Below the pieces are notes generated by a model. That model did not search any database. It saw only the letters and a list, made by a program, of their open reading frames with translations, and was not told the origin of the DNA. Position numbers and translations under genes: made by a program. From Lysobacter sp. BMK333-48F3 (GTDB lineage Bacteria; Pseudomonadota; Gammaproteobacteria; Xanthomonadales; Xanthomonadaceae), in assembly GCF_019733395.1 (NCBI RefSeq), contig NZ_JAIHOO010000001.1, positions 2,241,001 to 2,305,000 on the forward strand: DNA of 64,000 nucleotides. Reading direction: 5' to 3'. Of the stretch, positions 1 to 64,000 are shown one piece after another (the stretch's first letter is position 1; each line of letters opens with the position of its first letter).

Positions 1-1
1 C

Positions 2-1318
2 CACGCCCGCTCCAGCTTCGCCTTCGACGTCCTGCTGGCGCAGGACAAGGGCGTCAACGACCGCGGCATCGTCGTGCCGGCGCGCGCGGTCGCCTGGGAA
101 CGCGCCTTCGACGCGCGCAAGCTGGTCCAACTGCGCGCGCCGTTCGTGCGCCTGGACGTGGCCAACGACAAGGTCGAGGCGGTCGGCGCGGCCGCGCCGA
201 GCTACGCCATCGACCCGCGCAGCGAAACCCTGACCGCGCCGGCGGCGGCCAACTTCGACACCAAGAGCACCGACTACGGCCCGGCGCTGTGGGTGGCTTC
301 GCCCTACCACTCCGACCGCACCTCGTACGACTCGGTCACCATCCACACCATGCAGGGCTACTACGCCGGCAGCATCTCCTGGTTCCAGAACAACCCCTAC
401 AGCGTCAGCGCGCACTACCTGATCCGCAGCTCCGACGGCCAGATCACCCAGATGGTGCGCGAGAGCCGCGCCGCCCATCACGTCGGCGTGCACAACAAGA
501 CCACCCTGGGCATCGAGCACGAAGGCTTCGTCAACAACGCCAGCTGGTACACCGCGGCGATGTACAACGCCTCGGCCGCGCTGACCCGGCACTTCTGCGC
601 CCGCTACAGCGCGATCAGCTGCGCCAGCGCCTACAAGGGCCCGGCCGGCAGCGGCATCAACGTGCTGCCGACCAGCGTCAAGGTGAAGGGCCACCAGCAC
701 TACAGCAGCCAGACCCACACCGACCCGGGCATCAACTGGGATTGGGCGCGCTACTACAACCTGCTCAATCCGGGCAGCGGCACCGGCAGCGTGATCGACA
801 GCTTCGAAAGCTCGGTCGGCCACTTCGACACCGGGCCGGCCTACTCGGGAAGCACCACCGGCATCTCTTCGGCCTCGCTGGCCGAGCGCAACTGCACCAC
901 GCGCAAGAACGGCGAGTGCTCGCTGCGGGTGCTGTTGAAGGACGACACCGCCACCGCGTCGGATTGGGCGGTGCGCCTGCTCTCGGCCAGCGGCACGCCG
1001 GCCAGCAACGCCGCGCTCAACCGCAGCAACGGCAAGGTCGGGTTCTGGGTCTACACCGGCGCCACCGGCCTGAGCGCGGCGCTCGGCGTCGACGACAGCG
1101 ACGGCACCGAGCGTTCGGTCAGCCGCGCGATTCCGGCCAACGCCTGGACCTACCTGGAGTGGCGCCTGGACGACGCCGCGCAATGGGACGCCTGGGTCGG
1201 CGGCGCCGACGGCGCGATCACCGCCTCGACGGTGAAGCTCGACGCGGTGTGGTTCTACCGCGACCAGACCGCGTACGACGTCAACGTCTATCTGGACGAC
1301 GTCCAGGTCAAGTACTGA
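2..1318 (+). CDS. Secreted N-acetylmuramoyl-L-alanine amidase, 5' end outside the window
   Basis: The reading frame is open from base 2, so the N-terminus lies upstream; 438 residues are visible. An Amidase_2 (PGRP-like) zinc amidase domain spans about bases 320-780, with the first zinc histidine in TIHTMQG and later ligands in GHQHYSSQTHTDPG. Such enzymes cleave the amide bond between MurNAc and the stem peptide. The part before the amidase (bases 2-290) matches the linker of the amidase at 8051-9667, so the two are paralogues and this gene probably also has an upstream lysozyme-like domain. The last ~175 residues (from about base 790) form a separate domain, repeated at the end of the next gene, that looks like a beta-sandwich wall- or sugar-binding module. 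Function is confident; the binding role is inferred. Confidence 0.9.
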   Translation, partial: HARSSFAFDVLLAQDKGVNDRGIVVPARAVAWERAFDARKLVQLRAPFVRLDVANDKVEAVGAAAPSYAIDPRSETLTAPAAANFDTKSTDYGPALWVASPYHSDRTSYDSVTIHTMQGYYAGSISWFQNNPYSVSAHYLIRSSDGQITQMVRESRAAHHVGVHNKTTLGIEHEGFVNNASWYTAAMYNASAALTRHFCARYSAISCASAYKGPAGSGINVLPTSVKVKGHQHYSSQTHTDPGINWDWARYYNLLNPGSGTGSVIDSFESSVGHFDTGPAYSGSTTGISSASLAERNCTTRKNGECSLRVLLKDDTATASDWAVRLLSASGTPASNAALNRSNGKVGFWVYTGATGLSAALGVDDSDGTERSVSRAIPANAWTYLEWRLDDAAQWDAWVGGADGAITASTVKLDAVWFYRDQTAYDVNVYLDDVQVKY

Positions 1319-1451
1319 TCGGCGCGTCGCGCAGGCCGGCCTCCCGCACCCGGCCTGCGCGCGCCCGGTCGCCTTGGCGCGCTCCGCGCTCCGCATCGCG
1401 TTTCCCATCGCCCGACCATGACGCGCCGCCTGCGGCGCACAGGGGGAATTC

Positions 1452-3584
1452 ATGTCCGACAATCCGCACAGCGGCCGGCCGCGCGCGTCCGCGCGGCGCG
1501 TGCCGGCCTGGCCGGCGCCGCTGGCCTTGCTGCTGGCCGGCGCGGTCTTCGCTCATTGGCTGACCCGCCCGTCCGCGCCGCCGTCCGCGCCGGCCGGCGC
1601 ATCCGGCCTCGCCGCCGATGCCGCGCCGTTGCGTCGTCCGCTCGATATCCGCGTGCGCGACGCGGTCACCGGCCGCGCTCTGGCCGCGCAACTACGGCTG
1701 GAGCGCGACGGCGCGCGCGCGCTCGAACTGAACGCCGGTACGCGAGGCGGGCGGGTCGCCAGCCTTTCCGCCGGCGATTACCGCTTGACCGTCGCCGCAC
1801 CCGGCCACGAGGCCCTGAGCCTGCCGCTGCGCGTCGACGCCGCGCCGAGCCTGCCGACCACGGTCTGGCTGTCGCCGTCGACCCCGTCCGAGGCCTTGGA
1901 CCTGCTGGCCTTGAAGGCCGCCGCCTGCGCCGATTGCGCGGTGTTCAGCGGCCACGTCTACGACCGAGCCAGCGGCGCGCCGGTGGCCGGCGCGCGCGTG
2001 CGCAGCAGCCAGGGCGAGCAGGCGCTGACCGACGCGAGCGGCTATTTCGAACTGCAGGCGCGCCTGCCGCAGGCGCAGAGCGCCGATCGCGAGGCCTTGC
2101 CGGCGGAAATCGAATTGCGCGTCGCCGGCGCCGGCTACCGCAGCCAACGCCTGAGCGGCCTGCCGCTGCTCAACGACAGCCGCCACCTGATCGTCGACCT
2201 CGACGCCGGGGCCGGCGTGGCGGTGGTCGATCGCCGCCACGTGCAGGCGCGCGCGCGCGAAAGCGTCGACCGGCAGCGGCCGGTGTCGGCCGCCGACCAG
2301 GTCCGGATCGATAGCGATGCCGCGGCCCAGGCCGACGCCGCGCTGGACCCGGCCCGGCCCGCTTCGCGCGCGCTGGCGCAGCAGTTGGCGGCGCAGGCGG
2401 CGAGCGTGCCGGTGCCGAGCAGCATCCGCGTCGGCACCAATTGCTCCGGCCGTTCCTGCACCGGGGTGTCGGTGTACGCGTTCGAGGACTACGTCGGCCG
2501 CGGCCTCGACGAGGAGTGGATCCCGTCCTGGGACGCCGACTCGCTCGCCGCCGGCGCGGTCGCCTATCGCAGCTACGCGGCCTATTACGTCGCCCATCCG
2601 GTCAACAGCCGCTACGACATCTGCGCCAGCACCTCCTGCCAGGCGTTCAACGCCGACAGCGTCTCGGCCACCGTCGCCGCGGCCGCGGCCACCCGCGGCG
2701 TGCTGCTGACCCGCGACGGCCGCACCGCCGCCTTCAGCGAGTACTCGGCCGAGAACAACGCCTGGGACGATCCCTCCGACGGTCTGTCCTGCGTCAACAA
2801 CGACCTCAGCTGCGGCAACGGCCGCAACGGTTCGCCGCGCAACAACTGGCCCTGCCTCAGCGACGAAGTCGGGCGCAATCGCGGCTGCTTCGGCCACGGC
2901 CGCGGCATGAGCCAGTGGGGCACCCAGCGCTGGGCCGCCAACCAGGGCCGCGACTGGCGCTGGATCGCCAATCACTACTTCAACGGCAACAACCAGCCCG
3001 GCGGCATGCGCAACGCCTTCCTCGCCAACGACGGCGGGGTCGGCGGCGGCGCGGTGGTGATGGACGGCTTCGAGAGCGGCGTCGGTCGCTTCGCCAGCGC
3101 GCCGACCCTGTCCGGCAGCACGGTCGGCATCTCCACCGCCTCGCTGGCCCAGCAGGACTGCGGCACGCGCAAGAACGGCAACTGCTCGCTGCGCGTGCTG
3201 CTGAAGGACGACCCGGCGGTGAGCACGGCCTGGGCGGTGCGGCTGTTGTCCGGCGGCGGTGCGCCGGCCAACAACCTGGAACTGGTGACCGCGCGCGGCC
3301 GGGTCGGCTTCTGGGTCTACACCGGCGCCAGCGGCGTGACCGCCTCGCTGAGCATCGACGACAGCGACGGCACCGAGCGCGCGGTCGCGCGCGCGATCCC
3401 GACCGGGCAATGGACCTGGCTGGAGTGGGCGCTGGACGACCCGGCGCAGTGGAACGCCTGGGCCGGCGCCAGCAACGGCAGCATCGACGCCGCCAGCGTG
3501 CGCCTGGACGCGGTCTGGTTCCTGCGCGAACAGACCAGCTACGACGTGAACCTCTATCTGGACGACGTGCAGATCGTCCATTGA
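1452..3584 (+). CDS. SpoIID/LytB-domain protein with carboxypeptidase-regulatory-like domain and shared C-terminal module
   Basis: This 710-residue protein starts at ATG after a purine-rich GGGGGAA stretch. A hydrophobic segment at residues 18-38 is a signal anchor or signal peptide. A CarboxypepD_reg-like beta domain lies near residues 165-215 ([19 protein letters not shown]). A SpoIID domain covers about 325-525, with the hallmark [13 protein letters not shown]; the preceding EEW holds the likely catalytic glutamate, and [10 protein letters not shown] is also typical. SpoIID is known as a lytic transglycosylase for denuded glycan, the product of amidases, so its place beside an amidase makes biochemical sense. 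Residues ~534-710 repeat the C-terminal domain of the upstream amidase. Lysobacter does not sporulate, so a role in lysis or wall remodelling is inferred. Confidence 0.85.
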
Positions 3585-3640
3585 TTTCCCCCCGTGTCGC
3601 GCCGTCGGCAACGGCGCGACCTCATCCTGGAGCATCCGCC

Positions 3641-4405
3641 ATGCCTTGTTCCTTCCGTACCCGAACCGCCGCCGCGCTGTTCGCCTTCGCCGCCCTGTTC
3701 GGCACCGCGGCGCAGGCCGCACCGAACTTCCAGATGCCGTTCCCCTGCGGCCAAGTCTGGTCGGGCCAGACCCGCACCAACCACAACCCGGTCAACTCGG
3801 TCGACTTCAACCGCACCAACGACGAAGGCGACCCGGTGGTCGCCGCCGCCGCCGGCACCGTCACGGTCGTGCGCAACCTCGGCAGCACCAGCTACGGCAA
3901 GTACGTGGTGGTCGACCACGGCGGCGGCTGGACCACGCTGTACGCCCACCTCAACGCGTTCTCGGTCTCGGTCGGCCAGAGCGTGGCGATGGGCCGCCAG
4001 ATCGGCACCGTCGGCAACACCGGCGGCTCCACCGGCGCCCACCTGCACTTCGAAGAACGCCTCAACGGCAGCGCGCAGCGGATCGTGTTCAACGGCAGCC
4101 AGATCCTCTACTACGGCACCAACAGCTACACCAGCCGCAACTCCTGCGGCAGCAGCAGCGGCAACGGCCAGGTCAACACCAACGGCACCCCGCTCAACGT
4201 GCGCTCCGGCCCGGGCACCTCGTACTCGATCGTCGGCAGCCTCGCCGACGGTACCAGCGTGACCATCCAGTGCCAGACCACCGGTAGCTCGGTCACCGGC
4301 ACCTACGGCACCAGCAACATCTGGAACCGGATCGGCAGCGGCCGTTTCATTCCGGACGCCTACACCTACACCGGTTCGGACGGCCGCGTCGCGCCGCCGT
4401 GCTGA
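3641..4405 (+). CDS. Secreted M23 family metallopeptidase with C-terminal SH3-like domain
   Basis: This 254-residue protein starts at ATG after GGAGCATCCGCC. A signal peptide ends near AQAA (residue ~26). The M23 (lysostaphin/LytM-like) zinc ligands are visible: H and D in [10 protein letters not shown], then LYAHL and HLHFEE near residue 134. M23 enzymes cut peptide cross-bridges. A bacterial SH3-like segment follows at ~180-250 ([19 protein letters not shown]), a common wall-targeting module. It is the third wall-lytic gene in a row on this strand, so the set can attack amide, glycan and peptide bonds. A hairpin terminator follows. Confidence 0.93.
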
Positions 4406-4449
4406 CCGGCTGAGTTTTGCGTTTTCGCCGGCCGTTCCGCCGGTCGGCG

Positions 4450-4490
4450 TACGCTGCGGTGTCCCCCCGACGCCGCAGCGTATTCTTTTT
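4450..4490 (+). terminator. Intrinsic terminator after the M23 peptidase
   Basis: A perfect 10-bp stem (4450-4459 with 4473-4482) and 13-nt loop is followed by TTCTTTTTG. It ends transcription of the three-gene lytic cluster. Confidence 0.75.
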
Positions 4491-4550
4491 GCCGAACGCC
4501 CCGCGCCGCTAAGCTTCGCCAGTCCCGAATCCCGAATCCCCCGTCGTCCG

Positions 4551-5465
4551 ATGAAACCCGCCTCCGTCGTGTTGATTGCACTCGCCTCGGCCGCGCTCGG
4601 CGCCGTGCTGGGCGGCGCCTACGTGGCGCGGCGCGACGGCGCTGCCGCGCCTGCGACGCCGGACACCGCCGCCGCCGCCGCGTCGCGAGCGACGACACCC
4701 GCGCACGATGCTTCCGCGGCGCTGCCGGACTACGTTTCGATCGGCAGCGAGCGGGTCAGTTTCGAAGCCCTGCGCCGCCGCGCCGCGTCCGACCCGGCCT
4801 TCCTGCGCGGCCTGATGCAGCGCTATCGCGACCAGACCGAGCCGGTCGCGCGCGGCGAACTGCTGGCCCTGCTCAACGCCGTATCCGGCGAGGAGGTGCT
4901 GCGCTTCGCCCTGTCGCTGACGGCGAGCACGCGCGCCGAAGACGAACGCGACGGGCTGGCCCTGCTCGCCGCCTATCCGATGGACCGCGCCGAAGTGCGC
5001 GACACCTTGTTGGCCAAGCTCGGCCAGGGCGGCGACCCGCAACGCATGGGCGAACTGGTGGCGATGCTGACCCCGGCGACCATGGCCAGCGAGGACGCCG
5101 CGCCGGTGATCGCCGAACTGGCGACGCTGGCGCGCCACCCCGATCCGGCCCTGCGCGCGCAGGCGGTGCTGCAACTGGCGCAATGGGACGATGGCGAACA
5201 GGCCGAGGACCTGCTGCACCGCGCGATCCTGGACTCTTCCGCCGAGGTGCGGGCCAAGGCCATCGCCGGCATCCAGGGCTCGCACATCCGCAGCGACCGG
5301 CTCAAGGAAGCCTTGTTGGCGATCGCCGCCGACCCGGCCTCCAGCGCCGCCGACCGCGGCGCGGCGACCTTCGCCCTGCAGCAGTTCCGGCTCAACCGCG
5401 CCGAGTACGGCATCTGGCGCCGCGCCCAGGCCCAGGCCGACGCCGACAGCGGCGAGGGCGGCTGA
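4551..5465 (+). CDS. Membrane-anchored or exported HEAT-like repeat protein, function unknown
   Basis: This 304-residue protein has a hydrophobic N-terminus (residues 4-25, ALASAALGAVLGGAYV) and an Ala/Pro-rich linker to about residue 55. The rest is all-helical, with HEAT/Armadillo-like repeats from ~120, for example DPALRAQAVLQLAQW and SSAEVRAKAIAGIQG. Such repeats mediate protein-protein contacts; no catalytic motif is seen. GC3 is as high as in its neighbours. It stands alone between a terminator and a convergent gene. Confidence 0.75.
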   Translation: MKPASVVLIALASAALGAVLGGAYVARRDGAAAPATPDTAAAAASRATTPAHDASAALPDYVSIGSERVSFEALRRRAASDPAFLRGLMQRYRDQTEPVARGELLALLNAVSGEEVLRFALSLTASTRAEDERDGLALLAAYPMDRAEVRDTLLAKLGQGGDPQRMGELVAMLTPATMASEDAAPVIAELATLARHPDPALRAQAVLQLAQWDDGEQAEDLLHRAILDSSAEVRAKAIAGIQGSHIRSDRLKEALLAIAADPASSAADRGAATFALQQFRLNRAEYGIWRRAQAQADADSGEGG

Positions 5466-5509
5466 GCCGCGGCCTCGCGCGCGCCTGGCTGCGCGCGGAC
5501 GGGGCGGGC

Positions 5510-6259
5510 CTAGCTGCGCACCGTAGGCGCGACGAAGCGATGCACCCAGTGTTCGCCGAACGAGGCGAGCAACTGGTCCAGATGACGCCGGTCGCGCCGG
5601 TCGAACACGTGTTCGCCGCGGGCGCCGGCTTGCAGCGGACGGTGCTCGACGTCGAAGCCGGCGCCGGCCTCGAAGCCGTGTTCGTCGCCGATCACCGCGC
5701 GGGCGCGGATCGCGCCCAGGGCCTCGAGCGCGTCCTCGCCCGGTTCGCCGCGGCGGTCCGCGCCGCGCTCGCCATGGATCAGGCCGCGCGCGGCGACGTC
5801 GCCGCCGGCCAGGATCCAGCCGCTGCTGTCGATATGGCCGGCGCGCACATGGCCGGTCACGACGATGCGCGAGGCCGGCCCGGCATCGCGCAGCACGCCG
5901 TGGACATTGAGGTTGCCGGCCACGACCAGGGCCGCGCCGACCGACAGGTCGCCCTCGACTTCCAGGTCGCCGACCAGGGCGCGCGGACTGTGGCCGTCGA
6001 GCGTCGCGCCCGCGCTGCGCACGCTGCGCGCCGGGGCCAGGCGCTGGGCCAGGTGGGCGGCGCCGAACAGGGTGCCGCAATGGCAGGGCGACAGGCGCCG
6101 GACCAGGGCGGCGAAGCTACCGCCCTGCGCCGCGGCGGCCTCGATCGCGCCGAAATCCGGGTCCGGCGAGACCGGCAGGGACGGGGCGCCGGCGCGGACC
6201 GCGGCGAAGTCGGCCGCGGTCGGCGGCGACAAGGGGGTGTCCAGTTCATGCAACGGCAT
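5510..6259 (-). CDS. Polymer-forming (bactofilin-like) beta-helix protein, function unknown
   Basis: This is a 249-residue protein. The middle (residues ~95-160) has short repeated hydrophobic-glycine turns such as LVGDLEVEGDLSVGAALVVAGNLNVHGVL and a later GWILAGGDVAARGLI, the pattern of a right-handed parallel beta-helix as in bactofilins. There is no signal peptide or membrane segment, so it is probably cytoplasmic. The N-terminal ~90 residues include a CHC motif (SPCHCGTLF). The two flanking parts resemble nothing I recognise. Assignment to the polymer-forming group is moderately sure; the role is unknown. Confidence 0.6.
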   Translation of the reverse strand: MPLHELDTPLSPPTAADFAAVRAGAPSLPVSPDPDFGAIEAAAAQGGSFAALVRRLSPCHCGTLFGAAHLAQRLAPARSVRSAGATLDGHSPRALVGDLEVEGDLSVGAALVVAGNLNVHGVLRDAGPASRIVVTGHVRAGHIDSSGWILAGGDVAARGLIHGERGADRRGEPGEDALEALGAIRARAVIGDEHGFEAGAGFDVEHRPLQAGARGEHVFDRRDRRHLDQLLASFGEHWVHRFVAPTVRS

Positions 6260-6683
6260 CGGATCGTCCCTGGCTAATGTGCCAAGAAGTATGAATGTCG
6301 TTCAGCTGGGAAACCTTGAGCGAATCCGGCGATCGTCGGCCCATACCTGGACCTGCGGCACGAAATCGAACTAAATCAAGCAACTACGGGCGAGGGGGCG
6401 GCTCCGGCCAGGGCCGGAAGGGGCGCCGGGACCGGCCTCGGGGACTGTGAACCCGGCATCAGATTGCCGAAACGGCTGAACATCGATGCCCGGGGCCAAT
6501 TGATTTTCGTCCTGGACACCACTACGGTGTGCGTGCTGAGTTCGTCAAGGGTCACCGTAGGTCGTGACCCGATGCCGTAGATCGCTGATCCACTCCATCG
6601 TTTCACCTGGCTTCCTCCTTGCAACCAGCTCAACGCCGCCTCGGCGGTATATCCATAGTTAAGTATGTTCAAGGAGTTAGCAA
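6260..6683. other. 424-bp intergenic region with the cspA leader
   Basis: This stretch separates the divergent bactofilin-like gene from cspA and is less GC-rich than the coding DNA. The cspA ribosome binding site AAGGAG is at 6671-6676, seven bases before the ATG. The sequence near 6648-6660 is AT-rich and could hold a -10 element, but no -35 at proper spacing is clear. A long 5' leader, as in E. coli cspA, fits the gap; this is inference. Confidence 0.45.
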
Positions 6684-6893
6684 ATGTCGGATCGTGAAGT
6701 CGGTACCGTCAAGTGGTTCAACGATGCCAAGGGCTTTGGCTTCATCAGCCGTGAGAGCGGCGATGACGTGTTCGTGCATTTCCGCGCGATCCAGGGCACC
6801 GGTTTCAAGAGCCTGCAGGAAGGCCAGAAGGTCTCCTTCGTCGTGACCCAGGGCCAGAAGGGCCTGCAGGCCGACCAGGTGCAGGCGCTCTGA
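6684..6893 (+). CDS. cspA: Cold-shock protein, CspA family
   Basis: This 69-residue protein is the usual size for a single OB-fold cold-shock domain. Both RNA-binding motifs are present: RNP1 KGFGFIS and RNP2 VFVHF, after the typical VGTVKWFND start. These proteins bind single-stranded RNA and DNA and melt structured mRNAs, often at low temperature. The gene has a strong AAGGAG site and its own terminator, so it is monocistronic. Which csp paralogue it is cannot be told from sequence alone. Confidence 0.95.
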
Positions 6894-6947
6894 ACCTTAG
6901 GGTTCTGCGTTGACCTCGCCGCCGCGCCTTCGGGCGCAGCGGCCGCG

Positions 6948-6974
6948 AAAGCCCGGCGCAAGCCGGGCTTTTTC
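6948..6974 (+). terminator. Intrinsic terminator of cspA
   Basis: A seven-pair stem GCCCGGC/GCCGGGC with loop GCAA is extended by A-T pairs and followed by TTTTTC. Confidence 0.85.
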
Positions 6975-7117
6975 GTTTCCGGAGGCCTCCGGCCGGCGCC
7001 CGGCGTTCGCAATCGGGCGGCTGCGCGGCCGGCCGCGCCCCGCGCTTCCCAAGCCGCGCGCCAGCGCGCACCATCGGCGCGGCTTTTCCCGATTTCGACC
7101 CTGCCTGCGACCCGGCC

Positions 7118-7660
7118 ATGAGCGCACCCGACAACGAATCCGATTACGAAGACGACGGCTACGATTTCGCCGACGACGACCGCGAGTTCGACGACGAAGC
7201 CCTGGTCTGGCAGTTGCTGCTGCTGATCAATCCCGGCGACGAGGACACCGCGCTGCAGCAGTTCGGCCGCTTCCGCGAGGCGCGCGAGGAGGGCGAAGCC
7301 GGCGACGTCGCCGACCTGGTGCAGGAGATCATCGACTGGACCTCGGGCTACTACGTCGACTGGAAAGACACCGAGACCTTCATCGACGCGATCGCCCAAC
7401 TGGCCGCGCGCTGGAACCTGCGCGTGGACTGGGGCGTGGAAGACCCGGGCGACGAGGAATTCCTCGCCGGCACCGACGTGCCCGAACTGATGGCCCGCGC
7501 CTACGACCGCCTGCGCGAGCACGGCTACACCCTGTGGAACCGCGACACCGGCGGCGACGCCTACGCCGGCTGGATCGCCCTGCGCCGCGACGACGAGAAC
7601 ATGCAGGCGGTCTGCGCCGCCCTCGGCATCGACCTGCGCCCGGGCAGCGACGCGTTCTGA
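7118..7660 (+). CDS. Acidic cytoplasmic protein, DUF6630-like
   Basis: This 180-residue, very acidic protein begins with an Asp/Glu-rich tail (residues 6-30) followed by a mixed alpha/beta domain. The segments RVDWGVEDPGDEEF and GYTLWNRDTGGDAYAGW resemble the DUF6630 family as I recall it; that match is not verified. There is no signal peptide, membrane segment or catalytic motif. It is monocistronic, and its function is unknown. Confidence 0.7.
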   Translation: MSAPDNESDYEDDGYDFADDDREFDDEALVWQLLLLINPGDEDTALQQFGRFREAREEGEAGDVADLVQEIIDWTSGYYVDWKDTETFIDAIAQLAARWNLRVDWGVEDPGDEEFLAGTDVPELMARAYDRLREHGYTLWNRDTGGDAYAGWIALRRDDENMQAVCAALGIDLRPGSDAF

Positions 7661-7768
7661 GCGTGGCCCTGCGTGCAGGCGGGGTAGCCGCGGCCTAAGC
7701 CGCGACCGCGCAATCGCGCCGCCCGGCGCAAACGCCGCAAGCCGCCGCCGAGGCTAAAGCCGAGCCAA

Positions 7769-7988
7769 AGCAAATCCCCCCTAGCCCCCCTTTTTCAAAG
7801 GGGGGAACAGCAGCGCTACGCGCAGAGCGACCAGCCTTACGGCCTTACGGATGAGAAGCGGCATTGCTGTGCCTTTCCCCCTTTGAAAAAGGGTGAGAGC
7901 GTGCGCTTGCGAACCGCAGGTTCGCGCACGATCGAACGCCAGCAGGCTGGGCCTGCTGGCCGGACGGGTAGGGGGGATTTGCTCTTGC
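7769..7988. repeat. Inverted pair of a dispersed AAATCCCCCC repeat, right copy interrupted
   Basis: A left copy (7769-7808) contains AAATCCCCCCTAGCCCCCC and TTTTTCAAAGGGGGG. An inverted copy begins at about 7874 (TTTCCCCCTTTGAAAAAGGG) and resumes at 7969-7988 (GGGGGGATTTGCTCTTG). About 75 bp with two internal hairpins split the right copy. The same pair, uninterrupted, is at 55073-55294. Each copy is itself self-complementary, as expected for a MITE- or REP-like element. Confidence 0.8.
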
Positions 7989-8050
7989 TTCAAGCCAATC
8001 CCAGCCGCCGCGCTGCGGCCCACCCGCAGCGCGGCGGCCGCGTCAGCGGA

Positions 8051-9667
8051 TCAGCAATCCGGTATCACCGCACCGCTGTTGTCGCGGGCCTCGTCGTTGC
8101 CCCAGCGGCTGAGGTAGTACGCCGACACCCAGGCTCCGGCCGGGCCGACGTCGAGGTCGGTCTTCAGCCAGTAGTGGTTGTAGCTGTCGCCGACCCGCAC
8201 TTCCTGGCCCCAGGCCTTGCAGTACACGTAGTTCGTGCCCTTGTAGAGCGTGCCCAACGGGGTCAGCGTCGACGGCCACTTGTAGCCGGTGGCGTCGGCG
8301 AAGGTGTCGACCCAGTACTTGCCCGGGGTCGGCGTGCCGCCGCCGCCGTTGAGCAGGGTGTAGTAGCTGGTCCAGGGGAAATACTTGCCCGGGTCGTAGC
8401 GGTTCTGGTTCTGGCTCAGCATGCCGTGGCCCTTGATCCGCACGCTGTCCGGGACCAGGTGCCAGGTGTCGTAGCCGGGCCCGTTCCAGGCCGTGCGGCA
8501 GTCGATGCCGCGCCGCGCGCACAGGCTCTTGGTCAAACGCGCCGAAGCGTTGAGCATCGCGCTCGACCAGTTGGCCGCATCCGCGGCGCGGCCGTCGTGC
8601 TCGATGCCGACCGTGTAGTTGTTGTGGTACTTGGCATGCCAGGCCTGATGGTGCTCGCGCACCATCTGGGTGATCTGGCCGTCCGACTTGCGGATCAGGT
8701 AATGCGCCGACACCTGCGCGCTGGGGTTCTGGAACCAGGCGATCGAGCCGGCGTAGGAGCCTTCCATGGTGTGCAGGATCACCGCGCTCATGGCATTGCC
8801 GGCGGTGCTGTAGTTGCTCGAGCTGGCCGGGTTCCAGATCGCCTCGCCGAAGTCGACCGCCTTGACCGAGACGTCGCCGGACGGCGCGGCGCGAACCTCT
8901 TGCGACAGCTCGCGCGCGAACGCCTCGTCGACCCGCACGCTGCCGTCGCCGGCATCGATGCGCAGCGCCGGCGCGCGCAGCTTGCGCAGTTGTTCCGGCG
9001 CGAACGCGCGCTCCAGCCGCAGCGGTTGCGGCGCGATCCGCACGCCCTGCGCGTCGACGCCGCGCTGCAACGTGTCCAGCACCCCGTAAGCGAAGCTCTG
9101 CCGCGCGTAGGCGGCCAGGCCGTGGTCGGAGGCGCCGTAGCCGGCGTAACGCGCCAGCGCCGGAGCGAGATCTTCGCTGCGCGCCAAGGCGCGGCTGCGC
9201 GCGCCGCCCTGGCCGGCAGCGAGGGCGCGGTCGAGCAGGGCGGCAGCGGCGAGGATATTGCTCTGCGGATCGTCGATCACCTGCCGCGCGGTGCGCCCGA
9301 TCAGGCGTGCGCCGTCGCCCACTTGATCGGCGAAACCGCCGCCGTGATAGAGGCCCATCACCCCGTAGGAACGCGGCATGTGCAGCTCGTGCGCGTCCTG
9401 TGCGGCGTCGGGCCGGACGTGGTTCCAGCCGGTTTCGGCGTAGGCGATGGCTTCCAGCGCGCCGGCGGGCAGGTTGGGATAGCGCGCATAGGCGCGGCGG
9501 AAGTACTCCGGATAGGCCGCGCGCTGGGCTTGCGCCAGCACCAGGGCCTGGGTGCGGTCGAGTTCGAAACGCAGGCTGTCGAGACTGGGCCGCTGCGCGG
9601 CGCCGGCCGCGCCGACGGCCAAACACAGTGCGCCGCCGATGCCGGCGGCGAGATGGTGCAGATGCAT
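8051..9667 (-). CDS. Secreted bifunctional-looking autolysin: lysozyme-like N-domain, Amidase_2 domain, SH3-like tail
   Basis: This 538-residue protein has a signal peptide (residues 1-~25, ending GAAGAAQ). The N-terminal region (~50-150) resembles a lytic transglycosylase fold, with a candidate catalytic glutamate in AIAYAETGWNH; this part is tentative. The Amidase_2 domain spans ~265-440 with zinc-ligand histidines in ILHTMEG and KGHGML, plus the conserved SAHYLI and QITQMVRE. An SH3-like tail follows (~455-530, RVGDSYNHYWLKTD). It is a clear paralogue of the gene at 2-1318, but the C-terminal domains differ. It probably cuts both glycan and amide bonds in peptidoglycan outside the cytoplasm. 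Confidence 0.88.
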   Translation of the reverse strand: MHLHHLAAGIGGALCLAVGAAGAAQRPSLDSLRFELDRTQALVLAQAQRAAYPEYFRRAYARYPNLPAGALEAIAYAETGWNHVRPDAAQDAHELHMPRSYGVMGLYHGGGFADQVGDGARLIGRTARQVIDDPQSNILAAAALLDRALAAGQGGARSRALARSEDLAPALARYAGYGASDHGLAAYARQSFAYGVLDTLQRGVDAQGVRIAPQPLRLERAFAPEQLRKLRAPALRIDAGDGSVRVDEAFARELSQEVRAAPSGDVSVKAVDFGEAIWNPASSSNYSTAGNAMSAVILHTMEGSYAGSIAWFQNPSAQVSAHYLIRKSDGQITQMVREHHQAWHAKYHNNYTVGIEHDGRAADAANWSSAMLNASARLTKSLCARRGIDCRTAWNGPGYDTWHLVPDSVRIKGHGMLSQNQNRYDPGKYFPWTSYYTLLNGGGGTPTPGKYWVDTFADATGYKWPSTLTPLGTLYKGTNYVYCKAWGQEVRVGDSYNHYWLKTDLDVGPAGAWVSAYYLSRWGNDEARDNSGAVIPDC

Positions 9668-9875
9668 CGAACGATCTCCTTCGGAAGTCTGTATCCGTTG
9701 AAAGATGCGTATGGATCCCGTTCGATCATTGTCGTGCGCGCTCGCGGCGGCGACGTGACACGCTGCCGGAAACCGACCGCGTGCGCATTTGTAATCTGTG
9801 TCCTGGCTTCCAGTCCGACGCAGCGCAGAAGCGGCTGCGCGTCGATGCGTCGGATGAACGGGTGAGGTCGCGCTC

Positions 9876-11162
9876 TTACCAACTGTCCTCGAGCAGGCGC
9901 GGCTTGCACGCCAGGTAGGCGCCGAAACCCAGCACCAGCAGGCAGGCGGTCAGCATCGCGAACGGCCACCGCCAACCGTGGCTGAGGTCGTGCAGCCAGC
10001 CGAACAGCAGCGGGCCCAGGCAGCTGACGGTGTAGCCCAGGCCCTGCATGAAGCCCGACAGCGCCGCCGAACCGGCCGGCGTGCGCGTGCGCAGATTGAT
10101 CAGGGTCAGCGCCAGCGGGAAGGTGCTCGGGCCAAGACCGATCAGCGCCACCCACAGATAGGTCAGCTGCATCGGCGCCAACAGCAGGCCGGCGAAACCG
10201 CCGAGGAAACACAGCAGGAAACCGATCACCAGCGGGAACGGATTGGCCATGCGCACCGCCAGCGACGGGATGCACAGCGCGCCGACCAGGCCCAGGGTGG
10301 AGAACAGCGCGACCATGCTGCCGCCCAGCGCCGCGCTGCCGCCGGCTTCGGTCAGCAGCTTGGGCAGCCAGGTGAACATCGAATAGGTGATCAGCGAGGT
10401 CATGCCGAACATCAGCGTCATGCCCCAGGCCACCGGCGAGCGCCACACCCGGCCGCGCGCGGCCGGTGCCGGCGGCGCGGCCAATTCCGGCGCCTCGTCG
10501 CCGGCGCGCACTGCGCGGTCGTGGGTGTCGGCCAGCGCGCGCGCCTGCGCCGAACTGCCGCGCCGCTCCATCCACAACACCGCCAGCCACGGCAGCGCGG
10601 CGGCCACCGCGACCAGCGACCACGAGCCCAGCGACACCCGCCACCCGGCCTGTTGCGCCAGCGGCACCGCGGCCAGCGCCGGCAGGATGGTGCCGAGCTG
10701 CAGCACGGTGATGTAAGCGGTGCTCAGCGTGCCGACACGGTCGGCGAAATAGCGTTTCACCAGCGGCGGCAACACCACGTTGCCGATGCCCATGCCGGCC
10801 AGCGCCACCGCCGAGGCGGCGAGCAAGGGCCAGGTGCCGCCGGCCAGGGCGCGCGCGAACAGACCGACCGCGGCCAGCGCCATCGCCAGCAAGGCCGCGC
10901 GTTCCAGGCCGATGCGGTGCGCCAGCGCCGGCGTGGCCACGCCGAAGGCGGCGAACGCCGCGGTCGGCACCATGCCGAACACGCCGGTCATGGTCGAGCC
11001 GAAACCGAATTCCTGTCCCAGCGCCTGCAGCAGCGGCGTCAGCGAAGTCACCGCGGTGCGCAGGGTGAACGCCGACAGCACGATGCCGGCCAGCACCCAG
11101 GCGCGGTCCTGCCACAGCGGGCGGGCGGTAGGGGCGGCGACGGAGACGGCGGAAGCGCTCAT
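9876..11162 (-). CDS. MFS transporter, CynX/NimT-like
   Basis: This 428-residue protein has about 12 hydrophobic helices. I chose the ATG at 11162 (MSASAVSV) because the open frame further upstream lacks membrane character and overlaps the divergent gene. The first helices (VLSAFTLRTAVTSLTPLL) resemble the cyanate/nitroimidazole (CynX/NimT) branch of MFS permeases. The substrate cannot be predicted. The protein is in the inner membrane and the gene is apparently monocistronic. Confidence 0.88.
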   Translation of the reverse strand: MSASAVSVAAPTARPLWQDRAWVLAGIVLSAFTLRTAVTSLTPLLQALGQEFGFGSTMTGVFGMVPTAAFAAFGVATPALAHRIGLERAALLAMALAAVGLFARALAGGTWPLLAASAVALAGMGIGNVVLPPLVKRYFADRVGTLSTAYITVLQLGTILPALAAVPLAQQAGWRVSLGSWSLVAVAAALPWLAVLWMERRGSSAQARALADTHDRAVRAGDEAPELAAPPAPAARGRVWRSPVAWGMTLMFGMTSLITYSMFTWLPKLLTEAGGSAALGGSMVALFSTLGLVGALCIPSLAVRMANPFPLVIGFLLCFLGGFAGLLLAPMQLTYLWVALIGLGPSTFPLALTLINLRTRTPAGSAALSGFMQGLGYTVSCLGPLLFGWLHDLSHGWRWPFAMLTACLLVLGFGAYLACKPRLLEDSW

Positions 11163-11483
11163 GCGGAATCGGACAGGCCAGGGCGCGCAGGTCGCGCGTA
11201 GCGGGAAAGGGCGGATCGGCGAACGCGCATGGCGCGGAGTCGCGAGTCCACAGTGTGGGCACCGCGCCGGGCGCGCGCCATAGCCGCAGCGGCAACGGTC
11301 AGTTGCGGCAAAGTCGGGTGAGGCCGGGGTGAAATCCGGTGCCGTCGCCGGACCCGATCGCGTCGCTTCGCGATGGCCGTGGAACGCATCGATCCGCGCA
11401 TGCGCACCCGGTCGGATTGAACCTTTCCCGCCGCGGCCGCATGGTGGAAGTCTTCCCGACAGCGCCGAGCGCGGAGTTTTCGC
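11163..11483. other. Divergent intergenic region
   Basis: This 321-bp region lies between the MFS transporter (minus) and the DsbA-like gene (plus). It must hold both promoters, but I see no convincing -35/-10 pair, operator palindrome or small gene. Confidence 0.4.
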
Positions 11484-12161
11484 ATGAACCAGGCCGTTTC
11501 CCCGGCCCCGCGGATCAAGATCGACTTCGTCTCCGACGTGGTCTGCCCCTGGTGCGCGGTCGGGCTCAACGCATTGGAGCAGGCGATCGCGCGGGTCGGC
11601 GACCAGATCCAGGTCGAGCTGCACTTCCAGCCGTTCGAGCTCAATCCGCAGATGGCCGCCGAAGGCGAAGACATCGACCAGCACCTGGCGCACAAATACG
11701 GCTTGGGCCCGGAACAACTGGCCAGCAACCGCGAGGCCTTGCGCCAACGCGGCGCCGCGCTGGGATTCGAGTTCAACGCCCGCAACCGCATCTACAACAC
11801 CTTCGACGCGCATCGTCTGCTGCATTGGGCCGGAACGTTCGGCGCGGACCGCGAACGCGCGCTCAAGCACGCCCTGCTCAAGGCCTACTTCACCGACGGC
11901 CAGGACGTGTCTTCGCCGGCGGTGCTGGCCGAGGTCGCCGCCTCGGTCGGGCTGGATGCGCAACGCGCGCGGCAAGTGCTGGACTCCGACGAGTACGCGG
12001 CGCAGGTTCGCGAGCAGGAACAGTTCTACCAAAGCCAGGGCATCCGCGCGGTGCCGTCGGTGATCCTCAACGACCGCCATCTGATCCAGGGCGGCCAACC
12101 GGTCGAGCAGTTCGAGGCCGCGTTGCGGCAGATCGCGGCGATGCCGCGCGAGGCCGGTTGA
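11484..12161 (+). CDS. DsbA family oxidoreductase (FrnE-like)
   Basis: This 225-residue protein has no signal peptide. The thioredoxin-fold active site CPWC is at residues ~21-24 (FVSDVVCPWCAVG), followed by the inserted helical domain of the DsbA/2-hydroxychromene-2-carboxylate isomerase superfamily. The cis-proline loop is in GIRAVPSVIL. FrnE-like proteins are cytoplasmic thiol-disulfide oxidoreductases with roles in oxidative stress. The divergent MFS gene may be co-regulated; that is inference. Confidence 0.9.
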   Translation: MNQAVSPAPRIKIDFVSDVVCPWCAVGLNALEQAIARVGDQIQVELHFQPFELNPQMAAEGEDIDQHLAHKYGLGPEQLASNREALRQRGAALGFEFNARNRIYNTFDAHRLLHWAGTFGADRERALKHALLKAYFTDGQDVSSPAVLAEVAASVGLDAQRARQVLDSDEYAAQVREQEQFYQSQGIRAVPSVILNDRHLIQGGQPVEQFEAALRQIAAMPREAG

Positions 12162-12447
12162 GCATGGGCGGGCGTCGGCAACGCGGATCGGCGCGTCGAC
12201 GGCCCGCACCGATCGATGTGAACGCCGTCGCCGCGCGGCTTGTGCCGCGGCACGGCGCTGCGTAGCATCGGGACTGCGGCTTCAGGGCCGCAACTCCCCC
12301 TCGTTTGCCAGCCGGTTCATCGCCCGCCAGCCTTCTTTTTCGCGGTGGATGGATCGGCGCTGGCGCCTGCACGTGTCTGCGCCGGCTGCCACATTCCTGC
12401 CACGGGCGCGCGGGCATGCTGCGACTTCCTCGTCCAGGAGAGTCGCG

Positions 12448-13437
12448 ATGGCATTCCGGTTCCCTTCCGTTGCCGCGGCCGCGATGGCCGCGATATGCGC
12501 AGTCGCTTCCGACCCCGCGCATGCCCTGTCCGCGCAATCCGCCGCCGACCGCGCCGCCCTGGCCCAGCGCTGGGCGCCGGTGCACTACCAAGACGTCGAC
12601 CAGACCGGCGCACACGCGCTCGGCGGCGCGGCCGACTACATCGCCCGCTACGACTTCGACGGCGACCTGGATGCGCGCAACAACTGGGACCGCGCCGGCC
12701 AGGCCGCGTATCCGCTGGCCGCGCATGCCTATTACTCGGTGGTCGAGACCGCCACCCATTGGTACATCACCTACCTGTTCTTCCATCCGCGCGACTGGAC
12801 CGACTCGTTCTTCGATACCGAACACGAGAACGACGCCGAAGGCGTGATGTTCGCGATCGCACGCGACGGTTCGACCTACGGCCGGCTCAAGGCCGCGGTC
12901 ACCGTCGCCCACACCGACTTCTTCTCCTACGTTCCGGCCGGCAGCGACTGGACCGGCAACGCCGAGAACGTCGACGGCCCGCTGTCCTTCGCCAGCCATC
13001 AAGGCCTGCCGCATCCGGTCACCGCGCAGGAGGCCAAGGGCCACGGCCTCAAGGCCTGGCCGGCCTACGACATCCGCGGCGACGGCCTGATCTACTACCC
13101 CTCGTCGACCGCCGCCGAGGTGCCGTCCGGGCCGGACGACCGCAACGTGCAGTACAAGCTGGTCGATATCTTCGAACCGGGCGGAATGTGGGAGCAGCGC
13201 AACAACGCCGTCCTGTTCGCCGCCTACGGCAGCTTCGCCGGCAACAACAGCGGCGGTTGCGGCAGCGGCGCGATCGGCTGCACCGCGAATGCGGCCAACG
13301 CGCCCTGGGGCTGGGACGACAAGGACGACGGCCCCGGCCGCGGCGCGCTGGCGACCGATCCGGCGGCGTTGGCGGCGAATTACTTCCGCATTCCGGAGGC
13401 GAGCAGTCCGGTCTATACCTACAACCCTTATCGATGA
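12448..13437 (+). CDS. Secreted protein resembling NPP1/Vps62-like families
   Basis: The start ATG at 12448 has CAGGAG seven bases before it and opens a signal peptide ending near HALS (residue ~28); the mature part is about 300 residues. The core has WAPVHYQDVDQ, AHAYYSVVETATHWYITY and EHENDAEGVMF. This arrangement, an acidic His/Asp/Glu patch after a beta-strand with aromatic residues, recalls the GHRHDWE region of necrosis-inducing NLPs and of Vps62-like proteins, but the exact heptapeptide is absent. Four cysteines are near the C-terminus. A secreted lytic or host-interacting role is only a suggestion. Confidence 0.65.
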   Translation: MAFRFPSVAAAAMAAICAVASDPAHALSAQSAADRAALAQRWAPVHYQDVDQTGAHALGGAADYIARYDFDGDLDARNNWDRAGQAAYPLAAHAYYSVVETATHWYITYLFFHPRDWTDSFFDTEHENDAEGVMFAIARDGSTYGRLKAAVTVAHTDFFSYVPAGSDWTGNAENVDGPLSFASHQGLPHPVTAQEAKGHGLKAWPAYDIRGDGLIYYPSSTAAEVPSGPDDRNVQYKLVDIFEPGGMWEQRNNAVLFAAYGSFAGNNSGGCGSGAIGCTANAANAPWGWDDKDDGPGRGALATDPAALAANYFRIPEASSPVYTYNPYR

Positions 13438-13603
13438 GGGCAGCCGATGCCTGCGGGGTCTGGTCGCGTTAGCGGGTGCGAAGTGAATGTGTAGCCGAGT
13501 GTGCTGATTCGGCGAGCGCTTAATGTGTTTAGCGAATCCGTTTGCATGCCTCTTACTTGCGTGGCAAATTCCCTGCGTCTTTGGCGCCAGGGAGGGCTTG
13601 GCC

Positions 13604-16600
13604 ATGCAGGCTCGGTATCCGATTTTTCGATTGACGTCGTGGGTTGCGCTGTTGGCGCTCGGCTGGATCTTGCTGGTTTTACCGGTCTCGGCCTTCGCTG
13701 CCTGCGACGAGGATTTGAGCTACTCGATCTATCCGACGCATCGCAAGGTGGAAGCGATTTGCGCGAACGATGCCGAGGCGAGGCAAGCTTGCGTCAATTT
13801 CGTTGAGTCCCACGGCTACGGCAGCGAGTACTGCACGGGAGCGTACTGGGCGGGTTGGTTGCGCGATGGAGACTACCGCTATTACGGCTCGTTCGGATGG
13901 GCCGAAAAAGCTAAGCCGGAGTACAACGCCGGCGCTCCGGAGTGTCCGGGACAGTGTTTCGGCGACCCGATCAACGCGGGAAACGGTAACAAGTTCGAGT
14001 CCAAGGTCGAGTATCGCGGCGAGGGTCTTTTCCCGCTCGAGTTCTCCTGGACCTATAACTTCATCTTGCCGGGACTCATCCTGCCCGCGGATTCCTTCGT
14101 TCTCGGTGGAAACAGGACATTCAACTACGGCAGTCGCGTAGCGCGCATGGAGTGGGGCTCCAAGCCGACCGTCTACGTGTCTCGCCCGGACGGAAAGTAC
14201 ATAAGATTCACCAAGGCCAGCGCCGCTTCGGGCTGGCTGCCGGCAGCGCATATGGATAGCCGTCTTACGGAACTGCCGACGGGCTGGGAGTTCGAGGACG
14301 ACGACGGACGAAGGGAGCTGTTCGACGCGGCCGGTCGCCTGGTGGAAATCCGCAATCTTGCAGGCCATAGGCAATACTTGTCCTATGGCTCGGACGGACG
14401 GCTGGCATTCGTCCGCGATATGGTCGGAAGACAGCTAAGATTTTCGTACAACACCGATGGCTTGATCAGGGAGCTGACGCTGCCCGACGGGCGCTCGATC
14501 AAGCTGTCCTATACCCTGGAACGACGGCTGACCAAGGTCGAATACCAGGACGGCAGCTCGATCCAGTACCTCTACAACGAATCCGGATACGTCACCACCA
14601 ACAACAGCGGCGCCTTGACCGGCGTCATCGACGAGTCGGGCATGCGTACGTCGTCGACGACGTACAACCACATGCACGCCACCGGGACGTCGTTGGCGGC
14701 TGGAGCGGATGCCTATAAAGCGACCTATACGATTTCCAATAATCGTACCTATGTCACGTACGCCGCGGTCGGGCTGCCGTCGGGCGCTTCGCGGCAACTC
14801 AATTTGACCGCGATCAACGGCCGAGTCGTGCCGAAGAAGATCGTTACGGCTTGCAACGGATGCTCCCCGAGGCAGGTGGAGTACATCTACGACGCCAACG
14901 GTCGGTACGACATCGTCACCGACAACGGCGTCGCCACCGATTACGACCACGACAGCCGCGGTCTTCCGCTGCAGGTCGTCGAGGCCGCCAACGATGCCGC
15001 GGGCCATCGGCGCACCACCCAGACCGACTGGCATGCGGAATTTCGCGTGCCGACCGAGCGGCGTGTGTTCGACGCTTCGGGCGCGCTGGTCGCCAAGACC
15101 TCCTGGAGTTACAACTCTCGCGGTCAAGCGCTGAGTGCGACCGTGACGGATCCTACCGGCTTGCTCGCCCCGCGCTCCACCACGTACGCCTATTGCGAAC
15201 AAGGCGACATCGCGGCCGGGGCATGTCCATTGCTGGGATTGCCGACATCCGAAGACGGTCCGCGTACGGATGTGGCCGATGCCATCCGTTACAGGTACTA
15301 CGCCAGCGACGATCCGGGCTGTGCGACGTCCCCGGCGAGTTGCGTCCATCGCAAGGGCGATTTGTGGCAGGTCGAAAACGCCTTGGGTCAGGTGGTCCTT
15401 GAAGTGTTGCGCTACGACGGCGCCGGCCGCGCGCTGTCGGCCAAGGACCGCAACGGCGTGGTCACGGACTATGAATATCACGCACGCGGCTGGCTGCTGG
15501 CGGTCAAGGCGCGCGGCCCCGACCATGCGGGCGAAGCCGACGATCTGGTCACCCGGGTCGATTACTGGCCGACCGGCCTGGTCAAGAGGGTCACCCTGCC
15601 CGACGGCGCCTATGCGGCCTATACCTACGATGCCGCCCGGCGCCTGACCGACATCGCCGACGAAGCCGGCAACTCGATCCACTACACCCTCGACAGCCGC
15701 GGCAACCGCACCCAGGAGGACACCCGCGCCGCCAACGGTACGCTGACGCGTTCGTTCTCGCGCGTGTTCAACCTGCTCGATGAAGTCCAGGCGGTGAAGG
15801 ACGCCGCGCAGAACGCCACCTCGTTCGCCTACGACAGCCGCGGCAACCCGAACCTGACCACCGACGCGCTCGGCCGGGTGACCGACCAGGACCACGACCC
15901 GCTCGATCGCCTGGTGCGCACCCTGCAGGACGTCAATGGCCTCGCCGTCGAAACCCGGCTGCAGTACGACGCCAACGACCGCCTGACCCAGGTCGTCGAC
16001 CCCAAGGGTCTGAGCACGAGCTACGGCTACAACGGCCTGGGCGATCAGATCCGGCTGACCAGCCCGGACACCGGCGTCACGACCTACGGCTACGACACCG
16101 CCGGCCAGCTGATCAGCAAGCAGGACGCCAACGACGCCGTCGCTCACAGCTACAGCTACGACGCGCTGGGCCGGCCGAAGACGATCTCCTACGGCAGCGG
16201 CGGCAACGACGTCGAATACGACTACGACAGCGTCAACGCCGAGTGCGCGGCCGGGGAAACCTTCGCCGTCGGCCAGGTCGCCGCGATGCGCACCGAAGGC
16301 ACCGCGCTCAAGTACTGCTACGACCGCTTCGGCCGGGTGGCGCGCAAGCTGCAGACCGTGGACGGCCGCAGCTTCGTCCTGCGCTACGCTTACGACCCGG
16401 CCGGCCGCATGCAGGCCCTGACCTACCCGGACGGCGCCGTCGCCGAATACACCCGCGACGCCGGCGGCCGCGTGACCCAGGTCCACGTCACCCCCGCGGG
16501 CGGCGTCCGCACCGCGCTGCTGACCGGCGCGAGCTACCGGCCGTTCGGCCCGGTAAGCGGCTGGACCTACGGCAACGGCCGCAGCCTGAGCCGCAGCCAC

Positions 16601-17983
16601 GACCTCGACTACCGCGCCAAGACCATCTTTGATGCCGCCAGCGGCGGCCTGTCGCTGGGCTACGGCTACGACGAAGTCGGCGAGCTGACCGAACTCAAGG
16701 ACGGCCTCCAGAGCGCCTTGCTGGCCAAGTACGACTACGACGCCCTCGGCCGCCTCAAGACCACCCGCGATGGCCCCACCGGCACCCCGCTGGAAACCTA
16801 CGGCTACGACGCCACCGGCAACCGCACCAGCCTGCAGCGCGCCGGCACGACGACCACGTACGGTTACCCGGCCAACAGCCATCGTCTGACCGACGTCGGC
16901 GGCGTGGTCCGCGGCTACGACGCGGTCGGCAACACCACCAGCATCGGCGGCACGGCGAAAGAGTTCGTCTATAACGCCAACGACCGCATGAGCCAGGTCA
17001 AGTCGGGCGGCGTCGTGAACCGCAGCTACCGCTACAACGCCAGGGGCGAGCGGGTTGCCGCGACCGATGGCGCCAGCGGCCCGGCGGCGGTTTACACCCT
17101 GTACGACGAAGCCGGGCATTGGATCGGCGACTACGACGCCAACGGCGCGGCCCGGCAGCAGGCCGTGTGGCTAGGCGACGCGCCGGTCGGTCTGCTGGCC
17201 GGTGCCGGTGCTGCGCAGAAGCTGCACTATGTCCAACCCGACCACCTGGGTACGCCGCGCGCGGTGATCGATGCGGATCGGAACGTCGCGATCTGGTCCT
17301 GGAACGCCAAGGGCGAGGCCTTCGGCAACGATGCGCCGAATCAGGATCCGGATCAGGATGGCACTGCGTTCGTGTTCGATTTGCGGTTCCCGGGGCAGCG
17401 GTTCGATGCGGCTACGGGGCTGAACTACAACTATTTTCGGGATTACGATTCAACGACGGGACGATACTCACAGAGCGATCCAATCGGGTTGATGGGTGGG
17501 GTCAGTACTTATTCATACACCGGCTCAGATCCAAATTCGAAGATCGATCCTTTCGGGCTACAGTCCGCGTTTGTTCGGACTTACCCTCGCAAGGATTACT
17601 CCGAGTGTGAGACCCAGGACTTTCTGGATAATATTAGGAAGAGCGTGACTGAGGTCCCGATGCCTGTGCGGGCATATAGAATGTATAAAAACCATACAGG
17701 CGAATATGACTTCAAGGCAACCCGGAAAGATTCAACTTTTTTTGTGGATGGAAAGAGGCTTTCTGCCCCTGCATTCGGAAATTATATAGCAGGGTATGCG
17801 AGCAAATACTACTATCCGGGTGGATATTACGATGTGCGCATGTTCGGAATAGCTTTCGACTATCTTGATGGTGCGAAAAACTGGGATCGAGATAGTATCG
17901 CTGACATTGATGCCGGTGCTGCTCGTGCAGATGCGGAAAGAAGTGGAAAAATATCTTTAGACCCATGCGGATGCCATAAATGA
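13604..17983 (+). CDS. Rhs/YD-repeat polymorphic toxin with type-44-like C-terminal domain
   Basis: This protein has 1459 residues from the ATG at 13604, which has AGGGAGG just upstream and opens a signal peptide or membrane segment (LVLPVSAFA). A DUF6531-like entry domain (GDPINAGNGNKF) precedes many YD repeats (YDALGR, YDAAR). The conserved Rhs core ends with GRYSQSDPIGL and a DPFGL boundary near base 17560. The last ~140 residues are the variable toxin tip. FGNYIAGYASKYYYPGGYYDV with a D-I-xx-G pattern after it resembles polymorphic toxin type 44. The tip ends in DPCGCHK. GC drops sharply at the tip, as expected for a swapped cassette. The next gene overlaps the stop codon. The Rhs shell probably encloses and delivers the tip into competitors. 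Confidence 0.88.
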   Translation: MQARYPIFRLTSWVALLALGWILLVLPVSAFAACDEDLSYSIYPTHRKVEAICANDAEARQACVNFVESHGYGSEYCTGAYWAGWLRDGDYRYYGSFGWAEKAKPEYNAGAPECPGQCFGDPINAGNGNKFESKVEYRGEGLFPLEFSWTYNFILPGLILPADSFVLGGNRTFNYGSRVARMEWGSKPTVYVSRPDGKYIRFTKASAASGWLPAAHMDSRLTELPTGWEFEDDDGRRELFDAAGRLVEIRNLAGHRQYLSYGSDGRLAFVRDMVGRQLRFSYNTDGLIRELTLPDGRSIKLSYTLERRLTKVEYQDGSSIQYLYNESGYVTTNNSGALTGVIDESGMRTSSTTYNHMHATGTSLAAGADAYKATYTISNNRTYVTYAAVGLPSGASRQLNLTAINGRVVPKKIVTACNGCSPRQVEYIYDANGRYDIVTDNGVATDYDHDSRGLPLQVVEAANDAAGHRRTTQTDWHAEFRVPTERRVFDASGALVAKTSWSYNSRGQALSATVTDPTGLLAPRSTTYAYCEQGDIAAGACPLLGLPTSEDGPRTDVADAIRYRYYASDDPGCATSPASCVHRKGDLWQVENALGQVVLEVLRYDGAGRALSAKDRNGVVTDYEYHARGWLLAVKARGPDHAGEADDLVTRVDYWPTGLVKRVTLPDGAYAAYTYDAARRLTDIADEAGNSIHYTLDSRGNRTQEDTRAANGTLTRSFSRVFNLLDEVQAVKDAAQNATSFAYDSRGNPNLTTDALGRVTDQDHDPLDRLVRTLQDVNGLAVETRLQYDANDRLTQVVDPKGLSTSYGYNGLGDQIRLTSPDTGVTTYGYDTAGQLISKQDANDAVAHSYSYDALGRPKTISYGSGGNDVEYDYDSVNAECAAGETFAVGQVAAMRTEGTALKYCYDRFGRVARKLQTVDGRSFVLRYAYDPAGRMQALTYPDGAVAEYTRDAGGRVTQVHVTPAGGVRTALLTGASYRPFGPVSGWTYGNGRSLSRSHDLDYRAKTIFDAASGGLSLGYGYDEVGELTELKDGLQSALLAKYDYDALGRLKTTRDGPTGTPLETYGYDATGNRTSLQRAGTTTTYGYPANSHRLTDVGGVVRGYDAVGNTTSIGGTAKEFVYNANDRMSQVKSGGVVNRSYRYNARGERVAATDGASGPAAVYTLYDEAGHWIGDYDANGAARQQAVWLGDAPVGLLAGAGAAQKLHYVQPDHLGTPRAVIDADRNVAIWSWNAKGEAFGNDAPNQDPDQDGTAFVFDLRFPGQRFDAATGLNYNYFRDYDSTTGRYSQSDPIGLMGGVSTYSYTGSDPNSKIDPFGLQSAFVRTYPRKDYSECETQDFLDNIRKSVTEVPMPVRAYRMYKNHTGEYDFKATRKDSTFFVDGKRLSAPAFGNYIAGYASKYYYPGGYYDVRMFGIAFDYLDGAKNWDRDSIADIDAGAARADAERSGKISLDPCGCHK

Positions 17984-18309
17984 ACGCTCCTATGATTATT
18001 GTTCTGGTCGTGGCCGCAGTTGCACTGATTGTTTGTTTCATTGCTAATAACATCAGGATTGTGGCGGCCGGGTTGGTAACTGTCTGGTTGAGTATCTGCT
18101 ATATGCTGCTCATTCCTTTTGTGAGTGCTTTTCGTCTGGCTGTGATGCCCGCCGATTCGTCTTCTCAAGAATATATGGCAGTGGGGCGGGCGCTGTCGAT
18201 CTTGTTGGATGAAGTGGCATCCGCAAGATGGGCGATTGCTGTTTTGTCTTTCGCTTTAGTGGTTGTGGCACTCTTTAAATCACGTCGTGGCTCGCGTGAT
18301 GAGCGGTAG
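17980..18309 (+). CDS. Candidate immunity protein, multi-pass membrane
   Basis: This 109-residue protein starts within the Rhs stop codon (ATGA overlap), the standard place for a cognate immunity gene. It has hydrophobic helices at ~5-25, ~30-52 and ~82-102, and a basic tail (KSRRGSRDER). Its lower GC matches the toxin tip. A membrane immunity protein suggests that the toxin acts at or across the membrane, or is blocked while crossing it. The immunity role comes from position only. Confidence 0.7.
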   Translation: MNAPMIIVLVVAAVALIVCFIANNIRIVAAGLVTVWLSICYMLLIPFVSAFRLAVMPADSSSQEYMAVGRALSILLDEVASARWAIAVLSFALVVVALFKSRRGSRDER

Positions 18310-18353
18310 GCCGTGCCTCTGGGATTGCGGTAGAGGTAGGAGCGGGGCCGTAG

Positions 18354-18539
18354 CATCTTTTAGATTGTGTCGCACAGGACATCGTACGGCTTGCTGAAAA
18401 CTATGGCGGCTCGGTAGCGGCGCACGACTCAATTTCCTGCGAGAAACCCGGCGATAGCATGGAAAAGAGAGTGGCCGCAGATCTTGCGAGGTACAAGCTG
18501 GAAAATGGAGGCCTGAATCCGTGCGGATGCAAGGGCTGA
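18354..18539 (+). pseudogene. Orphan Rhs toxin tip remnant
   Basis: An open frame runs from after a stop at 18351 to TGA at 18537 and lacks a start until 18459. It reads as the end of a toxin: LAENYGGSVAAHD, MEKRVAADLARYKLENGG and the terminal NPCGCKG. The main Rhs protein ends in DPCGCHK, and both DNA ends share TGCGGATGC. A following gene overlaps its end, just as after the intact toxin. It is best read as a displaced C-terminal cassette left after tip exchange. Confidence 0.65.
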
Positions 18540-18964
18540 AGTGGTTCCTTTTGCTGTGTTTTGGTTGCGCGACAGCAGCTTGCGTTGCTAAGGGGGAGGG
18601 CTGCTCGGACTTTTCGAAGGTGGATTCGATGCCCGATGACGACCAGAGGCGAATGGCGGCCTCACTTAGTCCACAGGAATTGGTCGATGCATACTCCTGT
18701 GCGGTCAGTGAATATCGGCCGCGTCGGTCAGGATTCGCTAGATTCTTCGTCGGCAGAGAGAGTGAAGTGCTCCCTGTCCTCGTTAAGGAGGTGAAAGTTG
18801 CCGCGGGGGATGAAGATCCGTTCTTTCATGTTCTCGCTATATTTGAGATGGCCAAACGAGATCCTTCAATTTTGAGCGAAGATGATCGATCCTCTTTGCA
18901 GAAGTTATGTAGGGATAGGGCGGGGAAAGAATCGGAATGCTATAAATTGGCTTCAGCGCTCTAG
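18527..18964 (+). CDS. Small exported protein, candidate immunity protein for the orphan tip
   Basis: From ATG 18527 the product has 145 residues; a GTG at 18521 is also possible. It starts with a signal sequence (WFLLLCFGCATAACVAKG) that could be a lipoprotein signal. The mature part is helical with several cysteines (CSDF, YSCAVSEY, LCRDRAGKESECYKL). It overlaps the end of the orphan toxin tip in another frame, which is how immunity genes sit. Base composition is low-GC compared with the chromosome. No family is recognised. Confidence 0.65.
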   Translation: MQGLKWFLLLCFGCATAACVAKGEGCSDFSKVDSMPDDDQRRMAASLSPQELVDAYSCAVSEYRPRRSGFARFFVGRESEVLPVLVKEVKVAAGDEDPFFHVLAIFEMAKRDPSILSEDDRSSLQKLCRDRAGKESECYKLASAL

Positions 18965-19038
18965 GTCGGTGAGTGGGTGGCGTGAGTGGCGTACTGTTCG
19001 GAAATTAGGGCCTGCGTTTAATCAAAGGATGCGTGTGC

Positions 19039-19406
19039 ATGCAGAAGGTGATTTGTTGGCTTGCGCTGTTGAGCTTGATTGCAGTGCTCCCGGCATGTTC
19101 GGATCCTGGGCGCGGTGCCGAATACGAGCGCGCGCGGGCCGAGGTGATGTTGCTGGTCAGGGCGTTGGATACGTACAAGTCTGACAACGGAGTTTTCCAG
19201 AGCAAATTAGTGAGTTGTCGCCGAGGTACGTTAGTGAGGAATTTCTGAAAAATCACGATCCTGGTCGGTCAGTAAGTTTCTTCTATGAGAGGATTTCTGG
19301 CGACGAGTATGGGATTACATTCAAATATACTGATATGGGTAGGAATGTATGCTCGATGCGGAGTGGTCGTTCTGCTGATAGTTGGACTTGTAGTGGTTAT
19401 CTTTAA
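19039..19406 (+). pseudogene. Frameshifted pseudopilin-like lipoprotein
   Basis: Frame 1 gives a lipoprotein start (LIAVLPACSDP) and ALDTYKSDNGVFQSK, then goes astray. The coding sense continues in frame 0 as ISELSPRYVSEEFLKNHDPG to the TAA at 19404-19406. Joined, the pattern A-L-x-x-Y-K-x-D-N-G and later L-S-P-R-Y is that of small type II secretion/pilin-like lipoproteins. The shift falls near 19195-19215. It is either a disrupted gene or a sequencing error. Confidence 0.6.
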
Positions 19407-19546
19407 TTTGATGATGTTGTGCCGGAATTTATGGGTGGAATAGCGAAGAAGGGGTCGGGGCAATCTTTGGATTGGAAACCAATCACTGTTGGCCCTATCA
19501 CTTGACGCTTCGATCTGATCCTTGAACTTTCCAGGTGCGGCTAAAA

Positions 19547-19942
19547 ATGAAAATGCGCGACGTGTTTGTGCTTGGAGTGGTGCTTCTTGCAGTTGGATGC
19601 GATAAAGGTGATGTTGGAAATTTGGCTGGAGGGTGGATATCAAAAGGGTCGCATGCGGGCGGCAAATTTTTAATGCAGCCTGATGGGCGCTTCACTATGG
19701 AGCACGCCCCTTTGTCCCATGTTTGCGATGGAGTTAGTTCCAGCTCGCCGGTGCAGGCCGAGGGGCGTTGGGAGAAAGAAGGCGACGAAGGCCGAGTTCT
19801 ATTTGTCTTCAGTCGCTACTCTGATGCCCGATGCAAGGCGCCGTACGCGATCGTGGCTTTTCGGGGAACTGATGATGAGCTCTCGTTCTTCCTAGATGTG
19901 GACTCGCCTGAGAGCGCCCTTGTGTTCTTTCGTGATCGCTAG
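19547..19942 (+). CDS. Small lipoprotein, function unknown
   Basis: From ATG 19547 the product has 131 residues. The lipobox LAVGC places the lipid cysteine near residue 18. The mature part looks like a small beta-barrel or lipocalin-like fold (GGWISKGSHAGGKFLMQPDG, EGRWEKEGDEGRVLFVF) with two cysteines. It lies in the low-GC stretch after the Rhs locus, so an immunity role in the outer or inner membrane is possible but unproven. Confidence 0.7.
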   Translation: MKMRDVFVLGVVLLAVGCDKGDVGNLAGGWISKGSHAGGKFLMQPDGRFTMEHAPLSHVCDGVSSSSPVQAEGRWEKEGDEGRVLFVFSRYSDARCKAPYAIVAFRGTDDELSFFLDVDSPESALVFFRDR

Positions 19943-19951
19943 TCTGTGTAA

Positions 19952-20164
19952 GCCGTCGAGTGGCTCCGTTGCGAACTTAGCTGGCCGAGCATTTGCGATC
20001 CAAAGGATCTACTGACGGCGGTGTTCCACCTTCCTCAGGAGTTTAGGAACGGCTTGAACCCAGTAGACGTAGAGGCTGCGGTTGCGAATTGCCGTAATGT
20101 GGATGGTGCCGGCGAGTACTCGCTTTGTACGGATCTGGGGCGAAGATTGACTGCTCGCCAGTAG
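19952..20164 (+). pseudogene. Gene remnant without a start codon
   Basis: After TAA at 19949 the frame stays open for 70 codons to TAG at 20162 and reads like real protein: LLTAVFHLPQEFRNGLNPVD and GEYSLCTDLGRRLTARQ, with four cysteines. No ATG is present; internal GTG and TTG codons lack a ribosome site. It is probably the tail of a lost toxin or immunity gene. Confidence 0.4.
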
Positions 20165-20225
20165 TCCGATCGTCGTGAGTTGCCTGAACTCGTGAATCTA
20201 AGTGCTCCAAGGGCGAGATCGAAGC

Positions 20226-20662
20226 ATGAAGTCTCTGGTCGCGTTGCTGGCGCTGTTGGCAGGAGGCTGCACCGCCGATCCCAGCCAGACGCACGTCGTC
20301 AGTCAGCGCTTCGCCCTTTGCATCGCGACCCCCGAGCCGGTCGCCGTTTCCTTGCACGATGGCATCGACGCGACCCAGGGCGAGATCCGGGTGGGCGCGA
20401 GCAGGGCCAGCCTCACGGTCGATCCGCACCCTTACTGCCCGGGCGTTCGCAAGATCGCGAAGCCCCAGCGGCGGGGGGCGATTTGATTTCCATCGATTCC
20501 GGCGTGTATCGGACGAGGGTGGGGGGAAGGCGGGCCATGACGCTGTCCGCTTACGAGCTTGCGGACCGCGGGGTTGTGTATGTCGTGCTTGCCGGTGCGC
20601 CGGGAGAGGGGCCGATGCTGGAGCGGATTCGGGATCGGTTCTGCGCGTGCGGCCGTTGTTGA
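20226..20662 (+). pseudogene. Frameshifted lipoprotein gene
   Basis: ATG 20226 opens a lipoprotein signal (LLALLAGGCTADPS). This frame ends at TGA 20486, but a plausible continuation (DLISIDSGVYRTRVGG, then ADRGVVYVVLAG) runs in frame 2 to TGA 20660. One missing G in the G-run near 20471-20478 would restore a single protein of about 145 residues. It may be phase-variable, broken or a sequencing error. Confidence 0.55.
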
Positions 20663-21157
20663 TGGCCGCCGGTTGCGCGGAATGACGGTGCGGTTCCCGT
20701 AGGAGCGGCGTCCCGCGGGATTTTCTCCGGTCATGAGCTGCGGCCGGTGGGGCGACGGGAATGGCGGGGCTGCGTCGGGCCGCGGTGCGGGGTCGCATCG
20801 TTTTGCTGCGCGACATGGCTTCGGATGGAGGCGTGGTATTGCGCCGCTTCGGTGGTCGCGGCTCACGCCGCTCCTACAGGAGCAGTAGGGCTGCGCGGCA
20901 AGGTTGAGGTATGGAGGTCGCGGCTTGTGACCGAAGGAAATCCCGTGGGACGCCGCTCCTACCCCTCAGGGTGGTGCGCAGCGGTCCATGGCCGGCACCA
21001 CCCGCGTCGACGCCATGTGAAACAAAACCCCGGATCCGGCAAGCCGGAAAGGCCCTCTGCCGGGTTGACCGCGCGCGCCCAAAAAAAGAGAATGATCGTT
21101 CATTCTATGATGTGCCCGCGGTCCGTCCTGGCCGCACCAACGACCTGAGGCTCCCCC
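20663..21157. repeat. Intergenic region with several GTAGGAGCGGCG repeats
   Basis: This 495-bp non-coding stretch holds related REP-like units in both orientations: GTAGGAGCGGCG near 20699, CGCCGCTCCTAC near 20867 and again near 20950. The same family is seen at 57640-57860. The right end carries the upstream control region of the efflux operon, including the palindrome at 21089-21106. Confidence 0.7.
21089..21106. promoter_or_regulatory. Candidate TetR-family operator of the efflux operon
   Basis: This 18-bp inverted repeat has 7-bp arms AGAATGA and TCATTCT around a TCGT centre, 52 bases before the adaptor start. It stands out as AT-rich in GC-rich DNA and follows an A7 run. The operon's last gene is a TetR repressor, so autoregulation is the likely logic. 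Confidence 0.7.
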
Positions 21158-22354
21158 ATGCCGTCGCGCAAGTCCATGTCCTATAAGACAATTCTCACCG
21201 TTTCCGTGCTCTGCCTGGCGCTCGCCGCCTGCGGCGGGGGCGGCGACCAGCAGGGCGGTCCCGGCGGGCCGGGTGGCCAGAAGGGCCAGGTCACGGTGGT
21301 GACCCTGAAGCCGCAAACCATCACCCTGACCCGCGAGCTGCCTGGGCGCACCAGCGCCTCGCTGATCGCCGAGGTCCGGCCGCAGGTCAACGGCATCGTC
21401 GAGAAGCGCCTGTTCACCGAGGGCGGCCTGGTCAAGGCCGGCCAACCGCTGTACCAGCTCGACGACAAGACCTACGCCGCCGATGCCGAGAGTGCCAAGG
21501 CGACGCTGGCGCGCGCCGAGGCGGCGCTGAATTCGGCCCAGCTCAATGCCCGCCGTTCGACCGAACTGGTCAAGATCGACGCGGTCAGCAAGCAGGACGA
21601 CGAGAACGCCACCGCCACGCTCAAGCAGGCCCGCGCCGACGTCGCCACCGGCCGCGCCCAGGTGCAGAGCACCGGCGTGGTGCTCGGCCGCGCCCGCATC
21701 GCCTCGCCGATCAGCGGCCGCATCGGCAAGTCGGCGGTCACCGCCGGCGCGCTGGTCACCGCCAATCAGGCCGATGCGCTGGCGGTGGTGCAGCAGCTCG
21801 ATCCGGTCCACGTCGACATCAGCCAGTCCAGCGCCGAACTGCTGGCCCTGCGCAAGCAGATCGCCGCCGGCACCCTGACCGAGGCCAGCACGCCGGTGAC
21901 CATCCTGCTCGAGGACGGCACCAAGTACGAGCACGCCGGCAAGCTGGCGTTCTCCGAGGTCACCGTCGACGAAGGCACCGGCAGCTTCCTGCTGCGGGTG
22001 GTGGTGCCGAACCCCGACAACATCCTGATGCCGGGCATGTACGTGCGCGCCCAGGTCGGTACCGGCGTGCGCCAGAACGCGCTGCTGGTGCCGCAGCAGG
22101 GCGTGTCGCGCGATCCCAAGGGCGCCGCGACCGCGATGGTGGTCAACGCCAAGGGCCAGGTCGAGCCGCGCGAAGTGCAGGTCAGCCAGGCCATCGGCGA
22201 CAAGTGGCTGGTCGAGGGCGGTCTGAAGGCCGGCGACAAGGTCATCGTCGAAGGCCTGCAGAAGATCGGTCCCGGCATGCCGGTCGATGCGGTCGAGAAG
22301 GGCGCGCAACCGGCCAAGCCGGACGCCGCGCCCGCCGCCGCGCCGAAGCAGTAA
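21158..22354 (+). CDS. RND efflux periplasmic adaptor, AcrA/MexA family
   Basis: This 398-residue lipoprotein has a lipobox (LALAAC), then a Gly/Gln-rich linker and the standard hairpin-lipoyl-barrel order. Typical motifs are PGRTSASLIAEVRPQVNGIV, LYQLDDKTY, and RIASPISGRIGKSAVTAGALV. A second ATG at 21176 could also be used. It joins the inner-membrane pump and outer-membrane channel encoded directly downstream. The closest family is MexA/AcrA/SmeA, which exports drugs, dyes and detergents. Confidence 0.95.
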   Translation: MPSRKSMSYKTILTVSVLCLALAACGGGGDQQGGPGGPGGQKGQVTVVTLKPQTITLTRELPGRTSASLIAEVRPQVNGIVEKRLFTEGGLVKAGQPLYQLDDKTYAADAESAKATLARAEAALNSAQLNARRSTELVKIDAVSKQDDENATATLKQARADVATGRAQVQSTGVVLGRARIASPISGRIGKSAVTAGALVTANQADALAVVQQLDPVHVDISQSSAELLALRKQIAAGTLTEASTPVTILLEDGTKYEHAGKLAFSEVTVDEGTGSFLLRVVVPNPDNILMPGMYVRAQVGTGVRQNALLVPQQGVSRDPKGAATAMVVNAKGQVEPREVQVSQAIGDKWLVEGGLKAGDKVIVEGLQKIGPGMPVDAVEKGAQPAKPDAAPAAAPKQ

Positions 22355-22366
22355 TCGGAGAATTTC

Positions 22367-25300
22367 ATGGCACGGTTCTTTATCGATCGCCCGATCTTTG
22401 CCTGGGTCTTGGCGATCATCATCATGATCGGCGGCGCGATTGCGATCACGCAGTTGCCGATCTCGCAGTACCCGACCATCGCGCCGCCGACCGTATCGGT
22501 GAACGCGTCCTATCCCGGCGCCTCGGCCAAGGCGGTGGAAAACTCGGTGACCCAGATCATCGAGCAGAACATGAAGGGCATCGACGGCCTGATGTACATG
22601 TCGGCGACCAGCTCGTCCGACGGTCAGTCCGGCGTCACCCTGACCTTCGAGAGCGGCACCGATCCCGACATCGCCCAGGTCCAGGTGCAGAACAAGCTGC
22701 AGCTGGCCACCCCGTTGCTGCCGCAGATCGTGCAGCAGCAGGGCGTCAGCGTGTCCAAGGCCAACTCGGCGTTCCTGCTGGTGATCGGCTTCGTGTCCGA
22801 AGACGGCAGCATGAACGGCGCCGACATCGCCGACTACGTCGCCGCCAACCTGGTCGATCCGCTGGCCCGCGTCGACGGCGTCGGCAGCACCCAGCTGTTC
22901 GGCACCAAGTACGCGATGCGGATCTGGCTGGATCCGGACAAGCTCAATACCTACAAGCTGACCCCGAACGACGTCATCACCGCCTTGCGCGCGCAGAACG
23001 CCCAGGTCGCGGTCGGCCAGCTCGGCGGCACGCCGTCGGTGAAGGGCCAGCAGCTCAACGCCACCGTCACCGCGCAGGACCGCCTGCAGACCGCCGAGCA
23101 GTTCCAGAACATCGTCGTGCGCGCCAACAGCAGCGGCGCGGTGCTGAAGCTGTCCGACGTGGCCCGGGTCGAACTGGGCCAGGAGGACTACAGCACCATC
23201 GCCCGCTTCAACGGCAAGCCGGCCACCGGCATCGCGATCTCGCTGGCCACCGGCGCCAACGCCCTGGCCACCGCGCAGGCGATCCAGGCCGAGCTGGAAC
23301 AGCTCAAGCCCTCGTTCCCGAAGGGCCTGAAGGCGGTCACCCCGTTCGACACCACGCCGTTCGTGCGGGTGGCGATCGAGGAAGTGGTCAAGACCCTGCT
23401 CGAAGCGATCGTGCTGGTGTTCCTGGTCATGTACCTGTTCCTGCAGAACTTCCGCGCCACCCTGATCCCGACGATCGCGGTGCCGGTGGTGTTGCTGGGC
23501 ACCTTCGGCCTGCTCGCGTTGTTCGGCTACTCGGTCAACATGCTGACCATGTTCGCCGTGGTGCTGGCGATCGGCCTGCTGGTCGACGACGCCATCGTCG
23601 TGGTCGAGAACGTCGAACGCGTGATGAGCGAGGAGGGGCTGACCCCGCTGGAGGCCACCCGCAAGTCGATGGACCAGATCACCGGCGCCCTGGTCGGCAT
23701 CGGCCTGGTGCTGTCGGCGGTGTTCGTGCCGATGGCCTTCCTCGGTGGCGCCACCGGCGTGATCTACCGCCAGTTCTCGGTCACCATCGTCTCGGCGATG
23801 GGCCTGTCGGTGCTGGTCGCGATCGTGCTGACCCCGGCGCTGTGCGCGACCATGCTCAAGCAGATCGAGAAGGGCCACCACGCGTCCGACAAGGGCTTCT
23901 TCGGCTGGTTCAACGACAAGTTCGACCGCAGCAACAAGAAGTACCAGGGCGCGGTGCACGGCATCGTCACCCGCGCCGGCCGCTTCATGATCGTGTTCGC
24001 GGCGATGGCGGCGCTGATGGGCGTGATGTTCTTCCGTCTGCCGTCCTCGTTCCTGCCGCAGGAAGACCAGGGTTTCCTGTTCACCATCGTCCAGGCGCCG
24101 GTCGGCGCCACCCAGGAACGCACCGGCGAGGTGCTGAAGAAGGTCGAAGAGCAGTTCCTCAACGACCCGGCCGTGGATTCGCTGTTCACCGTGCAGGGCT
24201 TCAGCTTCGCCGGCAACGGCCAGAACGCCGGCATGGCGTTCTCGCAGCTGAAGTCGTGGGAAGAGCGCGAAGCCACCTGGGGCGACCGCTGGCGTTGGCT
24301 GACCAGCTTCGGCAAGACGCCGATGCCGGACAACAGCGTCAACGCCGTGGTCGGCCGCGCCATGGGCAGCTTCATGCAGATCAAGGACGCGTTCGTGTTC
24401 GCGCTGGCGCCGCCGGCGGTGTTCGAACTGGGCAACTCCAACGGCTTCGTGTTCTACCTGAAGGACAACGGCGCGCTCGGCCACGATGCGCTGGTCGCCG
24501 CGCGCAACCAGTTCCTCGGCATGGCCGCGCAAAGCCCGCTGCTGCAGAACGTGCGTCCCAACGGCATGGAAGACACGCCGCAGTTCCGGGTCGACGTCGA
24601 CAACCAGAAGGCTTCGGCCCTGGGCCTGAACATCGCCGACATCAACTCGACCCTGCAGGCGGCCTGGGGCGGCCAATACATCGACGACTTCGTCGACCGC
24701 GGCCGGGTCAAGCGCGTCTACATCCAGGCCGATGCGCCGTTCCGCATGGCGCCCAGCGACTTCAACCGCTGGTACGTGCGCAACGACAAGGGCGAGATGG
24801 TGCCGTTCTCGGCCTTCGCCAGCACCCGCTGGGAATACGGTTCGCCGCGCCTGGAACGCTACAACGGCGTCTCGGCGCTGGAAATCAACGGCGAGGCCAA
24901 GCCGGGCGTGAGCTCGGGCGAGGCCATGGCCGAGGTCGAGAAGCTGGTGGCGCAGTTGCCGCAGGGCATCGGCCTGGAATGGACCGGGCTGTCGTTCCAG
25001 GAACGCCAGGCCGGCGCGCAGACCCCGCTGCTGTACACCCTGTCGCTGCTGATCGTGTTCCTGTGTCTGGCGGCGATGTACGAAAGCTGGGCGATCCCGA
25101 CCTCGGTGCTGCTGATCGCGCCGATGGGCATCCTCGGTACCGTGCTGGCGACCTGGATGCGCGGCATGGAGCGCGACGTCTACTTCCAGGTGGCGATGCT
25201 CACCACGGTAGGCCTGTCGAGCAAGAACGCGATCCTGATCGTCGAGTTCGCCAAGGAGAACCTGGAGAAGGGCATGGACCTGATCTCGGCCACACTGGCC

Positions 25301-25564
25301 GCGGTCGGCGACCGCCTGCGCCCGATCATCATGACCTCGCTGGCGTTCGGCCTGGGCGTGCTGCCCCTGGCCCTGGCCAGCGGCGCGGGTTCCGGCGCGC
25401 AGCGCGCGATCGGCACCGGCGTGCTCGGCGGCATGGTGGTGGGCACCTTCCTCGGCATCTTCTTCGTGCCGCTGTTCTTCGTGGTGGTGGAAAAAGTGTT
25501 CGTCAGAAAGAAGAAGCACGCGCCCTCGCCGCAGGCCGCAGAAGGAGCGCACAGCCATGAGTAA
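22367..25564 (+). CDS. RND multidrug efflux permease, AcrB/MexB (HAE1) family
   Basis: This 1065-residue protein has the usual size and 12-helix plan for HAE1 pumps. It begins [17 protein letters not shown]. The paired aspartates of the proton relay are in [16 protein letters not shown], and the second-half counterpart is [14 protein letters not shown]. It takes up substrates from the periplasm and outer leaflet using the proton gradient. It lies 12 bases after the adaptor gene and overlaps the channel gene by eight bases, so the three are co-translated. Confidence 0.97.
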
Positions 25565-27014
25565 GTTCTCCCTCCACGCCCTGGCGATCGCGATCGCCCT
25601 GGCCGCCAGCGGCTGCGTCAGCCTGGCGCCGAAGCTGCCCGAGCAGCAGTCCGGCATCGCCGGCGAGTGGCCGCTGCCGCCGACCACCCAGTCCTTCGTC
25701 GGCGCGCAGCCGCTGAGCTCCGACCCGGCGGCCTCGCAGGAGGCCGTCGCCGGCGGCGGCGCGGCGGTGGCCGACATCGGCTGGCGCGATTTCTTCGTCG
25801 ATCAGAACCTGGAAGAACTGATCGCCCGCGCCCTGGTCAACAACCGCGACCTGCGCGTGGCCGTGCTCAACGTCGACAAGGCGCGCGCGCAGTACCGCAT
25901 CCAGCGCGCCGACCGGGTGCCGGCGCTGAACGGCGTCGCCCAGCTCGAGCGTCGCGGCGGCGACAACCAGAACGTCACCGACCTCTACACCGCCGGCGCC
26001 TCGATCGCCAACTTCGAGCTCGACCTGTTCGGCCGCGTGCGCAGCCTCAGCCAGTCGGCGCTGCAGCGTTACTTCGCCCAGGAGGAAGCGCGCCGCGCCG
26101 CCCAGCTCAGCCTGATCGCCGAAGTCGCCAACGCCTACCTGACCCTGGCCGCCGACCGCGAGCTGCTGTCGGTGTCGGAAGCCACGCTGAAGAACCAGCA
26201 GGCGGCCTACGACCTGACCCAGAAGCGGCGCGAACTCGGCGCCGTGTCCGGGCTGGAACTGAGCCAGGCCCGCACCCAGGTCGAGCAGGCGCGCGCCGAC
26301 GCGGCGCGTTACGCCGGCCAGGTCGCGCAGGACACCAACGCGCTCAACCTGCTGGTCGGCGAACAGGTCGATCCGGCGTTGCTGCCGCAGAAGCTGACCG
26401 ACGGCGTGACCGGGCTGGCCGCGCTGCCGGCGGGGCTGCCCTCGGAGGTGCTGTTGCGCCGCCCCGACGTGCTCCAGGCCGAACACGTGCTGCGCGCGCA
26501 GAACGCCAACATCGGCGCCGCGCGCGCGGCGTTCTTCCCGTCGATCAGCCTGACCGGCTTCCTCGGCAGCGGCAGCAACGAACTGTCGGGCCTGTTCGAA
26601 GGCAATACCCGGGTGTGGTCGGTGACGCCGGTGGTCAATCTCCCGATCTTCCAGGGCGGCAAGCTGCGCGCGGGCCTGGCCTCGGCCAAGGCCGATCAGA
26701 AGATCGCCCTGGCCGAATACGAGAAGGCGATCCAGGCTGGGTTCCGCGACGTGTCCGATGCCTTGGCGCTGACCAAGACCCTGGCCGAGCAGCGCCAGGC
26801 CCAGGAAGCGCTGGTCGAGGCCGCCGGCCGCGCCGACCAGTTGTCGACCGCGCGCTACAAGGCCGGCCGCGACAGCTACCTCAATCAGCTCGATGCGCAG
26901 CGCACGCTCTACGCCGCGCAACAGGGCCTGGTGTCGACCCGCCTGGCCGAGCAGGCCAATCGGGTGACCCTGTACAAAGTGCTCGGAGGTGGCTGGAACG
27001 AGCGCAGCCAATGA
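25557..27014 (+). CDS. Outer-membrane efflux channel lipoprotein, OprM/NodT family
   Basis: This 485-residue protein has a lipobox (LAASGC) and two OEP repeats rich in coiled-coil helices. Typical signs are [14 protein letters not shown], the second-repeat [19 protein letters not shown], and [16 protein letters not shown]. It forms the trimeric outer-membrane exit duct for the pump. The start lies in the end of the pump gene, and its stop overlaps the start of the regulator (ATGA). Confidence 0.96.
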
Positions 27015-27625
27015 GCACTCCGGGCAAGCCCACCGCGAAGGCAGAAGCGCGCGCGCAAGCCCAGCGCGAGCGCATCCTGGTCGCTGCGCAGCAGTGTTTC
27101 GTCGTGCACGGCTTCCACGCCGCCAGCATGGCCAACATCGCCGAGACGGCCGGCATGAGCGCCGGCCTGATCTACCGCTACTTCAAGGGCAAGAACGACA
27201 TCATCCTGGCGATCATCGAGCGCCAGCTGGAGGAAGCGCGTTCGGACATCGCCAAGCTGCACGCGACCAGCGACCTGGTCGCGGGCATCGCCGAGGTGTT
27301 CCAGCAGTGGCAGGCCAACGACCCGAACATCACCAGCGCGGCGCTGTTCCTGGAACTCACCGCCGAGGCCACCCGCGACGCCGAGATCGCCGCGGCGACC
27401 CATGCCTCGGACCGGGTGTTCCGCGCCGATCTGGCGGCCTGGTTCGCGCGCAGCCATGAGGACGGCGGCCTGGGCGTGCCGCAGGATCAGGTCGCGACCC
27501 GGGTGCTGATCCTGCAAAGCCTGATCGAAGGCCTGGCGATGCGCGCGATCTCGCAGCCGGACCTGACCGTGGACCAGGTCAAGGCGGCGCTGGAGCAGTT
27601 CCTGCCTAGCCTGCTGTCGGCCTAG
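27011..27625 (+). CDS. TetR/AcrR family repressor of the efflux operon
   Basis: This 204-residue protein has an N-terminal helix-turn-helix at ~20-65 (FHAASMANIAETAGMSAGLIYRYFKGK), whose core is typical of TetR. The C-terminal ligand-binding helices are variable. Unusually for an AcrR-type repressor it is the last gene of the operon it probably controls, giving direct negative feedback through the candidate operator at 21089. A terminator follows 24 bases later. Confidence 0.93.
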   Translation: MSTPGKPTAKAEARAQAQRERILVAAQQCFVVHGFHAASMANIAETAGMSAGLIYRYFKGKNDIILAIIERQLEEARSDIAKLHATSDLVAGIAEVFQQWQANDPNITSAALFLELTAEATRDAEIAAATHASDRVFRADLAAWFARSHEDGGLGVPQDQVATRVLILQSLIEGLAMRAISQPDLTVDQVKAALEQFLPSLLSA

Positions 27626-27649
27626 CCGCGGCGCGCATGCTTGAATCGA

Positions 27650-27678
27650 CGGGCCGCCTTGCGGCCCGTTTTCTTTTG
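27650..27678 (+). terminator. Intrinsic terminator of the efflux operon
   Basis: The stem GGGCCGC/GCGGCCC with loop CTT is followed by GTTTTCTTTT. Confidence 0.85.
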
Positions 27679-27704
27679 GGTTCCGCCGCGCCGCGCGCAG
27701 CGGC

Positions 27705-29132
27705 CTAGGGCCGCCGGCTCAGGCGCTTGGCCATCTCGCCCAAGGAACGCATCGCCGCGCTCATGCGCGCGTCCAACGGGTAGCCGCAGCTGAGCCGGAC
27801 GTGGTGACGGTAGTCGCCGCGATTGGAGAACAGATGCCCGGGTAGGATGCCGATGCCGGCGGCCAGCGCGGCTTCGAACAGGGCCTGGCCTTCGACCCGT
27901 TCGGGCAGCTCCACCCACAGGGTCAGGCCGCCGGCGGGCTCGGCCACGCAGGTGCCGTCGGGCCAGTGCTCGAGCACGGCCTGGCGATAGGCCTGGGCGT
28001 TGTCGGCCAGGGCGCGCCGCAAGCGGCGCAGGCCGCGCTCCATGTCGTGGCGGGCCAGGTAGTCGATCAAGGCCATCTGCGGCAACGCCGCGGTGGCCAC
28101 GGTGGAGAAGCTCTTGGTGCGCAGCAGTTCGGCGGTGCGGCGGCCGCCGGTCATCCAGCCGACGCGCAGGCCGGGCGAGAGCATCTTCGAATACGAGCCG
28201 CACACCACCACGTGCTCGCCGTCGTCGTAGCGCCGCATCGGCGAAGGCCGCTGGCCGGAGTACGCCAGTTCGCCGTACAGGTCGTCTTCGATGACGATGG
28301 TGCCGTGGGCGGCGCAGGCGGCGACCAGTTCGCGCTTGGCCGCCTCGCTGGTGAGGCTGCCGAGCGGATTGTTGAAGTTCGGGATCAGCAAGGCCGCGCG
28401 CACCGCATGCCGTTCCAGCAGTTCGCGCGCGTGCGCCGGGTCGATGCCGACGCCGGGGCGGTTGGGGATTTCCAGCACCCGCAGGCCGTGCGCGGCCACC
28501 GCCTGCAGCAGGCCGTGATAGGTCGGCGTTTCCAGGATGACGATATCGCCGGGGCGGGTCAGGCTGCGCAGGGTCAGGCTGATCGCCTCCATCGCGCCGG
28601 CGGTGATCACGATCTCGTCCGGGTCCAGCTCCACACCGCACTGGCCGTAGCGCTGGGCGATCAGTTCGCGCAGCGGGCGCAGGCCCTGCGGCGGCGCGTA
28701 GTTGAGCGCGGTGTCCGGATCGCGGCGCAGGGCGCGGGTCACCGAAGCGGCGAGCGCGGCGTTGGGCAGCAGCGACATCGCCGGCGAGGCCGAATGCAGC
28801 GGCACCAGGTCGTGGCGCGCCTGCACGTCGAGCACGCCGAGCAGGGCCGGGTTGCGCACCGGCATCGGCGCGCGCGCGAGGTGGCGCATGCGCCCGGCGC
28901 GCGGCACCGGCGCGCTGGCCGCGCGCACGTAGTAGCCCGAGCGCGGACGCGCCTCGATCAGGCCTTCGCGCTCGAGTTGTTGGTAGGCCTCGACCGCGGT
29001 GGCCAGGCTGATGCGCTGGTCGCGGCCGAGCCGGCGCAGCGAGGGCAGGCGCTCGCCGGCGCGCAGCACGCCGCGCTGGATCTGCCGGCGCATGCGCTCG
29101 GCCAGGCGTTCGTAGAGCAAGTCCTGGGACAT
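27705..29132 (-). CDS. MocR-type (GntR/aminotransferase) transcriptional regulator
   Basis: From the ATG at 29132 (MSQDLLYERLAERM) the product has 475 residues; the open frame further up is translation of a REP-like repeat. A GntR winged helix (residues ~5-75, GERLPSLRRLGRDQ, then EAYQQLEREGLI) is fused to a type I aminotransferase domain. PLP-binding signs are IEDDLYGEL and the lysine in GSYSKMLSPGLRVGW. MocR proteins sense amines or PLP derivatives and usually control a divergent gene, here an exporter. Direct repeats between the two fit this. Confidence 0.93.
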   Translation of the reverse strand: MSQDLLYERLAERMRRQIQRGVLRAGERLPSLRRLGRDQRISLATAVEAYQQLEREGLIEARPRSGYYVRAASAPVPRAGRMRHLARAPMPVRNPALLGVLDVQARHDLVPLHSASPAMSLLPNAALAASVTRALRRDPDTALNYAPPQGLRPLRELIAQRYGQCGVELDPDEIVITAGAMEAISLTLRSLTRPGDIVILETPTYHGLLQAVAAHGLRVLEIPNRPGVGIDPAHARELLERHAVRAALLIPNFNNPLGSLTSEAAKRELVAACAAHGTIVIEDDLYGELAYSGQRPSPMRRYDDGEHVVVCGSYSKMLSPGLRVGWMTGGRRTAELLRTKSFSTVATAALPQMALIDYLARHDMERGLRRLRRALADNAQAYRQAVLEHWPDGTCVAEPAGGLTLWVELPERVEGQALFEAALAAGIGILPGHLFSNRGDYRHHVRLSCGYPLDARMSAAMRSLGEMAKRLSRRP

Positions 29133-29156
29133 TCCTGAGCCTCGCAATGATCGAAG

Positions 29157-29290
29157 CCCCTCTCCCGCTTGCGGGAGAGGGGTTGGGGTGAGGGCTGGCA
29201 AGCGTTCGAGAAATCCCAGCGCCCGTGAGCTGCCCTCACCCGGCCCTCTCGGCTCTGCACTTCCTGCGGTCGCCGCAAGCGGTAGAGGGA
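29157..29290. repeat. REP-like palindromic repeats upstream of the MocR gene
   Basis: CCCCTCTCCCGC TTGCGGGAGAGG (29157-29180) is a long palindrome followed by GGTTGGGGTGAGGG. A degenerate inverted counterpart (CCCTCACCCGGCCCTCTC, ending GGTAGAGGGAGAC) lies at 29223-29292. This pair is of a type common in Xanthomonadaceae intergenic DNA. Confidence 0.75.
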
Positions 29291-29300
29291 GACAAGAGTA

Positions 29301-29345
29301 AATCTGTACCGGTCGAAATCGATCCTAACTGAATCTGTATCGGTC
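29301..29345. promoter_or_regulatory. Direct repeats, candidate MocR operator
   Basis: AATCTGTACCGGTC (29301-29314) and AATCTGTATCGGTC (29332-29345) differ at one base and are spaced 31 bp start to start, about three helical turns. They lie between the divergent MocR and EamA genes. Direct-repeat operators are known for MocR proteins such as GabR and PdxR. Confidence 0.75.
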
Positions 29346-29405
29346 CGCAGCGCCGGCCTACCCTGGTTTTCCCCGCCGTTCCAGGCGCCCCGCGCCCCGC
29401 CGCCC

Positions 29406-30326
29406 ATGAGCACCGTCGCCGCCTCCGCCGCGCCCGCCGCCGATTCGCGCGGCGCCCTGATCCAGTTGCTGGTCGCCGAGTTGCTGATCGGTTCGGTCGG
29501 CGTGTTCGTCCACGAGAGCGGCCAGGACGCGATCACCGCGGTGCTGTTCCGCTGCGTGTTCGGCTGCGTGTTCCTGATCGCCTGGGGCAGCGCGCGCGGC
29601 CTGTTCCGCGGCCTGCTCGGCGAACGCGCGCTGATCCGCTCGGCGATCGTCAGCGGCGTGCTGCTGGTGCTGAACTGGGTCGCCCTGTTTGCCGGCATGG
29701 CGCGCTCGTCGATCGGCGTGGCGACCATGGTCTATCACTTCTTCCCGTTCGTGGTCCTGGGCATGGCGGCGCTGTTCTACGGCGAACGCACCCGCGCCGC
29801 CGACCTGGGCTGGACCGCGATCGCCTTCGTCGGCGTGCTGTGCTCGGCCGATCCGTTCAAGCTCTGGAGCAGCGCCGGCAGCGGCTATCTGATCGGCGTC
29901 GGCCTGACCTTCGTCGCCGCGATCCTGTGCGGCGCCTCGCTGTTGCTGTCGCGCAAGATCAGCCGCGAACGGCCGCTGGCGGTGGTGCTGATCCAGTGCC
30001 TGGTCGGGGTGCTGATGCTGGCGCCGCTGGCCGACTACGCCGCGGTGTGGAAGCCCGGCTCGCACTGGTTCTGGCTGGCCGGCCTGGGCCTGATCCACAG
30101 CGGCGTGTGCTACGTGCTGTTCTATTCGTCCTACCCGCGCCTGCAGGTGGCGACGATCGCGGTGGTCGCCTTCATCTATCCGGTGATCGCGCTGCTGCTG
30201 GACTATCTGATCTACGGCCACGCGCTGGCGCCGGTGCAGCGCCTGGGCGTGGCCTTGATCGTGCTCGGCACGCTCGGGGTGAATCTGAAATGGCAGTGGC
30301 GCCGGGCGCGGCCGGCGCGGGCCTGA
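29406..30326 (+). CDS. EamA/DMT family transporter controlled by the divergent MocR gene
   Basis: This 306-residue protein has about ten hydrophobic helices in two EamA halves. Typical features are an early LLIGSVGVFVHESG region and MVYHFFPFVVLGMAALFYGERT at the end of the first half. These permeases export small metabolites such as amino acids. Pairing with MocR suggests export of an amine or amino acid. Alternative: an importer of the same compound. Confidence 0.88.
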   Translation: MSTVAASAAPAADSRGALIQLLVAELLIGSVGVFVHESGQDAITAVLFRCVFGCVFLIAWGSARGLFRGLLGERALIRSAIVSGVLLVLNWVALFAGMARSSIGVATMVYHFFPFVVLGMAALFYGERTRAADLGWTAIAFVGVLCSADPFKLWSSAGSGYLIGVGLTFVAAILCGASLLLSRKISRERPLAVVLIQCLVGVLMLAPLADYAAVWKPGSHWFWLAGLGLIHSGVCYVLFYSSYPRLQVATIAVVAFIYPVIALLLDYLIYGHALAPVQRLGVALIVLGTLGVNLKWQWRRARPARA

Positions 30327-30483
30327 GCGAAGCCGATCGGGCCCCAGGCATGTCTGCAAACGCTTTACTCGACCCGGTCCGCTCTCGACGCGGATCAGCG
30401 GGCTTGCCGCTCGCCGCGCAAGGATGCGCCGGCGGGGACTTTATCGGCGTCGTGCGGCCGGGCGCTCCGCCCGGCAGATTCGC

Positions 30484-30762
30484 TCAGCCGGTCTGGACCA
30501 GCCGCCAGGCGCCTTCGACGTCGGACTCGACCCGCGCCCACGGCACCGGTTCGCGCCCGCACAGGCGTTCCCAACCGGCGGCGAGCTGATCGCAGATGTC
30601 TTCCCAATGGCGTTCGCCGTGATGGGCGCGCGCACCCAGGCCGTAGGCGATCGCCAGTTCGCGCACCCGGTGCGGAATCGAGCCGTCCGCGCCCGGATCG
30701 GCGCCTTGAAACGACCGCAGCGGCGGCGCCGCGCAGAGCCAATCGACATCCGTATGCGTCAT
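30484..30762 (-). CDS. Small hypothetical protein
   Basis: From ATG 30762 the product has 92 residues (MTHTDVDWLCAAPPLR start); longer starts exist further upstream but no ribosome site decides between them. The sequence is helical with many tryptophans (RHWEDICDQLAAGWERL, PWARVESDVEGAWRL). GC3 is high, supporting real coding. No domain is recognised. It is monocistronic. Confidence 0.6.
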   Translation of the reverse strand: MTHTDVDWLCAAPPLRSFQGADPGADGSIPHRVRELAIAYGLGARAHHGERHWEDICDQLAAGWERLCGREPVPWARVESDVEGAWRLVQTG

Positions 30763-30995
30763 GGGCGAAATCCGTTGGCATTGCTCTTGCATCCGGACGA
30801 TATCGTCTTTGCGTGAAGAAGGGCGCGGCGAACCGCGGCCAACGCACACGGCGAGCGCGAACCCAGTCGCAAACACGCAAAGCGGCGAGGCGGGAAGCTT
30901 TCATATCGGCCGCGGTCACGCGCGCATTGCGATGCCAAGCTGAACCACGAGTGCGCGGCATCCTGAATCGACGTGCGTACCGTCACGGCCGCGCA

Positions 30996-31028
30996 AACAA
31001 AAAAGCGCCGCCCAGGCGGGCGGCGCCG
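30996..31028 (-). terminator. Intrinsic terminator of the slipin-RtcB operon
   Basis: On the minus strand a 9-bp stem GCGCCGCCC/GGGCGGCGC with a four-base loop is followed by TTTTTTGTTT, 19 bases after the rtcB stop. Confidence 0.88.
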
Positions 31029-31046
31029 CGAGCGCGACCTGCGCGC

Positions 31047-32267
31047 TCAACCCTTGATGCAGACCACTTGGCGCAAGGTGTGGACCACCTCGACCAGGTC
31101 GGACTGCGCCGCCATCACCGCCTCGATCGGCTTGTACGCTGCCGGCGATTCGTCGATGACCGCCGCGTCCTTGCGGCATTCCACGTGGGCCGTGGCCTCG
31201 CGGTGCTGTTTGAGGCTGATCGTCCGCCGCGCCTCGGCGCGGCTCATCAGCCGGCCGGCGCCGTGGCTGCAGCTGTGGAAGCTGTCCGCATTGCCCTTGC
31301 CGCGCACGATGTAGCTGCGCGCGCCCATGCTGCCGGGGATGATGCCGAGCTCGCCCTCGCGGGCGCTGACCGCGCCCTTGCGGGTCACCCACAGCGATTC
31401 GCCGAAGTGCTGCTCGCGCTGGACGTAGTTGTGGTGGCAGTTGACCGCGGTCTTCTCCAACTGGAACTTCGGCAACTGGATCCGCATCGCGTGCAGCACC
31501 CGTTCCATCATCGCTTCGCGGTTGTGGCGGGCGTAGTCCTGCGCCCAACCGACCGCCTCGACGTAGTCCTCGAACAGCGGCTCGCCTTCGAGCAGGAAGG
31601 CCAAGTCCTTGTCCGGCAGATGGAAGCCGAGCACGCGCCGTTCCAGCTTGATCCGCGCCAGCTCGATGAAGTAGCTGCCGATCAGGTTGCCGGTGCCGCG
31701 CGAGCCGGAGTGCAGCATCACCCACACCGCGCCGGCCTCGTCCAGGCAGACCTCGATGAAGTGGTTGCCGCCGCCGAGCGTGCCGATCTGCTTGTCGAGC
31801 TTGTCGGTGCGCAGCTTGCGGTGCTTGGCGTGGATCGCGTCCAGCCGCGTCGCCAGCCCGGACTTGGCCAGGCGGGTGGCGTGGCTGTCGGGCAGGCGGC
31901 GGTGTTCGCCGCCGCGGCCGTTGCCGACCGGGACGCAGTGCTCGATCGCCGAGCGCAGCTTGGCCAGGCTGTCGGGCAGGTCCTTGGCGCGCAGGCTGGT
32001 GCGCACCGCGGCCATGCCGCAACCCAGGTCGACGCCGACCGCGGCCGGGATGATCGCGCCGCGGGTCGGCACCACCGAGCCCACGGTCGCGCCCTTGCCC
32101 AAGTGAGCGTCGGGCATCACCGCGATCCAGGGGCCGACGTGGGGCAGGGCGGCGAGGTTGCGCAGCTGCCGCCGCGCCCCTTCGTCGACCGCGACCCCGC
32201 GCACCCATCCCTTGACCGGGACCGAGCCTTCCTCGGCGTGCAGCAGTTCGTAGCTTGATGTACTCAT
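31047..32267 (-). CDS. rtcB: RNA ligase RtcB
   Basis: This 406-residue protein carries the RtcB metal and nucleotide signatures: VDLGCGM, LGGGNHFIEV, LHSGSRGTGN, and the catalytic-histidine region HSCSHGAGRLMSR. RtcB joins a 2',3'-cyclic phosphate or 3'-phosphate end to a 5'-OH end with GTP and Mn2+, repairing RNAs cut by tRNA nucleases or similar enzymes. It is one base from the upstream unknown gene and is last in a minus-strand operon with slipin and two tRNA-like RNAs. No RtcR regulator or RtcA cyclase gene is in the window. Confidence 0.95.
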   Translation of the reverse strand: MSTSSYELLHAEEGSVPVKGWVRGVAVDEGARRQLRNLAALPHVGPWIAVMPDAHLGKGATVGSVVPTRGAIIPAAVGVDLGCGMAAVRTSLRAKDLPDSLAKLRSAIEHCVPVGNGRGGEHRRLPDSHATRLAKSGLATRLDAIHAKHRKLRTDKLDKQIGTLGGGNHFIEVCLDEAGAVWVMLHSGSRGTGNLIGSYFIELARIKLERRVLGFHLPDKDLAFLLEGEPLFEDYVEAVGWAQDYARHNREAMMERVLHAMRIQLPKFQLEKTAVNCHHNYVQREQHFGESLWVTRKGAVSAREGELGIIPGSMGARSYIVRGKGNADSFHSCSHGAGRLMSRAEARRTISLKQHREATAHVECRKDAAVIDESPAAYKPIEAVMAAQSDLVEVVHTLRQVVCIKG

Positions 32268-32268
32268 G

Positions 32269-33141
32269 TCAGTGTTCCTTGTGCAGTGCGCCGGTACGGA
32301 TCGGTCCGCGGTACTTGCCCGCGCGACGCGGGCGGCGTGGAGCGGGCGCGTCGTAGGCGTCCGGCAGGTCGTCGTTGTTCAATCCGTGTTCGAGCAACTC
32401 CGCCCGTCCCAGCTGTCGTTTGCGCTGCGCGTACAGGTCGGCGCGACCGTACAGGCTTTCGCGCCGTCCCTTGCACTCGCTCGCCTGTCGGCCGAGCACC
32501 GCGTCGTAGGCGAACGCCCGCACGGTGGCGTGCGGGCCGTGCCGGGGCTGGCGCTGCCACGCCGGCGGCACGGGCGCCAGTTCGATCGCATACCAGACGC
32601 CATCGATACGGCGCAGTTGGGCGGTCGGCCCGAGCTTGCGCACGTCCGGCTCCAGGCCGCGTTGGCGCAGCTGGACCGCCCGGGCATGAGCCCGCTTGCG
32701 TTCGATCTGTGCGCGCAGCGCCGCTTCGTTGCGCATCAGGCAACCGCTGTCCGGGCACACGTACAGATCGTGCCAGGATTCGGCCAAGGCCGTCAGGCCG
32801 CCGTAGCGGCGCATCGCCTGCAGTTCGCCGTCGATGCGCTGCACGCGCATCGCGACGAAATCGTCGATGTGCTGGTGGATGTGCTGTTGCACGGTGTTGC
32901 GCCGGTCGACGCGCTGGCACAGCTCCGAATAGACGAAGTCCCAGCGTCGCCCGACCTGCCGGTCGAGGTAGCGTTTGAGCGGATTGAGGTTTTCGTTGAG
33001 CCACTTGCGATTGCTGTGGCGGTGTTTCATGCCCTCTTGACGGGGATGATCCTCGGGATCGCGCGGCGGGCGCGTGCGGGCCTGGGGGCCGCCGCCGCGA
33101 CGCGGTCGTTCGACGATCACTTTGTACATGTCGTTGCGCAT
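32269..33141 (-). CDS. Unknown 290-aa protein inserted between slipin and RtcB
   Basis: The start is ATG 33141, with an alternative at 33129 (MYKVIVERPRRGGG). The protein is strongly basic and mostly soluble. Residues ~35-100 are rich in aromatic and basic side chains (NENLNPLKRYLDRQVGRRW, then a His-rich QQHIHQHIDDF). A CPDSGC motif near residue 130 could bind metal. Then come helical basic stretches (RAQIERKRAHARAVQLRQRG) and an Arg/Lys-rich tail. It looks like an RNA- or ribosome-associated protein, but I recognise no family. The one-base spacing to rtcB suggests a shared task in RNA repair. Confidence 0.8.
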   Translation of the reverse strand: MRNDMYKVIVERPRRGGGPQARTRPPRDPEDHPRQEGMKHRHSNRKWLNENLNPLKRYLDRQVGRRWDFVYSELCQRVDRRNTVQQHIHQHIDDFVAMRVQRIDGELQAMRRYGGLTALAESWHDLYVCPDSGCLMRNEAALRAQIERKRAHARAVQLRQRGLEPDVRKLGPTAQLRRIDGVWYAIELAPVPPAWQRQPRHGPHATVRAFAYDAVLGRQASECKGRRESLYGRADLYAQRKRQLGRAELLEHGLNNDDLPDAYDAPAPRRPRRAGKYRGPIRTGALHKEH

Positions 33142-33278
33142 AGTCGTTTGGTCCGATAGTCCGTCGCCGGCGCTGCGCGCACGGCGACGCTGGCCGCTCC
33201 CGCAGGAGCGGCGTGCGTAATGGGCTTGCGGCCCCGGCGCTATCGGAATCCGGACGGCGGCGCCGCCCGGTCCTGCTT

Positions 33279-34409
33279 TCAGCCGTGGCCCTTGAGGCTG
33301 ACCAGTTGCTTCATGACTCCCTCCAGACCGCCGAACACGGTCAACTTGTCGATCTTCTCGGTGATCTTCTCCAGCGCCTCGAGCTCCTTGAGCCGCATCA
33401 GCACCGGGCTGTCCTCGATCAGCTTGGCGGTGTTGAGCAGGCTGCGGGTCGCGTTCGCCTCCTCGCGGCGGCGGATCACGTTAGCCTGCGCCGTCTTTTC
33501 CGCCTGCACCACGCCGTTGAGGATCTCCTTCATCTCGCCCGGCAGGATCACGTCCTTGACGCCCACGCCGAGCACCTCGATGCCGAACTGGCCGACCTGG
33601 CCGCGCACGTAGCCGAAGATGTCGGCGTCGAGCGAGGCCTTGTCGCCGAGCAGCTCGTCCAGGCTCTTGGCCGACACCGCCTTGCGCAAGCCGTACTGCA
33701 GCTCGCGGTAGACATGCTCGGCGTACTTGGCGACGCGGGTGCGCGCGGCGACCGGGTCGGTCACGCGCAGGCTCGCGGCCAGGTTGACGCGCAAGGAGAC
33801 CTTGTCGCGGGTCAGCAGCTCCTGGCCCGATACCTCCATCGCCTGTACGCGCAGCTCCACGGTCTCGACCGCGACGTTCTTGCGCAGGTTCCAGAACGCG
33901 TACGCGCCCGGCGCCAGTTCGCGCACCAGGGTGCCGTCGACGAACAACAGGCCGGCGGACTCGGAGGGCACGTTGCCGGCGACGGCGACGCGCTCCAGCC
34001 AACCGATCTGGCGCAGGCCGTCGACGATCTCGCGCTCGATCTCCAGGCCCTCGCCCAGCGCGATCGCGCGGATCTTCACCTGGCCCAGGCCCTTCCAGTA
34101 CAGGCGGCGAGTGCCGGGATTGAGCACATCGGCGATGCGGCCGTTGCGCAGCATCAGGCCGACCTCGTCGCTGCCGATGTCGGCCAGGACGAAGTCGTCG
34201 TACAGGCGCTCGGCCAGGCCGGCAATCAGCGCCTCGCCGTCGTTGCCGCTGTATTGCGGCTGGACGATGGCGTGGACGGTCAGCTCGAGTTCGTTGCCGA
34301 AGTCGGTCAGCTTGTGCACGCCGGGACCGAGCACGCGCTCGATGCGGCGGTTGCGGTACACCAGGACGCGCTCGGCATCGCCGACCACGACCTTCTTGAT
34401 CCAGAACAT
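33279..34409 (-). CDS. Slipin (SPFH/band 7 family) of an RtcB locus
   Basis: This 376-residue protein starts at ATG with AAGGAG a few bases before. It shows the SPFH fold (RNRRIERVLGPGVHKLTDFG, later VKIRAIALGEGLEIERE, DKVSLRVNLAASLRVTDP). A C-terminal coiled coil follows (QAEKTAQANVIRRREEANATR). There is no clear N-terminal membrane helix, unlike stomatin, so it may be cytoplasmic or peripheral. Slipin genes often lie beside rtcB in bacteria; the role there is unknown, perhaps a scaffold for repair. It is first protein gene of the operon. Confidence 0.9.
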   Translation of the reverse strand: MFWIKKVVVGDAERVLVYRNRRIERVLGPGVHKLTDFGNELELTVHAIVQPQYSGNDGEALIAGLAERLYDDFVLADIGSDEVGLMLRNGRIADVLNPGTRRLYWKGLGQVKIRAIALGEGLEIEREIVDGLRQIGWLERVAVAGNVPSESAGLLFVDGTLVRELAPGAYAFWNLRKNVAVETVELRVQAMEVSGQELLTRDKVSLRVNLAASLRVTDPVAARTRVAKYAEHVYRELQYGLRKAVSAKSLDELLGDKASLDADIFGYVRGQVGQFGIEVLGVGVKDVILPGEMKEILNGVVQAEKTAQANVIRRREEANATRSLLNTAKLIEDSPVLMRLKELEALEKITEKIDKLTVFGGLEGVMKQLVSLKGHG

Positions 34410-34776
34410 GATGAGTCTCCTTGTCGTTCCGGTGATCCGATCCGTGGTGAGCTGCCGCAGCGACCGAATCGGTTCGTCGCCGGGCGTGGTGGGCGGCGCG
34501 TTGGCGCGCGCCGCGGAATAAGTGGAAACGCCCCCGACGTCGTCGCTGCGGGGCCGGCGTGCTGCCTGCGGGGCCGGTACCGGCCCGCCGCGGCGACGTT
34601 CCCTGTCGCTGCGGGCGGGCGCCGTACCGCAGACCGCGTCGAGGACGCGGGTCCGGCATCGTCGCCGTTGCGGTGTTCCTTGGCGCGCCCCAGGCCGGCG
34701 GCGCGTTGCGGAACGCCGCTGAGGGCGTTTCCTGGTGCGGAACTTTCGTTCCTGTTTCTAAGCCGTCGTGAAAGGA
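34410..34776 (-). other. Structured leader between the tRNA-like RNAs and slipin
   Basis: This 367-bp non-coding stretch on the minus strand contains a hairpin with arms GGAAC/GTTCC and loop GAAA (34739-34752), an imperfect hairpin at 34710-34732 (GGAACGCC with GGCGTTTCC), and GC-rich self-complementary runs near 34560-34620. The AAGGAG of slipin ends it. No credible small gene is seen. It may be the processed remainder of the transcript after the tRNA-like units. Confidence 0.5.
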
Positions 34777-34849
34777 CGGTGGACAGCGGGAGTCGAACCC
34801 GCGACAACAGCACGGATGCTGCGCTCTAACCGAACTGAGCTATATCCAA
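34777..34849 (-). ncRNA. tRNA-like RNA 1 with a UCCG tetraloop in place of the anticodon loop
   Basis: Read on the minus strand: acceptor TTGGATA, TA, D-stem GCTC/GAGC with loop AGTTCGGTTA, G26, stem CAGCA/TGCTG closed by TCCG (34813-34816), a 5-nt variable region TTGTC, T-stem GCGGG/CCCGC with canonical loop TTCGACT, then TGTCC A CCG. The D- and T-loops keep the bases that form the tRNA elbow, but there is no seven-base anticodon loop; UCCG is a UNCG-type stable tetraloop. Five acceptor pairs are good (GGATA/TGTCC, one G-U); pair 1-72 is a mismatch. It lies 1 nt after tRNA-like RNA 2 and upstream of slipin-RtcB. Confidence 0.85.
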
Positions 34850-34850
34850 G

Positions 34851-34922
34851 TGGAGACGAGCCGGACTCGAACCGGCGACCTGCGACTCGCGTCGCCGCTC
34901 TAACCTACTGAGCTATCGTCAC
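34851..34922 (-). ncRNA. tRNA-like RNA 2 with a GCGA tetraloop in place of the anticodon loop, 3' CCA encoded
   Basis: Read on the minus strand: acceptor GTGACGA, TA, D-stem GCTC/GAGC with loop AGTAGGTTA, G26, stem GCGAC/GTCGC closed by GCGA (34887-34890), variable region AGGTC, T-stem GCCGG/CCGGC with loop TTCGAGT, then TCGTC T CCA. GCGA is a GNRA tetraloop. Everything except the anticodon loop follows tRNA rules. The acceptor has five perfect pairs (GACGA/TCGTC); in a seven-pair model position 2-71 is U-U. The two RNAs share architecture but differ in all stems except the D-stem, so they are not a recent duplication. Confidence 0.88.
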
Positions 34923-35237
34923 TGAGAAACATCCCGACGCGGACTTCGGCATACGCCACGGCACAGCCGCGCGCACCGGACGGGAACGAACCCGTACCGC
35001 TGTAGTCCTGGCCTTGCGGATGCTTCGTATTGCCGCCTGTCGCCAAGCGGCAATGCGTTCGGGCGCAAGCGCCCCTGTTCTGCGATTCCCTACGCGCGGC
35101 CCGTGCCGAAGCACCGGAGCACGGCGCTGATGCGCCTCATTGGCCTGTCCCCTTTCCTCTCGGATGCTTCGGGGCGTCTGGAATGGCGGAAATCCTGCCG
35201 TTTCCGGCGGTTCTCGAGTGTTTCCCTTTGCGAGCGC
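34923..35237 (-). other. Hairpin-rich leader upstream of the tRNA-like pair
   Basis: On the minus strand this non-coding DNA has several hairpins: ATTGCCGC/GCGGCAAT near 35034-35059, CCGTGC/GCACGG around 35101-35124 with an inner CCG/CGG, GGCGC/GCGCC near 35124-35140, and GGGTTCGTTCCC near 34981-34995. It probably includes the promoter and leader of the tRNA-like/slipin/RtcB transcript, but I cannot point to a firm promoter. No protein gene is supported. Confidence 0.45.
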
Positions 35238-35277
35238 TGAAACGAAAACGCCCCCGGAGTGGAGTCCGAGGGCGTTC
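35238..35277 (-). terminator. Intrinsic terminator after the 38-aa ORF
   Basis: On the minus strand the 12-bp stem AACGCCCTCGGA/TCCGGGGGCGTT (one G-U) with loop CTCCAC is followed by TTCGTTT. It separates the small gene from the tRNA-like operon. Confidence 0.8.
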
Positions 35278-35323
35278 GCTGTCCTCGGGAGATCGGGGCG
35301 ACCGACCTCCCATGGGCGGGAGA

Positions 35324-35440
35324 TCAATCCGGCGTGTGCAGTTCCTGGTGGCGACCGCGCTTCGACGAGGCGCAGTCGAACGACCCGAGGCACAGTGGCC
35401 GCGGCGCGTTCTGCATGGCGATGTCGGAGTGGATGAACAT
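35324..35440 (-). CDS. Predicted 38-aa protein with own promoter and terminator
   Basis: The frame starts at ATG 35440 (MFIHSDIAMQNAPRPLC) and ends at TGA 35324. Nearly all third codon positions are G or C, as in real genes here. A good sigma-70 promoter lies 47 bases before the start and a strong terminator 47 bases after the stop. Two cysteines flank LGSFD; the tail is basic. No clear ribosome site is seen. Peptide function is unknown; it could also be a leader or a dual-function small RNA. Confidence 0.5.
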   Translation of the reverse strand: MFIHSDIAMQNAPRPLCLGSFDCASSKRGRHQELHTPD

Positions 35441-35486
35441 GGGAAGGCGGTCGTTGGAGATTGCGTCGCGAGGACGATGGAGGCGC

Positions 35487-35515
35487 ACGATACTCGTGAG
35501 AAATTCGTTATGCAA
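35487..35515 (-). promoter_or_regulatory. Sigma-70-type promoter for the 38-aa ORF
   Basis: On the minus strand TTGCAT (35515-35510) and TATCGT (35492-35487) are separated by exactly 17 bases, in locally AT-rich DNA. Confidence 0.6.
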
Positions 35516-35695
35516 GACCGTTCGTCGCCGCATGAGCGGACGAATGCAAGTGCGATGTGTGTTGGGGCGTAGGCGCTGCACGCGCATCGCACATCAAGCG
35601 CGAGCATCACGCGGCGACGATGGCGAGTCGAGTCGGAAGTCGGCCGTCGGTGCGGCCGATGCGCGACATCGTGCTCGACCGCGCTGCGTTCCGTT

Positions 35696-36277
35696 TCAGT
35701 CCGCGCGAAGGCGCGACAACAAGGCCTGGGTGTCGACGACTTCGGCGAACTCCGCGTGCAGGGTCGCCAGATGCGCGCGGCTGACGGTGTCGGCATCGAT
35801 GCGCCGGCCTTCGGCATCGACCAGGTCGAAGCAGAAGCAGGCGTCGCCGACGACCAGCACGCGATAGCCCAGATTGGCCGCGACCCGCGCGGTGGTCGAT
35901 ACGCACATGTCGGTGCTGATGCCGAACAGCACCACCGTGTCGACGCCGAGGCGGCGCAGGCGCAGGTCCAGATCGGTGCCGATGAAGGCGGCGTTGACCG
36001 ACTTGGTCACCAGCGGCTCGTCCGGCAGCGGTTCGAAGCCTTCGCGAAAATCGTTGCCCGGATGCGAGGGGTGCAGGGTCGAATCGGGCAGGACCGAGTC
36101 GTGGCGGACATGGATCAGCGGCCGGCCGGTTTCGCGCCAGGCGGCGAGCAGGCGTCGGCCGTTGGCTTCCATCGCCGGGTTGTTGCGCGCGCCCCAGGGC
36201 GGAAAGTCGAAACCGCGCTGCACGTCGATCGGGATCATTGCGGCAGAAGCCAGGGCAGCGGAAGCGAGGTCGGACAT
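35696..36277 (-). CDS. Isochorismatase-family cysteine hydrolase
   Basis: From ATG 36277 (GGAG eight bases before it) the product has 193 residues. The catalytic triad is visible: Asp in PIDVQRGFD, Lys in LVTKSVNAAF and Cys in STDMCVSTTAR. This fold includes isochorismatases, nicotinamidases and N-carbamoyl amidases; the substrate is not clear. It is cytoplasmic and lies back-to-back with an Lrp/AsnC regulator, which probably controls it. Confidence 0.9.
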   Translation of the reverse strand: MSDLASAALASAAMIPIDVQRGFDFPPWGARNNPAMEANGRRLLAAWRETGRPLIHVRHDSVLPDSTLHPSHPGNDFREGFEPLPDEPLVTKSVNAAFIGTDLDLRLRRLGVDTVVLFGISTDMCVSTTARVAANLGYRVLVVGDACFCFDLVDAEGRRIDADTVSRAHLATLHAEFAEVVDTQALLSRLRAD

Positions 36278-36403
36278 CGGGCTGCTCTCCTGCGGGGCGG
36301 CGTTGGTCGAGACGCCACTGTGGGCGCTCGCGCCGGCCGGTCTCAACCCGGCAAAATGCCGGCCAGGCCGACGCGCCTTCCCACCGCGCCCCGCATTGCG
36401 ACC

Positions 36404-36838
36404 ATGAAGACCCTCGACGACACCGACCGCAAGCTGATCGCCCTGCTGCAGGACAACGCCCGTCTGTCGACCGTCGCCCTGGCCAAGGCGGTCGGACTGG
36501 CGCGCAGTTCGGTGCAGGAGCGCCTGCAGCGGCTGGAGTCGGCCGGGGTGATCGCCCAGTACACGCTGCGCCTGGGCAGCGGCGGGGATCCGTTGCGCGC
36601 CTGGCTGCTGCTGCGTTACGGCGAAGGCTTCAGCTGCGACGACGTAGTGCCGCCGCTGATCGTGTTGCCGCAAGTGCGCGCGATCCACAGCGTCGCCGGC
36701 GAGATCGACCTGATGGTGCTGGTGGAAACCGCCGGCCCCGGCGAACTGGCGGACCTGCGCGAGCGGGTCGCGGCCTTGAAGGGCGTGGACGACGTGACCA
36801 CGCTGCCGGTGCTGCGCACCGCGTTGGAGCGGGGCTGA
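36404..36838 (+). CDS. Lrp/AsnC family transcriptional regulator
   Basis: This 144-residue protein has the N-terminal helix-turn-helix (DDTDRKLIALLQDNARLST, then KAVGLARSSVQERLQRLE) and a shorter RAM-like effector domain (VRAIHSVAGEIDLMVLVE). The family senses amino acids and forms octamers. It is divergent from the isochorismatase-like gene with 126 bp between, so that gene is its likely target. Confidence 0.93.
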   Translation: MKTLDDTDRKLIALLQDNARLSTVALAKAVGLARSSVQERLQRLESAGVIAQYTLRLGSGGDPLRAWLLLRYGEGFSCDDVVPPLIVLPQVRAIHSVAGEIDLMVLVETAGPGELADLRERVAALKGVDDVTTLPVLRTALERG

Positions 36839-36839
36839 G

Positions 36840-37020
36840 TGCCCTGGATGCCCGCCTTCGCGGGCATGACGGCTGTTGGGGGCGCGGTGAGTCCGTTGCG
36901 TAACGTTCGCGACGAAACCTGCCCATCGTCGTTCCCGCGAAGGCGGGAACCCAGGGCTTCACCGCGATGTCGCTCTGAAGTCTCTGGATGCCCGCCTTCG
37001 CGGGCATGACGGCTGTTTGG
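36840..37020. repeat. REP cluster: two direct copies and one related inverted unit
   Basis: CTGGATGCCCGCCTTCGCGG followed by GCATGACGGCTGTT occurs twice (36842-36876 and 36984-37018). Between them is GTTCCCGCGAAGGCGGGAAC (36932-36951). All three centre on a CCGCCTTCGCGGG-like palindrome. Such REPs can bind IHF, stabilise mRNA ends or serve as RAYT substrates. Confidence 0.88.
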
Positions 37021-37081
37021 GGGGGCGGCGTAACCGTCCTGTCGTCGCGTCCACGGATCGCCGCTCCTGCGACTGGGCCCG

Positions 37082-38074
37082 CTACTCCGACTCCACCCCG
37101 GCCAGGTTCAACACCCAGTCCGGGGTTTCCGGTTCGCCGGCGAAGAACGTCGGCGGTTTGCGTTCGCCGATCGCCCAGCGGTGCAGCCAGCTCGGCCCGG
37201 CCGGGCCGAGGTAGGCGTCGGCGCGCTGGTAGGCGCGGTCGCGCAGCGCTTCGTCGAGGCCGACGAAACGGTAGCCGCGCTTGCGCGCCATCGCGATCAG
37301 CTCGCCGTAGGCGTCGGCGTTGAGCAGGTTGGCGTGGATCAGCCACACCTGCGGCAGGTTGTAGCCGAGCAGGGCGATCGATTGCCGCTCGTAGTAGTCG
37401 AGCTTGGCGCCCATGTAGCGCAGGTAGTCGCGGCGCAGGCGCGCCTTGAGCCGGGCGTCGCCGCGCTGGTCCAGGCGCAGGTAGGCCCCGGCCCAGATCC
37501 AGTCGGCGTTGTCGACCGTTACCGGGGCGATGCGGTAGCCGTGCTCGGCGAGAAAAGCCTGCAGGGCGGCCTTGTCCTCGACGCTGCGGCCCGCGCGCAG
37601 ATAGGGATGGCGGAACCAGCGCGGAGCCGGCTGCGACTTCTCGTCCGTCAGCGCCTTGAGCTGACGCTCGCCGCGCAGGATGTCGGCCTGGTAGGCCGCC
37701 AGCCCGACCGCGTGCAGGTCGGAATGGCCGTAGCTGTGGTTGCCGAGTTCGGCTCCGGCATCGCGCCAGTCGCGCAGCATCTGCAGGCGCTCGGGATCGA
37801 TCCGGCCGCGGTCTTCGAGCTTGCCTTCGTTGACGAAGCCGACCACCGGCACGCCGGCGCGGGCGACCGCTGCGACCAGGCGCCGGTGTCCGGGCAGGAC
37901 CTCGGCGGTGGGAACCTCGGGCAAGGGCACCCAGGGCAGGTCGTCGACGGTCAGGGCGAGGCGCCGGTCCGGCGGCGGCGCGGCGACCGCGCCGGCCGCG
38001 GCGGCAAGACTCAGGATCAGGCTCAGGATCGCAGCACGGCCCCACGGGGCCGCGACGGACGGAAACGGACGCAT
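37082..38074 (-). CDS. Secreted polysaccharide deacetylase
   Basis: From ATG 38074 (MRPFPSVAAPWG) the product has 330 residues with a signal peptide ending near AGAVAA (~38). NodB-homology motifs are present: TVDDLPW with the catalytic and metal aspartates, metal histidines in ELGNHSYGHSDLH, and RHPYLRAG. The family removes acetyl groups from chitin, peptidoglycan or exopolysaccharide. A longer frame upstream lacks signal-peptide form. It is probably periplasmic or secreted; substrate unknown. Confidence 0.9.
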   Translation of the reverse strand: MRPFPSVAAPWGRAAILSLILSLAAAAGAVAAPPPDRRLALTVDDLPWVPLPEVPTAEVLPGHRRLVAAVARAGVPVVGFVNEGKLEDRGRIDPERLQMLRDWRDAGAELGNHSYGHSDLHAVGLAAYQADILRGERQLKALTDEKSQPAPRWFRHPYLRAGRSVEDKAALQAFLAEHGYRIAPVTVDNADWIWAGAYLRLDQRGDARLKARLRRDYLRYMGAKLDYYERQSIALLGYNLPQVWLIHANLLNADAYGELIAMARKRGYRFVGLDEALRDRAYQRADAYLGPAGPSWLHRWAIGERKPPTFFAGEPETPDWVLNLAGVESE

Positions 38075-38195
38075 GCGGCGTTCTCGGCGGACGACGCGGC
38101 GATCATCGCCGCGCCGGAGCCCCATGCCTAGCGAACTGCGGCAAGACCGCGGCGAGTGTCGACCGCGGTCCGCCTGGCTTGCGATGGCGGTCGCG

Positions 38196-38522
38196 TCAGC
38201 CCAGCCGGCGCGAGATGAAGTAGTACGCCAGGTTGCCCAGGCCGCAGGCCGCCAGCAGCACCGCGACCATGCCCGGGGTGACTTCGCGCCAGCCGGCGCC
38301 CTCGATGATGCCGAACGCGGCGGCCAGCAGGACCAGGACGATGCCCCAGCGCAGCGCGCCGTGGCGGCGGCGCTGGTCTTCGTCGCGGGCCATCGAGCGC
38401 AGCAGCTCGTCGGCGCCGCCGGTGGACAGCAGCTTGCTGCGGAAGCGCGCCTCGACGGCGATCTTGATCGCCATGACGATGCAGATGAACAGGGTGATCG
38501 GAATCAGGACTTCGACATCCAT
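38196..38522 (-). CDS. Small membrane protein, DUF6249-like
   Basis: This 108-residue protein has an N-terminal helix (VLIPITLFICIVMAIKIAVE), a charged middle (RSMARDEDQRRRHGAL) and two C-terminal helices. The layout fits small inner-membrane proteins often found near sigma-factor operons in Xanthomonadaceae; the DUF6249 link is from memory and unverified. It is divergent from the sigma/anti-sigma pair and could be part of the same circuit. Confidence 0.7.
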   Translation of the reverse strand: MDVEVLIPITLFICIVMAIKIAVEARFRSKLLSTGGADELLRSMARDEDQRRRHGALRWGIVLVLLAAAFGIIEGAGWREVTPGMVAVLLAACGLGNLAYYFISRRLG

Positions 38523-38707
38523 GGGGCGCCTCGGCGGTGGGTTGGGTGGGTTCGAGGCAAGAGATACGGCCGGGCCGGGATCGGTTGCAGCCGATCCGGC
38601 GGGCCCGGGAACCGCCCGGCGTCACGTGTTCGATATGTCGTGTGTCATATTTGGCCGGGTATCGAAGTCACTGCAACCGATCCCGCCATGCCCGCATCCT
38701 CGATGGG

Positions 38708-39298
38708 ATGACCGGCGAATCCGACCGTCCCGACCATCCCGACCGCCTGCTGGTGAGCGCCGTGCTCGAGCGCGCCCCGGGCGCGTTCGAGCGCCTGGTG
38801 CGCGAGTACCAGGGCCTGTGCTGGCACATCATCCAACGCATGGTCCGGCACCCGGACGATACCCGCGAGCTGTGCCAGGAGGCGTTCCTGCGCGTGCACC
38901 AGTGCCTGCACCAGTACCGGCACGAGAGCCCGCTCAAGTCCTGGATCGGCCAGGTCGCCTATTCGGTGGCCAAGCGCCATCTGGAGCGCAAGCGGATCCC
39001 GATCGTGGAGGCCGCCGACGACGAGGACGCGCTGTCGCCGCTGGACAGCGTCAGCGACGGCTTCGACCTGGAGGCGGCCTGCGCCGACGAAGAGATCGCC
39101 GCCGGCCTGCACGCCGAGATCGAGGCCCTGCCGCCGTTGCAACGCACCTTGTTGACCCTGTATCACCTGGAAGAACTGCCGATCGGCGAGATCGCCGCGA
39201 TGACCGGCCTCGCCGAAGGTACGATCAAAAGCCACCTGTTCCGAACCCGGGCGCGGCTGCGCCAGCGCCTGGAAGCCCGGTTGGGAGAATTCGCATGA
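38708..39298 (+). CDS. ECF-type RNA polymerase sigma factor
   Basis: From ATG 38708 the product has 196 residues. Sigma region 2 is at ~20-85 (FERLVREYQGLCWHIIQRM, ELCQEAFLRVHQCLHQY) and region 4 at ~130-185 (LPPLQRTLLTLYHLEELP, GEIAAMTGLAEGTIKSHLFR). It directs polymerase to a dedicated promoter set. The stop overlaps the start of a membrane protein that looks like its anti-sigma factor. Confidence 0.94.
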   Translation: MTGESDRPDHPDRLLVSAVLERAPGAFERLVREYQGLCWHIIQRMVRHPDDTRELCQEAFLRVHQCLHQYRHESPLKSWIGQVAYSVAKRHLERKRIPIVEAADDEDALSPLDSVSDGFDLEAACADEEIAAGLHAEIEALPPLQRTLLTLYHLEELPIGEIAAMTGLAEGTIKSHLFRTRARLRQRLEARLGEFA

Positions 39299-39780
39299 AC
39301 CGCACGCCGCCTCCGTTCGATCCTTCCGATGACCGCGATCCCGCCGTCGCCAGCGAGTGGCGGCTGCAGGAACGGGCGCTGCGCGATGAGCGCGCCGGCG
39401 CGCCGATGGAGGCCGACGACCCGCGCCTGGCCCAGTACCGGCTGCTCAGCCGGGCGCTGCGCGCGCCGGTGATGGAGCCGATCCCCTACGGCTTCGCCGA
39501 GCAGGTCGCGCGTCGCGCGCAAACCGCGGCGCAGGGCAACGACCGGCTCGAACGCTGGCTGCAGCAGGGGTTGCTGGCCGCGCTGGTGGCCACCGGCTTG
39601 GCGGTGGCCGCGCTCGGCAGTGCGCAATGGCTGCCGGCGTTCGCTTCCGCCGCCGGCCTGCTGCCCGACGGCAGCCTGTCCTGGGGCCTGGTGGTGGCCG
39701 CCTGCTGCATCGTGACCTGGGGCTGGGACGGCGCGATGCGCAGCGTCGGCCGGGGCCAGGCCTCCGCCCGCGCCGCCTGA
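39295..39780 (+). CDS. Membrane protein, probable anti-sigma factor of the upstream ECF sigma
   Basis: This 161-residue protein starts in the sigma stop codon (ATGA). The N-terminal ~85 residues are acidic, helical and cytosolic (DDPRLAQYRLLSRALR), then two hydrophobic helices follow (LLAALVATGLAVAALG and LSWGLVVAACCIVTWG). Size, coupling and topology fit a membrane-bound anti-sigma factor, but no zinc ZAS motif is seen. Confidence 0.7.
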   Translation: MNRTPPPFDPSDDRDPAVASEWRLQERALRDERAGAPMEADDPRLAQYRLLSRALRAPVMEPIPYGFAEQVARRAQTAAQGNDRLERWLQQGLLAALVATGLAVAALGSAQWLPAFASAAGLLPDGSLSWGLVVAACCIVTWGWDGAMRSVGRGQASARAA

Positions 39781-40087
39781 GCGCGATCGCGGATCTGCTG
39801 CGGCCGCGTCCGTGCGGCCGCACGCTGTGCCGCGCCACACAAGCGTTTGGTGAAGCGCGACGGCTTTGTCCGCACGCGCGCGCACGCGTGCGCCGGCGCT
39901 TGCCGCACCGCGCACGCGCGCGCCGATGCGCGCCGACTGCGGACCGCGATCGGCATGGAAATCGCGTACCGCGACGGGGTACGCAGTTCCGTGCCGGAGC
40001 CGGCAGGCGCGTGTCACCCAAGTAACAGCTATCCCCCGACCCCCTAACCAGACTCGCCTCACGTGCTCGACACAGGAGAGGCGAGTG
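39781..40087. other. Intergenic region upstream of the R-body cluster
   Basis: This 307-bp region holds long alternating CG/purine-pyrimidine runs (39873-39925) and then AT-richer DNA (TCACCCAAGTAACAGCTATC, 40013-40032). The ribosome site CAGGAGAGG ends it. It is the likely control region for the Reb operon; no promoter is firm. Confidence 0.45.
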
Positions 40088-40642
40088 ATGGAACGTAACG
40101 AAATCGAACAGGGCGGTTACGCTGCGGCCGATGCGATGTTCACCGTCGCCTGGCGCGAGAATCTGCCCGAACTGGAAGCGCGCGCGCGGCGTTTCGCCGA
40201 AGGCCAGCGCGACCGCGCCGAGGAGTTGCTCGGCAATACCGCGATGAAGGCATGGCTGTTCATGCGCAATTCGCCGCAGACGATCACCGACCCGTGCGGA
40301 ATCCTGTTCGTGGTCATGCGCCATGTCTTTCTCGACAGCGTGCGCCAACGCAACCGCGACCGCGAAGTCTTCGACCGCAACCGCGACATCGACAGCGATG
40401 CCGCCGGCTTCGCCCACGACGGCCTGTCGGCGCTGCAGCAACTCGAGCTGGACGAGCAGCTCGACCGGGTGATCGTCGCGGTATCGAAGATGAGCCGCGA
40501 GCAGCGCCGTCTGTTCGCCTACCGATTCATCGACGACCTGCCGTACCCGGAAATCGCCGCGCGCCTGCACATCAACCAGCCCCTGGCGCGCAAGCGGGTG
40601 GAACTGTTGCGCAATCGGCTGCGCAGCGCGGTCGGCGACTGA
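40088..40642 (+). CDS. Sigma-70-like factor heading the R-body cluster
   Basis: From ATG 40088 the product has 184 residues. Region 2-like sequence is weakly conserved (ELLGNTAMKAWLFMRN, FVVMRHVFLDSVRQRNRDR); region 4 is clear (MSREQRRLFAYRFIDDLPYP, EIAARLHINQPLARKRVELL). It is 150 bases before the first RebB gene on the same strand. Dedicated sigma-like regulators are found beside reb genes in other Proteobacteria, so it likely switches on R-body production. Confidence 0.82.
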   Translation: MERNEIEQGGYAAADAMFTVAWRENLPELEARARRFAEGQRDRAEELLGNTAMKAWLFMRNSPQTITDPCGILFVVMRHVFLDSVRQRNRDREVFDRNRDIDSDAAGFAHDGLSALQQLELDEQLDRVIVAVSKMSREQRRLFAYRFIDDLPYPEIAARLHINQPLARKRVELLRNRLRSAVGD

Positions 40643-40792
40643 GCCCCCCCGATTCGGCGACAAGCCGCGGCTTCCGGCTTCACAAGCCGCCAGGGGCTGC
40701 GTTCCACCCGTTAGACCCACGCGACACCGTCATGCGGCTCAGGACGTCGGTCCTGCAGACGTTTCCTCCACCGACCGATCAAGGACAGGCTC

Positions 40793-41032
40793 ATGGCCGC
40801 TCCCGATACTCCCGTCAATTCGCAGATCACCGATGCAGTCACCCAGACCAACGTAAAAGTCGTCGCCGAAGCGCCCGCGCAAGCGATCGCCTCGCTGTAC
40901 CAGGTATCCAGCCATTCGGCCGGGCTTTCGCTGCAGAACGCGGTGTACAGCCAGCAGGCCCTGAACCAGATCTCGACGGCGGTAGTGTCCAAGGCGGTCG
41001 CGCTGATCATGTCGATCGGGGAGAAGTCGTGA
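40793..41032 (+). CDS. RebB-family R-body protein
   Basis: This 79-residue protein has the RebB signature start (VNSQITDAVTQTNVKVVAEAP) and a helical, Ala/Ser/Gln-rich remainder ending GEKS. RebB proteins polymerise into R-bodies, coiled ribbons that spring open and can burst membranes. It is shorter than the two RebBs at 45333 and 45767 and lacks their C-terminal TGVxDNLTSL segment. AGGACAGG lies before the ATG. Confidence 0.9.
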   Translation: MAAPDTPVNSQITDAVTQTNVKVVAEAPAQAIASLYQVSSHSAGLSLQNAVYSQQALNQISTAVVSKAVALIMSIGEKS

Positions 41033-41094
41033 CGCGCGCAACGCCGATCCGGCGCGCATTCGCCGTGGCGAACCGATAACGCGGGAGAACAGCG

Positions 41095-41988
41095 ATGAGA
41101 TGGTTCGGCAAGAAGAAGACGCCGCCGGCGGCCGCTGCGCCCGCAGCCGCCACGACGGCCGCCGCACCGGCATCGCCGGCCGCGGCGACCACCCCCGGCG
41201 CCGCGGCGTCGCCCGCACCTGCGGCGGACGCCGCGACCGAGGCGGCGGCGACGCCGGCGGCCGCGGCGCCCGCCGCCGCAGCGGCCGATGGCGCGAGCGC
41301 TGCCGCCGCCGGCAGCGGCGCCAGCGGTACTGCGGCGAGCGGCACCGGCACCAGCGGCGCTGCGGCGAGCGGCGGCGGTTCGCCGGCGGGCGCAGGCAAT
41401 GGCGGCAGCGGTAGCGGAAGCGGAAGCGGCGGCAGTGGCAATGGAAGTGGCGGCAGCAGCGGCAGCGGCGGGTCGACGTCCGATAGCGGCTCCGGTTCCG
41501 CCGCCGCGGCGCCCAAGTCGCCGTTGAGCATGGCCCGCGATCGCGCCGTCGGCCAGGCCGACGCGGCGGCGCCGCCGCCGACCGATTCCTTGAACCAGCA
41601 GATCGTCCAGGCGGTGCAGTTCACCAATGCCGAAACCGCGTCCTACGCGCCGTCGCAGATCGCGATCGCGCCGGACATGATGATCAGCCAGGCCGCGGGC
41701 CTGGTCGCGCAGTCGGCCGCCGGCTACTTCGACGGCATCAGCAAGATCACCCTGGCGGCGCAAGGCATGCTGATGAAGCAGCTGACCCAGGACCTGGTCG
41801 AAGGCCAGCTGGAAAAGGCCGCCGAAGACGCGCTGGGCATCCTCGCCACCGAGATCCTGATGGGCGCCGCCGCCGCGGTCGCCGCCGCGTCCGGCGCGAT
41901 GGAGGCGGAGTCGGCCAGCTTCGCCATCGACCGCATCGACCAGAGCATCTCCAAGTACTCCTCGCTGCTGCAGAACCGCAAGAGCTAG
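41095..41988 (+). CDS. RebB-like protein with long Ala/Gly/Ser low-complexity N-terminus
   Basis: This 297-residue protein begins MRWFGKKKTPP, then about 130 residues of Ala/Pro-rich and Gly/Ser-rich repeats (such as GSGSGSGSGGSGNGSGG). A RebB-like segment starts near residue 165 (LNQQIVQAVQFTNAETASYAP, matching NSQITDAVTQTNVKVVAEAP in pattern) and continues as amphipathic helices. The basic start and flexible linker suggest membrane or nucleic-acid attachment of an R-body subunit. The cap or anchor role is inference. Confidence 0.78.
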   Translation: MRWFGKKKTPPAAAAPAAATTAAAPASPAAATTPGAAASPAPAADAATEAAATPAAAAPAAAAADGASAAAAGSGASGTAASGTGTSGAAASGGGSPAGAGNGGSGSGSGSGGSGNGSGGSSGSGGSTSDSGSGSAAAAPKSPLSMARDRAVGQADAAAPPPTDSLNQQIVQAVQFTNAETASYAPSQIAIAPDMMISQAAGLVAQSAAGYFDGISKITLAAQGMLMKQLTQDLVEGQLEKAAEDALGILATEILMGAAAAVAAASGAMEAESASFAIDRIDQSISKYSSLLQNRKS

Positions 41989-42021
41989 GCGCTGCGCCTA
42001 CCGCTTTGACAGGACCCGGCC

Positions 42022-44241
42022 ATGGCCTACTTCGCTTTGCCCGCGATCGAATTGCCGCGCTACCGCTTCGACTACCGCAGCCGTCTGGAAGCGATCCTGC
42101 CGGTCGACGCGCCGGCGGCGACCGCGAGCGCGTCGCTGATCCTGCCGGTGAGCTATCGCCGCCGGGACGCGGACAGCCAGGCCGAAGTGCGGGCCACGGT
42201 CGAGGTGGTGCAGGGCCTGCCGTTGTCGCTGGTCGGCCTGTTCGGCGGCGGCGGCGACGGCGGGCAGCGCGCGCGCGGCCAACTGGCCTTGTTGGTCGGC
42301 GCGCTGCGCTCGATGGAGCGGCGCAACCCGCTGGCCGCGCTGGCCGCCAGCGCCGATCGCCGGCGCTACCGGCGCGGCGAATGCGCTGCCGAGAATCTGT
42401 ACGTGGCATGCCAGTGCCTGGCCGGGCCGCTCGGATTGGCGTCGGCGGCGGCTGCGGCCGCGACCGACCCGGTGCTGTACCGCAGCGTGCGCCGCGCGCT
42501 CGAGCGCCTGCAAAGGCGGGCGCCGGCCGACGGCGCGGCGCGATCGTTGCAGGCCCTGCTGCCGGCCCTGGACGAGTTCAACCGGCGGATCTACGACGCC
42601 GGCGCCTACACGCCGTTCGAAGACGCCTGCCGCGCGCGCTCGCTGGCGCTGCGCCGTCTGCGCGCCACGCCCGGGGGCGAAACGCGCTATCTGCAATCGA
42701 TCGCGATGAGCCTGCGCAGCCTGGAGCAGCAGGGCGTCGTGCATGCCCAGATCGGCGTCGGCGTCGACCAGGTCGAGGCCGCCAATGCGGTGGTCGCTGC
42801 CTATAACGGCGTTCGCCAGACCGCGTACAAGCTGCTGGTGCGGGTCGCGCCCGGCGCGGCGGGCACGCTGGGCGAGCGATTGCGGACCCGGATCCTGCCG
42901 CTGTTCGAAGACCCGAGCCTGAGCGAGCTGATCGGGATCGACCTGAGCGGCGGCGGGAGCGAGGACTACCGCCAATGGCTGGATTTCCTCGACCGGCAAT
43001 CGGCGACGCTGACCCAGTACTTCGGCGCCGCCGCCGGAGCGCGTGCGTTGCAATTGTGCAACCGGGTGGATTGCGGCGCCGGCGCCGGCGTGGCCACCGA
43101 TCAGCGTTCGGCGATCGGCTATGCCATGGCTTATGCGCGGCAGTTGCCGGACGCCGGCTTCTATCGCGCCTATGCCGGCCAGATGTCGGCCGCGCAGGCG
43201 CTGGAGCGCGGCGATACCGCGGCGGGCGTGTTCGACGCTCTGTTCCGCGACGCCACGCTGAGCCTCGACGGTTTGGCGCTGCGCCGCTACCGCGCCGACA
43301 GCGAACCCTGCCGCGCCTTGGTCGCGCAGGCCGGCCGGCGCGACACCATGGCGCTGTGCGAGGCGCTGGATCGGCCGCTGCCGGGCGCGGACGCCGCCGA
43401 TGCGGCGGCCCCGGCCGGTTCCGCCACCGCGGCGGGCACGGCGACGGCACCGGCCAGCGCTTACGCGACATTGGCCGCGACCCAGGCCCCGTTCGGCTTC
43501 CGGCTCGGCCCGGCCGCCGACGGTCGAAGCTACTTCGCCGCCCGGTATCCGCTGTTCGCCTTCGACACCCGTCTGCAGGCCGTCGCCTTCGATGCCTTCG
43601 AGCCGGCGCCAGGCGGCCGTCTGGGCTATGTCGACACCGATGCGCTGCAGGCCCTGAGCGACCGGCTGATGCTGTTCGGATTGCAGGCGTTGGCCCCGGC
43701 GCAGCTCGATGCCCTGATGGAACTGGTGCGCGGCGCCGATTCGCTCGCCGACCTGCTGAGCCAGGGCCAGGGCGTGCTGCAGCCGATGCTGGCGGCGGCG
43801 CTGGCGCCGATCGGCCCGGCGTTGAGCGCGGACCAGGGCTACGCCGCCTTCTCCGCCCTGGTCGAGGCGATGGCCGGCGGCAGCGCCTTGCGCAGCCTGT
43901 GGTTCGCCGCCCTGGCGCGGGCCTTGAACCTGTTCATCAACTGGCGCGCCTACCTGCTCGGCAGCGGCGGCCAGGGCGCGGTGCAGAGCGACGTCCAGGA
44001 GGCCTTCCTGCGCACGGTGCTGCTGCTGGCCTATGCGCTGGTGCCGCTGGACGCCGGCGCGCAGAGCCAGGTCGGCGCGCAGCTGCAGCAGCTGGTCGGC
44101 GCCGTCGCCGCGGCGTACTGGCAGACCAGCGTCGGCCCGTTGGCCGTCGCCGCCGACCCGCGCACCCGCACCGCGACCATCGCCGGCTACAAGGCGCCGG
44201 GCTCGGTCGTCACCGTCACGCGCGATGCCGCGCCGGCCTGA
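42022..44241 (+). CDS. Large unknown protein of the R-body cluster
   Basis: This 739-residue protein is Ala/Leu/Arg-rich and helical with no signal peptide. The N-terminal ~60 residues are beta-like (SASLILPVSYRRRDADSQ). The C-terminal half contains hydrophobic helices (ALVEAMAGGSALRSLWFAAL, VLLLAYALVPLDAGA). I recognise no domain. It is 33 bases after the fused RebB-like gene and in the same operon. Possibilities are an assembly factor or a cargo protein; neither is supported by a motif. Confidence 0.8.
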   Translation: MAYFALPAIELPRYRFDYRSRLEAILPVDAPAATASASLILPVSYRRRDADSQAEVRATVEVVQGLPLSLVGLFGGGGDGGQRARGQLALLVGALRSMERRNPLAALAASADRRRYRRGECAAENLYVACQCLAGPLGLASAAAAAATDPVLYRSVRRALERLQRRAPADGAARSLQALLPALDEFNRRIYDAGAYTPFEDACRARSLALRRLRATPGGETRYLQSIAMSLRSLEQQGVVHAQIGVGVDQVEAANAVVAAYNGVRQTAYKLLVRVAPGAAGTLGERLRTRILPLFEDPSLSELIGIDLSGGGSEDYRQWLDFLDRQSATLTQYFGAAAGARALQLCNRVDCGAGAGVATDQRSAIGYAMAYARQLPDAGFYRAYAGQMSAAQALERGDTAAGVFDALFRDATLSLDGLALRRYRADSEPCRALVAQAGRRDTMALCEALDRPLPGADAADAAAPAGSATAAGTATAPASAYATLAATQAPFGFRLGPAADGRSYFAARYPLFAFDTRLQAVAFDAFEPAPGGRLGYVDTDALQALSDRLMLFGLQALAPAQLDALMELVRGADSLADLLSQGQGVLQPMLAAALAPIGPALSADQGYAAFSALVEAMAGGSALRSLWFAALARALNLFINWRAYLLGSGGQGAVQSDVQEAFLRTVLLLAYALVPLDAGAQSQVGAQLQQLVGAVAAAYWQTSVGPLAVAADPRTRTATIAGYKAPGSVVTVTRDAAPA

Positions 44242-44289
44242 TCGGCAACCGCATTGCGTATCGAATCCCTTGTAAGACCGGAGTTGGCC

Positions 44290-44517
44290 ATGGACGAGAA
44301 TCTGCGCTGCCTGCTGCACATGGAACTGGAGGGGCTGTTCGATCCGCGCGCGCCGGCCGCGGCAGCGCCGGAGCGCGCGCCGTCGCCGGCCGCGGCGAAC
44401 CAGGCCGATGTCGGGCCGGACGATGCGAGGCTGGCCGACGCGGTGTGCGCGCGGCTGCGCCAGCCCGACATGCGCGCGACGCTGGGACGGCTGGCCACGC
44501 AACTGGGGCTGCACTGA
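44290..44517 (+). CDS. Small unknown protein of the R-body cluster
   Basis: This 75-residue protein starts at ATG 44290 (MDENLRCLLHMELEGLFDPR). It has a helical start, an Ala/Pro linker and a helical end (VCARLRQPDMRATLGRLATQ). Its stop overlaps the next start (TGATG), so the two are translationally coupled, suggesting they work together. No family is recognised. Confidence 0.7.
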   Translation: MDENLRCLLHMELEGLFDPRAPAAAAPERAPSPAAANQADVGPDDARLADAVCARLRQPDMRATLGRLATQLGLH

Positions 44518-45254
44518 TGGCGCGTACCGAGCAGACCGCGCAGCCGATCGCGTCGCCCGCGCCGCCGCCGGCCGCGCCCGCGGCCGCGCCTGCGCCCGCG
44601 CCCGCGCCGGTCGCCGAGACGCCGAGCGAGCTGGACCACCAGATCGGCGTGTTCGCGCAGAAGTGGTTCGGCTTGCAGTTGGACGCGGAGAAATGCCGCC
44701 AGGTCGCGGGCCTGCTGAGCGCGTCGAACGCCGCCGGCGCCGCGCCGACGCGCGCGCCGGATTCCGCCACGGCGGTGCAGGCCAAGGCGGTCAGCGCGGT
44801 CGACGCCGGCCGCGAACGGATCCAGAAAGTGATCCAGCAAGGCCTCGCCCGCACCCAGGACACGGTGCGCAGCGCGACCCAATCCGAACGCGAAGCCGAA
44901 GCCAACATCCTCGGCGCGGTCGAGCGCGCCACCTCGCTGGAAGACCTGCGCCTGCCCAAGCCGCGGGTCGGCGACGAGTCGGTGCAGCCGCCGCTGGCGC
45001 AGTTCGCGCACCAGCTGCAACGGCTGATCCGGGCCGAAGTCGACACTTGCTTCCAGCAGCAGTTCGCGCCGCTGGCGCAGCAGCTGCAATCCGTCATCGA
45101 AGCCGCGCGCAGCAAGGGACTGCTGCCGGGGCAAGCAGATTCCGATCCCTCGGAGCCATCGCGATCCGGGCCGGAAAACCAGGGCGGCGCCGCAAAAAAC
45201 GCCGCGAAACCCGATCCGAACAACAATCAAAACAACGCCGGCACGGCGCCATGA
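44517..45254 (+). CDS. Unknown coiled-coil-like protein of the R-body cluster
   Basis: This 245-residue protein starts inside the previous stop codon. It has an Ala/Pro-rich start (residues 10-35), a helical segment (ELDHQIGVFAQKWFGLQLDA), a longer helical middle (ERIQKVIQQGLARTQDTVRS) and a Gln-rich region (QQQFAPLAQQLQSVIEAARS), then a polar Asn-rich tail. No enzyme motif or signal peptide is seen. The composition suits a structural or accessory R-body component. Confidence 0.72.
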   Translation: MARTEQTAQPIASPAPPPAAPAAAPAPAPAPVAETPSELDHQIGVFAQKWFGLQLDAEKCRQVAGLLSASNAAGAAPTRAPDSATAVQAKAVSAVDAGRERIQKVIQQGLARTQDTVRSATQSEREAEANILGAVERATSLEDLRLPKPRVGDESVQPPLAQFAHQLQRLIRAEVDTCFQQQFAPLAQQLQSVIEAARSKGLLPGQADSDPSEPSRSGPENQGGAAKNAAKPDPNNNQNNAGTAP

Positions 45255-45332
45255 TCGGATTCACAACGCGATAGACGCTTCGTTACTAACCAACGTACGG
45301 CATGGGCCGTACACCACTTCAAGGAGTTCAAC

Positions 45333-45653
45333 ATGGCTTTCCCGACCGCCGTCAACGACCAAATCACCGATGCCGTCACCCAGTCCAACGTCAAGGTCAT
45401 CGGCGAAGCGCCCGCCTTCGCGATGGGCTCGATCTACCAGTCGATGGCGCACTCGACCAGCATCCTGTTCGAGAACGCGGTGTCGGCGCAGCAGCAGCAG
45501 AACACGCTGTCGCAGGCCGCGACCAACCAGGGCGTGATGCAGATCTACACCGTCGACACCACCGCCGCCGCCGGCGCCACCGAGAAGGTCGCCCAGACCG
45601 GCGTGTCCGACAACCTGACCAGCCTGCTGACCGTGCTCAACGCGTTCAAGTAA
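45333..45653 (+). CDS. rebB: RebB-family R-body structural protein
   Basis: This 106-residue protein has the full RebB domain: VNDQITDAVTQSNVKVIGEA at the start, MGSIYQSMAHSTSILFENAV, the QQQ run, and MQIYTVDTTAAAGATEKVAQ. Length matches known RebB proteins (about 105-115). AAGGAG is nine bases before ATG. It is nearly identical to the next gene over most of its length, so the two probably copolymerise into the ribbon. Confidence 0.95.
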   Translation: MAFPTAVNDQITDAVTQSNVKVIGEAPAFAMGSIYQSMAHSTSILFENAVSAQQQQNTLSQAATNQGVMQIYTVDTTAAAGATEKVAQTGVSDNLTSLLTVLNAFK

Positions 45654-45766
45654 GCCGAACGGTCCGACCGTTTAGATCGGCCGCAGGGCGCCGGTCAGGA
45701 AGTTCGGCTACCGCCGGCGTCCGCGTCCGATCCGTTTTTCGCTAATCGCCAATAGAGGACCTTGTT

Positions 45767-46102
45767 ATGGCTTACCCTACCGCAGTCAACAATCAGATCA
45801 CCGACGCCGTCACCCAGTCCAACGTCAAGGTCGTCGGCGAAGCGCCGGCCTTCGCGATGGGCTCGATGTTCCAGGCCGCCGCGCACTCCACCAGCATCCT
45901 GTTCGAGAACGCGGTGTCGGCGCAGCAGCAGCAGAACTCGCTGTCGCAGGCCGCCGCCAACCAGGGCGTGATGCAGATCTACACCGTCGACACCACCGCC
46001 GCCGCGGGCGCGACCGAGAAGATCGCCCAGACCGGCGTGGCCGACAACCTGACCAGCCTGATGACCGTGCTGAAGGCGTTCAAGTCGCCGTACGGCTCGT
46101 AA
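45767..46102 (+). CDS. rebB: RebB-family R-body structural protein, second tandem copy
   Basis: This 111-residue protein differs from its upstream copy at few positions (for example MFQAAAHST for IYQSMAHST, AAAN for AATN) and adds a KSPYGS tail. AGAGGACC precedes the ATG. Known R-bodies need two or more related Reb proteins, matching this tandem arrangement. It is the last structural gene before a hairpin. Confidence 0.95.
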   Translation: MAYPTAVNNQITDAVTQSNVKVVGEAPAFAMGSMFQAAAHSTSILFENAVSAQQQQNSLSQAAANQGVMQIYTVDTTAAAGATEKIAQTGVADNLTSLMTVLKAFKSPYGS

Positions 46103-46113
46103 GCAGCGCCAAG

Positions 46114-46143
46114 CGATGCCGGTCCGCTACGGCGCCGGCATCG
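46114..46143 (+). terminator. Hairpin after the RebB genes, possible terminator
   Basis: A perfect 9-bp stem CGATGCCGG/CCGGCATCG with 12-nt loop lies 12 bases after the stop. Only TT follows, so termination may be weak or factor-dependent. Confidence 0.5.
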
Positions 46144-46379
46144 TTACGGCTCCCGCACCGGCGCGCAGGCGCGCGCCGCGGCGATGCCGAGCCGATCGCC
46201 GGGCCTGCGTCGTCCAGCTTCGATCGCTGGGCTTCGATCGCTCAGTCCCGGCCGCCGGATGACGTCCTCGCTGCGGGCGTCGAAGGCAGACGAAACACCA
46301 AGGGGGGCGTTATGGAATCCGCAACCGGCCGCTGCCGCGGCCGTCTCGTGGCCGCATCGACGGCCGCGCGGTACCCGCT

Positions 46380-47156
46380 ATGGGCATGAGCGCCGACGAC
46401 GGCGTCGCGGTCCGGCGCAGGCGCTGGGGACTGGATCGCTGCAGCCTGCTGCGCGGCTTGCCGCCGGCGCTGCTCGACCAGATCGCCCGTCACGCCAGCG
46501 AAGTCAACCTGGAAGAAGGCGACGCGCTGTTCTTCAAGAACGATCCCAGCGACTTCCTCGCCTTCATCGTCCATGGCCGCATCTACAAGCTGCTGTACGG
46601 GCCGGACGGGCAGGAGCTGATCGTCGATACGATCGAAAGCGGCGAAACCGTCGACGAGACGCCGCTGCTGGATGCGCATCCGCACACCTTCACCGCGGTG
46701 GCCTACAGCCCGACCCGGGTGCTGCTGCTGGCGCGCCGGCATTTTCCGCTGCTGACCGCCGATGCGATGGTGCTGGAGCGCGCCCACGCCTCGCTGTGCC
46801 TGCGCCTGCGCCACGCGGTCGAGAGCCTGGAAACCATGTGCCTGCACCGGCTCGAATCGCGCCTGGCGCGCTATCTGCTGTCGCTGATGCGCACCCAGCC
46901 GCATGCGCGCGGCGAGGACTTCGAAGTCGCCTTGCCGCCGACCCAGAGCATCCTGGCGGCGATGGTCAACGCCAGCCGGCCGAAGTTGAACGCGCAATTG
47001 CAGACCTGGCACCGCAGCGGCCTGGTCAGCCGCAAGCGCAACATCCTGCGCATCAACGATATCGATCAGTTCCGCTGCAAGGCCTATCTCGGCCGCGAAA
47101 CCGAGCGCCCGGCGCAGCAGCGCGCGCGCTCGGCGGTCTCGCGGCGCAGCGCCTGA
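46380..47156 (+). CDS. Crp/Fnr family regulator next to the R-body cluster
   Basis: This 258-residue protein has a cyclic-nucleotide-binding-like beta-roll (LEEGDALFFKNDPSDFLAFI, GRIYKLLYGPDGQELIVDTI) and a C-terminal winged helix (LPPTQSILAAMVNASRPKLN, then TWHRSGLVSRKRNILRI). No Fnr-type cysteine cluster is present at the N-terminus, so it does not look like an oxygen sensor. The strand and position suggest that it controls the reb genes together with the sigma factor at 40088. Confidence 0.88.
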   Translation: MGMSADDGVAVRRRRWGLDRCSLLRGLPPALLDQIARHASEVNLEEGDALFFKNDPSDFLAFIVHGRIYKLLYGPDGQELIVDTIESGETVDETPLLDAHPHTFTAVAYSPTRVLLLARRHFPLLTADAMVLERAHASLCLRLRHAVESLETMCLHRLESRLARYLLSLMRTQPHARGEDFEVALPPTQSILAAMVNASRPKLNAQLQTWHRSGLVSRKRNILRINDIDQFRCKAYLGRETERPAQQRARSAVSRRSA

Positions 47157-47193
47157 CGCGGCTGCGCCGCGCCGGCCGCCGACTCGCCTCGGC

Positions 47194-47940
47194 TCACTTC
47201 AGCATCGGCCCCAGCGCGGTCCAGACGTGGTCGCGCAGTTTGGGCTGGGCGCTGGCGATCGGATGCAGGTTGTCGGCCTGGAAGGCGTTGCGGTCGAGCG
47301 CGATCGGCTCGAGCAGGAACGGCAGCAGCGCGGTGCCGTGCTGGCGCGACAGTTCGCGGTAATTGCGCTCGAAGCCGGCGGTGTATTCCTTGCCCAGGTT
47401 GGGCGGCATGCGCATGCCGATCAGCAGCACCTGGGCCTTGGCGGCCTTGGCGGCGAGGATCATCCGTTCCAGGTTGGCCCGGCTTTGCGCCAGTTGCAGG
47501 CCGCGCAGGCCGTCGTTGGCGCCCAGCTCGATCACCACCACCGACGGACGGTTGCGCTGCAGTTCGCCGCCGATGCGCGCCGCGCCGCCGGCGGTGGTCT
47601 CGCCGCTGACGCTTGCGTTGACCACTTTCCAGCCCGGACGGCTGCGGGCGACGCGCTCGGCGGTCAGCGCGACCCAGCCCTGCGACGCGGCCAGGCCGTA
47701 GCCGGCGGACAGCGAATCGCCCATCACCAGCACGCTGCGCGCGGCCTTGGCCGCCGGCGCGGCGGCCGCCGCGCGCGGCGCGGGCTGGGCCATCCCCGTC
47801 GTGGGCAGGCCGGACGCGGCCAGGCCGAGCGCGAGCAGCGCGGCGGTCAGGGCGCGCGGCCATTGAACGCGGCGGCCCGATCCCGCATATCGTTGCCTGG
47901 ACCGTGACTTCATGGACCCGACAGGGTTCTTAAGAATCAT
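47194..47940 (-). CDS. tesA: Periplasmic arylesterase/thioesterase, TesA-like GDSL family
   Basis: The product has 248 residues from ATG 47940 (GGGAG upstream) or 239 from ATG 47913. An N-terminal signal-like segment (ALTAALLALGLAASGLP) precedes the SGNH hydrolase motifs: GDSLSAGYG (Ser), SGETTAGG, ELGANDG (Asn) and DNLHP (Asp-His). TesA is a lysophospholipase/thioesterase in the periplasm. It is divergent from ybbA-ybbP homologues, exactly as in E. coli. Confidence 0.9.
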   Translation of the reverse strand: MILKNPVGSMKSRSRQRYAGSGRRVQWPRALTAALLALGLAASGLPTTGMAQPAPRAAAAAPAAKAARSVLVMGDSLSAGYGLAASQGWVALTAERVARSRPGWKVVNASVSGETTAGGAARIGGELQRNRPSVVVIELGANDGLRGLQLAQSRANLERMILAAKAAKAQVLLIGMRMPPNLGKEYTAGFERNYRELSRQHGTALLPFLLEPIALDRNAFQADNLHPIASAQPKLRDHVWTALGPMLK

Positions 47941-47999
47941 TTAATAACGTCTCCCGAAGATGCGGCGAGGCGACCGCAAGGGCAAACATAAGGGCGATC

Positions 48000-48764
48000 A
48001 TGGCAGCTTCCCACCTGGCCGATACGATCATGGCCGATTCCATCGCCAAAAGCGCCGACGCGGACGCGGCCGAAGACGCCGCCGCGCGCGCGACCACGCC
48101 GACCCTGCAGGTCGAGCGGCTGGGCAAGACCGTGAGCCTGCCTTCGGGCGAGCTGACCATCCTCGATGCGGTCGGCTTTTCGATCGCCAAGGGCGACAGC
48201 GTGGCGATCGTCGGCGCCTCGGGTTCGGGCAAGAGCACCTTGCTGTCGCTGATGGCCGGGCTGGATTCGCCCAGCAGCGGCCGGGTACTGCTCGACGGCG
48301 AAGCGATCTCCGCGCTGGACGAGGACGGCCGCGCGCGGGTGCGCAGCGAAAAGGTCGGCTTCGTGTTCCAGAGTTTCCAACTGCTGCCCTCGCTGACCGC
48401 GCTGGAGAACGTGATGCTGCCGCTGGAGCTGCGCGGCGATCGCGACGCGCGCGCGCCGGCGCAGGCGATCCTGGCCAAGGTCGGGCTCGGCCAGCGCCTG
48501 GATCACTATCCGCGCCAACTGTCCGGCGGCGAACAACAGCGCGTGGCCCTGGCGCGCGCCTTCGTCACCCGGCCGTCGCTGCTGTTCGCCGACGAACCCA
48601 CCGGCAACCTCGACACCCACACCGGCCAGGCGATCATCGAGCTGCTGTTCGAACTCAACGCCGACGCCGGCACCACCCTGGTGCTGGTGACCCACGACGA
48701 TCACCTGGCCGCGCGCTGCCATCGCCGCCTGCGCCTGGACAGCGGCCGGCTGGTGCAGGGATGA
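48000..48764 (+). CDS. ABC transporter ATP-binding protein, YbbA/LolD family
   Basis: This 254-residue protein has Walker [10 protein letters not shown], signature [14 protein letters not shown], Walker [13 protein letters not shown] and the H-loop VTHDD. The first ~30 residues are probably not part of the domain; a second ATG is at 48030. It powers the FtsX-like permease encoded in the overlapping next gene. In E. coli the YbbA-YbbP pair lies next to tesA; its substrate is not settled. Confidence 0.94.
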
Positions 48765-51274
48765 ACGGCGCCGCCACCACCCTGGCGATGGCCTGGCGGC
48801 AGCTGCGCCGCGACCTCAAGGCCGGCGACGTGCGCATCCTGCTGACCGCGCTGATCGTCGCGGTGCTGGCGGTGACCGCGGTCGGCTTCGTCACCGACCG
48901 CGCCGAGCGCGCCTTGGCGATCGAAGCCAACCGCCTGCTCGGCGGCGACGCGGTGATCCGCGCCGACCAGCCGATCGCCGGCAAGCTGCGCGCAGCGGCC
49001 AGCGTGCCGCAGTTGCGCCGCGCCGAAGCCACCGAACTGCAGACCATGATCCGGGTCGGCGAGCGCCTGCAGCTCGGCGACCTGCGCGCGCTCGGCCAGG
49101 GCTTCCCGTTGCGCGGCAGTTTCCGCATCGCCGAGCGCGCCGGCGGCGTCGAGCGCGACGCCGACGGCGTGCCGGCGCGCGGTACGGTGTGGATGAGCCG
49201 CGCCGGCGCCGACACCCTCGGCGCGCAGATCGGCCAGCAGATCGCGATCGGCGATGCGCGTCTGCGCCTGGCGGCGCTGGTGACCCAGGAGCCGGACGCG
49301 TCGCTGGACTATTTCAATATCGCGCCCAAGGTATTCCTCAACCTGGCCGATTTGCCGTCGACCGGGTTGATCCAGCCCGGCAGCCGGATCCGCTACCGCC
49401 TGGTGGTGGCCGGCGCGCCCGGCGCGGTCGAAGGCTTCGTCGCCGCGGCCAAGCCCGCGCTCGGCCGCGGCCAGCGCCTGGAGACGATCGCCGACGCGCG
49501 CCCGGAAGTGCGCTCGGCGCTGGACCGCGCCGGCCGCTTCCTCGGCCTGGCCGCGCTGGTGTCGGTGGTGCTGGCGGCGGTGGCGGTGGCGATGGCCGCG
49601 CGCCGGCACAGCGAACGCCATCTGTCCGGCACCGCGGTGATGCGTTGCCTCGGCGCCAGCCAGCGTCGCCTGGTCGGCATCCATGTCGGCGAAATGCTGT
49701 TGCTGGGCCTGATCGCCAGCGCGATCGGCGTCGGCCTGGCGTTCGCCTTGCAATGGGCGATCGGCGGCTGGCTGGAGCAGGCGCTGAAGATGTCGATCCC
49801 GGGCGCCGGCTGGTTGCCGGCGCTGCAGGGCCTGGGCGTGGGCCTGGTGGTGCTGCTCGCGTTCGGCGCGCCGCCGGTATTGGCGCTGCGCCGGGTGCCG
49901 GCCCTGCGCGTGCTGCGCCGCGACCTCGACCCGACCGAGCCCAGCGCCTGGCTGGTCGCGATCGCCGGCCTGCTCGGCCTCGGCGGCCTGCTGTGGTGGA
50001 AAGCCGGTTCGGCCGCCCTCGGCGCGGCCATGCTCGGCGGCATTGCCGCGACCCTGGCGGTGCTGGCGCTGCTGGCCTGGGGCTTGATCGTGGTGGTGCG
50101 CCGCTTGCGTTCGCGCCTGCGCGGCAGTCTGCGCTACGGCCTGGCCAACGTCAGCCGCCGCGCCGGCACCAGCATCGCCCAGATCTCGGCCTTGGGACTG
50201 GGGCTGATGGCGCTGCTGCTGCTGACCTTCGTCCGCACCGATCTGCTCGACCGCTGGCAACTGGCCTTGTCGGCCGATGCGCCGAACCGCTTCATCATCA
50301 ACGTGCAGCAGGACCAGGTCGCCGACCTGCGCCGCTTCGTCGCCGACCAGGGGCTGGCGGCGCCGACGATGTTCCCGATGATCCGCGGCCGCCTGACCGA
50401 GCACAACGGCAAGCCGGTCACCGGCGCCGACTACGCCGAACGCGGCGACCGCGCCAAGCAACTGGCCGAGCGCGAGTTCAATCTGTCGGTGGCCGACCGT
50501 CTGCGCGCCGACAACAAGATCGTCGACGGCAGGTTCTGGGCGCCGCAGCGCCTGACCGCGCCGGAGGTGTCGGTCGAGGAAAGCTTCGCCGAGACGCTGG
50601 GCTGGAAGGTCGGCGACACGGTCGCGTTCGACATCGCCGGGCAGTTGTTCGAGGCGCGCATCACCAGCCTGCGCAAGGTCGACTGGGAAAGCTTCCGGCC
50701 GAACTTCTTCGTGATCGCCTCGCCGGGCTCGATGGACGGTTACGCGGCCAGCTACATCACCGCGATCAGCGTGCCGCCGGCGCGGACCCGCTTCACCTCC
50801 GAACTGGTCGAGCGCTTCCCCAACCTGTCGGTGATCGACATCGAGCAGGTACTCAAGCAGGTGCGCAACACCGCCGACCAGGTCTCGACCGTGGTCGAGG
50901 TGGTGTTCTACTTCTCGCTCGCCGCCGGCCTGCTGGTGCTGATGGCCGCGGTCAGCGCCAGCCAGGACGAGCGCCTGCTCGAAGGCGGGGTGATGCGGGT
51001 GCTCGGCGGCAGCCGCCGCCAGTTGCGCTTGGCCCAGGCCTCGGAGTTCGCCGCGATCGGCCTGTTGTCGGGACTGACCGCGGCGATCGCGGCCTCGGTG
51101 CTGGCCGGGGTGGTCGCGGTGCAGGTGTTCGATCTGCCGTGGCAGTTCGATGGGCGCATGGCCGCGGCCGGCGCCGGCGCCGGCGTGCTCGCGGCGCTGC
51201 TGGCCGGCCTGTTCGCGACCCGGCGCGTGCTCGACGCGCCGCCGTCGGTGACCCTGCGCGAATTGCAGGGCTGA
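48761..51274 (+). CDS. FtsX-like ABC permease, YbbP family
   Basis: This 837-residue protein overlaps the ATPase stop by four bases. The first helix is ILLTALIVAVLAVTAVGFV. Two FtsX domains (~255-380 and ~715-830) each carry about three to four helices, with a large periplasmic region between (FIINVQQDQVADLRRF region). This is the mechanotransmission-type layout of lipid or lipoprotein export systems. No fusions or frameshifts are seen. Confidence 0.93.
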   Translation: MNGAATTLAMAWRQLRRDLKAGDVRILLTALIVAVLAVTAVGFVTDRAERALAIEANRLLGGDAVIRADQPIAGKLRAAASVPQLRRAEATELQTMIRVGERLQLGDLRALGQGFPLRGSFRIAERAGGVERDADGVPARGTVWMSRAGADTLGAQIGQQIAIGDARLRLAALVTQEPDASLDYFNIAPKVFLNLADLPSTGLIQPGSRIRYRLVVAGAPGAVEGFVAAAKPALGRGQRLETIADARPEVRSALDRAGRFLGLAALVSVVLAAVAVAMAARRHSERHLSGTAVMRCLGASQRRLVGIHVGEMLLLGLIASAIGVGLAFALQWAIGGWLEQALKMSIPGAGWLPALQGLGVGLVVLLAFGAPPVLALRRVPALRVLRRDLDPTEPSAWLVAIAGLLGLGGLLWWKAGSAALGAAMLGGIAATLAVLALLAWGLIVVVRRLRSRLRGSLRYGLANVSRRAGTSIAQISALGLGLMALLLLTFVRTDLLDRWQLALSADAPNRFIINVQQDQVADLRRFVADQGLAAPTMFPMIRGRLTEHNGKPVTGADYAERGDRAKQLAEREFNLSVADRLRADNKIVDGRFWAPQRLTAPEVSVEESFAETLGWKVGDTVAFDIAGQLFEARITSLRKVDWESFRPNFFVIASPGSMDGYAASYITAISVPPARTRFTSELVERFPNLSVIDIEQVLKQVRNTADQVSTVVEVVFYFSLAAGLLVLMAAVSASQDERLLEGGVMRVLGGSRRQLRLAQASEFAAIGLLSGLTAAIAASVLAGVVAVQVFDLPWQFDGRMAAAGAGAGVLAALLAGLFATRRVLDAPPSVTLRELQG

Positions 51275-51313
51275 ACCGGCGCGGGCGCCGCAGGCCGCGG
51301 CGCCCGCGGGCGT

Positions 51314-51571
51314 TCAGGCGCTGAGTTGCGGCTCGGCCTGGAAGCGGCGCGCGTAGCCGCGCTCGTCGGCGACCCGCTCGACTTCGCCGTCGGCGAGGTC
51401 GGGTGCGGCGTAGACCGCATACACGGTGGCGCTGTCGCGGCGGCCGATGTGGTGCAGGCGATAGCGCGAGGCGCCGCTGCCGGTGTTGGGCGGGTAATGC
51501 TGCGGCGGTACGCCGCCTTCCAGATCGAGTTCGCTGTTGTCGACGGTACCGCCGACGAAGAGGGCTCGCAT
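51314..51571 (-). CDS. Small conserved-looking hypothetical protein
   Basis: This 85-residue protein begins MRALFVGGTVDNSELDLEG, then PPQHYPPNTGSGASRYRLH and a beta-like middle (RRDSATVYAVYAAP) with an acidic end. AGGAG precedes the ATG on the minus strand. High GC3 supports coding. It has no signal peptide or enzyme motif. Function is unknown. Confidence 0.75.
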   Translation of the reverse strand: MRALFVGGTVDNSELDLEGGVPPQHYPPNTGSGASRYRLHHIGRRDSATVYAVYAAPDLADGEVERVADERGYARRFQAEPQLSA

Positions 51572-51685
51572 CGTGCGGGTCTCCTGTGTGCTGGGCCGTG
51601 GCTCGATCCTCCCGGGGCGGACGTTGGCGGGCGATGAAGCCGTCGTGCAAAGAACGCAAAGCGGCGCAGGCGGCGCCGAGACGGT

Positions 51686-52462
51686 TCAGTCGCCGGGCGT
51701 CAGATGGCCGGAGAACAGCTTGCGGCGCAGGCGTGCGCGCAGCCAGGCGGTCTGAACGAGCAGGCCGAGGCCCAGCGCGAGCGCCAGCCAGGCCACCAGG
51801 ATCGCCCCCGGCCGCGCCGAGGCCGATTGCTCGAGATAGACCCCGGCCAGCCCCCACAGCGCGGCGAAGACATAACCGGGATTGCCGCGCATGCGCGCGT
51901 TGAGCGCGCCCAACAGCAGCGCCATCGCCGCCAGCAGGGCCAGGCTCCAGCCCAGCATGCGTTCGGTCGGCAGCAGCCGATAGGCGACGATCGTCTGGGC
52001 GGTGTTCAGAAACGCCGCCAGCGACAGCCAGCCGGCGTGCAGCGAGACCGGCAGCTTGGCCCACCACGCCTGCGCCGGCAGCGGTTCGCTGTCGCGCGCC
52101 AGCCGCAGCGCGGCCCAGGCCAGGCAGGCCAGGGCCAACCAGATGATCGCCAGCGCGAGCCAGAACCACTGCTGCGAGAACACCGGCATCCACAGCGCGG
52201 TCAGGGTGAAACCGGCCGCGACCGCGGGCCGCACCCGGACCAGGGTGGGGTCGTCGCGGTAGCGGCGGCGCGCCTGCCACAGCGCGAACAGCAGGTCGGC
52301 CAGGAAGATCGCGCCCCAGATCGAGAACGCATAACCGGCCGCGACCAGCAAAGTGGGGTAGCGGTCGGACAGGCTACCGTTGTCGGGGCCGAAGGCGCCG
52401 CGTTGCGAGAACCAGGCCACGACCGGCATCAGGGCCGCGGCGACGACGACGGGCAGGCGCAT
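51686..52462 (-). CDS. TspO/MBR-like membrane protein
   Basis: This 258-residue protein has about seven hydrophobic helices with many tryptophans (GYAFSIWGAIFLADLLFAL, LWMPVFSQQWFWLALAII). The longer length and helix pattern resemble bacterial TspO-related proteins (often tryptophan-rich sensory proteins), but the short five-helix TspO core is not exact. It is in the inner membrane. Function is not predicted. Confidence 0.75.
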   Translation of the reverse strand: MRLPVVVAAALMPVVAWFSQRGAFGPDNGSLSDRYPTLLVAAGYAFSIWGAIFLADLLFALWQARRRYRDDPTLVRVRPAVAAGFTLTALWMPVFSQQWFWLALAIIWLALACLAWAALRLARDSEPLPAQAWWAKLPVSLHAGWLSLAAFLNTAQTIVAYRLLPTERMLGWSLALLAAMALLLGALNARMRGNPGYVFAALWGLAGVYLEQSASARPGAILVAWLALALGLGLLVQTAWLRARLRRKLFSGHLTPGD

Positions 52463-52561
52463 GCGCGGGCCTTCTCTCGATCCGGTGCCGACACCCTAGC
52501 CCGGGGCCGCGTAAAATCCTTGCGATGACCGCTCAACTTCGCTCACGAGACCGTTGCCACG

Positions 52562-53626
52562 ATGCGCGCTGACCGCTCCGACGACGCGCTGGAAACGCTG
52601 TTCCAACCCTTCGCCGACGGGCTGCTGCGCTGGCCCGAACAGGGCGGCGCGCTGTTCCTGGGCGCCCGCGACGGCATCGGCCTGCGCCAGCGGCCGCGCC
52701 CGGGCCTGGTCTGCGAGCAGGGCTTCAAGCCCGACGTCGACGCCTTGCACCGCGCCGGGCTGGATACGGTCGACCTGGAAACCCTGGATCCGCAGCAGCG
52801 TTACCCGCTGGTGCTGGTCCTGCCGCCGCGCCAGCGCGACGAGGCGCGCGCGCTGTACGCGCAGGCGCTGGCGCGCACCGCGCCGGGCGGGCGGGTGGTG
52901 GCCTGCCTGCGCAACGACGAGGGTGCGCGCACCGGCGAGGCCGACCTGGGCCTGATCGCCGGCCCGGTGGCCAGCCTGTCCAAGCGCAAATGCCGCGCGT
53001 TCTGGACCGCGCCGCTGCAGGGCCCGAAAGACCCGGCGCTGGCCCAGGCCTGGGCCGGCGCCGACGCGCCGCGCGAAATCCTCGGCGGGCGCTACCTGAG
53101 CCGGCCCGGCGTGTTCGCCTGGGACCGGATCGACCCGGCCTCGGCCCTGCTCGCCGAGCACCTGCCGGCCGACCTGCGCGGGCGCGCCGCCGATCTCGGC
53201 GCCGGCTACGGCTATCTGGCGATGGAGTTGCTGGCGCGCTGCCCCGGCATCGTCGCCCTGGACCTGTACGAAGCGCAGTCGCGCGCGCTAGCGCTGGCGC
53301 GCGCCAACCTCGCGCGCACGCCGACCGCGGCGGCGCTGGAATTCTTCTGGCACGACGTCACCGCCGGACTGGAGCGGCGCTACGACGTGATCGTCAGCAA
53401 CCCGCCGTTCCACGCCCAGGGCCGCGAGGAGCGCCCCGACATCGGCCGGCGTTTCATCGCCGTCGCCGCGCAGGCGCTCAATCCCGGCGGCCGGCTGTGG
53501 CTGGTCGCCAACCGGCATCTGCCTTACGAAGCCGAACTGGACCGCAGCTTCGGCGAGGTGCGCACGGTCGCCCAGCAGGGTGGCTTCAAGATCGTCGAAG
53601 CGATCCGCCGGGCGGTGCGCGCATGA
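52562..53626 (+). CDS. rsmC: 16S rRNA guanine-N2 methyltransferase, RsmC-like
   Basis: This 354-residue protein has a degenerate N-terminal methyltransferase-like half and a catalytic C-half. The SAM site is LGAGYGYLAMELL (about residue 215) and the N6/N2-type catalytic motif is NPPFH (residues ~280). RsmC methylates G1207 of 16S rRNA; RlmG is an alternative. The stop overlaps the rsuA start, so both rRNA-modification genes are coupled. Confidence 0.9.
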   Translation: MRADRSDDALETLFQPFADGLLRWPEQGGALFLGARDGIGLRQRPRPGLVCEQGFKPDVDALHRAGLDTVDLETLDPQQRYPLVLVLPPRQRDEARALYAQALARTAPGGRVVACLRNDEGARTGEADLGLIAGPVASLSKRKCRAFWTAPLQGPKDPALAQAWAGADAPREILGGRYLSRPGVFAWDRIDPASALLAEHLPADLRGRAADLGAGYGYLAMELLARCPGIVALDLYEAQSRALALARANLARTPTAAALEFFWHDVTAGLERRYDVIVSNPPFHAQGREERPDIGRRFIAVAAQALNPGGRLWLVANRHLPYEAELDRSFGEVRTVAQQGGFKIVEAIRRAVRA

Positions 53627-54324
53627 AACTGGTCAAGCTGATCGCCAACCTCGGTTACGGCAGCCGCAAGGAGGTGAGCGCGATGTTCCGCGAGGGCCGC
53701 ATCACCGATGCCGCCGGCGAGGTGCTGTACGCCGACGACCAGGTCGCGCACGAGGCGATCCGGATCGACGCCGAGCCGCTGGACCCGCCGGCCGGGCTGG
53801 CGCTGATGCTGCACAAACCGGTCGGTTACACCTGTTCGACCAAGGACCCCGGCCGGGTCGTCTACGACCTGCTGCCGCCGCGCTTCCGCCAGCGCTCGCC
53901 GCTGCTGTCGCCGGTCGGGCGGCTGGACCGCGACACCAGCGGCCTGTTGCTGCTGACCGACGACGGCCAATTGCTGCATCGGATCGTCTCGCCCAAGGCC
54001 AAGCTGGCCAAGGTCTACGAGGCGAGCCTGGCCGCCGACCTGCGCGGCGACGAAGGCGCGGTGTTCGCCAGCGGCGAGTTGATGCTGGAGTCGGAGAAGA
54101 CGCCGCTGGCGCCGGCGCAGCTGGAAACGCTGTCGCCGCGGCAGGCGCGCCTGACCCTCACCGAGGGCCGCTACCACCAGGTGCGGCGCATGTTCGCCGC
54201 GGTCGGCAACCACGTAAACGCCCTGCACCGCAGCCGCATCGGCGGGCTGTCGCTGCAGGACCTGCCGAGCGGGCAGTGGCGCACGCTCGACGCCCACGAT
54301 CTGGAGGTGTTGTTCCGTGGTTGA
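53623..54324 (+). CDS. rsuA: 16S rRNA pseudouridine(516) synthase, RsuA-like
   Basis: This 233-residue protein has an S4 domain at the start (MKLVKLIANLGYGSRKEVSA) and the RsuA/RluB catalytic aspartate in PVGRLDRDTSGLLLLT. EGRYHQVRRMFAAVGNHV is also typical. It isomerises a uridine in 16S rRNA. The neighbouring rsmC-like gene modifies the same rRNA. The HAD gene begins eight bases before its stop. Confidence 0.92.
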   Translation: MKLVKLIANLGYGSRKEVSAMFREGRITDAAGEVLYADDQVAHEAIRIDAEPLDPPAGLALMLHKPVGYTCSTKDPGRVVYDLLPPRFRQRSPLLSPVGRLDRDTSGLLLLTDDGQLLHRIVSPKAKLAKVYEASLAADLRGDEGAVFASGELMLESEKTPLAPAQLETLSPRQARLTLTEGRYHQVRRMFAAVGNHVNALHRSRIGGLSLQDLPSGQWRTLDAHDLEVLFRG

Positions 54325-55039
54325 TCCTGCGCGGGCGGCGATTGCGCCGCCGATCGATTTCCGGCCCCAGGCGGTGCTGTTCGACATGGACGGGCTGATG
54401 CTCGACAGCGAGCGGGCGATGCTGGAAACCTGGCGCGAAGCGGCGCTGGCCGAGGCCATCGACGCCGACGACGCGGTCTGGCTGAGCATGGTCGGGATGC
54501 ACGACCGGGCCAGTTTCGCGATGCTGGTCGAGGCGTTCGGCGAGGACGCGGCGACCCGGCTGCGCGACGTCAGCTACCGGCTGTACGACGCCCGCGTCGC
54601 CGCCGGTCTGCCGCGCAAGCACGGCTTGATCGAACTGCTGGACCTGCTCGACGCGCATGGCATTCCCAAGGCGGTGGCGACCTCGACCCGGCGCGAGCGC
54701 GCCCTGGCCAAGCTCGCCGCCAGCGGCCTGATCGACCGCTTCGCGGTGATCGTCACCGGCAGCGACGTCGAGCATCCCAAGCCGGCGCCGGACATCTACC
54801 TGCTGGCCGCGCGCGAGCTCGGCGTCGACCCGGCGCATTGCCTGGTGCTGGAGGATTCCGAGCCGGGCGTGCGCGCCGCGCTCGCCGCCGGCGCCACGCC
54901 GATCCAGGTGCCCGACCTGGTCGCCCCGGGCGACGCGCTGCGCGCGTTCGGCCACCGCATCGTCGCCTCGCTGGTGCAGGCGCGCGAGTTGCTGGCGACG
55001 GTGCTGACCGGGGCCGCGCAGCCGGCGGCGGGGCGGTGA
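54317..55039 (+). CDS. HAD-superfamily hydrolase, phosphoglucomutase-like
   Basis: This 240-residue protein starts at GTG 54317, overlapping rsuA. HAD motifs are present: FDMDGLMLDSE (nucleophile Asp), VATSTRR (motif II), EHPKPAPDIY (Lys) and VLEDSEPGV (acidic). The cap is helical, fitting the beta-phosphoglucomutase/phosphatase subgroup. The substrate is likely a small phosphoester. It ends a three-gene overlapping operon. Confidence 0.9.
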   Translation: MVDPARAAIAPPIDFRPQAVLFDMDGLMLDSERAMLETWREAALAEAIDADDAVWLSMVGMHDRASFAMLVEAFGEDAATRLRDVSYRLYDARVAAGLPRKHGLIELLDLLDAHGIPKAVATSTRRERALAKLAASGLIDRFAVIVTGSDVEHPKPAPDIYLLAARELGVDPAHCLVLEDSEPGVRAALAAGATPIQVPDLVAPGDALRAFGHRIVASLVQARELLATVLTGAAQPAAGR

Positions 55040-55072
55040 GCGTTTAGGGCGCGGAGCGGAAAGCAGAAGCGA

Positions 55073-55327
<255 letters not shown>

Positions 55328-55376
55328 CAATCGCAGCGGCGGTGCTCGCATCGTCAACCGAAGCCGGCGACGAACC

Positions 55377-55916
55377 TCACTCCGCCATCAACTTGCGCCA
55401 ACCCTCCGGCCCCAGCTGCTCCAGGGTGGCCAGATTGCGCTCCACGATCACCTCCGGATCCGGAAACGCGGCGACCGCGCGTTCGACGCTGGATTCGCGC
55501 AGCAGGTGCAGGGTCGGGTAGGGCGAGCGGTTGGTGCAGTTGCCGACCTCGTCGTAGGCGGTGCCGGCGAACTGGTAGTCGGGGTGGAAGCTGGCGACCT
55601 GGATCTCGCCCTCCAGGTCCAGCGCGGCGACCGCGCCGTCGGCGAGGTCGAGGAAATCGTTGAAGTCGAGAAAATCGCCCAGCACCTGCGGATGCACGAT
55701 CAGGGTGGTGTCGATCCGCTCCGGATCGCTCTGCTCCAGCAGCACCAGTTCGGACGACAGCTCTTCCAGCAACTGTTCCGGCGTGGTCGCCGCGCTGAGC
55801 ACGAAGCGCACCTGGCCCTTGGCCAGCACCGCCTTGGCGAACGGGCACAGGTTCAGGCCGATCACCGCGCGCTCCAGCCAGCGTCGGGTCGCGGCGATCG
55901 GGTCCTGGGCGGTCAT
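55377..55916 (-). CDS. DUF1415 family protein
   Basis: This 179-residue protein starts at ATG 55916 (MTAQDPIAATRRWLERAVIG). The DUF1415 signature NLCPFAKAVLAKGQVRF is near residue 22, with a later ASFHPDYQFAG and NRSPYPTLHLLRESSV. The family is conserved and uncharacterised; a conserved Cys and His/Asp suggest an enzyme. It is 11 bases downstream of yajQ on the same strand and probably co-transcribed. Confidence 0.88.
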   Translation of the reverse strand: MTAQDPIAATRRWLERAVIGLNLCPFAKAVLAKGQVRFVLSAATTPEQLLEELSSELVLLEQSDPERIDTTLIVHPQVLGDFLDFNDFLDLADGAVAALDLEGEIQVASFHPDYQFAGTAYDEVGNCTNRSPYPTLHLLRESSVERAVAAFPDPEVIVERNLATLEQLGPEGWRKLMAE

Positions 55917-55927
55917 CGCGCGCGGAC

Positions 55928-56410
55928 TCAGTCGCGGAAGTTGTCGTACTGCAGCGGGCGTTCGAAATTGCCGGCCTTGAGCAGGGCGATCGCGCTCTGC
56001 AGGTCGTCGCGCTTCTTGCCGGTCACGCGCAGCTTGTCGCCGTTGATCTGGGTCTCGACCTTGAGCTTGGCGTCCTTGATCGCCGCGGCGATCTTCTTCG
56101 CCAGCTTCTGCTCGATGCCCTGCTGCACGGTGATCTTCTGCCGCGCCCCGGCCAGGTTGGTCTCGACGTCGCCGAACTCCAGGCAGCGCGCGTCGATCTG
56201 GCGCGCCGACAGGCGCTGGCGCAGGATCAGGGTCATCTGCTCGAGCTGGAACTCGCTCGGCGCCGACTGGGTGATCGACTTGTCGTCGAGCACGAACTTG
56301 GCGTCCACGCCCTTGAAATCGAAGCGCGTGCTCAGCTCGCGGTTGGCCTGGTCGACGGCATTGGTGAGTTCGTGGGTGTCGACTTCGGACACGACGTCGA
56401 AGGAAGGCAT
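55928..56410 (-). CDS. yajQ: YajQ family nucleotide/cyclic-di-GMP-binding protein
   Basis: This 160-residue protein is the normal YajQ length. It begins [20 protein letters not shown], with [17 protein letters not shown] and the C-terminal [19 protein letters not shown] Xanthomonas YajQ homologue binds cyclic di-GMP and affects virulence gene transcription; that knowledge is from the family. It forms an operon with the DUF1415 gene. Confidence 0.95.
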
Positions 56411-56559
56411 GGCGCACTCGCAGGGGTTGGGGGAACGGCGCCAAGGTTAACGCAAGCGCCGCGGCGATATGCACTGTTGCGGGCGTTTTTGCCGGTCCTT
56501 CGCCCGACGGCGGCGGGTTGGCCGCTAAAATCCAGGTTTTCCACGCCACCGGACCGATC

Positions 56560-57615
56560 ATGCTCAAGACCGCCGCCTTCGCCGCGCAAAGCGCGCGCGC
56601 CCCGCTGGCCCCGTTCGAGATTGAGCGCCGCGAGCCGGGTCCGAGCGAGGTCCTGATCGACATCCTCTATTGCGGCGTCTGCCACTCCGACATCCACCAA
56701 GCACGCGGCGAATGGGGCCGCTCGCGCTTCCCGATGGTGCCGGGCCACGAGATCGTCGGCCGGGTCGCCCAGGTCGGCTCGGCCGTGGACACGTTCCGGG
56801 TCGGCGACGCGGTCGGGGTCGGCTGCTTCGTCGACTCCTGCCGCGAATGCGCCCAGTGCCGGGCCGGCGAGGAGCAGTACTGCGACCAGGGCATGACCAG
56901 CACCTACAACTCGACCGAGCGCGGCAGCGGCGCGCCGACCTACGGCGGCTATTCGACCCGGATCACCGTCGACGCGGCTTACGTGCTGCGCATCCCCGAG
57001 GCGATCCCGCTCGACCGCGCCGCGCCCTTGTTGTGCGCCGGCATCACCACCTATTCGCCGCTGCGCCATTACGGGCTCAAGGCCGGCGACGCGGTGGCGG
57101 TGGTCGGCCTCGGTGGACTGGGCCACATGGCGGTCAAGCTGGCGGCGGCGATGGGCGCCCGGGTGACCGTGTTCAGCACCTCCGAATCCAAGCGCGAGGC
57201 GGCGCTGCAGCTCGGCGCCCAGGCCTTCGCCGCGACCCGCGACCCGGTGGTGTTCAAGACCCTGGCGCGGTCGTTCGACTTCGTCGTCGACACCGTCTCC
57301 GGCGAGCACGACTACAACGCCTACCTGAACCTGCTCAAGGTCGACGGCACCATGGTCCTGCTCGGCATCCCCGAGCAGCCGGCGCCGGTCGCCGCCGGCG
57401 CACTGATCGCCCATCGCCGCCGTCTGGCCGGTTCGATGATCGGCGGCATCCGCGAGACCCAGGAGATGCTCGATTTCTGCGCCGAGAACGGCGTGGCCTC
57501 GGACATCGAGCTGATCGGCATCGACCGGATCAACGAGGCCTACGAGCGCATGCTCCAGGGCGACGTGCGCTATCGCTTCGTGATCGACATCGCCAGCCTG
57601 CGCGACGCCGGCTGA
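56560..57615 (+). CDS. Zinc-dependent NAD(P) alcohol dehydrogenase, YahK/cinnamyl-type
   Basis: This 351-residue protein starts at ATG 56560. Catalytic zinc ligands are in [10 protein letters not shown] and PGHEIVG; the structural zinc cysteines are in [16 protein letters not shown]. The Rossmann turn is [13 protein letters not shown]. Such MDR enzymes reduce aldehydes with NADPH, often with broad specificity. It is monocistronic and divergent from yajQ. Confidence 0.94.
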
Positions 57616-57639
57616 GGCCGCGGTCCCGGCACCCCTGTA

Positions 57640-57860
57640 GGAGCGGCGTAAGCCGCGACGACCGAAGCGTCGTACGCGAGCGCGCTCGCCGAAGTCCTGA
57701 TCGCCGGCCACGCCGGCGCGTTCGTTCCCGATCGCATCGGATGAGGGGCAAGGCGTGGGTGCGCCGGCACGGTCCGGCGCGCGCAGCGAGCGGGTTTCGG
57801 GTCGATTCGCTGACGTACCTCGCTTCGGTGGTCGCGGCTGAGGCCGCTCCTACAAGGGAT
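57640..57860. repeat. GTAGGAGCGGCGTAAGCCGC repeat pair
   Basis: TGTAGGAGCGGCG followed by TAAGCCGCGACGACCG (57639-57667) and the inverted GTCGCGGCTGAGGCCGCTCC (57831-57850) flank ~160 bp. The same family is found at 20699, 20867 and 20950. These are typical xanthomonad REP/BIME units. Confidence 0.8.
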
Positions 57861-57885
57861 GGGGCCCGGGGCGTAAGCTGCGGTC

Positions 57886-58419
57886 ATGCCACTGCTGCTG
57901 ATCCCGCTGGCCCTGCTATTGCTCGTTCTGCTGTGGGCGCTGCTGGTGCCGCTCGGCCTGGTCCTGCGCTACCGCGCCGGCCGCGCGCGCCGGCGCGCGG
58001 TGCCGTGGGCGGTGACTCTGGCCGTGGCGCTGTCGCTGCCCTCGTGGCTGTTGTTCTTCGCCGCCGCCTGGACGGTCGCGCACTGGGTCGACGATGCGGC
58101 GCTGTTCGCCGCGGCGGGCTGGTTCGCCGGGCTTGTGACCGGGGTGGCGGGGCTGATGCTGACCCGCTTCGAGCCGACCCCGGGCGGGCTGTACTACACG
58201 CCGAACCGCTGGCTGGTGCTGGCCCTGACCTTGACAGTCGCCGCGCGCGTCGTGGCCGGCCTGTGGCAGGCCGCGCATGCCTGGGACGACGCCGCCACGA
58301 CCGCGTGGTTGCCGCGCCAGGGCGGTTTGTTCGCGGTCGGCGGGTTGCTGCTCGGCTACTACCAGGCCTACACCCTGGGCCTGCGCCGTCGCTTGCGGCG
58401 ATCCGATCCGCGCCGCTGA
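57886..58419 (+). CDS. Small integral membrane protein
   Basis: This 177-residue protein has about five hydrophobic helices, beginning MPLLLIPLALLLLVLLWALL. The motif TPGGLYYTPNRWLVLALTL with a basic end (RRRLRRSDPRR) recalls small DUF1453-like proteins, but I am not sure. High GC3 supports coding. Function is unknown. Confidence 0.75.
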   Translation: MPLLLIPLALLLLVLLWALLVPLGLVLRYRAGRARRRAVPWAVTLAVALSLPSWLLFFAAAWTVAHWVDDAALFAAAGWFAGLVTGVAGLMLTRFEPTPGGLYYTPNRWLVLALTLTVAARVVAGLWQAAHAWDDAATTAWLPRQGGLFAVGGLLLGYYQAYTLGLRRRLRRSDPRR

Positions 58420-58574
58420 GGCGGCCGCGCGCCGCGACTGCGGACGGATGACGGCCATCGCCGCGCACGGCATGATGGGACGTCCACGCGATTGTTCCCG
58501 ATCATGCCCGCTCCCCACGTCTACGCCGGCCCGCAGCGCGCGCCGCATTCCGCCGCTGCGCCGGCGCCCGCGCC

Positions 58575-59459
58575 GTGAGCGCGGCCCACCCGCATCGCGG
58601 TCGCGCGGTGATCACCATGCTGGTCGCGGTGGTGATGTTTTCGCTGATGGACGCGATCCTCAAACTGCTGTCCGAGCACTATCCGCCGTTCCAGGTCGCG
58701 ACCTTGCGCGGTCTGTCGTCGCTGCCGTTCGTGCTGACCTGGGCGCTGGCCAGCGCCGGCTGGCGGCCGCTGCTGCGGGTGCGCTGGCCGCTGCACCTGC
58801 TGCGCGGCGTGCTCGGCGTGGGCATGATGGCCAGCTTCGTCTACGGCGTGAACCGGTTGCCGCTGTCGAGCGCGTACTCGATCTTCTTCATCGCGCCGCT
58901 GCTGATCACCGCCTTGTCCGGGCCGATCCTCGGCGAACGGGTCGGCCCGCGGCGCTGGGTGGCGATCGGTATCGGCCTGCTCGGCGTGCTGGTGCTGTTG
59001 CGGCCGACCGGCGAGGGCATGCTGAGCCTGGCGGCGTTGGCGATCCTGGCGGCGGCGCTGGGCTATGCGGTCAGCGCGATCACCGTGCGCCTGCTGGCGC
59101 GCACCGACAGCACCCAGGCGATGATGGTCTGGCTGATGGTGATGATCACCGTCGGCGCGGGCGCGCTGGCCTGGACGCAATGGGTGCCGATCCAGGCCCG
59201 AGACCTGTGGCTGATCGCCGGGTTGGGCGTGGCCGGCTCGATCGGCCAGTACGCGGTCACCGAAGCGTTCCGGCTGGGCGAGGCCTCGCTGATCGCGCCG
59301 CTGGAATACACCGCGTTGATCTGGGGAGTGCTGCTCGATCTCAGCCTGTGGGGCGTGTTGCCCGACTCGGTGACCTGGGTCGGCGCGGCGATCATCGTCG
59401 CCAGCGGCCTGTACCTGCTGCGCCGCGAAAGCGTGCACGCGGAATCCGAGCATCCCTGA
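58575..59459 (+). CDS. EamA/DMT family exporter
   Basis: This 294-residue protein has ten helices in two EamA halves, with the first-half start FSLMDAILKLLSEHYPPFQV and ILGERVGPRRW at the domain junction. It belongs to the same superfamily as the 29406 gene but another branch (RhaT/YdcZ-like group, tentative). It exports an unknown metabolite and appears monocistronic, with the convergent ompW gene after it. Confidence 0.88.
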   Translation: MSAAHPHRGRAVITMLVAVVMFSLMDAILKLLSEHYPPFQVATLRGLSSLPFVLTWALASAGWRPLLRVRWPLHLLRGVLGVGMMASFVYGVNRLPLSSAYSIFFIAPLLITALSGPILGERVGPRRWVAIGIGLLGVLVLLRPTGEGMLSLAALAILAAALGYAVSAITVRLLARTDSTQAMMVWLMVMITVGAGALAWTQWVPIQARDLWLIAGLGVAGSIGQYAVTEAFRLGEASLIAPLEYTALIWGVLLDLSLWGVLPDSVTWVGAAIIVASGLYLLRRESVHAESEHP

Positions 59460-59493
59460 GCCGGGCGCGGGAACGCGCGGGGCAGGGATGGGC

Positions 59494-59525
59494 AAAAAAC
59501 AACGGGCTCCCGAGGGAGCCCGTTG
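59494..59525 (-). terminator. Intrinsic terminator of ompW
   Basis: On the minus strand the 11-bp stem CAACGGGCTCC/GGAGCCCGTTG with a four-base loop is followed by TTTTTTGCC. Confidence 0.88.
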
Positions 59526-59564
59526 CGGTGTTGCCGATCGGGCCAGCCGATCGGACGCGCTTTC

Positions 59565-60200
59565 TCAGAAGCGCGCGCCGATGCCCACGCCCAGGGTGAT
59601 CGGGTTCAGTTCGGCTTCGCCGACCTTGACGCCGTCCAGCTTCACGTCCGACTTGCTGCCCTGCATGTAGCGCACGTCGGCGCGGGCGAACCAGGTCGGG
59701 TTGATGTTGAGGTCGACGCCGGCGGTGGCGATGCCGCCCTTGGCGTTCTCCACGCCCAGGCGCTGGCCGTCGATCAGCTTCTCGCCGCTGTAGTTGGCCT
59801 GGTAGTAGCCCAGGCCCACGAACGGACGCACGATGCTGTCGGCGCCGCGGAAGTGGTACTGGCCGCTCAACGCGACCGGCTGCGAGTCGACGCTGCCGAT
59901 CTTGCCGCCGCCGCTGTTGACGCGGTGACCGAACTTGTCGGCCGCGCCCCAGGCTTCGATGGCGATGTTGTCGTTGATGTAGTAGCTGGCGCTCAGGGTC
60001 GCGGCGCCGTCGCCGTCGAGGCTGGTGCGCGCGCCGCCGATCTGCGGATTCTTGGTCGGCTCGGTCAGCGCGTAGCCGCCGACGACGGCGAAGCGCTTGC
60101 CGCTGGCGCTGTCGGTGGTGGTGGCATCCTGAGCGAAGGCGGCCGGGGCGAAGGCCATGGCGCCCATCAGGGCAAGGGTCAAATGACGAATGCGGTTCAT
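59565..60200 (-). CDS. ompW: OmpW family outer-membrane beta-barrel protein
   Basis: From ATG 60200 (AGGAG before it) the product has 211 residues with a signal peptide ending at AAFAQ. The barrel strands include NDNIAIEAWG, VRPFVGLGYYQANYSGEK, NINPTWFARADVRYMQG and a terminal aromatic residue (GIGARF). OmpW is an eight-stranded channel for hydrophobic compounds and is often controlled by stress. Length agrees with the family. Confidence 0.92.
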   Translation of the reverse strand: MNRIRHLTLALMGAMAFAPAAFAQDATTTDSASGKRFAVVGGYALTEPTKNPQIGGARTSLDGDGAATLSASYYINDNIAIEAWGAADKFGHRVNSGGGKIGSVDSQPVALSGQYHFRGADSIVRPFVGLGYYQANYSGEKLIDGQRLGVENAKGGIATAGVDLNINPTWFARADVRYMQGSKSDVKLDGVKVGEAELNPITLGVGIGARF

Positions 60201-60666
60201 GGAGTGGACTCCTGTTGTTGTGGTGTTGCTGACGCCTTGGGGGAGGCGGGGCACAAGGTAGCCACGCATGCATGAACCGAACTTGCCGGGCGAACGCGAG
60301 TGAAGGAACTTTCACGCAAGCATCGTGTTAGAGGCGGTTTTTCCTGGGAAAAAGTGAACTAGATGAACGTGCGAAGGCTTGCGTCGCGTACGCCAGGTCG
60401 CGTATGCGTGGGCGCATGCGTTGCTTTTCATTATTCTTCAAGTGCATAGAAAACCGCTGTTTCCAAGGGGTTTATCGCAGGTCGAGGCGCCGCTTCCATA
60501 GCCGAATCGAAAAGCACACTGTCGTGTGCAGTGCATGAAATGCGAAGGAATGAATCGAATTCGGAAAACGATTCGCCGGGAAAAACCGCATGAATCGAGC
60601 CTGACCGCATCGGTTCGCCGCGTCGCCTCGCGCGGTTCCGGATCGCGCGCGGTCTCGCCATGCCGA
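60201..60666. other. Long low-GC intergenic region upstream of ompW
   Basis: About 470 bp between ompW and the hairpin is AT-richer than usual. It contains a GCGTATGCGTGGGCGCATGCG inverted element near 60400, and probably the ompW promoter on the minus strand. An open frame at 60431-60661 (minus) has no coding signs. No small gene is supported. Confidence 0.45.
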
Positions 60667-60714
60667 GCAGGGACGGAGGGGGTTAAGCCTTCGCTTAACC
60701 CCCTCCGTCCCTGC
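60667..60714. repeat. Perfect 21-bp inverted repeat, six-base loop
   Basis: The left arm 60667-60687 begins GCAGGGACGGAGGG and ends GTTAAG; the right arm 60694-60714 is its exact complement, around the loop CCTTCG. A 21-bp uninterrupted stem is far stronger than a normal terminator, and no T run follows on either strand. It lies 97 bases before the YggN-like gene. Confidence 0.95.
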
Positions 60715-60810
60715 GCCGCGCCATGACGAAGGTCATGCCGCCGACCGGCACGGGACGGCCGCGGGGCGCTGGCGGCAGACTGGCGCCACTCCACCGTCAA
60801 GGATCCGGCG

Positions 60811-61575
60811 ATGCGTCCCCTGCAAGCGCTCCGACTGACCGCTCTGGCCGCAGCGACGCTGGCCTGCGGTTCGGCTTTCGCGGCCAACATCGATGTCGAT
60901 GCCGAGTGCAACATCGACAGCGACTACCACCTGACCCTCAACGAACGCAGCCTGATCCTGACCCGTCACGAGGGCGCGCCGAAAGCGATCGTGCTGCGCC
61001 AGGGGCGGATGTTCGTCGACGACCGCTGGGTGACGCTGAGCGCCGAGGACTCGCGCCGGCTGGCGGAGTTCGAGCGCGGCACCCGCGCGGCCATGGTCGA
61101 GGCCCAGCAGATCGGCCGCGAGGCGGCGCACATCGCCTTCACCGCGCTCGGCGAGGTCGCCGCGGCGCTGGGCAACCAGCCCGAGCGCACCCGCGCCCAG
61201 GTCGAGAAGGCCCGCCGCGAACTCGACACGCGCCTGAGCCAGGTCATCACCCCGACCCGTTTCAGCGGCAAGGCGCTCGGCGACGGCATCGGCGAGGCGA
61301 TCGGCGAGGCCTTGCCGGCGGTGCTCGGCGACGTGGTCGGCGGCGCGGTCAGCGCGGCCTTCAGCGGCGACGTCGAGCGGTTCAAGCGTCTGGAGCAGCT
61401 CGACGCCAAGATCGAGGCCGCGGTGCAGCCGCGCGCCAAGGCGCTGGAACGCAGCGCCGACGGCCTGTGCCGGCGGATGGGCGAGCTGGACAAGATCGAC
61501 GACACCCTGGGCTACCGCTACGAGGGCGGGCCGCTGAACCTGATGCGGGTCGAGTACAAGCCGAAACAGCCCTGA
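60811..61575 (+). CDS. YggN family (DUF2884) secreted protein
   Basis: This 254-residue protein has a signal peptide ending near GSAFAAN (residue ~25). The start of the mature part (IDVDAECNIDSDYHLTLNER) and the helical remainder, with ALGDGIGEAIGEALPAVLGD, fit the YggN family. The family is periplasmic and uncharacterised. Two cysteines (AEC, GLC) may form a disulfide. It sits between the large hairpin and aceF. Confidence 0.82.
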   Translation: MRPLQALRLTALAAATLACGSAFAANIDVDAECNIDSDYHLTLNERSLILTRHEGAPKAIVLRQGRMFVDDRWVTLSAEDSRRLAEFERGTRAAMVEAQQIGREAAHIAFTALGEVAAALGNQPERTRAQVEKARRELDTRLSQVITPTRFSGKALGDGIGEAIGEALPAVLGDVVGGAVSAAFSGDVERFKRLEQLDAKIEAAVQPRAKALERSADGLCRRMGELDKIDDTLGYRYEGGPLNLMRVEYKPKQP

Positions 61576-61724
61576 TCCGGCGCCAATACCGGGGCGTACG
61601 CTGGGGCCGCGACGGCCGGCTTTGTGCCGCTTAGGCCTTTAGTACGCCCCGGCCGGCAGCGCGGTTGGCGTGACCGCCTGCAACCGCCACAATAGGGTTT
61701 TCGCGCATTGCGGAGCCCCACGAA

Positions 61725-63128
61725 ATGGCTGAGTTGAAGGAAGCACGCGTCCCCGATATCGGCGACTACGACGGCGTACCCGTCATCGAACTGCTGGTCG
61801 CGGTCGGCGACACGGTGACCCAGGACCAGAGCCTGGTCACGCTGGAATCCGACAAAGCCACCATGGAAGTGCCGGCGCCGTTCGCCGGCATCGTGCGCGA
61901 AATCAAGGTCAAGATCGGCGACGAGCTGTCCGAAGGCAGCGTCGTGGCGCTGATCGAAGTCGCCGACGGCGACGCCAAGCCGGCGCCGGAACCGGCCAAG
62001 CCGGCCGCCCCGGCGGCGGCCAAGGCCGAAGCCCCGACCAAGACCGAAGCCCCGGCCAAGAGCGAGCCCGCTCCGGCCAAGGCCGAGGCGCCGGCCGCCC
62101 CGGTCGCCCTCGCCGGCGCCGGTCAGAACACCGATCCGGAAGCCATGCCGCCGCGCAGCCCGCCGGTGGCGTTCACCGCCGATGAGCTGATGCCGGACAA
62201 GGTGCCCTACGCCAGCCCGGCGGTGCGCCTGTTCGCGCGCGAGCTCGGCGTCGACCTGGGCCGGGTCAGCGGCAGCGCGCGCGGCGGCCGGATCAGCAAG
62301 GAAGACGTGCAGGGCTTCGTCAAGAGCGTCATGCAGGGCGCGGCCGCGCCGAGCGCCGCGACCGGCGCCGCGCCGTCGTTGGGCGGCGGGCTCAACCTGC
62401 TGCCGTGGCCGAAGGTCGACTTCAGCAAGTTCGGCGAAACCGAAACCAAGCCGCTGACCCGCATCCAGAAGCTCTCCGGCGCCAACCTGGCGCGCAACTG
62501 GGCGATGATCCCGCACGTCACCCAGCACGACGACGCCGACATCACCGACCTGGAAGCGCTGCGCGTGGCGCTGAACAAGGAAAACGAGAAGGCCGGCATC
62601 AAGCTGACCATGCTCGCGTTCCTGATGAAGGCCTCGGTGTCGGCGCTGCAGAAGTTCCCGACCTTCAACGCCTCGCTCGACGCGACCGGCGACAACCTGA
62701 CCCTGAAGAAGTACTTCCACATCGGCTTCGCCGCCGACACCCCGAACGGCCTGGTCGTGCCGGTGGTGCGCGACTGCGACAAGAAGGGCGTGCTGCAGAT
62801 CGCCCGGGAAACCGGCGAACTGGCCGCCAAGGCGCGCGACGGCAAGCTCGGCCCGGCCGACATGAGCGGCGGCTGCTTCTCGATCAGCTCGCTCGGCGGC
62901 ATCGGCGGCACCGCGTTCACCCCGATCGTCAACGCGCCGGAAGTGGCGATCCTGGGCGTGTCCAAGTCGGCGACCAAGCCGGTCTGGGACGGCAAGCAGT
63001 TCGCCCCGCGCCTGATCCTGCCGCTGTCGCTGTCCTACGATCACCGCGTGATCGACGGCGCCGCCGCCGCCCGCTTCACCGCCTACCTGGGCCAGCTGCT
63101 CGGCGACATGCGCCGCGTGCTGCTGTAA
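61725..63128 (+). CDS. aceF: Dihydrolipoyllysine-residue acetyltransferase, pyruvate dehydrogenase E2
   Basis: This 467-residue protein has one lipoyl domain (lysine in TLESDKATMEVP, residue ~45), an Ala/Pro/Lys-rich linker, a subunit-binding domain (PYASPAVRLFARELGVDLG) and the catalytic domain with SYDHRVIDGAAAARF. It transfers acetyl groups to CoA in the pyruvate dehydrogenase complex. E. coli AceF has three lipoyl domains; single-domain forms are common. aceE and lpd are not in the window. Confidence 0.95.
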   Translation: MAELKEARVPDIGDYDGVPVIELLVAVGDTVTQDQSLVTLESDKATMEVPAPFAGIVREIKVKIGDELSEGSVVALIEVADGDAKPAPEPAKPAAPAAAKAEAPTKTEAPAKSEPAPAKAEAPAAPVALAGAGQNTDPEAMPPRSPPVAFTADELMPDKVPYASPAVRLFARELGVDLGRVSGSARGGRISKEDVQGFVKSVMQGAAAPSAATGAAPSLGGGLNLLPWPKVDFSKFGETETKPLTRIQKLSGANLARNWAMIPHVTQHDDADITDLEALRVALNKENEKAGIKLTMLAFLMKASVSALQKFPTFNASLDATGDNLTLKKYFHIGFAADTPNGLVVPVVRDCDKKGVLQIARETGELAAKARDGKLGPADMSGGCFSISSLGGIGGTAFTPIVNAPEVAILGVSKSATKPVWDGKQFAPRLILPLSLSYDHRVIDGAAAARFTAYLGQLLGDMRRVLL

Positions 63129-63231
63129 AAGCGTTCGTTCGCGACCGGCGCGGCTCGCCGCCGCCGGTCGCACGGCGCCTGCGCGCCGCCGATCGCTTCC
63201 AGCCCCGACGTCTACAGGAACGCCCGCCGCC

Positions 63232-63930
63232 ATGAGCCGCCACGCCCTCGCTTCCGCTTCCCGCCGTCCGCATCGTCGCGGCCTTTCCGTCTGCGCACTG
63301 GCCGCGCTGTGGTCGATCGCGTCGCTGGCCCAGGCCGAGGACGGATGCCGGGTCGCGCTCGGCCGCGGCTGGCCGCCGGCCACCGAAAACCACGGTTCGG
63401 CGGTGGAGCAGTTGCTCGCGGCCAAGGCCGCGCCGCAGCTGAGCCTGACCTACCTGCCGGCGCGCGGCGCCGAAAGCGGCCTGCTGCTGATCCCCGGCGA
63501 CGGCGACTGGACCCTGCGCCACGCCAGCGCCAACGAGCGCGTCGCCGCCTGGACCTCCTCGCGCAGCGGCGGCGCCCTGCAGCTGCGCGTCGACCAGGAA
63601 GTCGAGACCGAAGAAGCGCCGATTCCGGCGCCGCTGGCGCAGCGCCTGGTCGCGAGCTGGAAGCGCGCGCTGGCGGCGATGGTGCCGGAGGACCGCGGCG
63701 CCGAGTTCACCGACAAGGACCAGATCCTGTTCGTGGTCGACGGCCTGCGGGTCAGCGGCCTGCGCCCGGACTGCGGTCCCGGCGAAACCCTGATGGAGCA
63801 GGCCGGCCTGTTGACCGAGGCCTCGAACGAAAGCGCCTCCAAGCGCGAGCGCCGCTGGCGCGAGCTGGAAGAGTCGCTGGACGAGCTCGACCAGCGCCTG
63901 AGCGCCGCCGCCGCGCCGTCGGCCGACTGA
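63232..63930 (+). CDS. Secreted protein of unknown function
   Basis: This 232-residue protein has an N-terminal signal (GLSVCALAALWSIASLAQAE; cleavage near AQA). The mature part is mixed, with four cysteines or fewer and a helical, charged C-terminus (SKRERRWRELEESLDELDQ) that may be a coiled coil. CGPGETLMEQAG is near residue 185. No domain is recognised. It lies 103 bases after aceF and may not share its operon. Confidence 0.75.
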   Translation: MSRHALASASRRPHRRGLSVCALAALWSIASLAQAEDGCRVALGRGWPPATENHGSAVEQLLAAKAAPQLSLTYLPARGAESGLLLIPGDGDWTLRHASANERVAAWTSSRSGGALQLRVDQEVETEEAPIPAPLAQRLVASWKRALAAMVPEDRGAEFTDKDQILFVVDGLRVSGLRPDCGPGETLMEQAGLLTEASNESASKRERRWRELEESLDELDQRLSAAAAPSAD

Positions 63931-64000
63931 GCGCGGCGCCACCGCGGCCGCAGGCCGTCCCCCACACGCGAGCGCGGCCGGCCCCGCCGCCTCGCCACCG

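Follow-up and report, generated by a model that had tools for sequence, protein, structure and literature searches.

Bacterial RNA repair is known through its enzymes and a regulator, with few RNA players. RtcR is activated by tRNA fragments (5′ tRNA halves), and YrlA, a tRNA-like RNA, has been proposed to be a competitive inhibitor of an anticodon nuclease (excerpts of PMC7790460). An SPFH gene, PaFlo8, lies in the rtc locus of P. aeruginosa (excerpts of PMC13086221), and in Anabaena a stress-induced trn operon of 26 tRNA genes is under TrcR (excerpts of PMC10272220). A tRNA-like RNA beside a slipin gene is not mentioned in those portions of the rtcBA-operon literature that were examined. An RNA of this kind would supply an RNA component to repair operons, and possibly a job to slipin.

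Here we describe such a locus in a stretch of 64,000 nt of the Lysobacter sp. BMK333-48F3 genome (the window). Two tRNA-like elements on its minus strand, TL1 and TL2, appear to be modules of a larger predicted structured RNA encoded upstream of genes for slipin and the RNA ligase RtcB (Table 1).

Table 1. Features of the predicted RNA and of the genes downstream of it, in window coordinates.
Feature	Position	Strand	Evidence or remark
Predicted structured RNA, ~530 nt	35054-34524	-	
Upstream module, hairpin CCGTGC/GCACGG (35124-35119 / 35106-35101)	35101..35171	-	Covariation in most aligned leaders
11-bp hairpin ATTGCCGC...GCGGCAAT, 5′ side	35029..35054	-	10/11 pairs double-changed, 92% of cells paired
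5′ domain: closing stem, hairpin CGGG..CCCG, core stem	34925..35027	-	Model R1, 87.7 bits
Core stem GTGCGC-hairpin-GCGTAT-GCC	34976-34951	-	Within the 5′ domain
TL1, first tRNA-like module	34852..34922	-	RF00005, 48.6 bits; GCGA loop capping the anticodon stem; fit and covariation
TL2, second tRNA-like module	34778..34849	-	RF00005, 44.4 bits; loop UCCG in the window
Hairpin after TL2, ACGTC...GACGG, overlapping the TL2 end	34763..34780	-	5/5 pairs double-changed, 96% paired
Hairpin GGAAC-GAAA-GTTCC, GNRA-capped	34739..34752	-	4/5 pairs double-changed
3′ domain, long-range closing stem GGAAACGCCCU/GGGGCGTTTCC	34524..34732	-	9/11 closing pairs double-changed, 96% paired
Slipin, SPFH/Band 7 protein, 376 aa	33279..34409	-	PF01145, 92.6 bits; stomatin chains in the PDB by sequence
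Protein X, 290 aa, between slipin and RtcB	32269..33141	-	In 10/80 related loci
RtcB RNA ligase, 406 aa, one of two RtcB in the genome	31047..32267	-	PF01139, 416.5 bits

The tRNA-like pair and its relatives

The initial annotation had read the minus strand as carrying two tandem tRNA-like elements with tetraloops in place of the anticodon loops, and the pair is real: with Infernal, both elements match the Rfam tRNA model RF00005 above its gathering score of 29 bits (Table 1), with four-base loops replacing the anticodon loops. A structural fit reproduces the remaining details that had been described, namely the canonical T-loops (TTCGAGT in TL1, TTCGACT in TL2), the GG in both D-loops and the 5-nt variable regions, and resolves the anticodon arms as GCGAC-GCGA-GTCGC in TL1 and CAGCA-TCCG-TGCTG in TL2. 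The gap between the elements, given earlier as 1 nt, is 2 nt according to Rfam. Among the 48 tRNA matches in the 5.2-Mb genome, TL1 and TL2 are the two with the lowest scores, and ARAGORN, which reads this arm with six bases and an 'anticodon' of two, reports both as 'tRNA-???'. The features of a functional tRNA are thus divided: the elbow of T-loop and D-loop is present and the scores exceed the gathering score, and neither element has a 7-nt loop with U33 and a usable anticodon (both loops are 4 nt) or a 7-bp acceptor with a 3′ CCA. Each acceptor stem contains one mismatch close to its open end, and CCA is encoded by neither element, as opposed to all 34 host tRNAs fetched (from 46 others in the genome). 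Folded alone, the elements are mildly better than shuffled sequences (z of -1.04 and -1.86), so that the proof has to be comparative.

Relatives were collected by searching with the downstream slipin, which gave 80 loci, almost all of them in Lysobacterales and its neighbours. Of the 76 related loci with enough sequence, 71 have two T-loop motifs upstream of slipin and the other five have one (in 4/80 the sequence ends too close to the gene). T-loop pairs spaced 60-80 nt apart occur in 0 of 1902 control windows, which were taken from 79 of the 80 related loci with leaders excluded and with one locus, L069, omitted, which holds a tRNA array.

For TL1, 63 fits including that of the window were retained (9 of 72, scoring below 45, were dropped). 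Its anticodon-arm loop most commonly has four bases (35/63), and of these loops, from relatives that are not independent of one another, 15 are of the GNRA type (GCAA in 7, GCGA in 4, GAAA in 3, GTAA in 1) and 20 are not. GNRA loops recur on this first element, and GNRA-capped arms are visible by eye at five loci outside the order (L169, L172, L197, L196, and L139). The TL2 loop, by comparison, has seven bases in 59/72 TL2 and four in just 2/72; the UCCG of the window is not kept even in near relatives (TCAATT in L001, TTCA in L005) and is a lineage-specific, local state. The earlier proposal that both tetraloops had been selected for is therefore not supported for TL2.

The seven-base loops of TL2 carry T33 in 40/59 and A37 in 49/59, with 27 different middle triplets. 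Position 34 is A in 10/59, never as ACG, which is the sole A-initial anticodon among the 34 host tRNAs. These scattered triplets and the 4-nt loops in the window agree with the earlier statement that neither element decodes, apparently in either case. The TL2 acceptor is shortened to ~4 bp in most relatives (outer three pairs formed in 9, 7, and 18 of 72, inner four in 71-72 of 72), and in other lineages TL2 yields partial matches to the tRNA model (e.g., 4-67). The anticodon stems are nevertheless kept by compensated changes, with 34 distinct stems in 63 TL1 and 26 in 72 TL2; covariation of these stems in relatives had been named as a check, and it bears out the view that the elements reflect selection and not decay. 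TL1 would accordingly often mimic a tRNA whose anticodon arm is capped, and TL2 mostly one whose loop is open and apparently does not decode. In Arenimonas (L031, 4569-4720) the 5′ domain and slipin are kept while TL1 and most of TL2 are gone, a natural variant useful for asking which module matters.

A predicted ~530-nt RNA and its distribution

The structure surrounding the pair was predicted from an alignment of 68 leaders, comprising 67 of the 80 related loci and the window. Left out were leaders with short upstream sequence (L015, L037, L041, L057), an unsuitable one (L058), near-duplicates (L049, L055, L064, L068, L079), and those with one recognised T-loop (L031, L042, L066; L072, with the same trait, was retained). 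RNAalifold predicts 121 pairs for this alignment, 93 of them with double-sided change, and with ribosum scoring 151 pairs at -329.9 kcal/mol, with 90.9% of cells paired and 118 pairs double-changed by a count that is not tree-aware. Twelve column-shuffled alignments reach 17-28 double-changed pairs and -121 to -144 kcal/mol, and when partners are slid by 1-3 columns pairing falls to 37-45%. The compensatory change that characterizes structured noncoding RNA is therefore present (118/151 versus 17-28 in shuffles).

The first core-stem pair is G-U in 68/68 aligned leaders, and the other core-stem pairs vary between lineages, mostly with compensation. A hairpin followed by a stem with G-U first occurs in 22/27 diverse leaders, compared with 11/405 shuffles and 29/920 other windows, by a post hoc pattern that was tuned on the loci on which it was tested and that itself demands the first G-U pair. 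Downstream of the core, the hairpin after TL2 takes the form ATGAC-CTGTCAC-GTCAT in many relatives, and the closing stem of the 3′ domain reads GGAAACGCCCU/GGGGCGUUUCC in window coordinates. A T-rich stretch follows the 3′ domain in many relatives, with T at +4 to +8 in 49, 49, 25, 44, and 34 of 65 sequences, respectively.

The hairpin at 35029-35054 (ATTGCCG..CGGCAAT) could be an RNA hairpin or, equally, a palindromic operator for some regulator, and the upstream module could belong either to the RNA or to the region that controls it. The loop of the upstream hairpin could pair with GAAGCATC (35170-35163) in a pseudoknot-like manner; across 73 aligned leaders these eight loop-upstream pairs, which were named after inspection, are standard in 42/45 to 64/66 rows (weakest, 45/67) with double-sided changes in 1-15 rows, and hairpin pairs 4-6 are double-changed in 30, 6, and 18 rows. 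Three loci (L070, L074, L076) have a different hairpin at this position. A consensus scan of the window returned no sigma-70 promoter.

To follow the RNA beyond close relatives we used R1, a covariance model of the 5′ domain alone with no tRNA part, of which the Lysobacter genome holds one copy. Within the order, R1 scores at least 45 bits in 18/151 genomes, and the element is therefore patchy. In a 398-genome sample of the phylum, 32 genomes pass an E-value of 0.001 and eight are strong (at least 51.7 bits), two of the eight being in another class of Pseudomonadota, presumably Alphaproteobacteria. Among 289 genomes of that second class one more R1 match has T-loops (G398, 29 bits), as do five more among 120 genomes of one of its families, and 369 genomes of the window's own class add the element in two new families. 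Outside the order, T-loop modules follow R1 matches of at least 29 bits in 10 of 11 cases, and of these ten loci all nine with a long enough contig have slipin downstream, at 38-43% identity. A match of 37 bits in genome G659 (L124), where T-loops and slipin are both missing, proved false, so that R1 alone yields some false matches. Matches of 21-28 bits pass an E-value of 0.001 and were treated as noise; the subset that was fetched is without adjoining T-loops or ARAGORN tRNAs.

Slipin itself is present in 23 of the 398 phylum genomes, including all eight with a strong R1 match, and in the other 15 T-loop elements lie upstream without exception (15/15), ~230-640 nt away, with two or more elements in 14 and one in G379. 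Together these loci hold 30 elements, of which 20 can be fitted to a complete cloverleaf (score at least 45) and 10 are reduced. In plasmid records, tblastn finds slipin in nine, from Burkholderia (4), E. coli (2), Citrobacter, Photobacterium, and one Bacillota record. All five leaders inspected, one per genus, have the core pattern and T-arm modules, and a core-like stem is present in those of Burkholderia, E. coli, and Bacillota. The Photobacterium leader has two complete modules, and those of E. coli, Citrobacter, and Bacillota have reduced ones; TL1 of Burkholderia is reduced to little beyond the acceptor/T arm, as are the modules of E. coli and Bacillota. The RNA is thus fixed beside slipin in two classes of Pseudomonadota, and examples were seen in Burkholderia, E. 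coli, and one Bacillota replicon.

In E. coli the locus is flanked by yjbD and lysC, and 1419 of 5426 complete genomes contain the stretch from slipin through RlaP to zeta over at least 80% of its length, which makes the question testable by ordinary E. coli genetics. At one E. coli locus (L199, 3163-4916) a convergent gene of the zeta-toxin family, which may encode a repair kinase or a toxin, stands beside slipin-RlaP. A phage or prophage origin was considered and rejected: slipin has no match in phages and none confirmed in viral contigs, and the core pattern is absent from viral contigs. Separately, a stretch of a Prescottella equi plasmid in which no gene is listed (NZ_CP121764.1:209211-209287) shares 78% identity with the beginning of TL1 and may be a plain tRNA. 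At L069 (28-3043), which is labelled Verrucomicrobia and has a Lysobacterales-like slipin, ARAGORN makes 25 tRNA calls just upstream of the RNA-slipin locus, one of them on the opposite strand and overlapping another; the array recalls the Anabaena stress tRNA operon.

Gene neighbours and possible roles

Slipin is the constant partner of the RNA, with RtcB or RlaP frequent, and strand and order before slipin are identical in all loci examined; in the window, 114 nt separate the end of the 3′ domain from the slipin start codon. RtcB is downstream in 74 of the 80 loci from the slipin search (74 of 78 evaluable, L048 and L073 being cut off), and within ~1.5 kb downstream in 7/15 of the slipin genomes that lack a strong R1 match. 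By tblastn, RtcB was not found beside the RNA-slipin loci L070, L074-L076, L101, L154, and L156-L161. The initial annotation had located the pair by slipin and RtcB together: slipin holds, RtcB was not found at the loci of several lineages, and a role tied to RtcB alone is rejected, given the occurrence of RNA and slipin at such loci. In E. coli the gene after slipin encodes RlaP (PF10127, 'RNA repair pathway DNA polymerase beta family', 323 bits), and in Citrobacter (L200) a nucleotidyltransferase gene takes its place, with rtcR just upstream. Protein X, of the window, has no match in Pfam, NCBIfam, or PADLOC.

A sigma-54-type motif precedes the first T-loop by 130-195 nt in 9 of 29 loci scanned (background, 47 of 2762 windows of 900 nt, these leaders included), and a tenth variant was seen by eye in Citrobacter. 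In the 80-locus set plus the window, the motif occurs in 1 of 77 leaders, where it lies inside the RNA. These motifs in other lineages are no more than suggestive of transcription of the RNA. The Lysobacter genome has two RtcB loci, one carrying the tRNA-mimic RNA and the other (L201, C1:685000-695000) a divergent RtcR and its own sigma-54 motif. Of the traits of an RtcR operon, the window therefore has the repair enzyme, with RtcB downstream on the same strand, and RtcR and a sigma-54 motif are both at the other RtcB locus.

What would such an RNA do? The predicted fold is conserved (5′ core, one to three tRNA-like modules, 3′ domain); slipin is its constant neighbour, RNA-repair genes are frequent ones, and some lineages add a sigma-54-type motif. 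We consider it possible, with confidence somewhat short of even, that the tRNA-mimic modules of this ~530-nt RNA, which heads slipin(-RtcB/-RlaP) operons, serve as a tRNA surrogate, either decoy or sensor. The RNA would be made upon build-up of tRNA fragments, and its elbow (D-loop/T-loop) and acceptor-T arm would be bound by tRNA-acting nucleases or repair enzymes. Since tRNA elbows are displayed without a usable anticodon, enzymes that recognise tRNAs by the elbow or the top half, be they nucleases, processing enzymes, or repair enzymes, would be drawn to the RNA. One module may have an inert anticodon arm, often GNRA-capped, and the other an arm whose loop stays open and does not decode; broken ends would be mended or tagged by RtcB or RlaP, and slipin oligomers would assemble the complex, perhaps at the membrane.

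A more specific version is doubtful, in which the RNA is widespread in bacteria, damage-induced, and organised by slipin, and its one to three dummy tRNAs lure tRNA-cutting toxins and phage-response nucleases, while RtcB or RlaP repairs the bait. If true, it would amount to an RNA decoy arm of RNA repair, at a locus that roughly one in four complete E. coli genomes carries. Because RtcB was not found beside several RNA-slipin loci, the mimic cannot in general depend on RtcB for its mending, and because the modules are reduced in some lineages and L031 is without TL1, a complete tRNA shape is not always needed. Also counting against the surrogate are the sigma-54 motif, present in only one of 77 leaders, and the position of the genome's own RtcR at another locus. 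The reduced modules of E. coli, Burkholderia, and Bacillota somewhat favour the three alternatives that follow.

It is unlikely that the modules are processing signals, by which RNase P and RNase Z/E, recognising tRNA-like top halves, would detach the leader from the slipin mRNA in the manner of tRNA punctuation. The modules separate the 5′ domain from the mRNA, what reduced modules retain is the acceptor/T-arm half, and the TL1 acceptor has 6-7 bp in 54/63 and continues as ACCAC in 24/63, with NCCA at the TL1 end in L087, L088, and L103. RNase P and RNase Z are not known to need an anticodon stem, however, and this stem is kept and covarying; the TL2 acceptor, moreover, mostly has just 4 bp. 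The flanking 5′ and 3′ domains covary strongly too, which indicates selection on more than a cut site.

An architectural role, with the RNA as a subunit of a slipin particle (an SPFH ring) and the modules as elbows docking on slipin or within the RNA, is likewise improbable. It would account for slipin being the sole constant partner, even where no RtcB was found, and the presence of GNRA caps and T-loops, both classical means of tertiary docking, would suit it; the slipin also resembles, by sequence, stomatin, whose structure is known. Yet no RNA-binding domain is recognised in slipin, and a module number that varies between one lone T-arm and three elements is looser than an architectural core would suggest.

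Decidedly unlikely is a cis-acting leader switch, a tRNA-damage riboregulator in which damage or enzyme binding at the modules would alter the 3′ domain (closing stem and T-rich tail) and thus slipin-RtcB expression. The constant strand and order before slipin, the 114 nt from the 3′ domain to the start codon, and the T-rich tail of many loci are as such a switch would have them, but a simple terminator scan of the window found none on this strand (one terminator-like match, expected by chance, is on the other). The closing stem encloses ~190 nt, which is slow for an attenuator, and the sigma-54-type motif would already give damage control in several lineages. Decaying tRNA genes, whether as pseudogenes, as the scar of an integration, or as what is left of a tRNA array, are scarcely credible, since the shrunken loops, mismatched acceptors, and tRNA calls at L069 that might speak for them are outweighed by strong compensatory change, by the fixed position before slipin across two classes of Pseudomonadota and beyond, and by the distance to host tRNAs (best matches of the window modules to the 34 host tRNAs of 0.74-0.75; mean of best matches among those tRNAs, 0.78).

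The tRNA surrogate thus remains the reading that we tentatively prefer.

Comparison with described systems

At gathering score, Rfam 15 reports solely 'tRNA' on the window element, and 'tRNA' or nothing on 16 diverse loci. No such RNA was found in the literature searched, though a review of RNA-repair systems may mention one; it does not appear in the excerpts consulted of PMC7790460, PMC9650030, PMC10272220, PMC13086221, PMC11090510, PMC11109978, and PMC8632094. The slipin-linked tRNA-mimic RNA is therefore proposed as a new class of predicted structured noncoding RNA, and 'tRNA-???' calls or calls with an A34 anticodon before slipin genes are probably not tRNAs.

With the tRNAs of RF00005 the modules share a cloverleaf, the elbow loops, and a score above gathering; they differ in having no decoding loop, no encoded CCA, a short TL2 acceptor in most relatives, and a longer host RNA. 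The pseudo-tRNA tRNAOther of Bacillus cereus is likewise a tRNA-like RNA that is non-translating, and it has a phenotype, but it flanks a pathogenicity island, and slipin and RNA repair are not named in the excerpts of its description (PMC3399842). The Anabaena trn operon resembles the present loci in that rtcB and a slipin gene rise alongside it in a trcR deletion mutant (excerpts of PMC10272220), and differs as an array of tRNA genes on a megaplasmid, where the loci here have one to three apparently non-decoding mimics within a structured RNA. The rtcBA operons under RtcR and sigma-54 are matched by RtcB or RlaP downstream, by the adjacent rtcR in Citrobacter, and by the sigma-54-type motif at nine loci, whereas several loci here consist of RNA and slipin with no RtcB found alongside.

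The closest parallel is YrlA of the Salmonella rsr-yrlBA-rtcBA operon, which is likewise noncoding, is encoded among RNA-repair genes, and has a tRNA-like domain (excerpts of PMC7790460). TL1 and TL2 have the tRNA-like module with elbow loops that is typical of Y RNAs, yet the Rfam Y-RNA families have no match on the elements (window and 16 diverse loci), and the TROVE/Rsr domain (PF05731) has 0 matches in the Lysobacter genome (among 14 control genomes it matched Deinobacterium only). A Y RNA is ruled out by this lack of a Ro60/Rsr match in the genome. The partner here is slipin, and the RNA is larger, with its one to three tRNA-like modules set between other conserved domains. The YrlA operon is under RtcR control, to which the adjacent rtcR (Citrobacter) or the sigma-54-type motif corresponds at some loci here, and the RNA may thus work somewhat like YrlA without being a Y RNA.
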